A stretch of 39,451 nt of DNA, from the IMG/VR virus record IMGVR_UViG_3300032299_001764, positions 1 to 39,451 of that record; one strand, written 5' to 3'. This document shows positions 1-39,451 of the stretch, piece by piece; position 1 is the first letter of the stretch, and every line of letters starts with the position of its first letter. Source of the DNA: a virus. Both the position numbers and the translations under genes were made by a program. The notes under the pieces are model-generated. The model saw only the letters and a program-made list of their open reading frames with translations. It had not been told where the DNA came from and searched no databases.

Positions 1-1272
1 TCAGTCATGCGCGTTACTTTCCGGCGAGACCCAAGCCGGAACCCGAATGCGGGGTTTCTCCGGGCGCACCGGCTCTTCCAGCTGGATCGGCATTCGCTCG
101 CGCAAGCCCCAGCGGCTGTGCATCAGGAACAGGTTCTGCTGCGGCGGCTCGATCACAAAGCGCAGATCGTCGCCGTATTCGGAGTAACCCGGCACCGATC
201 CGTTCGACAGGATGTTTCCCGGATTGCCGCTGGTGTGATAATGACCGTGCAGCATCAGGTCGATGTTCGTGCCCTTGCTGGCATATTGCGCCATCACCTT
301 CTTAGCCCCGCGCACGATCGGCAGGAACGGGCCTGCGAAGCCCTGACCGCCGCCAGTGCCCATCTTGTCGCCATGCGTGGAAAGGACGTTGCGCCCGAAG
401 ATCGGGGTGACCTGATCCTTGGCCGCGCTCATCTGAAAGGTGACGCGCGGGTCGTTCTGAAACTCGCGGGCGACCATCGCGCCAATCATCATGTCGTAGG
501 AAAGCCGCGCGTAGAGCTTGGCCGTCGCCTTGGGGGTGTTGCGGCCATGATTGCCTGGCACACAGGTGACATGGACGCGCCCGAACGTTTCCTTGAGGTG
601 TCGGATGGCCGCGCCCGCTTCCTCGACCATTGCCTGCACCTGTTCGTGCGCGGTGAGGTCGTTCGTCATCCGCAGTTCTTCGTGGATGTCGCCGCTGATC
701 AGATCGCCGCCAAGCGCGAAGTAGGCGCCGACGCAATCGGTGTCTTCGGCCCATCGCTGCCCGATCGAGCAAGCCGCGGCGATGTGCCGGCGGAGGCGCT
801 GGCGGCAGATGTCGGAATTGAAGGCGTTGATGCCGCCGATTTCTTCAGCGTCGATCACCTCGCCCATGTGCGTGTCAGACCAGTGGACGCCGACAACGCT
901 CTGCGCCCGCTTTCCGCTGGAAGCGGGAAAGGCATATTCGGGGATCTGATAGGGAACGCCGCGCACTCCCGCCAGCTGCTCGGCAAGGTGTTCCAGTTCG
1001 CCAAGCTCGCGTGCCTGTGACGCCGCGCGCTTGCGCCAGAATGCCGCGTCGTGGATTTCCTTGGGCATCGGAGGCGGTGGAATAACGGGGGGCTCTTTCG
1101 GGTCGCCAACTTCGACCGGAGTGCGCTGCCAATCGGGCAGGCGGGCATACCACTCGCGCAGGGTGCCGTGCTTGACGCGAAGCTGTTGGGCAGCGGCGCG
1201 AATGTTACCACCATGCGCGGCGATAACGGCAAGCCGGTGGGCTATCTGCTCAGGCGTGAACGGAACGGGCAT
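1..1272 (-). CDS. HTH-metallophosphoesterase (calcineurin-like)
   Basis: Predicted metal-dependent phosphoesterase of 423 aa with an N-terminal helix-turn-helix (about residues 5-45). Metallophosphatase motifs are in order: DTH at 133-135, GGD at 188-190, GNH at 240-242, H300 in STHGD, and HGHYH at 342-346, so the metal site looks intact. I start at the ATG at 1272 because AAGGGA lies about 6 nt upstream; an in-frame extension to 1359 has no such signal. Family members are phosphatases or nucleases, and the HTH suggests action on DNA. The substrate is unknown. It is the last gene of the leftward late strand, and its stop codon is at the window edge. Confidence 0.85.
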   Translation of the reverse strand: MPVPFTPEQIAHRLAVIAAHGGNIRAAAQQLRVKHGTLREWYARLPDWQRTPVEVGDPKEPPVIPPPPMPKEIHDAAFWRKRAASQARELGELEHLAEQLAGVRGVPYQIPEYAFPASSGKRAQSVVGVHWSDTHMGEVIDAEEIGGINAFNSDICRQRLRRHIAAACSIGQRWAEDTDCVGAYFALGGDLISGDIHEELRMTNDLTAHEQVQAMVEEAGAAIRHLKETFGRVHVTCVPGNHGRNTPKATAKLYARLSYDMMIGAMVAREFQNDPRVTFQMSAAKDQVTPIFGRNVLSTHGDKMGTGGGQGFAGPFLPIVRGAKKVMAQYASKGTNIDLMLHGHYHTSGNPGNILSNGSVPGYSEYGDDLRFVIEPPQQNLFLMHSRWGLRERMPIQLEEPVRPEKPRIRVPAWVSPESNAHD

Positions 1273-1318
1273 TGCAATCCCTTCGATGTGTGGATGGGGG
1301 ACGCCCCGGCAATTGCAC

Positions 1319-1353
1319 TTGACATCCAGAGGGCTTCGCGCGCCAAAAGGCGC
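1319..1353 (+). promoter_or_regulatory. Possible promoter and hairpin before the lipoprotein gene
   Basis: A perfect -35-like TTGACA lies at 1319-1324, but no convincing -10 follows at 16-18 nt. GCGCC-AAAA-GGCGC at 1340-1353 can form a 5-bp hairpin just upstream of the AAGGAGA ribosome site. The gene that follows is oriented against the late operon and needs its own promoter, which is the main support. Confidence 0.3.
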
Positions 1354-1375
1354 TGACAAGAAGGAGAAGATACCA

Positions 1376-1702
1376 ATGCGACACTATGCTCTGGCCGCTA
1401 GCGCGCTTCTGCTCACCGCGTGCGCATCCACCCAGTCGGTGATGGACAAGGCACCGACCGAGGTGTTCTATTCCGAGAAGAGCCAGAACGAGGTGGCCTT
1501 TTGCCTGGCGAACAAGAACAACACTAACGCCCTTGACCGGGATGACGGGTCAAAGGTCGTGCTGATCAAGAACGGCTATGGCGGCGTCTCGCTGGCATTC
1601 ACGATCTATCCTGAACCGAAGGGTAGTCGCGTCGAGTATCGCAAGGAGTTCGGCACGATCGGCGGGATCTGGAAGCAGTGCATCGGGATCGAGGAGGGCT
1701 GA
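1376..1702 (+). CDS. Small lipoprotein, likely moron
   Basis: A 108-aa protein with a typical lipoprotein signal: a short basic start, a hydrophobic core and lipobox LTAC with the lipidated Cys at about residue 16. The mature part is hydrophilic and ends near a short Cys-containing segment. The ATG at 1376 has AAGGAGA 8 nt upstream. It is transcribed opposite to all its neighbours in the late region, the usual arrangement of a phage moron expressed from the prophage. It is probably anchored in the outer membrane. A role in superinfection exclusion or host surface change is possible but not shown; I do not recognise the family. Confidence 0.85.
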   Translation: MRHYALAASALLLTACASTQSVMDKAPTEVFYSEKSQNEVAFCLANKNNTNALDRDDGSKVVLIKNGYGGVSLAFTIYPEPKGSRVEYRKEFGTIGGIWKQCIGIEEG

Positions 1703-1707
1703 TCAGG

Positions 1708-1989
1708 TTACCTGTTGCGCACCCGGTAGCGGACGCTGCGCTCATCAATCCGGCCTTGGCTGGTCGTGATCTGGCAGGTGACGACATAATCCGCGCCTGC
1801 AGTCCCGCCGCTGATGCGATAGGAAACCACGCCGGTTGCTTGCGTCACCTGGTCGACCGTGATGCCGATGGTGGCGGTTATTGATTGCGCGGTGATCGTT
1901 TCGCCGTTTTGAAGCCAATCTGCCCAGTTGATCCCGTGGCGCAATGTGGCCTGCGGGTCTTTCGGCGGTGCGGTGAATGTGTAGCTCAT
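1708..1989 (-). CDS. Phage fibre-tail adaptor-like protein
   Basis: A 93-aa soluble protein, rich in Thr and predicted beta, with a WADWL segment near residues 21-25. It resembles small proteins I recall being annotated as phage fiber-tail adaptor proteins in sphingomonad prophages. The ATG at 1989 overlaps the upstream stop (TGATG), so it is translationally coupled to the repeat protein. A TTG codon just upstream is a less likely start. Its place at the end of the fibre module fits a virion role. Confidence 0.65.
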   Translation of the reverse strand: MSYTFTAPPKDPQATLRHGINWADWLQNGETITAQSITATIGITVDQVTQATGVVSYRISGGTAGADYVVTCQITTSQGRIDERSVRYRVRNR

Positions 1990-2984
1990 CAAGCGGCCTC
2001 TTGTATGACGATGAAAACGGTCTGCTCGAGCTCGACAGTGAAGACGGGCTGCTCGGGCTCGACAGTGAAGGTGAGGCTGGGAGCGAAAATGACAAAATCG
2101 CTGTAGCTGCCAAGCGCGCTTGCCGTTGCGACCAGCGTTAGGGCAGGAGCAACCGCCGCGCCGGCACCCTCGACAGGCTGGGCCGCAGCGGTACCGTCGC
2201 CCGATGCGACCGGCTGCGATAGAGACAGCGCGGGGGCAACGGCGGCACCAGTGCCAGTGACGCCAGAAACGACAAACTCGCCGGACGCGGATGCGACCGG
2301 AGCGTCGAGTGTCAGGGCAGGGGCGACAGCATCAGCCGTGCTGGTGACGGGCGCGATATGTGCTGCCGCGCCGTCAGCCGTGGCGGATAGCGTCAGCGCG
2401 GGGGCCGTGGCCTCGGCGGTGCCGGTGACGCCTGCTGCGACAAACTCACCGCTTGCGCTGGCAACAGGCGCGTCGAGCGTGAGGTTCGGCGCAACTGCGC
2501 TGCCCGTGCCTGTAACGCCAGAGACGACAAACTCGCCAGACGCTGCCGCCGCCGGATTGTCGAGGGTCAGGTTCGGCGCAACAGCAGAACCGATGCCGCT
2601 GATGCCCGCGACCGCATCCTCTAGCAGCAGCCCGTCGCCGTCCTCCTTGAGCAGCCGGAAGCCGTTCTCTAGCAGGATATCGGTGTCAGTGCCTGCTGAC
2701 GATTGCGCGCCCGCGCCCGAGGCCGTTGCTGAAAGCAGCAGCGAGGGTGCAGTCAGCGCGCCAGTGGCAGCGACAGGCGCAATCGTAGCGCCAGCGGCAT
2801 CGGCCGTTGCCGAGAGAGTAAGCCCTGGAGCGACAGCGGCAGCCGTACCGCTGACGGGCGCAACCGTGTTACCTGCGGCATCAGCCGTTGCCGAGAGGGT
2901 AAGCTCTGGAGCGACCGCTGCCCCAATGCCGGTGATCTCGCCAGCACCGCCGCTGCCTAGCAAGGGAACGCGAATGCGGAGCAT
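1989..2984 (-). CDS. Ala/Val-rich tandem-repeat protein, probable tail appendage
   Basis: A 331-aa protein built from about nine imperfect repeats of 27-32 residues centred on a VAPxLTL motif, often followed by ASGEFVVSGVT. The array is interrupted around residues 98-125 by an acidic Leu-rich insert (LLENG, LLKEDGD, LLLEDA). The C-terminus carries a second short repeat (FTVEPEQ/FTVELEQ). Composition is Ala/Val/Gly/Thr with almost no charge, as expected for a beta-structured fibre. No enzymatic motif is seen. It lies between the LamG-like protein and the small adaptor, so I infer a virion appendage or capsid decoration. No family is recognised. Confidence 0.7.
   Translation of the reverse strand: MLRIRVPLLGSGGAGEITGIGAAVAPELTLSATADAAGNTVAPVSGTAAAVAPGLTLSATADAAGATIAPVAATGALTAPSLLLSATASGAGAQSSAGTDTDILLENGFRLLKEDGDGLLLEDAVAGISGIGSAVAPNLTLDNPAAAASGEFVVSGVTGTGSAVAPNLTLDAPVASASGEFVAAGVTGTAEATAPALTLSATADGAAAHIAPVTSTADAVAPALTLDAPVASASGEFVVSGVTGTGAAVAPALSLSQPVASGDGTAAAQPVEGAGAAVAPALTLVATASALGSYSDFVIFAPSLTFTVEPEQPVFTVELEQTVFIVIQEAA
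2055..2945 (-). repeat. Degenerate in-frame tandem repeats (about 28 codons each)
   Basis: About nine imperfect units in the repeat protein gene encode the VAPxLTL motif. Nucleotide similarity between units is visible, for example the recurring stretch encoding DAPVASASGEFV. The units invite recombination-driven length change. Confidence 0.7.
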
Positions 2985-2985
2985 A

Positions 2986-3858
2986 TCAGTCTCCGATCAA
3001 GGGCGGGCGGTTGGCGAATGGATGCCCAGCAACCAAGGCGGCTTCTCGCAGGCCCCACTTCCAAGCAAGGTGCCCCTCGATCTGTTGCCGGACAGTGGTG
3101 CTGGCAATAGAGGCAAGGACGACGATTTCAGCGATGTAGCCGACAAGTGGGGCTATGCTATTGCCACATGCGCCGATCTGCAAAGCGAACGAAGCATCGG
3201 TGGCAACCGGAGCGTTCGTATCCACGTTGGCTTGAGTGAGAGACCGGTTAACTCTGAGGAATGACCTGTTAGCAGTCGTTGCGTTGCCCGGATCACCGAT
3301 GTGCGAAATGAGGACAGGTGTCCCGCCGGGATGTACGCCGTTTGCCGACAGATTATTTACCGCAACCTGACCAACTACCCCTCGTCCTATCTGCGAAAGT
3401 GCCATATCGTTTCTGGAAGAACTGACTCTGTCGTCGTAAACCAGATAAAAACCAGTGTTCGCTGACAAAGCCGCATTGCTCCCCATCAAGCCGTAAATCG
3501 CGTTGGGGTCGCTTACGGTCCCCGCTTTCCAGACCGCGAAGACACTCGAGCCGGTCGTGTTATGCAGGAAGTTCCATGTTGCCACTGTATTCGCGGATGT
3601 CAGCCATTGAGACCCGCTGAATGACAGCACTGGAAGGCCATTTAAGCCCGCTTGCGTGAGCGTGGGTTGTACCCCGCCATTCCCTTGCGTGAAGTTCCGT
3701 CCGTTCGGGCCTTTATCCCGCCATTGGCTAACGCCCGTGGCCGTGCTGATCGTGGACAGGTCAGCCGCGTCCAGCCACAAGGCGGGGCGCAACAGCGAAG
3801 GCGTCCACAACCGCCTTTGCAACTGCGCCTCGTCCAGCGGCGAAACCCCGCGCGGCAT
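2986..3858 (-). CDS. LamG/concanavalin A-like tail protein
   Basis: A 290-aa protein with features of LamG-like jelly-roll domains in phage receptor-binding proteins: PALWLDAADLST near residues 25-36, a central beta-rich region, and the closing signature IEGHLAWKWGL near residues 260-270. These domains bind carbohydrate, so a role in host-surface recognition is likely. The start overlaps the upstream stop by one base (TAATG). It sits in a run of fibre genes. The exact ligand cannot be read from the sequence. Confidence 0.8.
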   Translation of the reverse strand: MPRGVSPLDEAQLQRRLWTPSLLRPALWLDAADLSTISTATGVSQWRDKGPNGRNFTQGNGGVQPTLTQAGLNGLPVLSFSGSQWLTSANTVATWNFLHNTTGSSVFAVWKAGTVSDPNAIYGLMGSNAALSANTGFYLVYDDRVSSSRNDMALSQIGRGVVGQVAVNNLSANGVHPGGTPVLISHIGDPGNATTANRSFLRVNRSLTQANVDTNAPVATDASFALQIGACGNSIAPLVGYIAEIVVLASIASTTVRQQIEGHLAWKWGLREAALVAGHPFANRPPLIGD

Positions 3859-4277
3859 TAGCTTACATCTTCGTTGAACGCGCGAACGTAAAGCTCATTC
3901 CCGCTTGCCGCAGTCGAAACCCCAGCATTATTGACCACCTGCAACCTAAGCGAAAACGGGTAGAGCCTCACTAACGGGAAGGACACCACCTTAGCCGAAG
4001 CCCCCGTGGTCAGCGCCGCCGTGTAGCTATCAAAAGACCCGCCGTTGAGATCAGGCGTGTCTGTGCCATCCCCGCTGTAAACGCGCAGCGTGATCGAGCC
4101 GCCAGCAGTCGGGGTGAGCGACCCCAGCTTGACTGTGACAATCCCATAAAGATCGCGGTTTGTGCTGTTATCGTAGGTGATCGCCGTCCCGGCACTGCCG
4201 TTCGCCAGCGAGTTGAACGTGGTGCCAGCAAGATTGCTAGACCTTGTGCTGGGTGCTGCCCATTTTGCTACGGCCAT
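3858..4277 (-). CDS. Small beta-rich virion protein
   Basis: A 139-aa protein opening with MAVAKWAAP and a SLANGS segment near residues 23-28, followed by an even beta-type pattern with few charges. It resembles short proteins often found beside phage fibre genes, for which I know no function. It is coupled to the LamG gene by a TAATG overlap and lies 3 nt after the 101-aa gene. A virion accessory or fibre-attachment role is inferred from position only. Confidence 0.65.
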   Translation of the reverse strand: MAVAKWAAPSTRSSNLAGTTFNSLANGSAGTAITYDNSTNRDLYGIVTVKLGSLTPTAGGSITLRVYSGDGTDTPDLNGGSFDSYTAALTTGASAKVVSFPLVRLYPFSLRLQVVNNAGVSTAASGNELYVRAFNEDVS

Positions 4278-4280
4278 TTA

Positions 4281-4586
4281 TCAGACCCCTGCCCACTGAT
4301 TGACGAAGGAGGCGGTGACAAACTCAAGATCGTTATCCGGTGAAGCAGATGCATCGGCTTGGATCGTCGCATTGCTACACATCCAACGATATTCCGCGTC
4401 CAAATCCGCTTCATAGTTGGCGATGATCTTGTTGGCCCATGTTAGGCGCGCAGCATGGTTGGCCGTCTGCGCGCTTTCATTGAGAACATTCCACGCCGCC
4501 TTAATTCGAGCGGCGCGGAACCTCTGCCGCAGCAGCGGATTTCCGACAATTAAGGCGTCTAACTGTTCTAATGTTGGCACTGGCAT
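4281..4586 (-). CDS. Small helical phage protein
   Basis: A 101-aa, mostly helical, Ala/Asn-rich protein with a good ribosome site (AGGAG, 7 nt before the ATG at 4586). Residues 20-75 look like a long amphipathic helical segment; the C-terminus ends FVNQWAGV. No family or motif recognised. It lies in the fibre module and might be a chaperone or trimerisation helper, but this is only position-based. Confidence 0.65.
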   Translation of the reverse strand: MPVPTLEQLDALIVGNPLLRQRFRAARIKAAWNVLNESAQTANHAARLTWANKIIANYEADLDAEYRWMCSNATIQADASASPDNDLEFVTASFVNQWAGV

Positions 4587-4623
4587 GTTTTAGCTCCTGT
4601 CTTGAGAACATCATTCAACCCGG

Positions 4624-4878
4624 TCACAGCGCCAGATCCACTTGTCTGACAGCATCGCCCTTGCGCCGCTCAAACCGGACGCGCTTGGCGTTCGGAAAGT
4701 GTGCTGCAACGCCTTCCCGCCATTGCGCGGGGGTCAGCGGCGTGCCGATCCAGCCTTGAAGGTGCAGGCAATCGCCGTCCTCGGTCACCACGATCATGCG
4801 GCCATATTCTGGCCCGTCGCCATCGCAGACGCGCACCAGGTGCGAGCCGAGCGGCAGAGGCGTGACGACGAGGCGCAT
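4624..4878 (-). CDS. Small phage protein, unknown
   Basis: An 84-aa protein with an N-terminal beta stretch (MRLVVTPLPLG), a TPAQWREGVAAHFP helix and a basic tail (RFERRKGD). Its start overlaps the stop of the Gly-rich fibre gene (TAATG), so the two are translationally coupled. This is the usual place for a fibre assembly or chaperone-like protein, as gp38-type proteins follow fibres in other phages. I do not recognise the family. Confidence 0.65.
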   Translation of the reverse strand: MRLVVTPLPLGSHLVRVCDGDGPEYGRMIVVTEDGDCLHLQGWIGTPLTPAQWREGVAAHFPNAKRVRFERRKGDAVRQVDLAL

Positions 4879-5810
4879 TAGAAATGGGTGATGACGACGA
4901 CGACGCCGTCAGCGCCATTGCCGCCAGCGCCCGAGTTGTTGCCGTTGACCGAGGCACCGCCTCCGCCACCACCACCGCCGTAAAGACTGCCATTTGCGCC
5001 CGATCCAGCAGCGCCAGACGTTGACGCACCGCCGCCGCCCGCACCCAAGCCGTAAAGATAGAGCGAGCTATTCGGCTCAGTAGGCGCTGTGCCGCTTGCC
5101 CCCACGCCGCCGCCCGCAGCGCTGGACAGCCCCGTGCCATAGAGAATAGAATAGCCGCCGCCGCCTCCGGTGCCTGCGGTGTTGCCCGGTGTAATTGAAC
5201 CCCCGCCGCCGCCCCCGGTGCAGCCAACGGTCGTTGCAGAAAGCTGGCCAAGAGGAGTCGCTCCATTGCCGCCACTCACATCCGTGCCACCGCCTGGAGA
5301 GCCTGAAAGGGTGCCTAGTCCTTGCCCGGAGTCGCTGCCTATCCCTGAGCCAAGGGAAGAAGCAGCGCCAGCCCCGCCGCCCTGGGCAGCAAACACACGC
5401 AAAGCAGTACCGAAGGATGAAACGCCGCCAGCACCGCCTGCTAGCCCATCAGTGTCATTTGTAGTTCGCGCAGCAGCACCCGTGCCGCCAGCGCCGACAG
5501 TAACGGTGACCGTGCTTGACAGCGCAGACGCTTGGAAAGTGCCACGCGCAGCGCCAGCCCCGCCGCCGCCGCCACCGCCAGACCGCGCAGTGCCAGCAGC
5601 CCCACGACGCCCAGAGCCGCCGCCACCGCCGCCGCCAATGATCAGAACCTCGACAAGCTTAGCGCCCGCAGGCTTTGTCCAAGTCGCGGTTCCCGGTGTG
5701 GTGTAAACGGCAATCTGTGCGGTGCGGTCGTAAAGCTCTGTAAAGTTGTCGTTGATCTTGCCACGGGCGCTTAGGCCAGTATCGCCGTTGTTAATTACTG
5801 CTTTGGCCAT
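4878..5810 (-). CDS. Glycine-rich tail fibre / adhesin
   Basis: A 310-aa protein. The first 50 residues (NNGDTGLSARGKINDNF) match the N-terminal attachment segment of many phage fibres. A WTKPAGAKLVEVLIIG stretch leads into a long Gly-rich region (about residues 58-300) with many runs of four or more Gly between short hydrophobic turns. This resembles polyglycine-II adhesin domains of gp38-type receptor-binding proteins, which form the tip that touches the host. Residues between the Gly runs vary and probably set specificity. Translation is coupled downstream to the 84-aa gene. Confidence 0.8.
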   Translation of the reverse strand: MAKAVINNGDTGLSARGKINDNFTELYDRTAQIAVYTTPGTATWTKPAGAKLVEVLIIGGGGGGGSGRRGAAGTARSGGGGGGGAGAARGTFQASALSSTVTVTVGAGGTGAAARTTNDTDGLAGGAGGVSSFGTALRVFAAQGGGAGAASSLGSGIGSDSGQGLGTLSGSPGGGTDVSGGNGATPLGQLSATTVGCTGGGGGGSITPGNTAGTGGGGGYSILYGTGLSSAAGGGVGASGTAPTEPNSSLYLYGLGAGGGGASTSGAAGSGANGSLYGGGGGGGGASVNGNNSGAGGNGADGVVVVITHF

Positions 5811-5812
5811 GA

Positions 5813-8440
5813 TTAGCTATCCTTCCATGTGTTGGTATCATCCCAAGAGCCGAGGTCGTTCCATGCCCCTGTGGCGAGTATCCAGCCCCCAGCAGTTCCA
5901 AGGGTGTTGCTGTTTGCGGTTGCACTGCCTTCGGAATTTGTAGCGGTGACAACGCGGCGAAGATCGAGGCTTTCGGTTGCCAGCGTGTCCGTGAAGTTTT
6001 GGCCTGTTGCACCGCTAATATTGGCCCATCCGCCACTGTTTGCTTGCCACTGGTAAGACAGGGTCGGCGTGGGGTTGCCGGTCGCCGTTGCCGCCGTTCC
6101 GGTGATCGTGTTGCCGTTGCCACGCGTGCCTGTGATAGAGCCTGCGCTCGTAATCACCGGAGCGGTTGGCGCAGATTCGCGGCTTATGGATACGACGATC
6201 ATCCCCTGCGAGGGGAAATTGGTCTTGGACGTGACGCCAAAGGTTCCGCCCGAACGCCTTGTTCCCCAGCGCATCTTGCGGTCGCCGGAGGCCGTATTTG
6301 CGGCAGAAGCATAGACCGAGGTGCCATCAAGGAAGTTGTCGTATTGCGTATCTGCGCCGAAGTAAGCGTATAGAGCGAGGCCACCGTTTCTGACTTCGAT
6401 TGGCGGGGCAGTGAACAGGCGGCGATCAAGGTAAAGGCTGCTCATTGGCACGGTGCTGGCGGCCATTTCGGCGGCAGGCTGAATTGATCCAGTGAAGGCA
6501 CCCGGCGCAATTGCGCAATAGTTGAACTGGTTGTTGCTTGTAACAACGACATTGTAGGTGCCGGCGGTCAAGACCTGAGCCGGAGGCCCGACCCAGAGCG
6601 TAAAGCGTTCCTGACCCGTGGGGATATAGGCAATCGCGGTGGCTGAAACGCCGTTAATCGTAACCGCGCTGGCTGAGTTTGCCCCATCCTCGACCATGAG
6701 AACGGGCCGACCCGCAGGGAACGTGACGTTGTTGAAGAAACTCTGCCCGACGCTCCAAGTGTCATAGGTCAGGCGGCTATCGGTTGAAGCTGCAAATTCA
6801 ACAAGTGTGGACGGCGCTGTGCGGACGGTGAATGTGTCGGTGGTCGCCCCAACGGTCACGGGGACATCAACGGCTGTGTCGATTGTGGCAGCAGCCGTGC
6901 CTTCGACAAACAGGAAGTCGCCGTTGCAAACAGGCAGAGGCCCAGCGCCGAAGGTCGGCGTGCCTCTGGCGATGCGGCCACCTGTAACGCTTGCCGATAC
7001 ACTGCGCCCGATTGACATGCCAGTGATGACCGTTCGGCCTGTGGCGACGGCGCTTAGTGCCAGATTGTTTTGGTCGATGATGCCAAGAGGCGCAGGCGCG
7101 GTCGCAGAAGAGTTTGCAAGAAGGGGGTCAAGAACGGCGCGGATAACCTCAAACATTCGTACGTGACCGCCATCCGAGGACGGGTGCAGCGTGTCCGAAT
7201 AAAGGAAGGTGTCCGTTGCGTCTGCGTCGGTAAAAACGTCACCGATTGGCGCATAGGCGTCGATGCCGTTACCAACGCGGGCGCGAAGGGCGGGGTTTGC
7301 AATGGCGCGTGGCGCGTTCGGGCCATCGTTCGGTGCTGCACCGGGGACAACACCACCCACGACAATCTTGACGCCGGGGACGTTGGCGCGAATGTAATCT
7401 GTGTAAAGCAAGAGATTGGAAAGCCAATCGCGGGTCGGGCTGCTTCCATCAACGGTGTCCCAAAGGCCGGGCTGCGCAATATCATTCGTGCCGATCAGGA
7501 TGCTTAGAACGTCAGGCTTGTTTGCAATAGTTTGCTGGACGCGGCCCCAAAGCGAATTGGTGCCGGATGCCTGTGATGAATTGCCGACTGCCGCAATGGC
7601 GATAGCCTGATTGACGCTGGGGAAGGTTGGGTTGGCAGCAGCCCACCGGAAGGCGTAGCTGTTGCCCCAAGTCGTGATGCTGTCGCCTTCGAACACAACG
7701 CGAGCCGCCCCAACAGCCGAGTCGGTCATAAAGCCCGCGCCGCGCACCATGTTGCTGTCTAGGCCGTTGTTTGTGTGCACCCAGCTTAGGTAATAGCTGG
7801 TTGCCGGGCTTAGGCCCGTGACGGGAATGGTCTGGCGTCCCACGTTAGTGACGCTCTGCGATCCAAACTGGACTGCGCCCGTTCCAGCCTTAATTGTGGC
7901 AGCGGAAAGCACACCTTTGTTAGTCGAAATGAACCAGTACAGCGTGCCATTGTTTGCGGTCGTGTTGACTGTGAGATTGGCTGCGCTCGTGCCGATGTAA
8001 TAGTCAATCGGATCGGACAGCACAGGAACCGCCAAGCTGACAACAGTAATGGTGAGCGTCTGAGTAATCACCGAACCAGCGCCATTGTCTGCCCGCACCG
8101 TGATAGTGTGGCTGGCCTTCGTCGCGAAGCTAACGGCCGCATTTGTATTAAGGTTGCTGCCAGAAATTACAAACTTATTGTCGGGGTCGGCAATTTCCGT
8201 GAACGTGTAAACGCCGGTTCCGCCCACAACCGAAAGTACGCCAACGGTCGAGCCGGACACAGCACTTTCGAGCACGCGGGATGCGGTGATTTCTATACGA
8301 ACCCCCAAACGCGCCAATTCCGATGCCAGTAGCGACGCTTGTATCCTTTTCGTCACCGCGCCCTGCACAATCGGGACAAGCTCTGTCCCCGCCAGCGGCG
8401 TAGTTGCCGCCGGAAGGTCACTGATTTTTGCGTCGGCCAT
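5813..8440 (-). CDS. Tail spike with SGNH/GDSL hydrolase domain
   Basis: An 875-aa protein. Residues 1-40 (KISDLPAATTPLAGTELVP) match the N-terminal attachment segment of many phage spikes. Residues 50-135 look cadherin/Ig-like and 140-245 fibronectin-like. An SGNH hydrolase follows at about 247-440: GDSIT at 252-256 (Ser254), Gly286, GTND at 317-320 (Asn319), and DTLHP with Asp416 and His419, so all four blocks are present. The C-terminal 400 residues are beta-rich, include an Ig-like domain at about 775-850 and end in a Trp-rich tail. Such enzymes deacetylate or de-esterify glycans, so it probably modifies host capsule or O-antigen during adsorption. AGGAGG precedes the ATG. Confidence 0.88.
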   Translation of the reverse strand: MADAKISDLPAATTPLAGTELVPIVQGAVTKRIQASLLASELARLGVRIEITASRVLESAVSGSTVGVLSVVGGTGVYTFTEIADPDNKFVISGSNLNTNAAVSFATKASHTITVRADNGAGSVITQTLTITVVSLAVPVLSDPIDYYIGTSAANLTVNTTANNGTLYWFISTNKGVLSAATIKAGTGAVQFGSQSVTNVGRQTIPVTGLSPATSYYLSWVHTNNGLDSNMVRGAGFMTDSAVGAARVVFEGDSITTWGNSYAFRWAAANPTFPSVNQAIAIAAVGNSSQASGTNSLWGRVQQTIANKPDVLSILIGTNDIAQPGLWDTVDGSSPTRDWLSNLLLYTDYIRANVPGVKIVVGGVVPGAAPNDGPNAPRAIANPALRARVGNGIDAYAPIGDVFTDADATDTFLYSDTLHPSSDGGHVRMFEVIRAVLDPLLANSSATAPAPLGIIDQNNLALSAVATGRTVITGMSIGRSVSASVTGGRIARGTPTFGAGPLPVCNGDFLFVEGTAAATIDTAVDVPVTVGATTDTFTVRTAPSTLVEFAASTDSRLTYDTWSVGQSFFNNVTFPAGRPVLMVEDGANSASAVTINGVSATAIAYIPTGQERFTLWVGPPAQVLTAGTYNVVVTSNNQFNYCAIAPGAFTGSIQPAAEMAASTVPMSSLYLDRRLFTAPPIEVRNGGLALYAYFGADTQYDNFLDGTSVYASAANTASGDRKMRWGTRRSGGTFGVTSKTNFPSQGMIVVSISRESAPTAPVITSAGSITGTRGNGNTITGTAATATGNPTPTLSYQWQANSGGWANISGATGQNFTDTLATESLDLRRVVTATNSEGSATANSNTLGTAGGWILATGAWNDLGSWDDTNTWKDS

Positions 8441-8452
8441 CGGAGCCTCCTA

Positions 8453-8890
8453 TTAGGCGTAAGAGGCGGTCTGAGTGACGGTGAGCGAGGTGACGGAAAC
8501 CGAGCCGCCCGCCACGATCTGCCCGCCAGACAGGTTCGACAGGTTCAGTTCCTGACCCGAAGCGCCCGCCGTGCCTTGATAGACAACGGTCGTGCCGTTC
8601 GATGCCAGCAGCCGGAAGAAGGTCGGCGTGCCAGTCGCGTCCGCGCTGGTGTCAGCCGAGATAGCGTTGGCGGTTGCAACGCCCGAAGACGCCGCGCCAA
8701 ACGCGGTTGCGCCGAGGGTCAACTGGGCCAGAAGCGTGTTGCCCGAAAGCGCGCCGTCAGCATTGGCCGGTGCGGTGCCCGAGTAAATGCGCAGGCTTCC
8801 GTTGTTGACGGTGGCGGTGATGGCATTAAGCGCCGCATCGCGGGCAGCGTTCGCGCCAGTGGTGCGCGAGGCAGAAGCAAAAGTTCCCAT
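8453..8890 (-). CDS. Conserved phage structural protein
   Basis: A 145-aa Ala/Thr/Ser-rich protein with DAALNAITATVNNGSLRIY near residues 18-36 and SGNTLLAQLTL near 49-59. This pattern is common in prophage structural regions of proteobacteria, where it is annotated only as hypothetical. It is beta-rich and has no enzymatic motif. It lies between the spanins and the spike, 12 nt before the spike gene. Probably a virion or tail-tip accessory protein. Confidence 0.7.
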   Translation of the reverse strand: MGTFASASRTTGANAARDAALNAITATVNNGSLRIYSGTAPANADGALSGNTLLAQLTLGATAFGAASSGVATANAISADTSADATGTPTFFRLLASNGTTVVYQGTAGASGQELNLSNLSGGQIVAGGSVSVTSLTVTQTASYA

Positions 8891-8912
8891 GGGGTAATTC
8901 CTTTCGTGAAAA

Positions 8913-9548
8913 TTAAGGCTGAATGTGAAACTGCCGCTCGACCCATTCGATCAGCGCGCCCAGTTGGGTCGCTTGCTGTTCTGCGATCTCGCGGCAGCGG
9001 ATTTCGGTGGTCAGGTCTGGGGCAGGAAGTGCTCGACAATCGGGCGCTGCATCAGTTCGGGCGGCGGGGTCGCCGGTTTCGGGCACTGACAAACCACCGG
9101 ACGCACCTCGAGCACCGGCTCGGGCTTGGGCTTGCAAGCGGGCAGCGCGAGCGCGCAACTCAGCAATGCGGCGGCTGTAATCTTGGCGGACTTCATCGGT
9201 GATCTCCTCTTGGCGGGCGACAACGCGGGCCAATCGTTCGGCTTCCATGCGGGCGGCTTCGGCCTGGGCGTCCTCGTAAGCGCGCTTGGTGGCGATGTGG
9301 CGGGCTTCGGCTAGCTCCAGGTCAATGCGGATCGAGCGAACCTCGCCTTCCAATTCCTGCGCGTAAGGCTTCCACCCTTGCGGGCCGATGGCGCCGATGA
9401 TCGGCAGCCGGATCTGGAAGCCTTCAAGCCGCACGGTCTGGGTGGTGCAGCCGACAACGGCGACAAGCAGCAACAGAGCCGACAGCCCTAGCTTGATGCC
9501 GGTCAGGGCGTATCGCGGGGCAAGCCACGGCGGGAGAGGTGGCAGCAT
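8913..9548 (-). CDS. Rz: Rz-like spanin (inner component)
   Basis: A 211-aa protein with one N-terminal hydrophobic segment (about residues 15-33), a long charged coiled coil (about 70-145) and a periplasmic tail, the layout of an i-spanin that bridges to an outer-membrane partner during lysis. I start at ATG 9548, which overlaps the stop of the 47-aa gene (TGATG) and has GGAG upstream; an ATG at 9566 is also in frame. Odd point: the hydrophobic segment ends VVGC (Cys34), a lipobox-like sequence, so lipid modification cannot be excluded. The Rz1-like gene is nested inside it in another frame. Confidence 0.78.
   Translation of the reverse strand: MLPPLPPWLAPRYALTGIKLGLSALLLLVAVVGCTTQTVRLEGFQIRLPIIGAIGPQGWKPYAQELEGEVRSIRIDLELAEARHIATKRAYEDAQAEAARMEAERLARVVARQEEITDEVRQDYSRRIAELRARAARLQAQARAGARGASGGLSVPETGDPAARTDAAPDCRALPAPDLTTEIRCREIAEQQATQLGALIEWVERQFHIQP
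9011..9196 (-). CDS. Rz1: Rz1-like outer-membrane spanin lipoprotein, nested in Rz
   Basis: A 61-aa protein in a different frame, wholly inside the Rz-like gene. It starts at ATG 9196 with AGGAG about 7 nt upstream. The signal peptide ends in LPAC (Cys21) and the mature part is short and Pro-rich (KPKPEP, KPATPPPE), both typical of Rz1 o-spanins that fuse the outer membrane with the i-spanin. Complete nesting is the classical lambda Rz/Rz1 arrangement and supports both calls. Confidence 0.82.
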   Translation of the reverse strand: MKSAKITAAALLSCALALPACKPKPEPVLEVRPVVCQCPKPATPPPELMQRPIVEHFLPQT

Positions 9549-9691
9549 CAGAAACTCCAAACCCATTGCGCGGCTTTCACCAGCACGGTTGCGATAGCGA
9601 ACAAGGCCGCCCCCGCGCCAAGCAGCGACAGCACGGCAAACGCCGTAAAGGCCACGATGGCCTTGCGCTCATCCTCGGGGCTGGGGAGCAT
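9548..9691 (-). CDS. 47-aa membrane protein in lysis cassette
   Basis: A short gene starting at ATG 9691 (AAGGGG about 9 nt upstream) and ending at the TGA that overlaps the Rz start. The protein has a charged N-terminus (PEDERK), one long hydrophobic segment (about residues 11-38) and a Trp-containing end. It begins 2 nt after the endolysin stop. Its place between endolysin and spanins suggests a holin, antiholin or other lysis accessory; the sequence alone does not decide. Confidence 0.75.
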   Translation of the reverse strand: MLPSPEDERKAIVAFTAFAVLSLLGAGAALFAIATVLVKAAQWVWSF

Positions 9692-9693
9692 CG

Positions 9694-10260
9694 TCACAGC
9701 CCCTTCAAGCACAGATCGCGCTCGCGCTGGCGGCGCAGGGTCAGGCCGCGCACCTCGCGCCCACCGGCCTTATTCCAGCGCAAGTAAGCATCGCATCCGC
9801 CGCGCCAGTCGCCTGCATTGAACCGGCGCGCAGCGGTCGATCGGCAGAAGCCGGTGGTGCCAATATTGTAAGCAAGGCTCACAGAGGCGACTAACTGGTT
9901 CTGGCGCTCCGGTCGGGCCAGCGCCGGCACACAAGCGAGGACGGGCTTGGCGTGTGCGACAAGCTGCTGTTCGAGCCGCCGGGTGCAGCCCGCTTCGGTT
10001 TCCACCATGCCAGGGCGGACATTCTTGGTGTCGCCATCGCAGATCGTCCACACGCCCACGATGTCGGCATAGGCGCGCAGATATTGCGGGCCGCTGACAT
10101 GGCGCACCACAAGCTCGCCTTGCGGGGTCACGCTCGCATCCACCTTGCGACCGCTTTCGTCATGCGGGAGCATCACGGCCAAGGCGGCGGCAGCGGTTGC
10201 CCCCACCAGTGCGACAAGCGCGCTCTTGGGCGAAACGTCCGGGTCAGGTTGCTGTGCCAT
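9694..10260 (-). CDS. SAR endolysin (GH24 lysozyme-like)
   Basis: A 188-aa lysozyme of the T4/P21 type with an N-terminal weakly hydrophobic Gly/Ala-rich segment (about residues 13-31), as in signal-arrest-release endolysins. The core shows YADIVGVWTICDGDT at 64-78 (Asp66, Thr72 of the E-x8-D-x5-T motif) and the downstream SLAYNIG, STAARRFNAGDW and AGGREVRGL segments of this lysozyme group. The canonical catalytic Glu, expected at 57, is replaced: the stretch reads HVSGP. Several Cys residues could form regulatory disulfides. It overlaps the holin by 17 nt. Confidence 0.88.
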   Translation of the reverse strand: MAQQPDPDVSPKSALVALVGATAAAALAVMLPHDESGRKVDASVTPQGELVVRHVSGPQYLRAYADIVGVWTICDGDTKNVRPGMVETEAGCTRRLEQQLVAHAKPVLACVPALARPERQNQLVASVSLAYNIGTTGFCRSTAARRFNAGDWRGGCDAYLRWNKAGGREVRGLTLRRQRERDLCLKGL

Positions 10261-10510
10261 CAGGCTTGCTCCCCTGCTGCCACAGTCTCAGAACGGTCGG
10301 CCCGAAGAACGCCACCGCGCCCACAGCCACGGCAGCAACCGCGCGCTGTGTCGGATCCGTGGGCATGAAGTTGATGATGCCAAGCAGCAGTTGCGGATTG
10401 GACGCGAACGCCGTCACCACAGCGCCAATCAGCGCGGCCAGTTGCACGCTCGAAAACCGCCACGCCTTGCGCCACTCGGGGATTAGATGCTTGTCGAGCC
10501 AGTCAATCAT
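10244..10510 (-). CDS. Phage holin-like membrane protein
   Basis: An 88-aa protein beginning with a charged cytoplasmic segment (LIPEWRKAWRFSSVQ), with two predicted transmembrane helices (about residues 20-38 and 52-74) and a charged C-terminus. The PxWRxxWRxxSVQ start is typical of a holin-like family next to endolysins in proteobacterial prophages. It overlaps the endolysin by 17 nt and the upstream membrane gene by ATGA. Expected role: timed inner-membrane pore or depolarisation that activates the SAR endolysin. Confidence 0.8.
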   Translation of the reverse strand: MIDWLDKHLIPEWRKAWRFSSVQLAALIGAVVTAFASNPQLLLGIINFMPTDPTQRAVAAVAVGAVAFFGPTVLRLWQQGSKPDGTAT

Positions 10511-10704
10511 AGGTCGTCCCTTTCCTTGCCAAGCAGCCCTTGAATGGTGTCGGTTTCGAGTATCCGAATTAAAGTCCAGATGATGGTGAGCAGCGCGGCA
10601 ACAGCGGGCAGGATGCTGGCAAGCGAACCGAGCAAAGTTGCTATCGACAAGACATCCCCTGCGATTTTTGCGGTTTCGGGCAGGTCGTGAAAGGGGTCGT
10701 TCAT
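10507..10704 (-). CDS. Small membrane protein, possible second holin/antiholin
   Basis: A 65-aa protein with a polar N-terminus and a hydrophobic stretch (about residues 17-50) that could form one long or two short membrane helices, then a polar tail. The ATG at 10704 overlaps the stop of the 40-aa gene and its own stop overlaps the holin start. Two membrane proteins in front of an SAR endolysin suggest a holin/antiholin or pinholin pair. Which one makes the pore is unknown. Confidence 0.75.
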   Translation of the reverse strand: MNDPFHDLPETAKIAGDVLSIATLLGSLASILPAVAALLTIIWTLIRILETDTIQGLLGKERDDL

Positions 10705-10823
10705 GCTGGCAGATCCTTGCTCATCACGATTTCGTTCTCGCGCCAGACCACCCACTCACCGGGCGAGCAGATGCGCTCCGCCGCGCCGTTCTCGACGGCG
10801 GCAATTGCCTGTTCTTTTGTCAT
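10701..10823 (-). CDS. 40-aa phage protein, unknown
   Basis: A 40-codon gene whose stop overlaps the next start (ATGA). The product is hydrophilic, with EWVVWREN in the middle and no membrane segment. The ribosome site is weak (GAGA), so translation may rely on coupling. Short Trp-containing acidic proteins are common at this place in phage lysis regions. No function can be given. Confidence 0.6.
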   Translation of the reverse strand: MTKEQAIAAVENGAAERICSPGEWVVWRENEIVMSKDLPA

Positions 10824-10833
10824 GATTATCGTC

Positions 10834-10872
10834 TCAGGTTGCGATGACGGTTGAGCCGAGTGTGTTGAACAT
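10834..10872 (-). CDS. Possible 12-aa mini-cistron
   Basis: ATG 10872 to TGA 10834 encodes MFNTLGSTVIAT. It fits with exactly 10 nt on each side between the gpJ-like stop and the 40-aa gene. The upstream GGGTG is a weak ribosome site. It may be a real tiny reading frame or chance; conservation would decide. Confidence 0.25.
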   Translation of the reverse strand: MFNTLGSTVIAT

Positions 10873-10882
10873 CACCCGAGAT

Positions 10883-13800
10883 TTATCCTTGCAAGAATGT
10901 TTCGGATGCGGATTGAGCGCCGCCAGCAGTTCCCGGCGCTCGCACTTCCGTCAGACGAAACTCAAAGACCCGCGTTGCGCCAGTCGAATTGGTGAAGGTA
11001 GCAGAGACGTTATCTAGCCCCGGCTCGCTCGCGTTAATAGGTGAGCCCGTACCAGTGGCGACGGTGTTCCATGTCACATCCCCCGCTTGGCGCTGCTCGA
11101 TACGGGCAGCGATGGTGCCGCTTGTGCCGCCTGCAAGGCGCGACACCTGACCTTCAAGAAAATTGCCCGCGCCATCCGCAAGCAAGCGGGTGATGATCTG
11201 TTGAAAGCCTACCGTAATGGTGCTGTTAAATGTCGCGCTTGCAAAATAAGTGACGTTCACAGGCAGATCGACCCGCGCGCCGTCCGTGTGGGTGTAGCGC
11301 ACGACATAAGCGCCCGAGGCCACGATACCGGACAGCGTGACGGTGCCGGTGCTGGCATTGATAGAAGCCGATCCTGCGCCGAGGTTGGTTGAAGGCAAGC
11401 TCCACGTTCCGCCCGTGATTGTCGTCGTCTCGCGCTTGGCGGTGTGCGTCACGGTGCGGTTGCCGGTGTGGCCTGCCTCGCCCTGCTTGATCTCGATGCT
11501 TGGGAACTGCGGCTCAATGCTGCGCTGGGCGGTGGCGGTAATGTCAGCCGAGGTGCGCCAGTTGGAGCCGTCCCATTGATAAATCTCGCGCGTGTCGGTT
11601 GCGTGGTATTCCTGCCCTATGAACTGGCCCGAGGCAGGCCGCGCAGAAAGCAGTCCCTGAAGCGAACTGCGGCGGTTATCGACGCTGATGCTCGCCGTCC
11701 CGATGCCATTGATGACGCCGTTGCCATCGATGGTGATGATGTTGTTCGGGTCAGCCCCGTCGCTGGCGTTCGGGCCGGGGGTGTAGGGTGGATGGACTGT
11801 CTGGTCTGCCGCTGCCGAAGTGACCATCGGTTCAAGAAAGCCAACCTGCAGCTGCCCCGCGCCTGCCGATTGCGCGCTTATTGCTATTACGGCGCTGCGT
11901 GCGCTGGCGGGCACAGTTGAAAAACCAGAGAATCGGCCCGACGCCTCACTCACCCCTAGCAAGGCCGTCGCTATGGATGTGCTACCAACTTGATTATTTG
12001 CTGCATCCCGATAATCGACAAAAAGCAACCAATTAATAGGGTTCGGGCCGCTAATAGGAAACGCCTGAAGCAAACTTGAAATTGAAAGTCGCTCACCGGG
12101 AACCACGGGGAAAGGAGGATTATTAAACAAGAAATGAAATTGCCCGCTTGCCGTAAAGGTCGGCTGCGAAACGATGAATTGCCGCCCGTCAAATGTAACC
12201 GGGAAAGGGTTTCCGCCGATAGGAGCGCCAGAGCCGCCCCAACCCCGCCCACCCTCAAACCGCGAGAACGGCACGCGGTTCGCGTTGCCTGCGAACGCAT
12301 CCCGATCCACCCGCACCAGCGTGATCTTGTCGGTGATCCCGCCCAGCGTGGCCGTAACCGTCACCTGTCGGTTCGCGCCGAAGTCCGCGACCGTCACCGT
12401 GCGCGTGTTGCCCGAGCCGCCCAGCGTCACCGAAGGCGAGGTTGACCATGTGGCCGTGCCGCTCAGGTTATTCAGCAGTGCCGTCAGCGTGATGGTCTGC
12501 GAGCTAGGATTGGCCGCGCCATCGGTGAAGGTGAACGCCTGATTATCGACCGTCAGTTGCAGCCTCGGCCCGGTCACGCCCTGCTTCGACTTCGCTAGCG
12601 TGTAGGTGCGGTCGTAATTCACGCCCACCCATGCCGCGCGGATCGTCGCCGTCGCCAGATCAACGCCGGGGTCGGTGACGGTGAAAACGCCGCTACTGGA
12701 ATTGATGCTGATCCAGCTTGGCGAGGCAGGTGTCTGTGCCGCAATCGAAAAGGTCGGGGTCAGCACCACATCGCCGCGCAGCAAGCGCATCTGCCCGCCC
12801 GCGCTGCTGTAATCCCCGCCGCTGCCATCCGCAGCCGTGGCGACAACGTGCGCTTCGTTGTCCACAATCACGCTGATGCCAGCAAGCCCGTCCGCACCCG
12901 CAGGCCCGCTGCCAGCATTCGCCAGCAAGGCCCACCGCGCCACATCGGGCGGCGCATTGCCGGTGCTGCTCGCCACGATCAACTGATAGGACGAACCCGA
13001 GAAGATAACGCTGTCGCCGCGCACATAGGTGGTGCCCGCTGCATAGGTGCCGCGCGGGACGTTGCGGGTCGCGCCAGCCTCACCGGGCTGCAATTCCTCG
13101 GCAGTGCGGCCGTCATCAAACTCGACATCGACCGCGCGCGGGGTAATCGCCGCAGCCGCCAGTAGGTCGCGCTCCTCGGTCGTCTGCAACAGCGTCGGGG
13201 TCGGTGGGGGAGAGGCAACCTTTCCTAAAGCGAAGTCATGCTTGCCGGGGGTTTCCGACTTGAGCGACAGCGACACCGCAAGGCTCTGCGGATTGAGGCT
13301 GCGCTGGTTAATAACCGCCAGCCCGTCATAGGCGACAAGGCTGCTGTCGATCTCAATGCAATCGCCAGGACGGTAAAAGCGCCAACTCGCCTTGGCCTGC
13401 AAGTCCATCGGGCCGATTTCGCGGCTGTCTGTCATCGCATAAGCGGCCAACTCGCCCGCCTGCGCCGCATTCGTCACGCCGTTCAAAGGGTAAACCTGTG
13501 TCAGCTTTGCGCCGCCGTCTTCGGTGCGATAGGTGGATCCGACAATTTCCGCTGCCGTAATCTGCTGCCAGTTATGATCCGGCGAAATATATTGCGGGCG
13601 CACCCCGTTCATCCGGTCGCGCACGGTCTGCACCGCATCAGTGCCGCCGCCCGCCTCAAGAATATCGTCATCGGTCAGCGTGGCAAGCGCAAGGCGCGGA
13701 CGGTGCCAATCGAACGACAGCAACCCGCCGGCCTGATACCAGCGCGCGCCGCCAGCTGCACAAAGGTCGTCAAGGTTGCGCACCCGCTGCTCGCGCAGGT

Positions 13801-14695
13801 TCGCGCCCGTGCCGCCTTCGGTCAGGATCATGTTGACCGTCCAGGTGTTCGCATCGCAGTCATTCGCCCAATCGACGATTGCTGCCATGTCGAGCGTATC
13901 GACAGGCTGGCCGAGGCCGAACACGCGCAGGCCGTTCTGAAACCGCCCGAGGGCATAGGTCACGGCATGGCAGGCGGGATTGCGGCTGTAGACGTAGGTG
14001 CTTTCGACACCAGCGCGGCAAGCACCGGAGCCGCCCGGATAGGTGCTGTCCTGCCGGGGGTCATAGACCTTTTCGCCTTCGCACAGCGCCGTGTAGATCG
14101 GCAGGCCCGAGGCAAACACCTTGCCCTCGCGGTCAAACTTGAAGTTCAGCCCGACATGGGCGCAGCCCGACAAGCGGCTAGATGTCGTCCATCCCGGCGC
14201 GGCACCGAAAGGCGGAACCAGCGCGGTTGTTTGCGGGCGCGTGCCGAGGTTTTGGACGCTGTTAAAGAACCCACCGAAATAGCCGTTATCGACAAGGGCG
14301 AAATCGAAATACTCGCCCACGATGCCTTGAATAGGCCCGACGCCAGACAGGACGCGCACCTGCCAGCGGAAGGGGTTAGGCACCTTCTTGAGCGTGGCGC
14401 CATAGGCGACATCGTGGCGCATCACGCCGCCCGTCATCACCCGCCCGACGATGTATGGTCGGGGTGGTTCGATGTCGATAACGACTTGCGCTGGCGAACC
14501 GCGCGCGATTGGCTTGGGGGCCAGAATTTGCGAGGCAGCTGAAGCCACACCTGCGGTTGTGCTGGCAATCGCTGCAATGGTGCCAATCTTGACGCCCGCG
14601 ACAACAACGGCAGACCCCGCGACCGCGCCCACACCCGTGGCGATTAGCGCAGCGGCGGCGGCAATGGTGGCAACGGTGCGAAGGGTCTTGCTCAT
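10883..14695 (-). CDS. Tail tip / host-specificity protein (gpJ-like)
   Basis: A 1270-aa protein, the largest in the window. It starts with Ala/Val-rich hydrophobic helices (about residues 3-50), then ILAPKPIARGSPAQ and a conserved N-terminal half that resembles lambda J/central tail-tip proteins (IVGRVMTGGVMRHDVAYG, MNGVRPQYISPDHNW, DSREIGPMDLQAKASWRFYRPGD). The C-terminal half is a chain of beta-sandwich domains (Ig/Fn3-like) probably facing the host. The protein closes the tail tube and triggers DNA release. The ATG at 14695 overlaps the stop of the 142-aa gene (ATGA). The family is clear; the receptor is not. Confidence 0.85.
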   Translation of the reverse strand: MSKTLRTVATIAAAAALIATGVGAVAGSAVVVAGVKIGTIAAIASTTAGVASAASQILAPKPIARGSPAQVVIDIEPPRPYIVGRVMTGGVMRHDVAYGATLKKVPNPFRWQVRVLSGVGPIQGIVGEYFDFALVDNGYFGGFFNSVQNLGTRPQTTALVPPFGAAPGWTTSSRLSGCAHVGLNFKFDREGKVFASGLPIYTALCEGEKVYDPRQDSTYPGGSGACRAGVESTYVYSRNPACHAVTYALGRFQNGLRVFGLGQPVDTLDMAAIVDWANDCDANTWTVNMILTEGGTGANLREQRVRNLDDLCAAGGARWYQAGGLLSFDWHRPRLALATLTDDDILEAGGGTDAVQTVRDRMNGVRPQYISPDHNWQQITAAEIVGSTYRTEDGGAKLTQVYPLNGVTNAAQAGELAAYAMTDSREIGPMDLQAKASWRFYRPGDCIEIDSSLVAYDGLAVINQRSLNPQSLAVSLSLKSETPGKHDFALGKVASPPPTPTLLQTTEERDLLAAAAITPRAVDVEFDDGRTAEELQPGEAGATRNVPRGTYAAGTTYVRGDSVIFSGSSYQLIVASSTGNAPPDVARWALLANAGSGPAGADGLAGISVIVDNEAHVVATAADGSGGDYSSAGGQMRLLRGDVVLTPTFSIAAQTPASPSWISINSSSGVFTVTDPGVDLATATIRAAWVGVNYDRTYTLAKSKQGVTGPRLQLTVDNQAFTFTDGAANPSSQTITLTALLNNLSGTATWSTSPSVTLGGSGNTRTVTVADFGANRQVTVTATLGGITDKITLVRVDRDAFAGNANRVPFSRFEGGRGWGGSGAPIGGNPFPVTFDGRQFIVSQPTFTASGQFHFLFNNPPFPVVPGERLSISSLLQAFPISGPNPINWLLFVDYRDAANNQVGSTSIATALLGVSEASGRFSGFSTVPASARSAVIAISAQSAGAGQLQVGFLEPMVTSAAADQTVHPPYTPGPNASDGADPNNIITIDGNGVINGIGTASISVDNRRSSLQGLLSARPASGQFIGQEYHATDTREIYQWDGSNWRTSADITATAQRSIEPQFPSIEIKQGEAGHTGNRTVTHTAKRETTTITGGTWSLPSTNLGAGSASINASTGTVTLSGIVASGAYVVRYTHTDGARVDLPVNVTYFASATFNSTITVGFQQIITRLLADGAGNFLEGQVSRLAGGTSGTIAARIEQRQAGDVTWNTVATGTGSPINASEPGLDNVSATFTNSTGATRVFEFRLTEVRAPGTAGGAQSASETFLQG

Positions 14696-15120
14696 AGTCG
14701 CCAAGCCCCCGTGCAAAGCGCATAGCCCTCATCGGTCAGCCGCGCGATCTGGCACTCGGCTGCATCCTCATGCCAACCGATAACCGCGCGCAACTGCCCG
14801 TAGATCATCAGCGCATCAAACCCGCCTTCATCACCCGGAAACGCGGCGACATCGCCGGTCAGCATTTGCGCTGCCGGAATGCGCGGAAAGTGCTTGTCCA
14901 TCAGTTCGGGCAATGTCTCGACACCTTCCGCCCGAAGTGCTTTCATCGCGCCGACAGCCGAACGAAAGCGCGGCACGATCGGCAACTGGTGGCCCATCTG
15001 CGCAGCATGAAACCGCAGCAAGTGAATGCAGGTCGCCTGCTTCGACCAGTCAAATTCACGGCCCGCAAACCGCTTTTGCGTGGCCTGTGTCGCCGCAACC
15101 CGGCGCTGAAGCTCATTCAT
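14692..15120 (-). CDS. Tail-tip assembly protein (DUF6950/NlpC-P60-like position)
   Basis: A 142-aa protein with a REFDWSKQATCIHLLRFHA segment near residues 20-39, similar to the Trp/Cys-containing start of DUF6950-type phage proteins, which sit where NlpC/P60 peptidases are found in other tails. A Cys at about 31 could be the counterpart of the peptidase nucleophile, but the usual Asp before it is absent (TC, not DC), so activity is doubtful. It is coupled by ATGA overlaps to both neighbours and corresponds in position to lambda K. Confidence 0.65.
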   Translation of the reverse strand: MNELQRRVAATQATQKRFAGREFDWSKQATCIHLLRFHAAQMGHQLPIVPRFRSAVGAMKALRAEGVETLPELMDKHFPRIPAAQMLTGDVAAFPGDEGGFDALMIYGQLRAVIGWHEDAAECQIARLTDEGYALCTGAWRL

Positions 15121-15728
15121 CGGGCAAACTCTTGCGTAAAGGCGTCGAACCCGCCGCCGCCAAAGCCGCCGTTGCCGAAATTGACGCCGCCCCCGCCGCG
15201 CGCACTTTCAACGCCCCATGTTACGGTCTTGACCAGACCCGACGCCTGATCGTGGCCTGTCTCGCCCGAATAAAGGCTCTTGTGAAACTCAGCCGACAGC
15301 CCGTTGCCGTCATCGCTGAACAGCAAGACCTCGGTTTCCGGCACGTTGGAAAGCAGAATCTGCAATTGCTGAAAGGCAAATTGCTGCCGAACCCGATCCA
15401 TCCGCCCCGCGAACCGCAGATCGGGCGTGCCGACAACCGCGCCCGTCGAAGGGTTGAACTCTGCCAGCCACAGCCGCATGGCCGAACGCGCAAACGCACC
15501 AGCCTGCAAAGGCGCAAGCGCCGCGTTGCTCGGCGGGACAAACACGATTTCCTGCTCAGGCAGTTCCGCCCCAAAGCCTTCGGAGACTTCCCCGATCTGC
15601 GCGATGCTGCCAATCGTCGAATGCTCGGCAGTGTACGTGTTTCCGCCGTACACGGTCACGCCCCCGTCGCTCAGGTAAACCGTCCCGCCGGGTAGATCGA
15701 GGCGCAGCAGCCAGGTCGCCCCGTTCAT
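15117..15728 (-). CDS. Minor tail protein (gpL-like position)
   Basis: A 203-aa protein with a beta-rich N-terminal domain (LDLPGGTVYLSDGGVTVYGG at about 10-29), a central LRFAGRMDRVR segment and a Gly-rich C-terminus (GGGGVNFGNGGFGGGGF). Proteins of this pattern occur just before gpJ homologues in proteobacterial siphoviruses and are thought to build the distal tail. It overlaps both neighbours by ATGA. The Gly-rich tail may be a flexible linker. Confidence 0.7.
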   Translation of the reverse strand: MNGATWLLRLDLPGGTVYLSDGGVTVYGGNTYTAEHSTIGSIAQIGEVSEGFGAELPEQEIVFVPPSNAALAPLQAGAFARSAMRLWLAEFNPSTGAVVGTPDLRFAGRMDRVRQQFAFQQLQILLSNVPETEVLLFSDDGNGLSAEFHKSLYSGETGHDQASGLVKTVTWGVESARGGGGVNFGNGGFGGGGFDAFTQEFAR

Positions 15729-16303
15729 CGGACTTCCTTCAGGCTAAACTCGATCGGGAACACGCGGTTGACATCAACGCTCCAAGACCAATCCCCCGGC
15801 AGCAAGCCTTCAACCTGCGGTTCGGCCAGATTGACCACGGTGTTATCGGCAAAGCTGTCGCGCAGCAGCTCGTTCAATTCGATCGTGGCCTGACCCGATC
15901 CGTTCGCAGTCGCGCCCACACCGACCGAGTGCAGGAAGTGCTGCCCCGACTTGACCAGCGACAGCCAAAAGCCCTCTTGGATGACATAGCCAGCGGTCAG
16001 CCCGTCAATTGCAATCGTGCGCCCGGTCGTGACCGCGCCATTGAGCAGCGGCGCCCCCGGCGTTCCCTGCGAATGCAGCAGCGGCAGCTTGACCCGCACA
16101 CCGCCCTGCTTGCCCGCGATCAGCCGCGCGACCATCACGCGCCCGTTTTCCGGCGTGTAGGGGCCGAAGGTGAATGCGACCGTGTAACGCCCTCCTTTAC
16201 GCGGGATGTAGTCATCAGACTGTATTCCAGTTTGCGTAAAGCCCGCATCGTTAAACGTGGCCTGAAAGCTGCCGGGGACGGCGAATGTGGGCAGATCGAT
16301 CAT
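15725..16303 (-). CDS. Minor tail / distal tail protein
   Basis: A 192-aa protein lying directly after the tape measure gene, where gpM or distal tail proteins are found. It is beta-rich with GRYTVAFTFGPYTPENG near residues 37-53 and VMVARLIAGKQGGVRVKLP near 55-73. No enzymatic motif. Coupling by ATGA on both sides. Assignment rests on position and composition more than recognised homology. Confidence 0.7.
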   Translation of the reverse strand: MIDLPTFAVPGSFQATFNDAGFTQTGIQSDDYIPRKGGRYTVAFTFGPYTPENGRVMVARLIAGKQGGVRVKLPLLHSQGTPGAPLLNGAVTTGRTIAIDGLTAGYVIQEGFWLSLVKSGQHFLHSVGVGATANGSGQATIELNELLRDSFADNTVVNLAEPQVEGLLPGDWSWSVDVNRVFPIEFSLKEVR

Positions 16304-18294
16304 CGCACCCGCCTTGCCTGCCGCGCTGCCATCTGGCCCTGCGCCATTGCCGCGCCAGCGCCCGCGATAGCCGGGGCGGTCGCCGCGATCTGATCATTGA
16401 CAAAGGCGGTCAGGTTGCCGCTGCGCGGATCAACGCCGACCGTGACATGAACCCGCCCGCCCAGGTTATCATTGGAATGAATGCGCCCATGCCCCGGCGG
16501 GGTGAACAATTCGGGACCACGCTCGCCAACCAGATAAGAGCGCCCAGCATTGACTTGCCCGCCGTTTGCACGCGAACCCGACACTGGCGCGTTAAGTCGG
16601 CCCTGAAGCCCCGAACCGAACGCGCCTGCACTGCCAAGCTGCATGAAAATATCAAGCACCCCGCCAAGGATGCCGAGGAAATCGCCGTTGCGGATCGAGT
16701 TCGTTAAACCTTGAAGGCTCGACGTAATCCGCTGCGACATTTGCGCGAAACTGTCGGCGACAGAAACGGTCGTGATCTTGGACTTGCCTTGCAGTTCCTC
16801 AAGGCTCTTGCCGATGTCATCATTCGCGGCGACAACACGCTTTGCAGCTTCAAGCGGGCCTTGCGTGATAAGGTCGCGCGAAACGTCGGCTTCACCGCTA
16901 ATGCCCAAAATCCGGCGGCGATCTTCCGCGATCTGTTCGGCGGTACGCTTGCTGTTCGCGCTGACCATTTCGAGTTGGGTCATTTGGCGGCGCGTGGTGT
17001 TCTCGGGGTATAACTGCTCTAGAAGGTCAGCCATTTCGTCCCGCGTGTCCCTGATGCCAGCACTAGCGCGGCCTGCCGAAGCGCCCACCTTATCAAGATT
17101 GGCGGAAATGGCGGGAAGCCCAGAAGGCGCATTGACCGCAGCAGCCCCCTTGCCCATTGCCGCCAATTCGCCCGCAATGTTGATTGACGACAGGCTGAGA
17201 GGGCCAGATCCAAGGCCAATGGCATCGCGTGAGGCCGACGCCCTGGATGCACCGCCGACGCGCTCAATCAGAGCCACAACGGCAGATAGCGGATTGATGA
17301 GCAGCCGCGCGCGCTCATAAAGAAACCCGATCCGCTCGCCGGTTAGCCCGATAGCTCCGGTGAAGGACAGGAATGACGCGGACGCCCTTGACGCCCATCC
17401 ACCAATGACGCGCAGACCCTCGACAAGATTGGCCGTGCTGCTGGCGGTCGCATTCATTGCCTGCGCCGCATTCGCCATCATCGTAATGAGTTCGGCGGTC
17501 ACAGTGATGAGCGGGGTCAACTGCGGCAAGAGCTTCTGCCCAACCGCAACCTGCAATTCCTCGACCGCTGCATTCATGGTCTTGATCTGGTTTGCGGTGC
17601 TGCCGCTGGTGCGCTCAACATCGCCTTGCGCAAGGGCAAGCTGCTCTTGGATAATCGCAGCGCGGGCCACGATCTTCTCCTGATCAGTTAGCTCACCGTT
17701 AACACCAGCAAGACCAAGCTCAGCCGCTTTCGCCTGCACTGCCGCTTCATTCAAGAACACGCCCACAGCGCGCAGCGGCTCGGCCTCACCGACCAGACCG
17801 GCAAACAGCTTTTGCTGGGCCACTTCGTTCGACAGGTTCTTGAAGCTGGCGAGGTCTTGCGTCAGCACCGCAAACTGCTTGGACATTTCCGCCGCCTGCG
17901 CGGGGTCGAGCGCCTTGCCGAACAACTCCTGAAACGCCAGCGTGCCGCGCATAATCTCTTGCGTCGAGCGGCCTAGCGCGTTGCCGGTTTCTTCGGCCCA
18001 CTTGCGAACATCGCCAGCCATGTTTCCGAACACGACATTGAAGGCGCTGCCCATTTCCTCGGCGTCAATCGCGGCTTGCACCGACTTCTTGCCAAAGTCG
18101 AAAATGACGTTGCCAATGCCAGCAGCCACCAGCGCCACACCGACCTTTTTGAACGCACTCGACATTCCAACCGCTGCGCCGTCCACATCGTCAGCGGTGC
18201 GCTTGGCCTGCTTGCCAACGCGATCAAGTTCGCGCTCACCTTGCTTCAGACCGCGCGTGTCGGCGTCAAGAACGAGGCGCGCAAAGTCGGTCAT
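16300..18294 (-). CDS. Tail tape measure protein
   Basis: A 664-aa protein with an N-terminal coiled coil, hydrophobic central helices (about residues 50-75 and 255-320) and the closing signature LVGERGPELFTPPGHGRI typical of tape measure proteins. By the usual rule of about 1.5 angstrom per residue the tail would be near 100 nm, a medium siphovirus tail. It follows the tail assembly chaperone, whose second frame ends in an ATGA overlap with its start. The product sets tail length and may help DNA cross the membrane. Confidence 0.93.
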   Translation of the reverse strand: MTDFARLVLDADTRGLKQGERELDRVGKQAKRTADDVDGAAVGMSSAFKKVGVALVAAGIGNVIFDFGKKSVQAAIDAEEMGSAFNVVFGNMAGDVRKWAEETGNALGRSTQEIMRGTLAFQELFGKALDPAQAAEMSKQFAVLTQDLASFKNLSNEVAQQKLFAGLVGEAEPLRAVGVFLNEAAVQAKAAELGLAGVNGELTDQEKIVARAAIIQEQLALAQGDVERTSGSTANQIKTMNAAVEELQVAVGQKLLPQLTPLITVTAELITMMANAAQAMNATASSTANLVEGLRVIGGWASRASASFLSFTGAIGLTGERIGFLYERARLLINPLSAVVALIERVGGASRASASRDAIGLGSGPLSLSSINIAGELAAMGKGAAAVNAPSGLPAISANLDKVGASAGRASAGIRDTRDEMADLLEQLYPENTTRRQMTQLEMVSANSKRTAEQIAEDRRRILGISGEADVSRDLITQGPLEAAKRVVAANDDIGKSLEELQGKSKITTVSVADSFAQMSQRITSSLQGLTNSIRNGDFLGILGGVLDIFMQLGSAGAFGSGLQGRLNAPVSGSRANGGQVNAGRSYLVGERGPELFTPPGHGRIHSNDNLGGRVHVTVGVDPRSGNLTAFVNDQIAATAPAIAGAGAAMAQGQMAARQARRVR

Positions 18295-18640
18295 AGATCG
18301 CGCTCCATAGGTGACTTGCGCAAGGGGTTGCGATCAGCAACTTCCACGCAATAGGCTCGGGACATATCGGCGAGACAGGACGCCTCGCACGGCGCCAGAT
18401 CGGCTTGTGTGAGGCGGTTGAATGCCTCAATTTCGGCCCACTCAAGCGGGGCAGCGCCTGCCATGCTGTCACTGGCATATCCAAGCGCCTGCCATAGATC
18501 GGCCAGACGTTCGGTTTCTGGCAGTTCAGGCAGAGTTTCGCCAAACAGGGCAAGGCGGTTTTCTTCTTGCCCCTCGGGCTTTGCATAAAGCCACCCGACC
18601 TGCGCAGCGAAGGTTACGAGGCGCTGTCGGCTTCGGTAAA
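18291..18640 (-). CDS. Tail assembly chaperone, T frame (frameshift extension)
   Basis: An open frame of about 115 codons after the 144-aa chaperone gene, in the -1 frame, ending at TGA 18291 that overlaps the tape measure start. It has no ATG near its beginning. The predicted residues look like real protein (VGWLYAKPEGQEENRLALFG near the start, LEWAEIEAFNRLTQADL in the middle). The order G - shifted T - tape measure is the classical lambda G/GT layout, so the frame is probably expressed as a fusion of about 252 aa by -1 frameshifting. Confidence 0.78.
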
Positions 18641-19048
18641 AAGGCGATGTTCTTCCGCGATTGCTGAATTGACCTGTCCGAAGAACAGCGTGCCGGGGCC
18701 GCAGACTTTCAGAATGTTCTCGGCGGTCAGTTCAAGCGCAAGGCCGTCCCATTCAATGCCATCCCATTCGGCGACAGAGGCCACCACCAGCGCGGCCATG
18801 GCCTGTTCTAGTTCGTCCTGAAACTTGGCAAGAACACCGTCTGCATCGCGGTCGCTGGTGCGTGCCATGCGCTCGCCCTTAAGCGCCTGCACACGCTCCA
18901 CGCGCCGGAATGCGTCCATTACACCTTTAGCGCCCATGCCCTTGATGCGCAGCTTCGGGCTTTCGCCTTCAGGAATGCGCGGATGGCGCAAGGTGACCCA
19001 CGAACCACGCTCAGACGCGGCTCGCAGGTCGAGCTTTGCAAAGTCCAT
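18614..19048 (-). CDS. Tail assembly chaperone, G frame
   Basis: A 144-aa, mostly helical acidic protein between tail tube and tape measure, the position of gpG-type chaperones that hold the tape measure protein during tail assembly. It contains LRIKGMGAKGVMDAFRRVERV near residues 32-53 and a C-terminal helix ending LFTEADSAS. The start overlaps the tail tube stop (TAATG). The last seven codons overlap the T frame, where a frameshift would make the longer form. Confidence 0.8.
   Translation of the reverse strand: MDFAKLDLRAASERGSWVTLRHPRIPEGESPKLRIKGMGAKGVMDAFRRVERVQALKGERMARTSDRDADGVLAKFQDELEQAMAALVVASVAEWDGIEWDGLALELTAENILKVCGPGTLFFGQVNSAIAEEHRLFTEADSAS
18635..18645 (-). promoter_or_regulatory. 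Candidate -1 frameshift site
   Basis: The minus strand reads GCCTTTTTACC. In the G frame the codons are CTT TTT ACC; a -1 slip after TTT gives TAC and enters the T frame. The five-T run allows the A-site tRNA to re-pair, but the P-site CTT to CCT change is not canonical. The T frame stays open well upstream, so another slip point is possible. Confidence 0.45.
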
Positions 19049-19527
19049 TACGGGAACGTCGCGTCAACAGTGGGCGAGTTCTGCTTGAAATTAACACTGA
19101 ACCCCTCAAACGAAGTATCGTCCCCCTGCACTTCGACATAGCTGTGGAAGTAGCCTGTCGCATATTGCAGTTCATTGCCTGCCGCCGGCGCACCGTCAGC
19201 ACCAGTTCCCCGCGTGATGCGGATCGAGCCGATAGCCGCAACCCCGCCAGCATTTGCCAAAGTGCGGACAGAGGTCTGACCGGCATCAGATGCCACAAGG
19301 CGGAACGTCGTCGTGCTATCGTTCCCAGTCCCGGCACCTTTCACGCCGCGCGTGATCCCAGTCTGAAGGTCTGGCACATCAATGTTTGCGTGCGAAAAGC
19401 CAATCTGGGGAAGGGTCTGAACCCCATTGACCTTAGTCCAGGTCAGGGCCGCAAAGCCCGCTGCAGTTTCAGTTGCCGGGGCTGCGGGAGCAACCCAGAA
19501 GGTTTTGCCAATGTGGGAACGGCTCAT
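19048..19527 (-). CDS. Major tail tube protein
   Basis: A 159-aa beta-rich protein with the pattern of siphovirus tail tube subunits: GKTFWVAPAAP near residues 7-17, WTKVNGVQTLPQIG near 30-43 and GYFHSYVEVQGDDTSFEGFS near the end. Placement between tail terminator and tail chaperones is the standard one. The protein polymerises into the tail tube. ATGA overlap with the preceding 46-aa gene and TAATG overlap with the next. Confidence 0.85.
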   Translation of the reverse strand: MSRSHIGKTFWVAPAAPATETAAGFAALTWTKVNGVQTLPQIGFSHANIDVPDLQTGITRGVKGAGTGNDSTTTFRLVASDAGQTSVRTLANAGGVAAIGSIRITRGTGADGAPAAGNELQYATGYFHSYVEVQGDDTSFEGFSVNFKQNSPTVDATFP

Positions 19528-19664
19528 TTCTTGGTTTCCTTGTCAGTGGTTTCTGAGGGAGCGGGATCGGCAACCCAACCGGCTGCTTCCCAAGTCGCCT
19601 GATCTTCAGGCAGCACATTCGCCTCCCCGAGCGGGTAGGACTTGTTCGTCATCCGAACTTTCAT
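19524..19664 (-). CDS. 46-aa phage protein
   Basis: ATG 19664 (GGAG 6 nt upstream) to TGA 19524, which overlaps the tail tube start. The product (MKVRMTNKSYPLGEANVL...) has a short basic start, EDQATWEAAGWV in the middle and an acidic/Lys end. It resembles the 61-aa protein at 22524-22709 in general plan (short start, helix with W-AAGW/F motif, charged tail). Possibly a small head-tail or tail-assembly helper; function unknown. Confidence 0.75.
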   Translation of the reverse strand: MKVRMTNKSYPLGEANVLPEDQATWEAAGWVADPAPSETTDKETKK

Positions 19665-19666
19665 GG

Positions 19667-20056
19667 TCACTCCGTTATGTAGAAGATGCGCACCGGCTTG
19701 CGGAAATAGGCTCCGTCCTGAAACGGAGTGCCGGGAGAGGCGGGCGCGTAGAACACCAGCTTACCAGCTCCTGCGGCCAATCTGAGAGCCTTCGGGAACC
19801 TGTCGGCAATCTGTGCCGCCAATGCGTTCGCTTCGTTCGCAAAGCCCCCTGAGTGCGTCACAACAGTCAGCAGGACAATCCCAGTTTGGATGGGGCCATT
19901 TGCGTCAATCGTATCATCGAACCGCTCGCCGGGGACATGGCGGAACTCGATGTATGTGCCGTTCGGTGTGAAGTCGTCATTCGGCCATGCGATCGGGGTT
20001 GAACCCATGCCTGCAAGGTGCTGGCCGATGGCCTGCTCGATGTCGTTTTCGTTCAT
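19667..20056 (-). CDS. Tail terminator-like protein (DUF4128-like)
   Basis: A 129-aa protein starting at ATG 20056, which overlaps the stop of the gp10-like gene (ATGA). Residues 1-40 (IEQAIGQHLAGMGSTPIAWP) and a GPIQTGIVLLTVVTHSG strand match the DUF4128/tail terminator pattern. These proteins cap the tail tube and join it to the connector. A longer in-frame extension to 20095 lies inside the neighbouring gene and is not needed. Confidence 0.78.
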   Translation of the reverse strand: MNENDIEQAIGQHLAGMGSTPIAWPNDDFTPNGTYIEFRHVPGERFDDTIDANGPIQTGIVLLTVVTHSGGFANEANALAAQIADRFPKALRLAAGAGKLVFYAPASPGTPFQDGAYFRKPVRIFYITE

Positions 20057-20451
20057 CGCACCCTCGCCGCATTTTGAGCCACAAGGCGCGACCACTGTTG
20101 CGCAGCCTTATCGCGCCACAACCCGCCGCCTTGGCCGACGCCGACCATGTAGTGACGCGGGATGGCGTATTCGGCAGTCCATGCCACTTGGAACGGGTCA
20201 CCAAGTTGCAGGCTGGACAGGCCAAGCACGTAGCTATCGCCGCCCTCGGCAACCTGTGCGCCGCGCAGTTCGGTTATTAGGCTGTTGCGCAGAAAGCCGG
20301 TATCGACCGGCATATCCCCGCCATCGGCAACCGTGCGCTGTGCTATCCGCACCGTGTCCTGAATTGACTGCCGTGCGACCTTGAGCATCTGATCGGCGGT
20401 CTTGTCGGCGAAGTTGGAAACGTCCGCCACAAACTTGCGATTGTCAGCCAC
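20053..20451 (-). CDS. HK97 gp10-like neck/tail completion protein
   Basis: A 132-aa protein with a helical start and the MPVDTGFLRNSLITE segment (near residues 47-61), followed by AEYAIPRHYMVGVGQGG, both typical of HK97 gp10-like proteins that join head and tail. The start is GTG at 20451 with a poor ribosome site, so translation probably depends on coupling with the overlapping morphogenesis gene (8-nt overlap). Confidence 0.82.
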   Translation of the reverse strand: MADNRKFVADVSNFADKTADQMLKVARQSIQDTVRIAQRTVADGGDMPVDTGFLRNSLITELRGAQVAEGGDSYVLGLSSLQLGDPFQVAWTAEYAIPRHYMVGVGQGGGLWRDKAAQQWSRLVAQNAARVR

Positions 20452-21451
20452 GCACCCAATCCACTACGTATTCGTCATAGCACCGGCAGTTGATCGTCTG
20501 CTCTGCCGACGCCCCTAGCGATGTGTCGCCGGGGTAAAGCATCCGCGAGCCATCGGGCAGGGTGAATGGCGTATTCATACCATCAACCTCTTGCCCGCTG
20601 ACCTGCGCATGGTCAGGCCGTGTGCGGCTGTCCATTGTGGCGTTCCAAACCCGCTTGACCGCGTCCTGCGCAATCGCGCCCGCTTCGATGCCCTGTTGCA
20701 TCCCCTCACGCCGCCCTGCGCGTAGGGCTGTGATGCTTTCCGTCCGGGCGATGGTCTCAGCCCTATGCTTCAGCATCCGGTCACTGTAGCGGGCTGCAAT
20801 CCGGTCTATATCGGCCTGCGCCAGTGGCCTGCCATCCTTAATCGCTTTCTTGACCAGCGGGTCAAACCTGCGATCCCGTAGCTTGCGGCTGAAATACCCA
20901 GCGTCCAGCGTTTCCAATTCGGCCCGCGCATTGGCCAAGTATCCCACTTGGGGCCGCGACAGGCCGATAAAGCCGCCTTGCCGCACGTTACCGGGCCCGA
21001 TTGGCCCCGCGATCTGCACCGCAATCTTGCGCGGGTTTATCCCTGCGGCCAGTTGCGTGCCGATAGTCTCGCGCAGCATGTCCAGCTGCTCATTGACGAT
21101 ACCCGTCACAAGCCCGCCTACATGGCTGCGCGCCCACGCCTCGGCGCGGGTCGCTCGACCATCAAAACCGAACGACACGGCGAAAGCCGGGGCTGCGGCT
21201 GATACCGTCTGCCCGCCCGCAACATATGCGCTAGTGATTGACTGATCGAACGGAAACAAATCAGCACGGGTCATGCCCGCGATATTTACGGCACGGTTGA
21301 AGTCCCGCGCCTCGATTGCTGCAACCAATTCGGCCAAATTGATGCTGCCAGCCTTGCTGCGGATCGCATCAAGAAAGGCGCGCTCGATCTGTCCATCATA
21401 TTCCTTGAGCAACGTCGCCAGTCTGTTTTGCAGGCGGCGGCGGTTGCCCAT
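20444..21451 (-). CDS. Head morphogenesis protein (SPP1 gp7 / Mu gpF-like)
   Basis: A 335-aa minor head protein. The C-terminal domain shows the family pattern AETIARTESITALRAGRREG (near residues 230-249), then KRVWNATMDSRTRPDHAQ, a LPDGSRMLYPGD stretch and a closing INCRCYDEY with two Cys. Family members sit near the portal and may be ejected with DNA. The position is unusual: it normally follows the portal, but here it lies between head closure and tail completion genes. Confidence 0.87.
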   Translation of the reverse strand: MGNRRRLQNRLATLLKEYDGQIERAFLDAIRSKAGSINLAELVAAIEARDFNRAVNIAGMTRADLFPFDQSITSAYVAGGQTVSAAAPAFAVSFGFDGRATRAEAWARSHVGGLVTGIVNEQLDMLRETIGTQLAAGINPRKIAVQIAGPIGPGNVRQGGFIGLSRPQVGYLANARAELETLDAGYFSRKLRDRRFDPLVKKAIKDGRPLAQADIDRIAARYSDRMLKHRAETIARTESITALRAGRREGMQQGIEAGAIAQDAVKRVWNATMDSRTRPDHAQVSGQEVDGMNTPFTLPDGSRMLYPGDTSLGASAEQTINCRCYDEYVVDWVRG

Positions 21452-21453
21452 GC

Positions 21454-21825
21454 TTAGATCCTACATTGCGCGAAATAATAAAGCGGCACCCCGCTGGGCC
21501 CGGTCTCCCGAACGCTGATGATGCGATAAACCGTGCCGAGGATATTCAACGTGCCAGAGGTGCTAGGCTTTGGCCCTGTAGCCGCCAGCATCACGCGCCG
21601 GTCGCCTTGCTGGATCAAAGTCCCGTCAATCATCGTCTGCGGAAAGTCGCTTACAATCGCGGGCAACTCGTATTCGGTAGGCTCGCCATAATACCCCGTA
21701 TCCCACGGTGTCGAAGGGTTGTCGGGCTTTTCGATCAGCGTGACAATGAACTCGCCCGTTCCCACATCGCGGGCAACGTCTCTAAGTGCCTGTGCGACTT
21801 CTGCCGCGATAGATGCGCCGCTCAT
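21454..21825 (-). CDS. Head closure / stopper protein
   Basis: A 123-aa protein of beta-type pattern with DTGYYGEPTEYELPAIVSDF near residues 42-61, IDGTLIQQGDRRVMLAA near 66-82 and a C-terminus describing GTVYRIISVRETGPSGVP, the usual shape of SPP1 gp16-like head closure proteins. Its position between head-tail adaptor and neck genes agrees. It would seal the filled head. Confidence 0.72.
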   Translation of the reverse strand: MSGASIAAEVAQALRDVARDVGTGEFIVTLIEKPDNPSTPWDTGYYGEPTEYELPAIVSDFPQTMIDGTLIQQGDRRVMLAATGPKPSTSGTLNILGTVYRIISVRETGPSGVPLYYFAQCRI

Positions 21826-22106
21826 TCAAAGCGGCTCGCCATCAGATCCGTCATTTCCTTTTGAGCCATGACAAGCGCCCCTAGCAATGAATAAGGGCCG
21901 GCCATCCCGGCAATCGTGTAACTGCCGAGATTGTCACCGTGCAGCCTTGCACAGACAATGCCGGTAATCTCGCCCGCCTCTGCCATTTCCAGCATTTCGC
22001 GCAGCGCCTTGATGCAACCCTCGTTCGGCGTGAAGGTATTTACCTCGCCGCCGCGAAGGCTCACCACGCTAGGCACGGGCAAGGAACCGGGTGTTTCCTG
22101 TGTCAT
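21822..22106 (-). CDS. Small conserved phage protein in connector region
   Basis: A 94-aa protein with ALREMLEMAEAGEITGIVCA (near residues 34-53) and a C-terminal LLGALVMAQKEM segment. Similar short proteins with a MLExxLxxAxSGEIxG motif occur in alphaproteobacterial genomes and phages without known function. The start is uncertain: ATG 22106 overlaps the adaptor gene by 38 nt and has no strong ribosome site; GTG codons nearer the motif are possible. Confidence 0.65.
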   Translation of the reverse strand: MTQETPGSLPVPSVVSLRGGEVNTFTPNEGCIKALREMLEMAEAGEITGIVCARLHGDNLGSYTIAGMAGPYSLLGALVMAQKEMTDLMASRFE

Positions 22107-22524
22107 TAACAAACGGCTTTAGCAGATCAGCGGCCATCATAACAACCGCTCGCTGCGCATCCGCGCCCGTCTGTCCCATGACAGTCCATGACAGTTCGCC
22201 CACGCGGGTCAGAACCTTTTGCTGTCCTGGCACAACCGTGGGCTGCAACCCGCCGGGGGTCGCTTCCTCATAGCGTGCTAGAATAGCCTGCGCCGACTTC
22301 ACATCGGCAGGAATTGTGCCACCCAGCGTAGGGAACGGATAGTCCGCCTTCCACGTAAGCGACTTGAGATACAGAAACGCACGCCGAAGCGCCGCCTCCT
22401 TCAGAACGTCCGTGCCATCGAGCGCAGCGCCGAACAGATCGGTTTGCGTGTCGGCATATTCGACAAGCGTGACGAAGCTATCCGCCCCCGCGATGCCTGT
22501 GCCGTTCTCGATGGTGAGCGCCAT
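22069..22524 (-). CDS. Head-tail adaptor (DnaT-like annotated family)
   Basis: A 151-aa helical protein beginning MALTIENGTGIAGADSFVTL, the signature of a phage head-tail connector family that databases often label putative DnaT-like ssDNA-binding protein. The place after the coat protein and before head closure shows the connector role is the right reading. Segments LKEAALRRAFLYLKS and LSWTVMGQTGADAQRAV are typical. The start overlaps the upstream stop (TGATG). Confidence 0.82.
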   Translation of the reverse strand: MALTIENGTGIAGADSFVTLVEYADTQTDLFGAALDGTDVLKEAALRRAFLYLKSLTWKADYPFPTLGGTIPADVKSAQAILARYEEATPGGLQPTVVPGQQKVLTRVGELSWTVMGQTGADAQRAVVMMAADLLKPFVNDTGNTRFLARA

Positions 22525-22709
22525 CAGTCAGCCTTTCTTGGGCGACCGCGCCGCTTCACCGGGGCTTCGGTTTCGGCTTGGGCTTCGGTTTCGGATACGG
22601 TTTGTTCTTCGGCACTTATCACCTCAAAGCCTGCGGCCTGCCAGATTTCCACTTCAATATCTGCAACGTCGGCAATCTCGCCTTCGCGCTGCATTTTGAC
22701 GTATCGCAT
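22524..22709 (-). CDS. Small head protein with basic AT-hook-like tail
   Basis: A 61-aa protein starting at ATG 22709 with AAGGG about 8 nt upstream. It has a short start (MRYVKMQREG), a helix with VEIWQAAGFEVIS, an acidic linker and a basic end RRGRPRK that matches the core of an AT-hook. It lies directly after the coat gene and terminator. A head accessory or DNA-contact role is possible; the tail may be chance given the GC-rich coding. A TTG at 22724 is a less likely start. Confidence 0.75.
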   Translation of the reverse strand: MRYVKMQREGEIADVADIEVEIWQAAGFEVISAEEQTVSETEAQAETEAPVKRRGRPRKAD

Positions 22710-22731
22710 GGCCAAGCCCTTCAATAGAAAG

Positions 22732-22757
22732 GGGCGGGAGCCGTTAATCCCCCGCCC
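22732..22757 (-). terminator. Hairpin terminator downstream of coat gene
   Basis: On the minus strand GGGCGGG (22757-22751) pairs with CCCGCCC (22738-22732) over a 12-nt loop, followed by CTTTCTATT. The 7-bp GC stem and weak T tract lie just after the coat protein stop at 22765. A partial terminator here would keep coat transcripts above those for connector genes. Confidence 0.6.
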
Positions 22758-22764
22758 GCAATCA

Positions 22765-23919
22765 TTAACCGCGCAGAATCGCGATGTGTTCAGGCTTCAC
22801 GACAGCCGCACCCCAAGCGAGCGCGACCTCATACTTCACCTGACGGTACTGGCGATACATTGACACCTCAAAGGTGAGGCCCGAACGCGGGTCGGTAACC
22901 AGCGTGCGGTCGTCGGCCATGTCGCCAGCGCCCGGAAGCGCCGGGGCACGAGCAGCGAGGTAGATCGCCGAACGGGCAAAGGCGAGGTTCGCACGGTAAG
23001 CCGCGCTCACGGTGATGCCAGCATCGTCAGCGATAGCCGCAGCAAGACCGTTGCCGTTCAGCACAACCGGGGTGGTTGCAGTAGCGCGAGCGACATACAG
23101 TTCGGTGCCGGATCCGAAGTTCACGACATCGCCTGCCGCGAACGCGCCGGAACCGGTGTCGAACGCAATCGAGGTCGTGCCAACAGCATAGCCGCCCGCG
23201 TTGTTGACCAGTCGGCCCGAGGCAGCGCCCGGAGTGTGGCGACGAACAGCCGCACTTTCGCGAATGTCGAAGCCGTAAAGCTCGCCAAGGACACCCTGAC
23301 GAAGCAAGCTGTTCTCGCCCGCTTCGTTGACGCGGTAAAGGTTCGGAGCCTTGCGCATCCCGGCACCAGCAGCAGTGTCAATGACAAGCTGAAGGTCACC
23401 AGCAGGCACGCCGTTATCAAGCAGGACTTGCAGCACATCGGCCACCTTGTCCGGCTCAAAGTTGCTGCCGTCGCTGAACGGGTTCTGGCCAGCGGTGCCG
23501 CTGGCGCGGGCCGCTTGGGTGTAGAGTGCAGAGAGGTCAAGTTCGACTTCGTTGCACAGCGTCCGCATGGCCTGCGCGAACTGATCCTGAAGGATGCGCT
23601 CGGCAGTAATGCCAGGGGCGGAAAGCGAAAGCTGTTCTTCGCCGCTCCACATGATCGGCACGGCGCGAGCCTTGCTGATGGTCATCGACACATTGCCGAT
23701 GGTCTGACCGCCAGCATCCGGCGCCACAGTGCCGGGAGTGATGTCAACTGCGGTCGAAGCCGGGGCCACGAACGAGCGGACAGTCTGGCCGACAGCGGCG
23801 CGCTCATAGGTCGCATCCATCGAAACGGCGGGGATGAAGCCGACGAGTTCGCGGGAAACAACGTCAAGCGCGTTGTAAAGGGTAGGAACCAAATTGGTCA
23901 GGGTGTTCGGAGAAGCCAT
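22765..23919 (-). CDS. Major capsid protein (P22 coat-like)
   Basis: A 384-aa protein of the P22 coat (gp5-like, HK97-fold) family. The start MASPNTLTNLVPTLYNALDVV and the ELVGFIPAVSMD segment are characteristic, as is the C-terminal ALAWGAAVVKPEHIAILRG. A region near residues 270-310 looks like an inserted domain. It follows the scaffold gene by 12 nt, and a hairpin terminator follows it. Forms the capsid shell. Confidence 0.93.
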   Translation of the reverse strand: MASPNTLTNLVPTLYNALDVVSRELVGFIPAVSMDATYERAAVGQTVRSFVAPASTAVDITPGTVAPDAGGQTIGNVSMTISKARAVPIMWSGEEQLSLSAPGITAERILQDQFAQAMRTLCNEVELDLSALYTQAARASGTAGQNPFSDGSNFEPDKVADVLQVLLDNGVPAGDLQLVIDTAAGAGMRKAPNLYRVNEAGENSLLRQGVLGELYGFDIRESAAVRRHTPGAASGRLVNNAGGYAVGTTSIAFDTGSGAFAAGDVVNFGSGTELYVARATATTPVVLNGNGLAAAIADDAGITVSAAYRANLAFARSAIYLAARAPALPGAGDMADDRTLVTDPRSGLTFEVSMYRQYRQVKYEVALAWGAAVVKPEHIAILRG

Positions 23920-23931
23920 TGCTCAGGTATC

Positions 23932-24603
23932 CTAATCGGTGATGGCGAGACCTTCACGGATCGCCGCCATGCGTTTATCAGAGGGAAGCGCCTCAAAGTC
24001 GGCGCGCGTGATGGTCTTTGCTTTTGCCGTATCGCCACCTTTGGCCCCCGCCCCTTGGGGCTTGGACACGAATGCAGCACCTTCACCAGCGGCCCACGAC
24101 TTGACGTAATCGCCAAGCATCTTAGGCCCCATATTGTTCGGCTGATCGACGTACGCCGTGCCATCGTCGCCTAGCTTTACGTGACCGGCCAGCATCGCTG
24201 TTGCCGCCTTCACAAAAGCAGGCTCGATAATTCCGGCCTGTTGCAGCGCGCCCTGAAGCGATTGATCGCGGGTGACGCCGGTATATTTTCCCTGCCACTC
24301 GCCAGCCTTGGATTCAGCCTCGGCAAGCCGTTCCTCCAGCGCCGCAATCTTGGCTTGGGTCGCCGCCGTATCGGGAGCGCCCTTTTCAAGCTCTGCAATG
24401 CGTGCCTTCAGATCAGTCGCGTCCTTCTTGGCCTTTTCCCGGTCATCCTTTGTCCGGGCATAGGCGTTGCGCAAGCTGGCAACCTCGGGGTGTTCGTCGA
24501 TGCCTTCAACGGCAAGAATGAACTTGCCGTCCTGTTCGGTGTAGAATGCTGCGACTGCCTCATCGAGGCCTTCGGTGGTTTCGATAACGGTCTTGAGGGC
24601 CAT
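23932..24603 (-). CDS. Capsid scaffolding protein
   Basis: A 223-aa, charged, mostly helical protein. A long coiled coil (about residues 45-110, with KAKKDATDLKARIAELEKG) is followed by a QSLQGALQQAGIIEPAFVKA segment often seen in phage scaffold proteins. Position between portal and coat genes supports this. It would direct procapsid assembly and leave before maturation; no protease is visible in the window. Confidence 0.87.
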   Translation of the reverse strand: MALKTVIETTEGLDEAVAAFYTEQDGKFILAVEGIDEHPEVASLRNAYARTKDDREKAKKDATDLKARIAELEKGAPDTAATQAKIAALEERLAEAESKAGEWQGKYTGVTRDQSLQGALQQAGIIEPAFVKAATAMLAGHVKLGDDGTAYVDQPNNMGPKMLGDYVKSWAAGEGAAFVSKPQGAGAKGGDTAKAKTITRADFEALPSDKRMAAIREGLAITD

Positions 24604-24644
24604 CGGCCTTAGTCCTTGTGTTGCGTGCCCATCGGGCGGGGGGA

Positions 24645-25976
24645 TTAGGCGACGTTCTCGCTGTCAGCGGTCACGCCGTCCAAAAGTTGCTCTTCTTCGT
24701 CGGCATCACGTTCGGACGAGAAAATCCCGCCGCGCTGGCCGTTCTCGAAATAGGTTTCCCAAGACATGCCGCCTTGCGAATAGACGCCGAACAGCGCCGC
24801 AAAGTCCTGCGGCGACATGGTGCGATCCATCAGATCCTTGGGCGGCGTGACCACGATGTCATTTTCGGGCAGGCCCATAATCATCGCCGCATTTTTCAGA
24901 CTGCGCTCAAGGATCAAGGCGCTGTTCTGTGCCACGCTTGTCAGTGTCGCGCTTTCGCTGGCATAGCGCAGACGCTTGGCCTCGCCGCTTTCTGCCCCCT
25001 GTGCCGTTTGTTCAAACAACCGCGCACCAGCTTGCACCGCCGCCTCGCGCTGGCGGGTCATAGCCTCGTCATGGGCATCGATGCCGGCGCACGTGGGCGA
25101 GACGTATTTGAGGTCAACCGGTAGCCCCTCGGTACCCCTCATTTCGTGAATGACACCCGCGCCGATGGTGTTCGGCCCGTCACCATTGATCGCGACAAGC
25201 GTTTCCTGCCCGCTCATAAATAGCTGGTGCCGGTAGTCCGCCGAAAGCTGATAGAACGACAGCGCAGCGCGGGCCACGCCGATCAGGGGCGGCGCTTCGA
25301 TGCGCGGCGAAAGGTCAAGTGCAGAGCCGACCACGAACGGGATGCGAGGCAGCACGCCGCCGCCACGCGCCCGCACAGTGACTTCCTCAATGACATTGCC
25401 GTACTCATCAAGGATCACCGGCTTATAGCCGCCCTCCTCGATGCTCAGCACCATGTAGCGTTCAAGCTGCTCCCAAACGAAGCCTTTGCGCGTCATCGTG
25501 GTTTCGTCGAGAACCCACCAGTCTTGATCCCAATTGATCAGCTTGTCGCGGCGATAGCCTGCGAAATACGGGTTGCCCTTGTCTTTGGGCGCATCGGTCA
25601 GAACGCCATAAGAGCCGATCACAAGCAATTCGCGGGTGATGCGGCGCGCAAAGGCTTCAAGCGGCAAGCCTTGACTGTCCGCGTCCTCCCAGAGATACTC
25701 CATCGCAGGCGGCATTTCGATTTGCCACTCTTGCCCGTGAATGATCCCGATCATCGCCCCTATGGACGGCGCCAGGAACTCAGGGAACTGCGCGCGGGAC
25801 TTGTATGCCTCATACATTTCCGCGCCGCTGTCCTGCGCAGCGAAGCCTGAAGGCATTGGCAGATAATGCGTGCCCCGCGACTTCATTTGCCCTTCACCGT
25901 CCATACAGTCGCGCATCAACTCCCACTCGGCGCGGCGGATCGTGGTAACAGCAGGATGAAGGGTCTTGACCGACAT
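24645..25976 (-). CDS. Portal protein (DUF4055 family)
   Basis: A 443-aa protein matching the DUF4055 portal group: HPAVTTIRRAEWELMRDCMD at the start, FLAPSIGAMIGIIHGQ near residues 68-83, and SGEAKRLRYASESATLTSVA near 330-349. It forms the dodecameric ring at the capsid vertex. It starts 2 nt after the large terminase stop. The acidic C-terminus is typical. Confidence 0.9.
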   Translation of the reverse strand: MSVKTLHPAVTTIRRAEWELMRDCMDGEGQMKSRGTHYLPMPSGFAAQDSGAEMYEAYKSRAQFPEFLAPSIGAMIGIIHGQEWQIEMPPAMEYLWEDADSQGLPLEAFARRITRELLVIGSYGVLTDAPKDKGNPYFAGYRRDKLINWDQDWWVLDETTMTRKGFVWEQLERYMVLSIEEGGYKPVILDEYGNVIEEVTVRARGGGVLPRIPFVVGSALDLSPRIEAPPLIGVARAALSFYQLSADYRHQLFMSGQETLVAINGDGPNTIGAGVIHEMRGTEGLPVDLKYVSPTCAGIDAHDEAMTRQREAAVQAGARLFEQTAQGAESGEAKRLRYASESATLTSVAQNSALILERSLKNAAMIMGLPENDIVVTPPKDLMDRTMSPQDFAALFGVYSQGGMSWETYFENGQRGGIFSSERDADEEEQLLDGVTADSENVA

Positions 25977-25978
25977 AC

Positions 25979-27211
25979 TCAGTAAGCCCCCTTCACGGCG
26001 CGGGTTTTGCTTTCCATCCTGCCTTTGATCAGAGGCGCGATGGCGTAGCGGATTGCGTCAATCGCATGGTTGTTTGCGTCGATGATTTCAGGCTTGATGT
26101 CGCCCGTCAGCCTGTCCGTAGCGTGCGAATACAACCGGAACTCACGGGCTGTGCCTGGGCAATCAGGGTGAACGACAATCTTTTCATGGCCCCGCATGTA
26201 GCGGACACCTTCCATCACGCTGTTCGGCCATTTCTTGACCGGCTCGATGCGAGGAAGTCCGTTGCGGGCAAGGTAGCTAATCGTTTTTGGCTCGGCGCTG
26301 TCTGCGCGGGCAGCATATTCAGCAATGCGGGGAAGGCGCTCTTTAATGAAAGCCGTCGTGCCGTCTATTTCGATCCCGGTCTTGTATGCCTCGCGGCGCA
26401 CGTAAAGGCAGTTCGCGTGGATCCAGACCTCAACCGCTGCCAGCGGGTCAGGCCGAAACCCGAAGTCGATCCCGTAATATGGCCCGTCCCAACCGGCACC
26501 CGGCTCGAACTCATCAACGATGAACTTGCCCGAGAACACCTGCGCTTCGGTGAGGGTGAGGAAAGCCCCCTCCCATACGTGTTCGTAAGTCTCGGGCCTT
26601 AGCCGCTGATCGTCGAGACGCTCTTGCTCAAGCACCTCGGGAAACCAAGGATTATCCCGCCAGTTAATTTGCGTGACAATGCAATTGCTGGGCGGGTTTT
26701 CGATGAAACGCCGATGCGTTGCGCTCTCAGGGCTTTCCGGGTTGTAGCTCACCCAATTCTCTGACCCGCCCTCACGGATCGTCGGGATCAGCTTTCGCCA
26801 AGCACCCTCCGAAACACCCTCGCCTTCATCTGTCCAATTGAGCAGAATGCGGGCTTTGGACTTGATGCTGTCGAGATTGTGCCGCAACCCAGCGAACGCA
26901 TAAGACACGCGCCGGTTTTTCGTGCGGACGTACTTTTCGCCGATCTCGTAATAGTCGTGCAACCAAGGCTCAGACCGGATTGCCGCCTTGATTTCCTCAA
27001 GCGAACTTTCGTCCAGTGAGTTGAGGTGTTCGCGCGATGCCAGGATGACACCCTCGCGACCTTCCTCAGCAAACTGATACCCCTTGACCGCTGTCATCTT
27101 CGCAAGACTGCGAGTTTTGCCAGAACCGCGCCCGCCGTGGAAAACGCGGTGTCTTGCCGGCTGCGCAAAATTAGCGATGATCTTGGGCGGCAGTTCTAAC
27201 TCAATCTCCAT
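25979..27211 (-). CDS. Terminase large subunit (PBSX type)
   Basis: A 410-aa packaging ATPase-nuclease. Walker A GGRGSGKT at 26-33, Walker B ILLNWTDE with Asp128-Glu129, and nuclease acidic residues in YGIDFGFRPDP, RADSAEP and the final NNHAIDAIRYA motif. The pattern matches Terminase_3/PBSX-type enzymes, usually headful (pac) packagers, though this should not be read as proof of pac ends. It overlaps the small subunit gene by 11 nt. Confidence 0.95.
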   Translation of the reverse strand: MEIELELPPKIIANFAQPARHRVFHGGRGSGKTRSLAKMTAVKGYQFAEEGREGVILASREHLNSLDESSLEEIKAAIRSEPWLHDYYEIGEKYVRTKNRRVSYAFAGLRHNLDSIKSKARILLNWTDEGEGVSEGAWRKLIPTIREGGSENWVSYNPESPESATHRRFIENPPSNCIVTQINWRDNPWFPEVLEQERLDDQRLRPETYEHVWEGAFLTLTEAQVFSGKFIVDEFEPGAGWDGPYYGIDFGFRPDPLAAVEVWIHANCLYVRREAYKTGIEIDGTTAFIKERLPRIAEYAARADSAEPKTISYLARNGLPRIEPVKKWPNSVMEGVRYMRGHEKIVVHPDCPGTAREFRLYSHATDRLTGDIKPEIIDANNHAIDAIRYAIAPLIKGRMESKTRAVKGAY

Positions 27212-27497
27212 CTGCGAGCTTCGGCGCGATCAACCTGATCACAGTCGGCTTTTCGCTCATGCTGCCATCGGTCGAGGTGTGGTCAACCGCAGACAGCTTG
27301 GCGTGGACGTAGGGCGCGGCCTTGTTTGCCGCGTCGAGCCTGACCGACTGCTCTAGCGTTTCATCCCGCAGAACCGAAAGCATGTAGTCCAAGGGGGTCA
27401 GGCCCGCCTTCTTGGCTGCTTCGGCCTGCTCGATGGTTTTTTTGTTGCGCGCACCTTTAGGGCGACCAGCGCCCGCGCGCCTTCCGCCTTCAGGCAT
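27201..27497 (-). CDS. Probable terminase small subunit
   Basis: A 98-aa protein with a basic Gly-rich start (GRRAGAGRPKGARNKKT, an AT-hook-like DNA-binding segment), then LTPLDYMLSVLRDE and AANKAAPYVHAKLSAV. This pattern is often found directly upstream of PBSX-type large terminases. AAGGAAA lies upstream of the ATG at 27497; a GTG at 27500 is an alternative. The role would be recognition of the packaging site. Confidence 0.78.
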   Translation of the reverse strand: MPEGGRRAGAGRPKGARNKKTIEQAEAAKKAGLTPLDYMLSVLRDETLEQSVRLDAANKAAPYVHAKLSAVDHTSTDGSMSEKPTVIRLIAPKLADGD

Positions 27498-27549
27498 CAC
27501 GAATTTCCTTTGATTTTAAATTTGCCCGCGACCACGTGCGGATTGCGCC

Positions 27550-27663
27550 TTACCGCCACAGCTTACCAATGCCCGCGCCGATCATTAACACCGCTATGCC
27601 TGCAAGACTGCCAACCAGAAATAGGGCTGTTGCTATGCAGAGGCAGATTGAGGCGAGGCGCAT
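27550..27663 (-). CDS. 37-aa membrane protein
   Basis: ATG 27663 to TAA 27550, preceded by a strong AGGAGG about 7 nt upstream. The product (MRLASICLCIATALFL...) is one hydrophobic helix with a short basic end. It is the first gene after the non-coding gap at the early/late junction and is followed by the terminases. The excellent ribosome site and clean single-helix design suggest a real gene; function unknown. Confidence 0.7.
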   Translation of the reverse strand: MRLASICLCIATALFLVGSLAGIAVLMIGAGIGKLWR

Positions 27664-27899
27664 TGACTGGCCTCCTAACAATGCCCCAACGGTCGGAACC
27701 AAAGGGGTGGCCAACGCAGTGCAATGGCCGTAGGTTCGCCCGCTACGAACTGCCGCTGTGCATTACTCGCTCGGCTGTCGAGGGGCAGGCCTTGGCGCGA
27801 AGCCGCTGGCCTAACAAGAAGCGCGCCCGAAGCTATAAGCCGCGAGCGCGCAAATCTCCATTATGTTTCGCAGCGGCATAAATTAAATCGGCCCTAAAG
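27664..27899. other. 236-nt non-coding gap at early/late junction
   Basis: No convincing gene on either strand; the short frames lack ribosome sites and protein-like composition. The gap separates the early operon end (27900) from the first late gene (27663), so it is the natural place for a late promoter and leader. A possible GC-rich stem-loop lies around 27793-27828 (GGCGCG pairing with CGCGCC). A candidate promoter is given separately. Confidence 0.5.
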
Positions 27900-27903
27900 T
27901 CAA
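27875..27903 (-). promoter_or_regulatory. Candidate late promoter
   Basis: On the minus strand TTGACT (27903-27898) is followed after exactly 17 nt by TATGCC (27880-27875). The -35 matches 5/6 of the consensus, the -10 only 3/6. It overlaps the stop of the 185-aa gene and precedes the gap before the late genes. A regulator-assisted late promoter often has such a weak -10. Confidence 0.35.
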
Positions 27904-28457
27904 CCCCCGTTGGCGAGAATATTGAGCGGGTCGAGCGCGCGCTGTAATGCCTCGGCACAATGGGTAGGGATCGGCTCGCCGCGCTTCTTCGCCCACAGTG
28001 CTGCATCAAGCCAATTCGGGCCATTGTCGGGATGCACGTCAATCACAAGTTGGTCGAAGGCGCGCCGGACGCTTTGCCCCATGCCGTTGACGAAGCGCAG
28101 AACGTCCTCAAGCCATTCCTCGCGCCGCTTAATGCGCTGGTGGTCAAGCGATGCCACACCTCCGCCCGTCTTGTCCCCTAGGGTGCATTGATAGCGGCCT
28201 GTCTCATAAGCCTGCCAGTAGGCGTTGGCAATTTTGCGCGCTGTATCCAGCATGGCCTTGGCTTCGGCTCCCTGGCCTAGCAGGCCCGCCCTGTAAGCCC
28301 TGCCGATAGCGTCGGCGCCGTCTGGCCCGTAAAGCACCTGCATGGCTTGTGCGCGCTCTGTGCCTTTGTCAAAGGTCACTGGCGGGATGGCGGCGCGGGA
28401 CAGGCGACCGGAAGGTGTACGCTTGCCGGGTTTCTTCTTGCGGCCTCGGGCGCTCAT
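27900..28457 (-). CDS. Last early gene, possible late regulator
   Basis: A 185-aa protein with a very basic N-terminus (RGRKKKPGKRTPSGRLSR at about 4-21), a GRAYRAGLLGQGAEAKAMLD helix in the middle and DQLVIDVHPDNGPNW near 136-150. Proteins with this basic start occur in alphaproteobacterial prophages without known function. It is the final gene before the late region, the place of Q-type antiterminators or late activators. That role is inferred from position only; no zinc or classical HTH motif is visible. Confidence 0.7.
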   Translation of the reverse strand: MSARGRKKKPGKRTPSGRLSRAAIPPVTFDKGTERAQAMQVLYGPDGADAIGRAYRAGLLGQGAEAKAMLDTARKIANAYWQAYETGRYQCTLGDKTGGGVASLDHQRIKRREEWLEDVLRFVNGMGQSVRRAFDQLVIDVHPDNGPNWLDAALWAKKRGEPIPTHCAEALQRALDPLNILANGG

Positions 28458-28678
28458 ACCTTACCTCCATCGGTCGCGGGCTTGATGTGTTCGCCGCGTT
28501 CGATTGCGCAGGCCAACGCGTTAAAGGTGTTGCGAATTGAGCAAAGTGCAGCAGTCTCCATTGAGATCGCCTTCGCCTCCGCCCGCAGCCATGCCACCAC
28601 AGCGGCGCGCTCTTGCAGGCGGACGGCTTCGTGATCTGCCTCACCGGCTGCGATTATCTTTTCCATGCGGTCAGTCAC
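28454..28678 (-). CDS. Small phage protein, unknown
   Basis: A 74-aa helical protein starting, in my reading, at GTG 28678, because AGGAGG lies 6 nt upstream; the ATG at 28666 is too far from that site. It contains AAVVAWLRAEAKAISMETAALC and SIRNTFNALACAIERGEH. Overlaps both neighbours by a few bases. No family recognised; typical of small early phage proteins. Confidence 0.7.
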   Translation of the reverse strand: MTDRMEKIIAAGEADHEAVRLQERAAVVAWLRAEAKAISMETAALCSIRNTFNALACAIERGEHIKPATDGGKV

Positions 28679-28856
28679 CGGCTTCCTCCTCATCTTTCCG
28701 CCGCTGGATCAGCATGGCCTCGGCGCGCTTGTACAATCCGGTTCCGTCAAGCTCCCCAGCGTCGATTGCCTTGCAGAATGACGGGGGCAGCATGGTCTTG
28801 ACTAGCTCACGGGCTTCTAGGGTGTCGGATAGGGCAAAGGTGTTTGGGTCGGTCAT
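28671..28856 (-). CDS. Small phage protein, unknown
   Basis: A 61-aa hydrophilic protein from ATG 28856 (AAGGA about 7 nt upstream). MLPPSFCKAIDAGELDGTGL in the centre and a charged end QRRKDEEEAGD. It overlaps the next gene by 8 nt. Translation coupling is likely. Function unknown. Confidence 0.7.
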   Translation of the reverse strand: MTDPNTFALSDTLEARELVKTMLPPSFCKAIDAGELDGTGLYKRAEAMLIQRRKDEEEAGD

Positions 28857-28873
28857 GTGGGTTCCTTTCCGGC

Positions 28874-29185
28874 TCAAGGGTGACGCTTCAAAAGCTCGGG
28901 ATCACTCAACCACTCGGCCAAGGAGACGATTGCGCGATCAGTCTCTTCCACCATGCCATCGGGCCTGAGGATGCAGACGAACTCGCCAATGGGTTCGCCA
29001 AAAATGTCAGTAGTGACGGCGTGAGCCGATGTTTCGGACTTCAGGCCGTCGCGTTCGATTGTGATGCACCAGGCGATGATTGCATCCTTGCGGAAGGCAA
29101 CGCTGCCCCGCTCGTCACGATAGGGCAGCAACTTGAAGAACCTCGGCTGTGCCGGAATTATCGTGTGTGTGGCGGCCTCTTCCAT
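28874..29185 (-). CDS. Small phage protein, unknown
   Basis: A 103-aa protein with alternating beta-type segments (FFKLLPYRDERGSVAFRKDA, IAWCITIERDG) and a helical end (IVSLAEWLSDPELL). The ATG at 29185 is about 7 nt from AGGA; the ATG at 29191 is too close to it. It follows the palindrome/hexamer region after the primase-helicase. No family recognised. Confidence 0.7.
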   Translation of the reverse strand: MEEAATHTIIPAQPRFFKLLPYRDERGSVAFRKDAIIAWCITIERDGLKSETSAHAVTTDIFGEPIGEFVCILRPDGMVEETDRAIVSLAEWLSDPELLKRHP

Positions 29186-29232
29186 TGTCATTTCCTTTCA
29201 CATTGCGGCATTCGCTGACTGGGGGCGGACAC

Positions 29233-29258
29233 CGGACATTCTCTAAAGAGAATGTCCG
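29233..29258. promoter_or_regulatory. 26-bp palindrome (CGGACATTCTCT-AA-AGAGAATGTCCG)
   Basis: Two perfect 12-bp arms around a 2-nt centre. It lies in the only sizeable non-coding gap of the replication region (29186-29298), just 3' of the primase-helicase. No T tract follows, so a terminator is unlikely. Each arm ends in the CGGACA/TGTCCG hexamer repeated nearby. A dimeric protein operator or cruciform-forming origin element fits. Confidence 0.7.
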
Positions 29259-29442
29259 TTTGTCCGCGCTATCCCAGCCTTGTCCGGTTTTTGTCCGCTC
29301 AATTGTCCGCCCCTGTCCGGGCAAGCATCACGTAGGTGCCTTGCATCTCTATTTTCCCTTTCTTTTCCAATGCGCTACGGATGCGCCGGAACTGGCGTCC
29401 GGCAGTGTCCGCATTGTCCGCCGAAATTGTCCGCCCTGTCCG
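29253..29442 (+). repeat. TGTCCG hexamer array (10 copies)
   Basis: TGTCCG starts at 29253, 29261, 29281, 29292, 29304, 29314, 29406, 29415, 29428 and 29437, all in the same orientation, with spacing mostly 8-13 nt. Reverse copies lie at 29233 and 29479. The array runs from the gap into the last codons of the primase-helicase gene. Iteron-like binding sites for a replication or regulatory protein are a reasonable guess. Confidence 0.6.
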
Positions 29443-31296
29443 CAAGGCCTCTTTCCACGCCTCGGAACAAACCAAGCCCGGACAATCCGAAATTTCGCCT
29501 GTTTCGGGGTCAATTTGTTGTTCCTCGATAAGGCGGATCAGCCCCATGATGGCGGCGGTTTCAGACTTATTGAGGCCTTCGGTAATGCTGTGGCGCGGCT
29601 CTTCGTCGGTAATCTCGACAAGGCAGGTGGTGACAATCTTGCCGCGCTTGTCCTCGCCAATCGGCACGGGGATCAGCTTGAAGCGCACCTGCACATTATC
29701 CTCGCCATCCTTTTGCTTGAGCGTGGTGGCGGTCTTGATGTCGCCAGCTTCGACAAGGATGGTGGTGTCCACGTTGCCGCGCAGGGACGAGTGTCCACGC
29801 AGATCGCGGCTCTCTTGATCTTTGGGGCGGTGATGAACGACAAGGGTGAGGCAGGTGAAGGCCGAGGCAACGCGCTGGCAGTTGTTGACGTAGTTCACCA
29901 TGTCATCAGTGTTTTCCTTGCCCGCACCGAAGGTCTTGGAGAGCGTGTCCAGCACGATCATGGCGGGCTTCACGCCCTTGGCTTCAGTCGCTACTCGGAT
30001 TGTCTGGATCAGGGCTTGAACGTCCCCATCCTCGGCCTGCATGTCGATAGGCGTGGCGATGTAAGCAAGCGGCGCGTCCGGTGCGATCTCTCCGTTCTCG
30101 CGCATGGCATACATGCGATTGCGGAAGCCCGTAGCGCCTTCAGCCACTACATAGACGACAAGCCCGCGCTCAACGTGCCGACCGGCCCATTCCTTGCCCG
30201 ATGCTATGTGCGCCGCCATGTGGAGCGCAAGGAAGCTCTTGCCGCTGCCTGGGTGGCCATAGACGGCGGCAATGCCGGACGAAGGAAGCCAATCGTCAAT
30301 TAGCCAGAAGCCATCAATGACGGGCTTGGCTTCGCCCGCCCATTCAAGCGGGAGTGGCGCAAGTTGCTGCGCGGTCGGGGCCTCGGCTTGCCCCAAATAC
30401 CGCCCCGGCTCGTCTGTGTCGGCTGCATCCCAGCCTTGCGGGGCATCCTCGGGCGGCTCGACCAGGGTGATGTCCGCTGCAATGTCCTTAAGCGCCTGCG
30501 CCACCCCCGCAGCAAACTTGCGCCCCGGCTCGTCCGCGTCCGGCCAGATCGTCACCTTCTTGCCCTGAAGCGGCGTGAGGTCGGTGCGATCTAAAGGCGA
30601 GTTGGAGCCGCCCATGACGCAGGTAGCTTCGATGCCACGATCTATGAGCGCCTGCGCGGCTTTCTCGCCTTCCACGAACACCACGGACGGGCTGCGCAGA
30701 ATGCCAGGAATATTGTAAAGCGGCCTGATGTCGGGATTGCCGTAGCGACGCTTAACAGCATCCCACGGCAGGAACTCTTTGGAGCCGGGTTCCGGCTCGA
30801 AGCGGTAAACCGTGGCAACGATTGAGCCTTCGGCATCGGTGTAGTGCCAAGAGCCAACGGGCGGGCCTAGATCGCGCTCAACCTTCTTGAGCTTGCGCAC
30901 AAGCTGCGCGCGTTGATAGTTGACCTCGGGGCGCTGCCCCTTGCCGACCCACTCAGACAGGTCTTGCAGGGCTTGGGGGAAGGCCACGCCCCGCGCAGCC
31001 ATGTAGAGGCCGATAAGATCGCCGCCCTTTTGCGAAGGGTCGGCAAAATCTTTCCAGAGGCCGCGCTTCGCGCCCTTGGTTTCAATCTTGAGCGAAGTGC
31101 CGGGGGAGCCGTAAACGTCACCGACTAGGATTTGATTGCGGGTGACGATGGCGGAAGGGAAAAGCCAAGCGGAAAATTGCTCGACCTCTTGTACAAGGCC
31201 CGCCAGCACTTTGTCCTTGTCGGGCGCGTCATCGCGGGCGAGGAAAGCCTCAAGCTCTTTTTCGCGCAGCGCGTTGTTAAAGTCTAACACGTTCAT
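29299..31296 (-). CDS. Primase-helicase (TOPRIM plus RepA-like ATPase)
   Basis: A 665-aa replication protein. An N-terminal domain (about 1-120) resembles the front of primases (GLWKDFADPSQKGGDLIGL at 79-97) but has no Cys zinc motif. TOPRIM follows with VEGEK at 208-212 (Glu209) and PDADEPG at 252-258 (Asp253, Asp255). A RecA/RepA-type helicase domain has Walker A GHPGSGKS at 347-354 and Walker B IVLDTLSKTF near 428-437. A winged-helix-like C-terminus ends the protein. It primes and unwinds phage DNA; a RepA-like hexamer is expected. The TGTCCG array starts in its 3' end. Confidence 0.9.
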   Translation of the reverse strand: MNVLDFNNALREKELEAFLARDDAPDKDKVLAGLVQEVEQFSAWLFPSAIVTRNQILVGDVYGSPGTSLKIETKGAKRGLWKDFADPSQKGGDLIGLYMAARGVAFPQALQDLSEWVGKGQRPEVNYQRAQLVRKLKKVERDLGPPVGSWHYTDAEGSIVATVYRFEPEPGSKEFLPWDAVKRRYGNPDIRPLYNIPGILRSPSVVFVEGEKAAQALIDRGIEATCVMGGSNSPLDRTDLTPLQGKKVTIWPDADEPGRKFAAGVAQALKDIAADITLVEPPEDAPQGWDAADTDEPGRYLGQAEAPTAQQLAPLPLEWAGEAKPVIDGFWLIDDWLPSSGIAAVYGHPGSGKSFLALHMAAHIASGKEWAGRHVERGLVVYVVAEGATGFRNRMYAMRENGEIAPDAPLAYIATPIDMQAEDGDVQALIQTIRVATEAKGVKPAMIVLDTLSKTFGAGKENTDDMVNYVNNCQRVASAFTCLTLVVHHRPKDQESRDLRGHSSLRGNVDTTILVEAGDIKTATTLKQKDGEDNVQVRFKLIPVPIGEDKRGKIVTTCLVEITDEEPRHSITEGLNKSETAAIMGLIRLIEEQQIDPETGEISDCPGLVCSEAWKEALRTGRTISADNADTAGRQFRRIRSALEKKGKIEMQGTYVMLARTGADN

Positions 31297-31302
31297 TATC
31301 AG

Positions 31303-31321
31303 AACCTTAAAAAAGAAGGTT
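31303..31321 (-). promoter_or_regulatory. Hairpin over primase-helicase ribosome site
   Basis: AACCTT and AAGGTT form a 6-bp stem with a 7-nt T-rich loop just upstream of the ATG at 31296. The probable Shine-Dalgarno AAGG lies in the 3' arm, so folding could limit translation. The stem is short and AU-rich, so the effect may be modest. Confidence 0.4.
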
Positions 31322-31341
31322 AACGCGCTTGGGCAAATTTT

Positions 31342-32070
31342 TTAGGCCCAGCAGGTCTCCCTAAAGTCGCAGAACTTGCATTTGTAAAAGTCGCCGGAAG
31401 CGTAGGGACGCGGCAGCATCTCACCCGCTTCCACGGCTTGCAGCACTTGCACGCCTCGGTCGGTGCATTCCTGCGCCAGCTTGGGATCGAAGTGGACTAG
31501 CTCGGCGTAAAGCTGCCCGTTGTCCGCATTCTCAGCGGTGAACAGAGCGGGCGCTTCGGTGAGTTGGAAGTAGGCCTGATACGTAGCAATCTGCCCCGCA
31601 TAGACAGGCTTTTCCTTGCGCACGCCGTTCTTGTTGACCGCCTGCCAGGCCTTGTTGCCGAGGCACTTGTGTTCCCACAGAGCGGGCGTTTTCATGTCAA
31701 TGGGCGCGGCAGTAATCACGCCGTCCGCGTGTCCCCTGATGCGCCCACCTGCGGTTTCAAAGCCAAGCTGCCCGCCTTGCTGGCGTTCGGTGACGATCTC
31801 GAAACCCGCCAGCCTGAAGCGACGGATCATGCGGCCCTCGCTGTCATGGCCCCGGTCGAAGATGCGCAGCACCTCGCCGGGGAAGCCGCGCTCCTTGGGC
31901 GTGCCGAGATATTCGTATTGCAGCATCCGCGCGCACTCTTCGCCAAGGCGGGAGCCGCCAAGGTAAGGGCGGCGCGGTGCCGCTTGATTGTCGCGCTCCA
32001 TTGCCGCGTTGATCGTGGCGGCGAACAAGTCGCTAAATGCGTCCTTGGGGGTGCGGTTGAAGTCGAGCAT
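31342..32070 (-). CDS. Cas4-like Fe-S PD-(D/E)XK exonuclease
   Basis: A 242-aa nuclease. The active site pattern is clear: GHADG with Asp116, WEHK with Glu133 and Lys135, QIATYQAYF with Gln160 and Tyr164. Cys46 and a C-terminal CKFCDFRETC (Cys231, 234, 240) would bind a 4Fe-4S cluster as in Cas4/AddB nucleases. It sits beside Sak4-like and ssDNA-binding-like genes, so it probably resects DNA ends for phage recombination. No CRISPR genes are near. The ATG at 32070 overlaps the upstream stop (TGATG). Confidence 0.88.
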   Translation of the reverse strand: MLDFNRTPKDAFSDLFAATINAAMERDNQAAPRRPYLGGSRLGEECARMLQYEYLGTPKERGFPGEVLRIFDRGHDSEGRMIRRFRLAGFEIVTERQQGGQLGFETAGGRIRGHADGVITAAPIDMKTPALWEHKCLGNKAWQAVNKNGVRKEKPVYAGQIATYQAYFQLTEAPALFTAENADNGQLYAELVHFDPKLAQECTDRGVQVLQAVEAGEMLPRPYASGDFYKCKFCDFRETCWA

Positions 32071-32276
32071 CAATAAGGTATCCTGCCCGCTTCGGTTTGA
32101 TAGTGGGCTTCCAAAGCCTCACGAAACCCGCGCACAGTGACAGCGCACAGCGCCAGCACTTCATCGCGCGACAGATCGTTGAAGGCCTTGCTGCCGATGC
32201 CCTGCGCAGCGACTGCCGCGCCCAGCTTCGGCAACATGGCCTGAAGCGCGTCTATTTCGTCTTTTGTATAGGTCAT
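32070..32276 (-). CDS. Small recombination-operon protein
   Basis: A 68-aa protein from ATG 32276 (GGAG 6 nt upstream). It is helical, with EIDALQAMLPKLGAAVAAQG and FNDLSRDEVLALCAVTVRGF, ending RIPY. It resembles small proteins I have seen in alphaproteobacterial phages near nuclease genes but without function. It is coupled to the nuclease gene by TGATG. Confidence 0.7.
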   Translation of the reverse strand: MTYTKDEIDALQAMLPKLGAAVAAQGIGSKAFNDLSRDEVLALCAVTVRGFREALEAHYQTEAGRIPY

Positions 32277-32297
32277 GCCATTCTCCCACGCTGGAAG

Positions 32298-32340
32298 GCA
32301 GGCGCGCCTGCACGGCCAAGAACAGCCAAGGCAGGCGCGC
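32298..32340. repeat. Inverted/direct repeat with 14-bp palindrome
   Basis: GCAGGCGCGCCTGC (32298-32311) is a perfect palindrome. Its right part also pairs with GCAGGCGCGC (32331-32340) over 19 nt, and AAGGCAGGCGCGC is directly repeated 33 bp apart (32295, 32328). It lies between the ssDNA-binding-like gene and the 68-aa gene. It could fold as a transcript hairpin; no T tract is present. Confidence 0.5.
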
Positions 32341-32347
32341 TCGCTCA

Positions 32348-32917
32348 TTACTGCGCCCAAGCGGGCAGGTTGGCGACGGGAGCAGCGACCGGCGCTGCTA
32401 CGGGGGCAACGGACGCGCCCGACTTGGCCTTGGCGTATTCCGCCGAGGTCACCGGAACGGCGTTGTCGAACACGTTCTTGTCCGCGTAACCGTTCTGTCC
32501 GGCTTCAACGCCGATCTTGGCGACGAACTCCATCCGGTCGAAGTCGCCGTAGCCCTGCACGATGCGCTTGGCCTTGGCGGCTTCGCTCATATCGTTCGGG
32601 TCAATCGCTCGCGCGCTTTCGAGAATGCCGCGCAGCTTGGAGCGCGTGATACCTAGCGTCTTGGCGACCTTCTCTTCGTTGGGGTTCGAGTGACCCGCCA
32701 TCATCAGCGTCCAGAACTTTCGCTTGGCAAACGGCCCGCCCGTGATGGTGAACTCGCAGTCGAGATACTGGTAGGGGCTATTCTTGCTCTGCGTGAGCCA
32801 GCCCCCGTCGCCAGTGTGACCGGGGCGGATGGTCAGGATCACGGGCGCGATAGTCCCCTTCGGGATCATGTCGCCAGTGCCGGTGTTGCTTTCGGCATCG
32901 TTGAAGTCATAAGCCAT
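32348..32917 (-). CDS. Probable ssDNA-binding protein (DUF669-like)
   Basis: A 189-aa protein beginning MAYDFNDAE, with an OB-like beta region (about 20-75), a helical middle and an Ala/Pro/Val-rich flexible tail (VAPVAAPVAAPVAN) ending PAWAQ. This plan fits phage single-strand-binding proteins that lie next to Sak4 recombinases. It would coat ssDNA made by the Cas4-like exonuclease. AAGGA is about 7 nt before the ATG. The tail lacks the acidic tip of cellular SSB. Confidence 0.72.
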   Translation of the reverse strand: MAYDFNDAESNTGTGDMIPKGTIAPVILTIRPGHTGDGGWLTQSKNSPYQYLDCEFTITGGPFAKRKFWTLMMAGHSNPNEEKVAKTLGITRSKLRGILESARAIDPNDMSEAAKAKRIVQGYGDFDRMEFVAKIGVEAGQNGYADKNVFDNAVPVTSAEYAKAKSGASVAPVAAPVAAPVANLPAWAQ

Positions 32918-32948
32918 TTGTCAGTCCTTTTCGTTCTTTCGTGAGGGA

Positions 32949-33782
32949 TTAGGCGGCGGTCGCTTCGGTTTGGTAAGTCAGGCGTTCCGCCGCCGATTTT
33001 GCGGGGCCGCTGATTTTGAGCATCAGCTTCCCCAAATGCGGCTCTTCGATCAGGTCGAGCCGTCCGCTGCGATCCTTCGCGGGGAAGCCCCACTGGTTGA
33101 GCGCATTGGTTACGAACGCGCGGTAAGGCGCGCCTTCTTCGGGTGTGAATTGGGTCATCGTAAGCACCTGGTCGAGAACGCCGGGGGCTTCCAAGGCGGT
33201 CTTGCTGCCTTCGACCTGCATCACGTAGGACACGCGGCCAAAGTCGTCCTTGACCTCGTTAAGCAGGCCCACCAGCCACACATTGACACGGGGGGCGTGC
33301 TGGAACTGCTTGAGCCAGTTGACCATCTCACGGCCAAGCAAACCGTAAGCGCCGCGCGTGTCGGGCTTGCCTGTCTTTTCGCTGAAAGCCTCGGGCTGCT
33401 TTGCCGCCCATCCGAAGCAGATGCGCGAGACTTCGGTGATGGAGTCCACGAACACAGTTTCGTATTTCGTGAAGTCCATTTGCTCGCGGATCGCTGCGGC
33501 GTGAGCGATGCTGTAGGGTTCTGCGTCGGACAGAGCGGGATTGCCCCCACCGACTGCGGCGGCAAGGTTGCGAGCGTCCGGCCAAGTGCGCAGCCGCACC
33601 ATGTCGCCGCCCCAATCCTGCACGGACAACTCGCCCGCTTCGGCGTTGACGAACAGCGTGGTGGCGGGGTCGAGCGTGTAGAGCAGGCTCGTCTTGCCGA
33701 TCCCGGCCTTGCCGATGATGAGGCCTTTGATGCCCGCTTTGTCGGCAAGGCGCTCGTCTGCGGTGATGATGCGGAAGGTCAT
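32949..33782 (-). CDS. Sak4-like RecA-type recombinase ATPase
   Basis: A 277-aa AAA_24-type ATPase. Walker A GKAGIGKTS at 24-32, an acidic Walker B in ETVFVDSITE (Asp113), and a further LLNEVKDDFGRVSYVMQVEG segment near 170-190. Phage proteins of this size, next to an SSB and an exonuclease, belong to the Sak4 single-strand annealing/recombination group. ATG 33782 overlaps the upstream stop (ATGA). Together with the neighbours it forms a phage recombination system. Confidence 0.85.
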   Translation of the reverse strand: MTFRIITADERLADKAGIKGLIIGKAGIGKTSLLYTLDPATTLFVNAEAGELSVQDWGGDMVRLRTWPDARNLAAAVGGGNPALSDAEPYSIAHAAAIREQMDFTKYETVFVDSITEVSRICFGWAAKQPEAFSEKTGKPDTRGAYGLLGREMVNWLKQFQHAPRVNVWLVGLLNEVKDDFGRVSYVMQVEGSKTALEAPGVLDQVLTMTQFTPEEGAPYRAFVTNALNQWGFPAKDRSGRLDLIEEPHLGKLMLKISGPAKSAAERLTYQTEATAA

Positions 33783-34246
33783 GCGCAAACCCTTTCACAA
33801 AGGGCGTAGGTCGCCTTGCCAGTTTCCACGGTGCGGGCGGGCGAAAGCAGCGCCTTGTCCCGATCCATCAGCGCGTCAAAGCGGCGCTCGTCGATCTTGA
33901 CTTCCACCTTGGCAATGTGCCGCGCGATTTCAGGGTTGAGCCGGTCAAGCACGCACTTTAGGACGTTTTGATCCCACTTCACGCGCTTGGGGCGGGTCAC
34001 AGTGACTTCATGCGAGCCGTCCACCAGGCGAACCGTGCCAGTGTCGCGGCCTTCAGCCAGCAAGGCTTCGGAGGCCTTCGCGGCATAGCGCGCTTCAAAG
34101 GCCTCATGCAGCCGCTTCATGCGCCGCTGCACTACGGTGTATTCCTCGGCCAGCTTCCAATCGAGGTCTGCCAAGACCTCAGGCGGTAGCCCCGCCGCTT
34201 CGCTGGTCGTCAAGCGATCCAGCATATCAGTGTTGAGATTGTCCAT
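33779..34246 (-). CDS. Recombination-operon protein, unknown
   Basis: A 155-aa, helical, strongly charged protein (MKRLHEAFEARYAAKASEAL near 43-62; VKWDQNVLKCVLDRLNPEIA near 89-108). The AAAGGA site and ATG lie just after the predicted structured leader. It is the first gene of the Sak4/SSB/exonuclease set and overlaps Sak4. Small proteins of this type often accompany Sak4 without a known function. Confidence 0.72.
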   Translation of the reverse strand: MDNLNTDMLDRLTTSEAAGLPPEVLADLDWKLAEEYTVVQRRMKRLHEAFEARYAAKASEALLAEGRDTGTVRLVDGSHEVTVTRPKRVKWDQNVLKCVLDRLNPEIARHIAKVEVKIDERRFDALMDRDKALLSPARTVETGKATYALCERVCA

Positions 34247-34291
34247 CTTGTGTCCTTTCGTCGTGTTCCCTGTTCGTCGTTTGGTAGTGAA

Positions 34292-34360
34292 GAGGACGGC
34301 CCGACGCGGCGGGACATGACCGACCGGGGTATTCAGTGTATTTCCCCGGGAACCGTCCTC
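34292..34360 (-). ncRNA. Candidate structured leader RNA (three-way junction)
   Basis: On the minus strand GAGGACGG (34360-34353) pairs with CCGTCCTC (34299-34292). Inside lie two hairpins: CCGGGG-14 nt-CCCCGG and CCCG-CCGCGT-CGGG. All three helices are perfect and GC-rich. The element lies in a 121-nt gap between two genes of a tightly packed operon, about 45 nt before the ATG at 34246. It may be a regulatory leader or RNA processing/stability element. No known riboswitch matches. Confidence 0.5.
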
Positions 34361-34367
34361 ATGTTCA

Positions 34368-34709
34368 TCATCTCACGGCAAGCATCTCCCTTGCCGTCAG
34401 AAACACGTTGCGCCCTGGCGGGAGCGGGTCGCTCAAGCCTTCGCCGCCTTGCTGGCGGGCCATGCGGTTCGCGTGGGCGTCTATGATGCGCAGCGCGGCG
34501 TAGCGGACTTCGGCGGGAGCGAAGCGCACCCAGCTATCCGCAAGGCGCACAAGGCACAGGGCTGGATTGCGCTCGCGCCGGATCGCCCTCTTGAACTCGA
34601 CAAGACGCGGCTCTCGGGCGAGCAATTCGGCCCACTCGGCGCGCTTGCGCGCAAGATACGCCTTGCCGAGCCGTTGCTTTTCAGCCTGTTTTTCTTGCAA
34701 GGTCGTCAT
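34368..34709 (-). CDS. Early phage protein, unknown
   Basis: A 113-aa, basic, helical protein (EKQAEKQRLGKAYLARKRAE at 5-24; FKRAIRRERNPALCLVRLAD in the middle; ending FLTAREMLAVR). ATG 34709 overlaps the stop of the VRR-NUC gene. The basic helices may bind nucleic acid. No family recognised. The structured leader starts 8 nt after its stop. Confidence 0.7.
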   Translation of the reverse strand: MTTLQEKQAEKQRLGKAYLARKRAEWAELLAREPRLVEFKRAIRRERNPALCLVRLADSWVRFAPAEVRYAALRIIDAHANRMARQQGGEGLSDPLPPGRNVFLTAREMLAVR

Positions 34710-35089
34710 GCGAACGCCTCCGGCAATTGCTGGCGCGTCCAATTGAGCGCCGTCTCGGCGCTGCGAAAGATGCCGACAGGAAAGCCGAGGCGGTGCAGGC
34801 GATTGAGTGTCTCAATCTGCTTGTCGGAAGGCTGGCCCGTTCCTGACTTGAACTCCAGGCCAAGGGTGCGCCCGTCAAACATAGCGAGTATATCGGGGAA
34901 GCCGGGGACAAGGCCTTCCTTGGCGCGCTGGCGGCTTTCCCATGCGCTGCGCTTGCCAGCGTTCGGGATACCCGCAAGCAACACCTTTGGGGCGAGGCGC
35001 GCCATCTGCGAGCGGTAGCGCACTTGTTCGCCTAGCTCGTCTTTCGCTCCTTGCGCGTTGCGCGGGTCAATGTGGAACACGTAGGTCAC
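34706..35089 (-). CDS. VRR-NUC domain nuclease
   Basis: A 127-aa PD-(D/E)XK enzyme. The VRR-NUC pattern is visible: IPNAGKRSAW near residues 40-49, then KEGLVPGFPDILAMFDGRTL, LEFKSGTGQPSDKQ with the E-x-K pair. Stand-alone phage VRR-NUC proteins of this size act as structure-specific (Holliday-junction) nucleases. The start is GTG 35089 with GGGAGGG upstream, overlapping the stop of the HTH gene (GTGA). A longer in-frame extension lies inside that gene and is not used. Confidence 0.88.
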   Translation of the reverse strand: MTYVFHIDPRNAQGAKDELGEQVRYRSQMARLAPKVLLAGIPNAGKRSAWESRQRAKEGLVPGFPDILAMFDGRTLGLEFKSGTGQPSDKQIETLNRLHRLGFPVGIFRSAETALNWTRQQLPEAFA

Positions 35090-35439
35090 GCCGCCCTCCC
35101 TATCTGCGCCATCGCGTGTTCGACGGCTTTGCGGGTGCGCCCAAGGATGCTGGCAATCTCGGCATGGGTAAGCCCCGCCTTTGCCAGTGCGAACACGCGT
35201 TGCTTTTCGCGCTCTGTCCAACGGGTGTGATGACTGCGGCGGATGCCCCAATATTGGATTTTGCTTTCGATGGTCATGCGTGACGCACCGAACAGCAAAG
35301 CTATCTCGCTAGGCGAAACGCCCTTTTCATAGAGTGCGGCGATGCGGTCATCTTCTTCGCGCGTCCACTTGCGCCGCTTAACGCCGCCCGTGGTTAATGC
35401 GCCATCGCGGGACTGCGCTGCGATCAGGGGCGCGTTCAT
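35086..35439 (-). CDS. Double HTH protein (GcrA/Myb-like)
   Basis: A 117-aa protein with two similar DNA-binding units: KWTREEDDRIAALYEKGVSP (about residues 24-43) and RWTEREKQRVFALAKAGLTH (about 73-92), each followed by an EIAxxxG turn and a basic recognition-like helix. The first unit resembles the GcrA N-terminal HTH of alphaproteobacteria. It may regulate phage or host genes. It is coupled by ATGA to the methyltransferase and by GTGA to the nuclease. Confidence 0.82.
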   Translation of the reverse strand: MNAPLIAAQSRDGALTTGGVKRRKWTREEDDRIAALYEKGVSPSEIALLFGASRMTIESKIQYWGIRRSHHTRWTEREKQRVFALAKAGLTHAEIASILGRTRKAVEHAMAQIGRAA

Positions 35440-36302
35440 GCGCGATCTCCCGTATAGGGCGCGTCATGGGACACGTTCTGCAAAGGGTTGGGGGAGACGC
35501 GGGGATCAAACGCCTCCCCCGCCGCACACGCTCGGGAGGGGCGCGCGGTGCGGCTGTCTTGAAGGGCGGCAAGAATTGCGCGGCCAATCAGTTCAGGGAT
35601 TTGGGGGACTACGGCGTTTCCGAGGGCTGCAATTCTGTGTGTGTCTCTGGGAAGCCCATGAGCTTCTCGACAAACGAAGGATTGATCCAGCCTGTCAGGC
35701 CAGCATCCCCAAGCACTTCTTCCAAGTTCCCCTGTGGTGAGCGCCGTTTCCAGCACTTGTTCCACATTATTTTCCGCGGGGTAGGCAACAATCCACACAC
35801 GTTCTCGACGCTGCGGAGCGCCAACGAAGGCCGCAGGAATGTTTTCCCATTCCGCATTATACCTGATGCCGGCCAAGTCTCCGAGAACTCGGCCAAACCA
35901 TCCGCCTGGCCGTTCACTTGGGCCAGCAAGCAGGTTTGCGACGTTCTCCACGATGATGTATCGTGGTCGAAGACTGCTAGTAAGACGGACGATTTCGCTC
36001 CAAAGCCCGCTTCGCGTGCCTTCTGCAACGCCCGCCTGTTTTCCTGCACAGCTAACATCTTGGCAGGGAAATCCACCTGTGATGACATCAATGCTGGCAA
36101 TTCCATCGGCAGCAAGTCGCTCTGCGGTAAGGGTGCGGACATCATCGTAGCAGGGGACATCGGGCCAGTGCTTGGCGAGGACTTTGCGCGGGAACGCTTC
36201 GATTTCGCAGAAGGCGACGGTTTCGAAACCGCCTGTTCGTTCAAGGCCAAGGCTAAACCCTCCGATGCCAGAGAAAAGATCGAGGACGCGAAGCTTGGTC
36301 AT
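35436..36302 (-). CDS. C5-cytosine DNA methyltransferase
   Basis: A 288-aa m5C methyltransferase with motif I LDLFSGIGG (8-16), catalytic GGFPCQ with Cys80, ENV at 119-121, QRRERVW at 164-170 and the late ALGNAVVPQ motif. Only about 55 residues separate QRRERVW from the last motif, so the target recognition domain is very short. No partner restriction enzyme is present, so it is an orphan enzyme that may protect phage DNA from host restriction or alter gene control. ATG 36302 overlaps the Cro-like stop. A second long open frame lies inside it. Confidence 0.93.
   Translation of the reverse strand: MTKLRVLDLFSGIGGFSLGLERTGGFETVAFCEIEAFPRKVLAKHWPDVPCYDDVRTLTAERLAADGIASIDVITGGFPCQDVSCAGKQAGVAEGTRSGLWSEIVRLTSSLRPRYIIVENVANLLAGPSERPGGWFGRVLGDLAGIRYNAEWENIPAAFVGAPQRRERVWIVAYPAENNVEQVLETALTTGELGRSAWGCWPDRLDQSFVCREAHGLPRDTHRIAALGNAVVPQIPELIGRAILAALQDSRTARPSRACAAGEAFDPRVSPNPLQNVSHDAPYTGDRA
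35609..36250 (-). CDS. Possible overprinted ORF inside the methyltransferase gene
   Basis: A 213-codon open frame, shifted +1 relative to the methyltransferase. From about SSQVDFPAKMLAVQE onward it carries a string of motifs: FDHDTSSWRTSQ, AEFSETWP, SGIMRNG, LLPTP, INPSFVEKLMGFP and HTEL. I recall this string, in this order, from a stand-alone phage protein family often near C5 methyltransferases. The frame opens with a TTG; an internal ATG before SSQVDF is a more natural start, with weak GGA upstream. It may be expressed, or it may be the fossil source of that family. Confidence 0.4.
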   Translation of the reverse strand: MALNEQAVSKPSPSAKSKRSRAKSSPSTGPMSPATMMSAPLPQSDLLPMELPALMSSQVDFPAKMLAVQENRRALQKAREAGFGAKSSVLLAVFDHDTSSWRTSQTCLLAQVNGQADGLAEFSETWPASGIMRNGKTFLRPSLALRSVENVCGLLPTPRKIMWNKCWKRRSPQGNLEEVLGDAGLTGWINPSFVEKLMGFPETHTELQPSETP

Positions 36303-36514
36303 GCTGCGCGCCCCCACGGCTCAATCTGTTCAAGCATCACAATTTGCTCGTCGGACAAATCGGCAATCAGCGAATGCCGCCAGCCCGTTTTGCGCATGAT
36401 GTGGATTGCCAGCGCCCGCGACGGTTGCCGGGCGCCAGAGACGATTTCGTTGGCATAGGAGCGAGAAATGCCCGCAGCTTTTGCCAGATCGGAATATCGG
36501 GGTGCATCGTTCAT
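36299..36514 (-). CDS. Cro-like HTH regulator
   Basis: A 71-aa protein with a compact HTH: YSDLAKAAGISRSYANEIVS, then RQPSRALAIHIMRKTGWRH. It is the first gene of the leftward early operon and faces the CI-like gene across a 94-bp divergent region, so Cro is the natural reading. No strong ribosome site precedes ATG 36514; an in-frame ATG at 36532 lies inside an operator copy. ATGA overlap couples it to the methyltransferase. Confidence 0.82.
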   Translation of the reverse strand: MNDAPRYSDLAKAAGISRSYANEIVSGARQPSRALAIHIMRKTGWRHSLIADLSDEQIVMLEQIEPWGRAA

Positions 36515-36608
36515 GCGCACTTGTTCGCACATCACGAATATAAGCGCAAGCCCTCAAATTCGCATATCGGGTAAAGACGCGAGCCTGCGAATACGTAACA
36601 ATTCGCAC
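36515..36608. promoter_or_regulatory. Divergent early control region
   Basis: A 94-bp region between the Cro-like and CI-like genes. It holds operator copy 1 and degenerate half sites (ATTCGCATAT near 36558; TGCGAATACG near 36587; ATTCGCACAT at 36601). On the minus strand TATATT beside copy 1 is a possible -10 for the early operon. The CI-like ATG at 36609 has no Shine-Dalgarno, as in leaderless repressor transcripts. Confidence 0.6.
36524..36538 (-). promoter_or_regulatory. Operator copy 1
   Basis: TTCGTGATGTGCGAA on the minus strand: TTCG/CGAA ends around a 7-bp centre. The following ACAAG is shared with copy 3. It lies 9 bp before the Cro-like ATG, next to a TATATT, where a bound regulator would block early transcription. 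Confidence 0.7.
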
Positions 36609-36941
36609 ATGGCACGCAGAGGCATCCCTAAAGGCCCCGTAAACTGGTTTCTGCAAGAGTGGATGGCTTCGCGCGGCCTCGACGGGCGCGGGTCACAAAC
36701 TAAGATGATGGAACTGACCGGATGGTCGCGCGCCACTATGAGCCAGCTATATAACGGACAACAGGACTATTCTCCGGTAATCCTCAAAACCGCAGCCGAG
36801 GCGTTGAACGCCGAACCGTTCGAGCTGCTTATGCCGCCCGAGCGCGCAATGGCGATCCGGCGTGCGCTTGCCAGTGCCAGGGAAATTGCCAGCCTTGCAT
36901 ACGAATCGCCCGCCGAGCCTTTGGACGGGACGCGCAATTAA
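36609..36941 (+). CDS. CI-like XRE repressor
   Basis: A 110-aa HTH protein: MARRGIPKGPVNWFLQEWM at the start, QTKMMELTGWSRATMSQLYN (about residues 31-50) as the HTH, and a C-terminal LLMPPERAMAIRRAL helix found in small prophage XRE repressors. There is no RecA-cleavable protease domain, so SOS induction would need another route. The ATG at 36609 overlaps a degenerate operator half site and lacks a ribosome site. Full operator copies flank it on both sides. Confidence 0.8.
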   Translation: MARRGIPKGPVNWFLQEWMASRGLDGRGSQTKMMELTGWSRATMSQLYNGQQDYSPVILKTAAEALNAEPFELLMPPERAMAIRRALASAREIASLAYESPAEPLDGTRN

Positions 36942-36942
36942 A

Positions 36943-36957
36943 TTCGTGATGTGCGAA
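36943..36957 (+). promoter_or_regulatory. Operator copy 2
   Basis: TTCGTGATGTGCGAA immediately after the CI-like stop codon, preceded by AATTAAA, a possible -10 region. With copy 3 it forms a tandem pair 34 bp apart; the two 20-mers differ at one base. Confidence 0.7.
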
Positions 36958-36976
36958 TAAGGCTATTGCAAACCCG

Positions 36977-36991
36977 TTCGTGATGTGCGAA
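36977..36991 (+). promoter_or_regulatory. Operator copy 3
   Basis: TTCGTGATGTGCGAA, followed by ACAAGG, 29 bp before the ATG of the first gene of the rightward operon. It is in the same orientation relative to its gene as copy 1, so the repeat may include part of a promoter or leader. Confidence 0.7.
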
Positions 36992-37020
36992 CAAGGTTTC
37001 CAGACGAACTGGAGACCGCA

Positions 37021-37329
37021 ATGACCTACACCCCCCAAGAAGCCGCCGCCAAGCGCACCTATCGCCAGAAGTGGCTTGCGACGATCACGCTTGACGTGGA
37101 TTGCTTTGGCAAGTCTCTGGCAGAGCCGACCGTGTATAGCTGGGAATGCTACAGCTATGCTCTGCCCGAGGTGGCAGAGAGCCATGCGCTGCACAATGCG
37201 CGGACGCAGTGGGTACACGGCCGCAAGTGGCCCAACAAAATCACTATCGTGCCGATGTTTGACGATCCCGATGGCTGCGATTTGTTGCTTGCCCCTGTTC
37301 GCAGCACTTACGGCATGGTGCCGGCATGA
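37021..37329 (+). CDS. Accessory protein, first gene of the rightward operon
   Basis: A 102-aa protein with GGAG 7 nt before ATG 37021. It is soluble, with YSWECYSYALPEVAESHALH near residues 39-58 and WVHGRKWPNKITIVPMF near 64-80. No family recognised. It is the first gene under operator copies 2 and 3, so it is probably repressed with xis/int or expressed in lysogens. Confidence 0.75.
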   Translation: MTYTPQEAAAKRTYRQKWLATITLDVDCFGKSLAEPTVYSWECYSYALPEVAESHALHNARTQWVHGRKWPNKITIVPMFDDPDGCDLLLAPVRSTYGMVPA

Positions 37330-37514
37330 GCTTCGCCCAAACCGCGCGCGTCATGGACGCCGTCCTCGCAGACCTTGCGCCGTTTAAGCCGGTGTCCGCT
37401 CCGGTTGACGTAACCGATGCCGAGGCGTTTCCCGAGATTGCACGCGCAACAGCATCGCTTGCCGCAATGTCGCCGGAACGCCGCGCCGAGCTTGAGCGGG
37501 AGTGGGACGCATGA
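37326..37514 (+). CDS. Small accessory protein
   Basis: A 62-aa protein (MSFAQTARVMDAVLADLAPF...) with a helical C-terminus containing MSPERRAELEREWDA. ATGA overlaps on both sides show tight coupling. The C-terminal pattern is common in unrelated small proteins, so no function follows. Confidence 0.68.
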   Translation: MSFAQTARVMDAVLADLAPFKPVSAPVDVTDAEAFPEIARATASLAAMSPERRAELEREWDA

Positions 37515-37639
37515 CCGACCCCACGGAACCCGATGACCTCGCCTTCTGGCGCGGCCTCGTCGTCGGCGGGTGCATCAGCGCCTGCATCTGGATCGCCGCG
37601 ATCGGCGGCATCTGGACTTTTGCGCAAGGAGTTTTCTAA
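37511..37639 (+). CDS. 42-aa single-pass membrane protein
   Basis: ATG 37511 overlaps the previous stop; TAA at 37637-37639 overlaps the next start. The product has an acidic start (MTDPTEPDDLAFWRG) and one hydrophobic helix (about residues 16-36). Small membrane proteins in a prophage-expressed operon can act in superinfection exclusion, but nothing here proves this. Confidence 0.68.
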   Translation: MTDPTEPDDLAFWRGLVVGGCISACIWIAAIGGIWTFAQGVF

Positions 37640-37857
37640 TGAAGATTTCGCGACTTAGGAGCGGGTATCGCATCAAACTTAGCGACGGCGAGTTTGAGGC
37701 CATTTGCCATATGCTGGCCCTCGCAGAGTCAGACCTTGAAGGCGACGAAACCCGCGCCGAGCAAGCAGACCTCCTGTCATTGGCTGGAAAGCGTGCGCTT
37801 TTGAGTGACAGGTTCCTGTCTCGCACGATGATGCAAGTCGATGAGGATCGCAGGTGA
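37639..37857 (+). CDS. Small accessory protein
   Basis: A 72-aa protein from ATG 37639 (AAGGAG about 8 nt upstream, TAATG overlap). It is charged, with LSDGEFEAICHMLALAESDL and LLSLAGKRALLSDRFL helices. No family recognised. Confidence 0.7.
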   Translation: MKISRLRSGYRIKLSDGEFEAICHMLALAESDLEGDETRAEQADLLSLAGKRALLSDRFLSRTMMQVDEDRR

Positions 37858-38027
37858 TGCGCGTTTCCGGCCACGGCTACACGCGAAACTTCACAGACTC
37901 AGAATGGGCGGAGGTTCTTGAGGCGCGCAGACGAATGCGGACAAGGCTGCAATGCAATCGGCGACCTTGCGATTGCGCAGAAAAGGATTCGGAGTGTCAA
38001 AGCTTTGCCTCGCAGGCACACCCATGA
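37857..38027 (+). CDS. 56-aa Cys-containing protein
   Basis: ATG 37857 overlaps the previous stop (TGATG); TGA 38025-38027 overlaps the next start. The product has a DSEWAEVLEARRRMRTRL helix and a C-terminal cluster of four Cys (CNRRPCDCAEKDSEC) that could bind a metal. The tight fit between neighbours favours a real gene. Confidence 0.6.
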   Translation: MRVSGHGYTRNFTDSEWAEVLEARRRMRTRLQCNRRPCDCAEKDSECQSFASQAHP

Positions 38028-38137
38028 ACATCACCACCACCCTCTGGCGCGCGACCCTGATCGCGCTCGCCACCCTCGCCGCCGCGCAGGTGTTCATCCC
38101 CGCCGCCGGCGCCATCATCTGGAGCATGACGCAATGA
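38024..38137 (+). CDS. 37-aa single-pass membrane protein
   Basis: ATG 38024 to TGA 38137, overlapping both neighbours (ATGA). The product is mainly one hydrophobic helix (LWRATLIALATLAAAQVFIP) with a short polar end. A second tiny membrane protein in this operon; function unknown. Confidence 0.65.
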   Translation: MNITTTLWRATLIALATLAAAQVFIPAAGAIIWSMTQ

Positions 38138-38322
38138 GCACCATCCGACGCCCCTCGGGCCGCATCGCCACCCGCAACGGCCGCCCGGCCTATGAAGGCG
38201 ATTGCCGCCGCCTGCGGCAGCCGGTCACCAACGCAGACTGGTTCAACCGCCGCCGCGAGCAACAAAGCCCCGACATCTTCGAAGGCCTCTTCACCAAACT
38301 GCTGGCAAAGGTGCGGCGGTGA
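38134..38322 (+). CDS. Small basic protein
   Basis: A 62-aa Arg-rich protein (MSTIRRPSGRIATRNGRPAY...), ending in a helix IFEGLFTKLLAKVRR. It is coupled to the excisionase gene by a GTGA overlap. Possibly nucleic-acid binding by charge alone. Confidence 0.65.
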   Translation: MSTIRRPSGRIATRNGRPAYEGDCRRLRQPVTNADWFNRRREQQSPDIFEGLFTKLLAKVRR

Positions 38323-38648
38323 TCACGCCTGCGCCTGATCGCCCCTTCAGCCCGCAGACCCTCGCCCAGCGCTGGGGTTGCAGCGCCGAGAAGGTGCGGA
38401 CTATGTGCAAGAACGGCGAACTGGCGAGCTTCACGCTCGGCAAGCTGATTCGCATCCCGGCGCATGAGGTCCAGCGGTACGAGTGTCAGACTACACCCTC
38501 ACCAGACACCGCGGCAAATGGGCCCTCACCTTTGCCGACGGCCATCGCCGCCGCCGAATCTCGACTGGCGCGGATGATGAACGCACCGCCGAAACCATCG
38601 CTCGTGCCATCTGGGCCCGCCTCACCGCGGCGCGAAGCGAACGGCTAG
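38319..38648 (+). CDS. xis: Excisionase-like HTH protein
   Basis: A 109-aa protein starting at GTG 38319 (GTGA overlap). Residues 8-55 form a MerR/HTH_17-type unit: SPQTLAQRWGCSAEKVRTMC, then LGKLIRIPAHEVQRYE. Such proteins beside an integrase are excisionases or recombination directionality factors. The C-terminal half (56-109) is Pro/Ala-rich and is encoded in the 166 bp shared with the integrase gene, so only the HTH part may be under selection. Confidence 0.8.
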   Translation: MITPAPDRPFSPQTLAQRWGCSAEKVRTMCKNGELASFTLGKLIRIPAHEVQRYECQTTPSPDTAANGPSPLPTAIAAAESRLARMMNAPPKPSLVPSGPASPRREANG

Positions 38649-39451
38649 ACGATCTATGGCCCGCCTACGTCAGGGACAGGGTGCAGGACGGCGCGCGGGC
38701 CGACAGGTTCAAGGCCCACTGGACGGCGCTGGCCCCCGCCTTTGGCAACCGCGTCGGCAGCGCGATCACCCGCGAGGATTGCCGCGCCTATTATCGCGAG
38801 CGCAAGGCGAAGGGGTACAGCGACAGCACGATCCGCACTGACCTCGAACTGCTGCGCGCCTGCATCCGCAAGCATTATGGCAGCGCCGCCCCGTCGCTAT
38901 GGATTCCGCCAGCATCAAAGCCGCGCGATCATTGGCTGACAAAGGAGCAGGCCCGCCAGTTGGTCGATGCAGCCACCACACCGCACATCAGGCTATTCCT
39001 GATCCTCGGCCTGTCCACGGGCGCGCGGGCGGGGGCGATCCTAGACCTGACATGGGATCGGGTGGACTTCGCAGCGGGATCGGTCGATTACAGGCCCACA
39101 GGACGCAACCAGACAAACAAGCGGCGCACAGTGGTGCCGATGAATGCCGTTGCCAGAGAGGCGCTTTCCGAGGCGTACAAGGCCCGTTTGAGCGATCATG
39201 TCGTGGAGTACGGCGGCAAGCCGGTTGGCAGCGTGAAGAAGGCCACCCAGCGCCTAGCCGAGCGCACCGGCATCCCCTTCTCGCCGCATGTCCTGCGCCA
39301 CACCTGCGCTGTTTGGATGGCCCAGGACAACGTGCCGATGCAGATGATCTCGCAGTACCTGGGGCATACCTCGACCCGCGTGACAGAGCAGGTCTATGCC
39401 CGGTACAGCCCCAGCTTCATGCGCGATGCCAGCGCCGCGACGGTGTTTTGA
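38483..39451 (+). CDS. int: Tyrosine-family integrase
   Basis: A 322-aa site-specific recombinase. An N-terminal segment (1-50) and SAM-like core-binding domain (about 55-140) precede the catalytic domain with Arg182 (STGARAG), Lys213, His269 and Arg272 (SPHVLRHT), His295 (LGHT) and the nucleophile Tyr305 (VYARY). All key residues are present. The start is GTG 38483, inside xis in another frame, with a weak ribosome site. The stop is the last base of the window; attP would be expected just beyond it. Confidence 0.92.
   Translation: MSDYTLTRHRGKWALTFADGHRRRRISTGADDERTAETIARAIWARLTAARSERLDDLWPAYVRDRVQDGARADRFKAHWTALAPAFGNRVGSAITREDCRAYYRERKAKGYSDSTIRTDLELLRACIRKHYGSAAPSLWIPPASKPRDHWLTKEQARQLVDAATTPHIRLFLILGLSTGARAGAILDLTWDRVDFAAGSVDYRPTGRNQTNKRRTVVPMNAVAREALSEAYKARLSDHVVEYGGKPVGSVKKATQRLAERTGIPFSPHVLRHTCAVWMAQDNVPMQMISQYLGHTSTRVTEQVYARYSPSFMRDASAATVF

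Follow-up and report, generated by a model that had tools for sequence, protein, structure and literature searches.

Can one stretch of phage DNA encode two proteins in two frames of the same strand, and what would the second protein do? Whether bacteria and phages have long overlapping genes on the same strand is disputed. The window, by which we mean the whole 39,451-base stretch of DNA that was analysed, is an IMG/VR virus record. Its terminase (25979-27211) and integrase (38483-39451) mark it as a temperate tailed phage. It carries a C5 cytosine methyltransferase gene, here called alpha, and within that gene a long open frame shifted by +1, which contains the frame called beta (Table 1). 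Alpha also has an internal ATG at 36302, from which the product has 288 aa. An earlier reading of the sequence alone (the sequence-only reading) had described the 213-codon frame and a series of motifs in it, two of which were placed over conserved methyltransferase motifs; the length, the offset, the order of the motifs and both overlaps agree with the coordinates. It had also proposed that these motifs belong to a stand-alone phage protein family that arose by reading the methyltransferase gene in another frame. Of the few neighbouring genes scanned, none was recognised as coding for a restriction endonuclease.

Table 1. Features of the methyltransferase locus in the window
Feature	Position	Strand	Remarks
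Alpha, C5 cytosine methyltransferase gene	35436..36317	minus	GTG start; PF00145
+1 open frame, 213 codons from TTG	35609..36250	minus	offset +1 relative to methyltransferase
Beta, likely coding extent	35609..36106	minus	ATG 36106 (165 aa) or ATG 36088 (159 aa)
N-terminal conserved block of beta, FDHDTSSWRTSQ...SETWPASGIMRNG, over alpha motifs VI-VIII	35846..35971	minus	both frames constrained
FDHDTSSWRTSQ, beta frame	35936-35971	minus	
AEFSETWP, beta frame	35870-35893	minus	
SGIMRNG, beta frame	35846-35866	minus	
LLPTP (beta) over RVWIVAYP (alpha)	35777-35791 over 35778-35801	minus	
LMGFP (beta) over AHGLP (alpha)	35648-35662 over 35649-35663	minus	
Single PTP cassette (LLPTP...), putative target-recognition segment	35684..35791	minus	cassette pairs in relatives
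NPSFVEKLMGFP, motif IX in beta frame	35648..35683	minus	absent from alpha; L138 alignment
Motif X (GNAVVPQIPELIGRAI), alpha frame	35574..35621	minus	alpha-only codon signature there in relatives

Alpha matches PF00145 (2.7e-41) over residues 10-188 only and TIGR00675 above the family cut-off, and it carries the C5 methyltransferase motifs I-VIII and X, including PCQ (IV) and ENV (VI). Motif IX and the small domain, which belong to the single-chain enzymes, are absent from the alpha chain. The alpha profile aligns with residues 8-181 of M.HhaI and then, weakly, with residues 293-318 (motif X, -0.2 bits); the stretch it skips, 182-292, holds the recognition domain and motif IX. The beta frames contain at least one PTP cassette followed by NPxWVEWLMGFPxGW, and in the window motif IX lies in the small chain and motif X in the large chain. 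The beta profile aligned with canonical motif IX in the right place, but the match was weak (p 0.028, probability 1.8%). The identification of the beta motif as motif IX is by position, because of the M.HhaI alignment and of the arrangements in L138, L151, mycobacteriophage Anthony and L021 described below.

In the window alone, 3 stops in the +1 frame compare with 3.4 expected from synonymous shuffles (p=0.56), which is not significant. The comparative set consisted of 80 viral loci collected with the methyltransferase frame as the only bait, and in the null model synonymous codons were shuffled within each gene so that the methyltransferase protein and the codon usage were kept. In these loci, chosen by the alpha frame, 324 stops were observed in the +1 frame over the whole domain versus 530 expected. 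From the PCQ motif to motif X the depletion was 8-fold (26 versus 217 expected in 70 loci); in the same stretch of 14 canonical C5 methyltransferases there was no depletion (162 versus 147 expected). Neither the +2 frame nor either of the two antisense frames that shuffling can test showed a depletion of stops. The codon-aligned antisense frame is set by codon counts and hence lies outside the shuffle test. An antisense open frame of 353 aa is found opposite the methyltransferase in the window (plus strand, 35397-36458). Codon usage fixes its stop count and accounts for its openness, and it was not supported as coding.

Residues of the +1 frame are conserved as well. In 22 non-redundant loci, conservation exceeded that of the shuffles with z of 10.6 over alpha residues 65-98, 18.9 over 99-180 and 23.2 over 181-240, and upstream of beta z was only 2.9. 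The strongest sites were W of SETWP, P of LLPTP, and NP, E, L, M, G and P of NPxWVEWLMGFP. The synonymous shuffles thus revealed constraint on the +1 frame beyond that of the methyltransferase frame, both in stops and in residues. As judged from sequence comparison, both frames are under selection; the evidence is overwhelming, and it comes from the relatives and not from the window alone. A selected second frame, for a putative polypeptide, is therefore present inside the alpha gene on comparative grounds, as in enzymes of the M.EcoHK31I type.

Codon-position substitutions in the relatives divide the gene into zones. Alpha residues 10-62 are coding in alpha only, residues 100-181 in both frames, the PTP cassettes in beta only with the alpha frame largely unconstrained, and the motif X region in alpha only. 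Cassette pairs with 75-85% DNA identity have an amino acid identity of 0.80 in beta, 0.55 in alpha and 0.51 in the unused third frame, and within cassettes position 3 of the beta codons has about three times as many substitutions as positions 1 and 2. The gene order is that of an ordinary C5 methyltransferase, with motifs I-VIII, recognition segment, IX and X, of which the recognition segment and motif IX have moved to the second frame. The C-terminal half of beta, where the PTP cassettes are followed by NPxWVEWLMGFP, is the small domain of the enzyme itself, set in the +1 frame, and true overprinting is limited to the N-terminal part of beta, over motifs V-VIII. The proposed origin of the family from a methyltransferase gene read in another frame thus stands in that both frames are selected and the family is indeed a shifted reading of that gene, but it does not apply to this C-terminal half.

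Each beta has 1-5 PTP cassettes, and the window has one. The cassettes fall into recurrent discrete types, each found in up to 28 loci. Among similar cassette pairs, 154 of 263 occur in proteins whose beta N-terminal parts are less than 50% alike, a count that includes some N-terminal stretches picked up by the PTP pattern and some overlapping copies of one contig. A clean case of sharing is the pair L077 and L091, in which a cassette is 80% alike over 51 residues and the N-terminal parts are 17% alike. The PTP cassettes behave like target-recognition domains, and from this we infer that they take part in recognition.

The distribution of beta was examined in phages and in cellular genomes. 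A tblastn search with the +1 frame gave matches in 118 phage records, and beta of the window matched PHROG 1008 (6e-19). A phage family of this kind therefore exists, as the sequence-only reading had proposed, but its description as stand-alone is wrong, because in all six matched records that were examined beta is located, in whole or in part, in the +1 frame of a methyltransferase gene. Members of PHROG 1008 such as Anthony gp79 begin within the methyltransferase gene. A profile made from a closer subset of beta sequences, because the first beta alignment was too diverse, found 246 relatives in 84,980 bacterial and archaeal species genomes and at least 595 in viral contigs. The best 80 of the 246 and the best 80 viral relatives were analysed; these 160 beta-selected loci include a few contigs already in earlier sets. 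As labelled, the genome relatives come from Proteobacteria, Actinomycetota, Bacillota, Bacteroidota, Synergistota and others. In 159 of the 160 loci an alpha gene overlaps beta, which lies in its +1 frame; only L125 differs, and none of the 160 contains a free-standing beta. L021, which belongs to an earlier set selected by the shadow frame, is a second exception. Since the overlap is so general and the exceptions are frame-changed pairs, the proposed family is the nested beta frame annotated as a gene. In the public annotation of the Microcystis phage Mwe-JY08 (L001, 392-652), a hypothetical protein covers just the C-terminal part of beta, and no alpha gene is listed across this stretch.

Several relatives show other architectures. 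In L138 (uncultured alphaproteobacterium) and L151 (Candidatus Bandiella numerosa), the alpha frame has LNPDWVEWLMGFP immediately before GNAVVP, and the +1 beta is reduced to the N-terminal part and the PTP cassettes (L138 2777-3767, L151 2653-3769). The L138 chain aligns without gaps, at a low score, with motifs IX-X of M.HhaI (LHPRECARVMGYP...GNSVV). These two loci are a third architecture, with IX and X contiguous in alpha and the cassettes in the +1 frame; they are not ordinary single-chain enzymes, as beta is still present in +1. In Anthony and L021, beta bears both IX-like and X-like text, and Anthony gp79 begins inside gp80 and extends beyond its end. These arrangements indicate that motifs IX and X move between frames. 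Motif X in the small chain, as in M.AquI, was found only in L003 and L021, and not in the window. In L016-L020 (for example L016, alpha 631-2257), alpha runs about 260 codons beyond beta before motif X, and this extension contains more PT(A/P)..DHK-like text in the alpha frame.

We consider it very probable, from the anatomy and comparison of the sequences, that beta is the target-recognition and motif-IX subunit of a two-chain C5 methyltransferase of the M.EcoHK31I kind, with alpha as the catalytic domain. This two-chain mechanism, built on anatomy, selection and precedent, is the best explanation of the constrained +1 frame, the division of motifs between the frames and the coding zones. Alpha, in frame 0, would be the large catalytic domain with SAM binding, the PCQ catalytic cysteine, ENV and motifs VIII and X. 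Beta, nested in the alpha gene in +1, would be the small domain, made up of the overprinted N-terminal segment, the PTP cassettes and motif IX. It would be translated from an internal start and would bind alpha to complete the enzyme. The PTP cassettes would then recognise the DNA target and so set the methylated sequence, and methylation would presumably protect or mark the phage DNA.

The start of beta probably lies inside the TTG frame, where the nearest ATGs are at 36106 and 36088, because the +1 frame of relatives often has stops upstream of alpha residue ~65. In the region that has to contain the beta start, +1 start codons paired with a Shine-Dalgarno sequence number 94 in the relatives versus 49 expected; the excess peaks at alpha residue 101 (16 versus 3.4 expected), and the start site varies between groups of relatives. 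Neither ATG of the window has a strong ribosome-binding site. This would suit a different explanation, in which beta has no start of its own and is made as a fusion to alpha motifs I-IV by a programmed or hard-wired frame change. L021 (2278-3292) and L125 (2664-3402) encode such fusions, having alpha motifs I-IV in one frame with beta and a frame change within the alpha/beta pair near alpha residues 95-115, and this change could be a natural variant or a sequencing error. The twofold excess of starts with Shine-Dalgarno sequences argues against fusion as the general route. The known relatives M.AquI and M.EcoHK31I are described as two polypeptides (PMC3404938). We therefore regard a fusion as unlikely.

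Beta might instead be an overprinted protein unrelated to the enzyme, such as a regulatory or anti-restriction factor, which came to lie in a methyltransferase gene by chance. Beta indeed has no recognised fold or domain: AlphaFold2 models of beta alone were poor in two runs (pLDDT 61 and 65, pTM 0.30 and 0.34), and Foldseek found no structural match to the predicted models. A sequence search of the PDB with the beta profile returned only chance matches, to glycolipid transfer protein. However, the domain missing from alpha is exactly what beta supplies, the beta motif shifts into alpha beside motif X in L138 and L151, and beta occurs without alpha in 0 of 160 loci, so that an unrelated protein is very improbable. 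A GC-rich chance open frame, its similarity a by-product of methyltransferase conservation, would fit the lack of significant stop depletion in the window alone, but it is refuted by the comparative data, by the stop depletion that canonical methyltransferases lack and by the conservation of residues like the W, L, G and P of SETWP and LMGFP above the shuffle null by z ~12-16, and its probability is negligible.

If beta is the recognition subunit, these loci would form a large class of overlapping genes, mostly without annotation, and specificity in this class would evolve through the exchange of cassettes in the second frame. It seems reasonably likely that in phages and many bacterial phyla the catalytic domain is encoded in one frame and a swappable, multi-cassette recognition subunit in the other, and that motif IX, in some cases together with X, moves between them. 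The overlap is typically 140-290 codons long, is strongly selected in both frames and occurs in hundreds of loci, and it can therefore serve as a positive control for methods that detect overlapping genes. Among phage methyltransferases that carry an annotation as complete, many are probably only half an enzyme; tests of the activity or specificity of the annotated gene alone could therefore fail. In the PTP cassettes there is a code of target recognition that can be put to the test.

The small-subunit gene of M.EcoHK31I is said, after the 1995 work of Lee et al., to lie inside the large-subunit gene in another frame, and M.EaeI is reportedly alike. A protein in a second frame of phage C5 methyltransferase genes is also known from the ShiLan element, an out-of-frame HNH endonuclease (PMC11855218). 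That element is a homing insertion, whereas beta of the window is a proposed enzyme subunit, and no HNH-like frame was seen in the alpha gene of the window. Two relatives have an HNH-endonuclease-like frame directly after beta, out of frame within the alpha gene, with cysteine pairs and AHHIDQN...CKHCH (L057 2620-3040 and L071 3308-3734, 0-based, alpha +1), and these frames resemble insertions of the ShiLan type (PMC11855218). PHROG 1008 and PHROG 26627, annotated as "DNA methyltransferase" and as unknown, match beta of the window and its relatives; they treat beta as a separate gene, whereas beta and the alpha gene overlap in the loci examined. No description of a nested methyltransferase subunit in phages was found in the literature searched, which was mostly open-access.

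The sequence-only reading knew of no published account of such an arrangement, but M.EcoHK31I is a precedent (Lee et al. 1995, as cited in PMC3404938). What is new here is the breadth of the distribution, the proof of constraint, the placing of the putative recognition cassettes in beta and the frame-swapped variants. In M.AquI (CYCGRG) the small chain has motifs IX-X and the break is at the variable region (PMC3404938). This split resembles that of Anthony gp80/gp79 and L021, where IX and X are in beta; unlike M.AquI, the window keeps motif X in alpha, and its beta lies wholly within the alpha gene. M.EcoHK31I (YGGCCR), compared here by its published description, shares the layout of the window, with motifs I-VIII and X in the large subunit and motif IX alone in the small one (PMC3404938). 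Its recognition domain was predicted in the large subunit (PMC3404938), whereas in the window family the DNA between motifs VIII and X codes in beta, and many relatives have several PTP cassettes. If the proposed role of beta is correct, the recognition domain of M.EcoHK31I would have been assigned to the wrong subunit.
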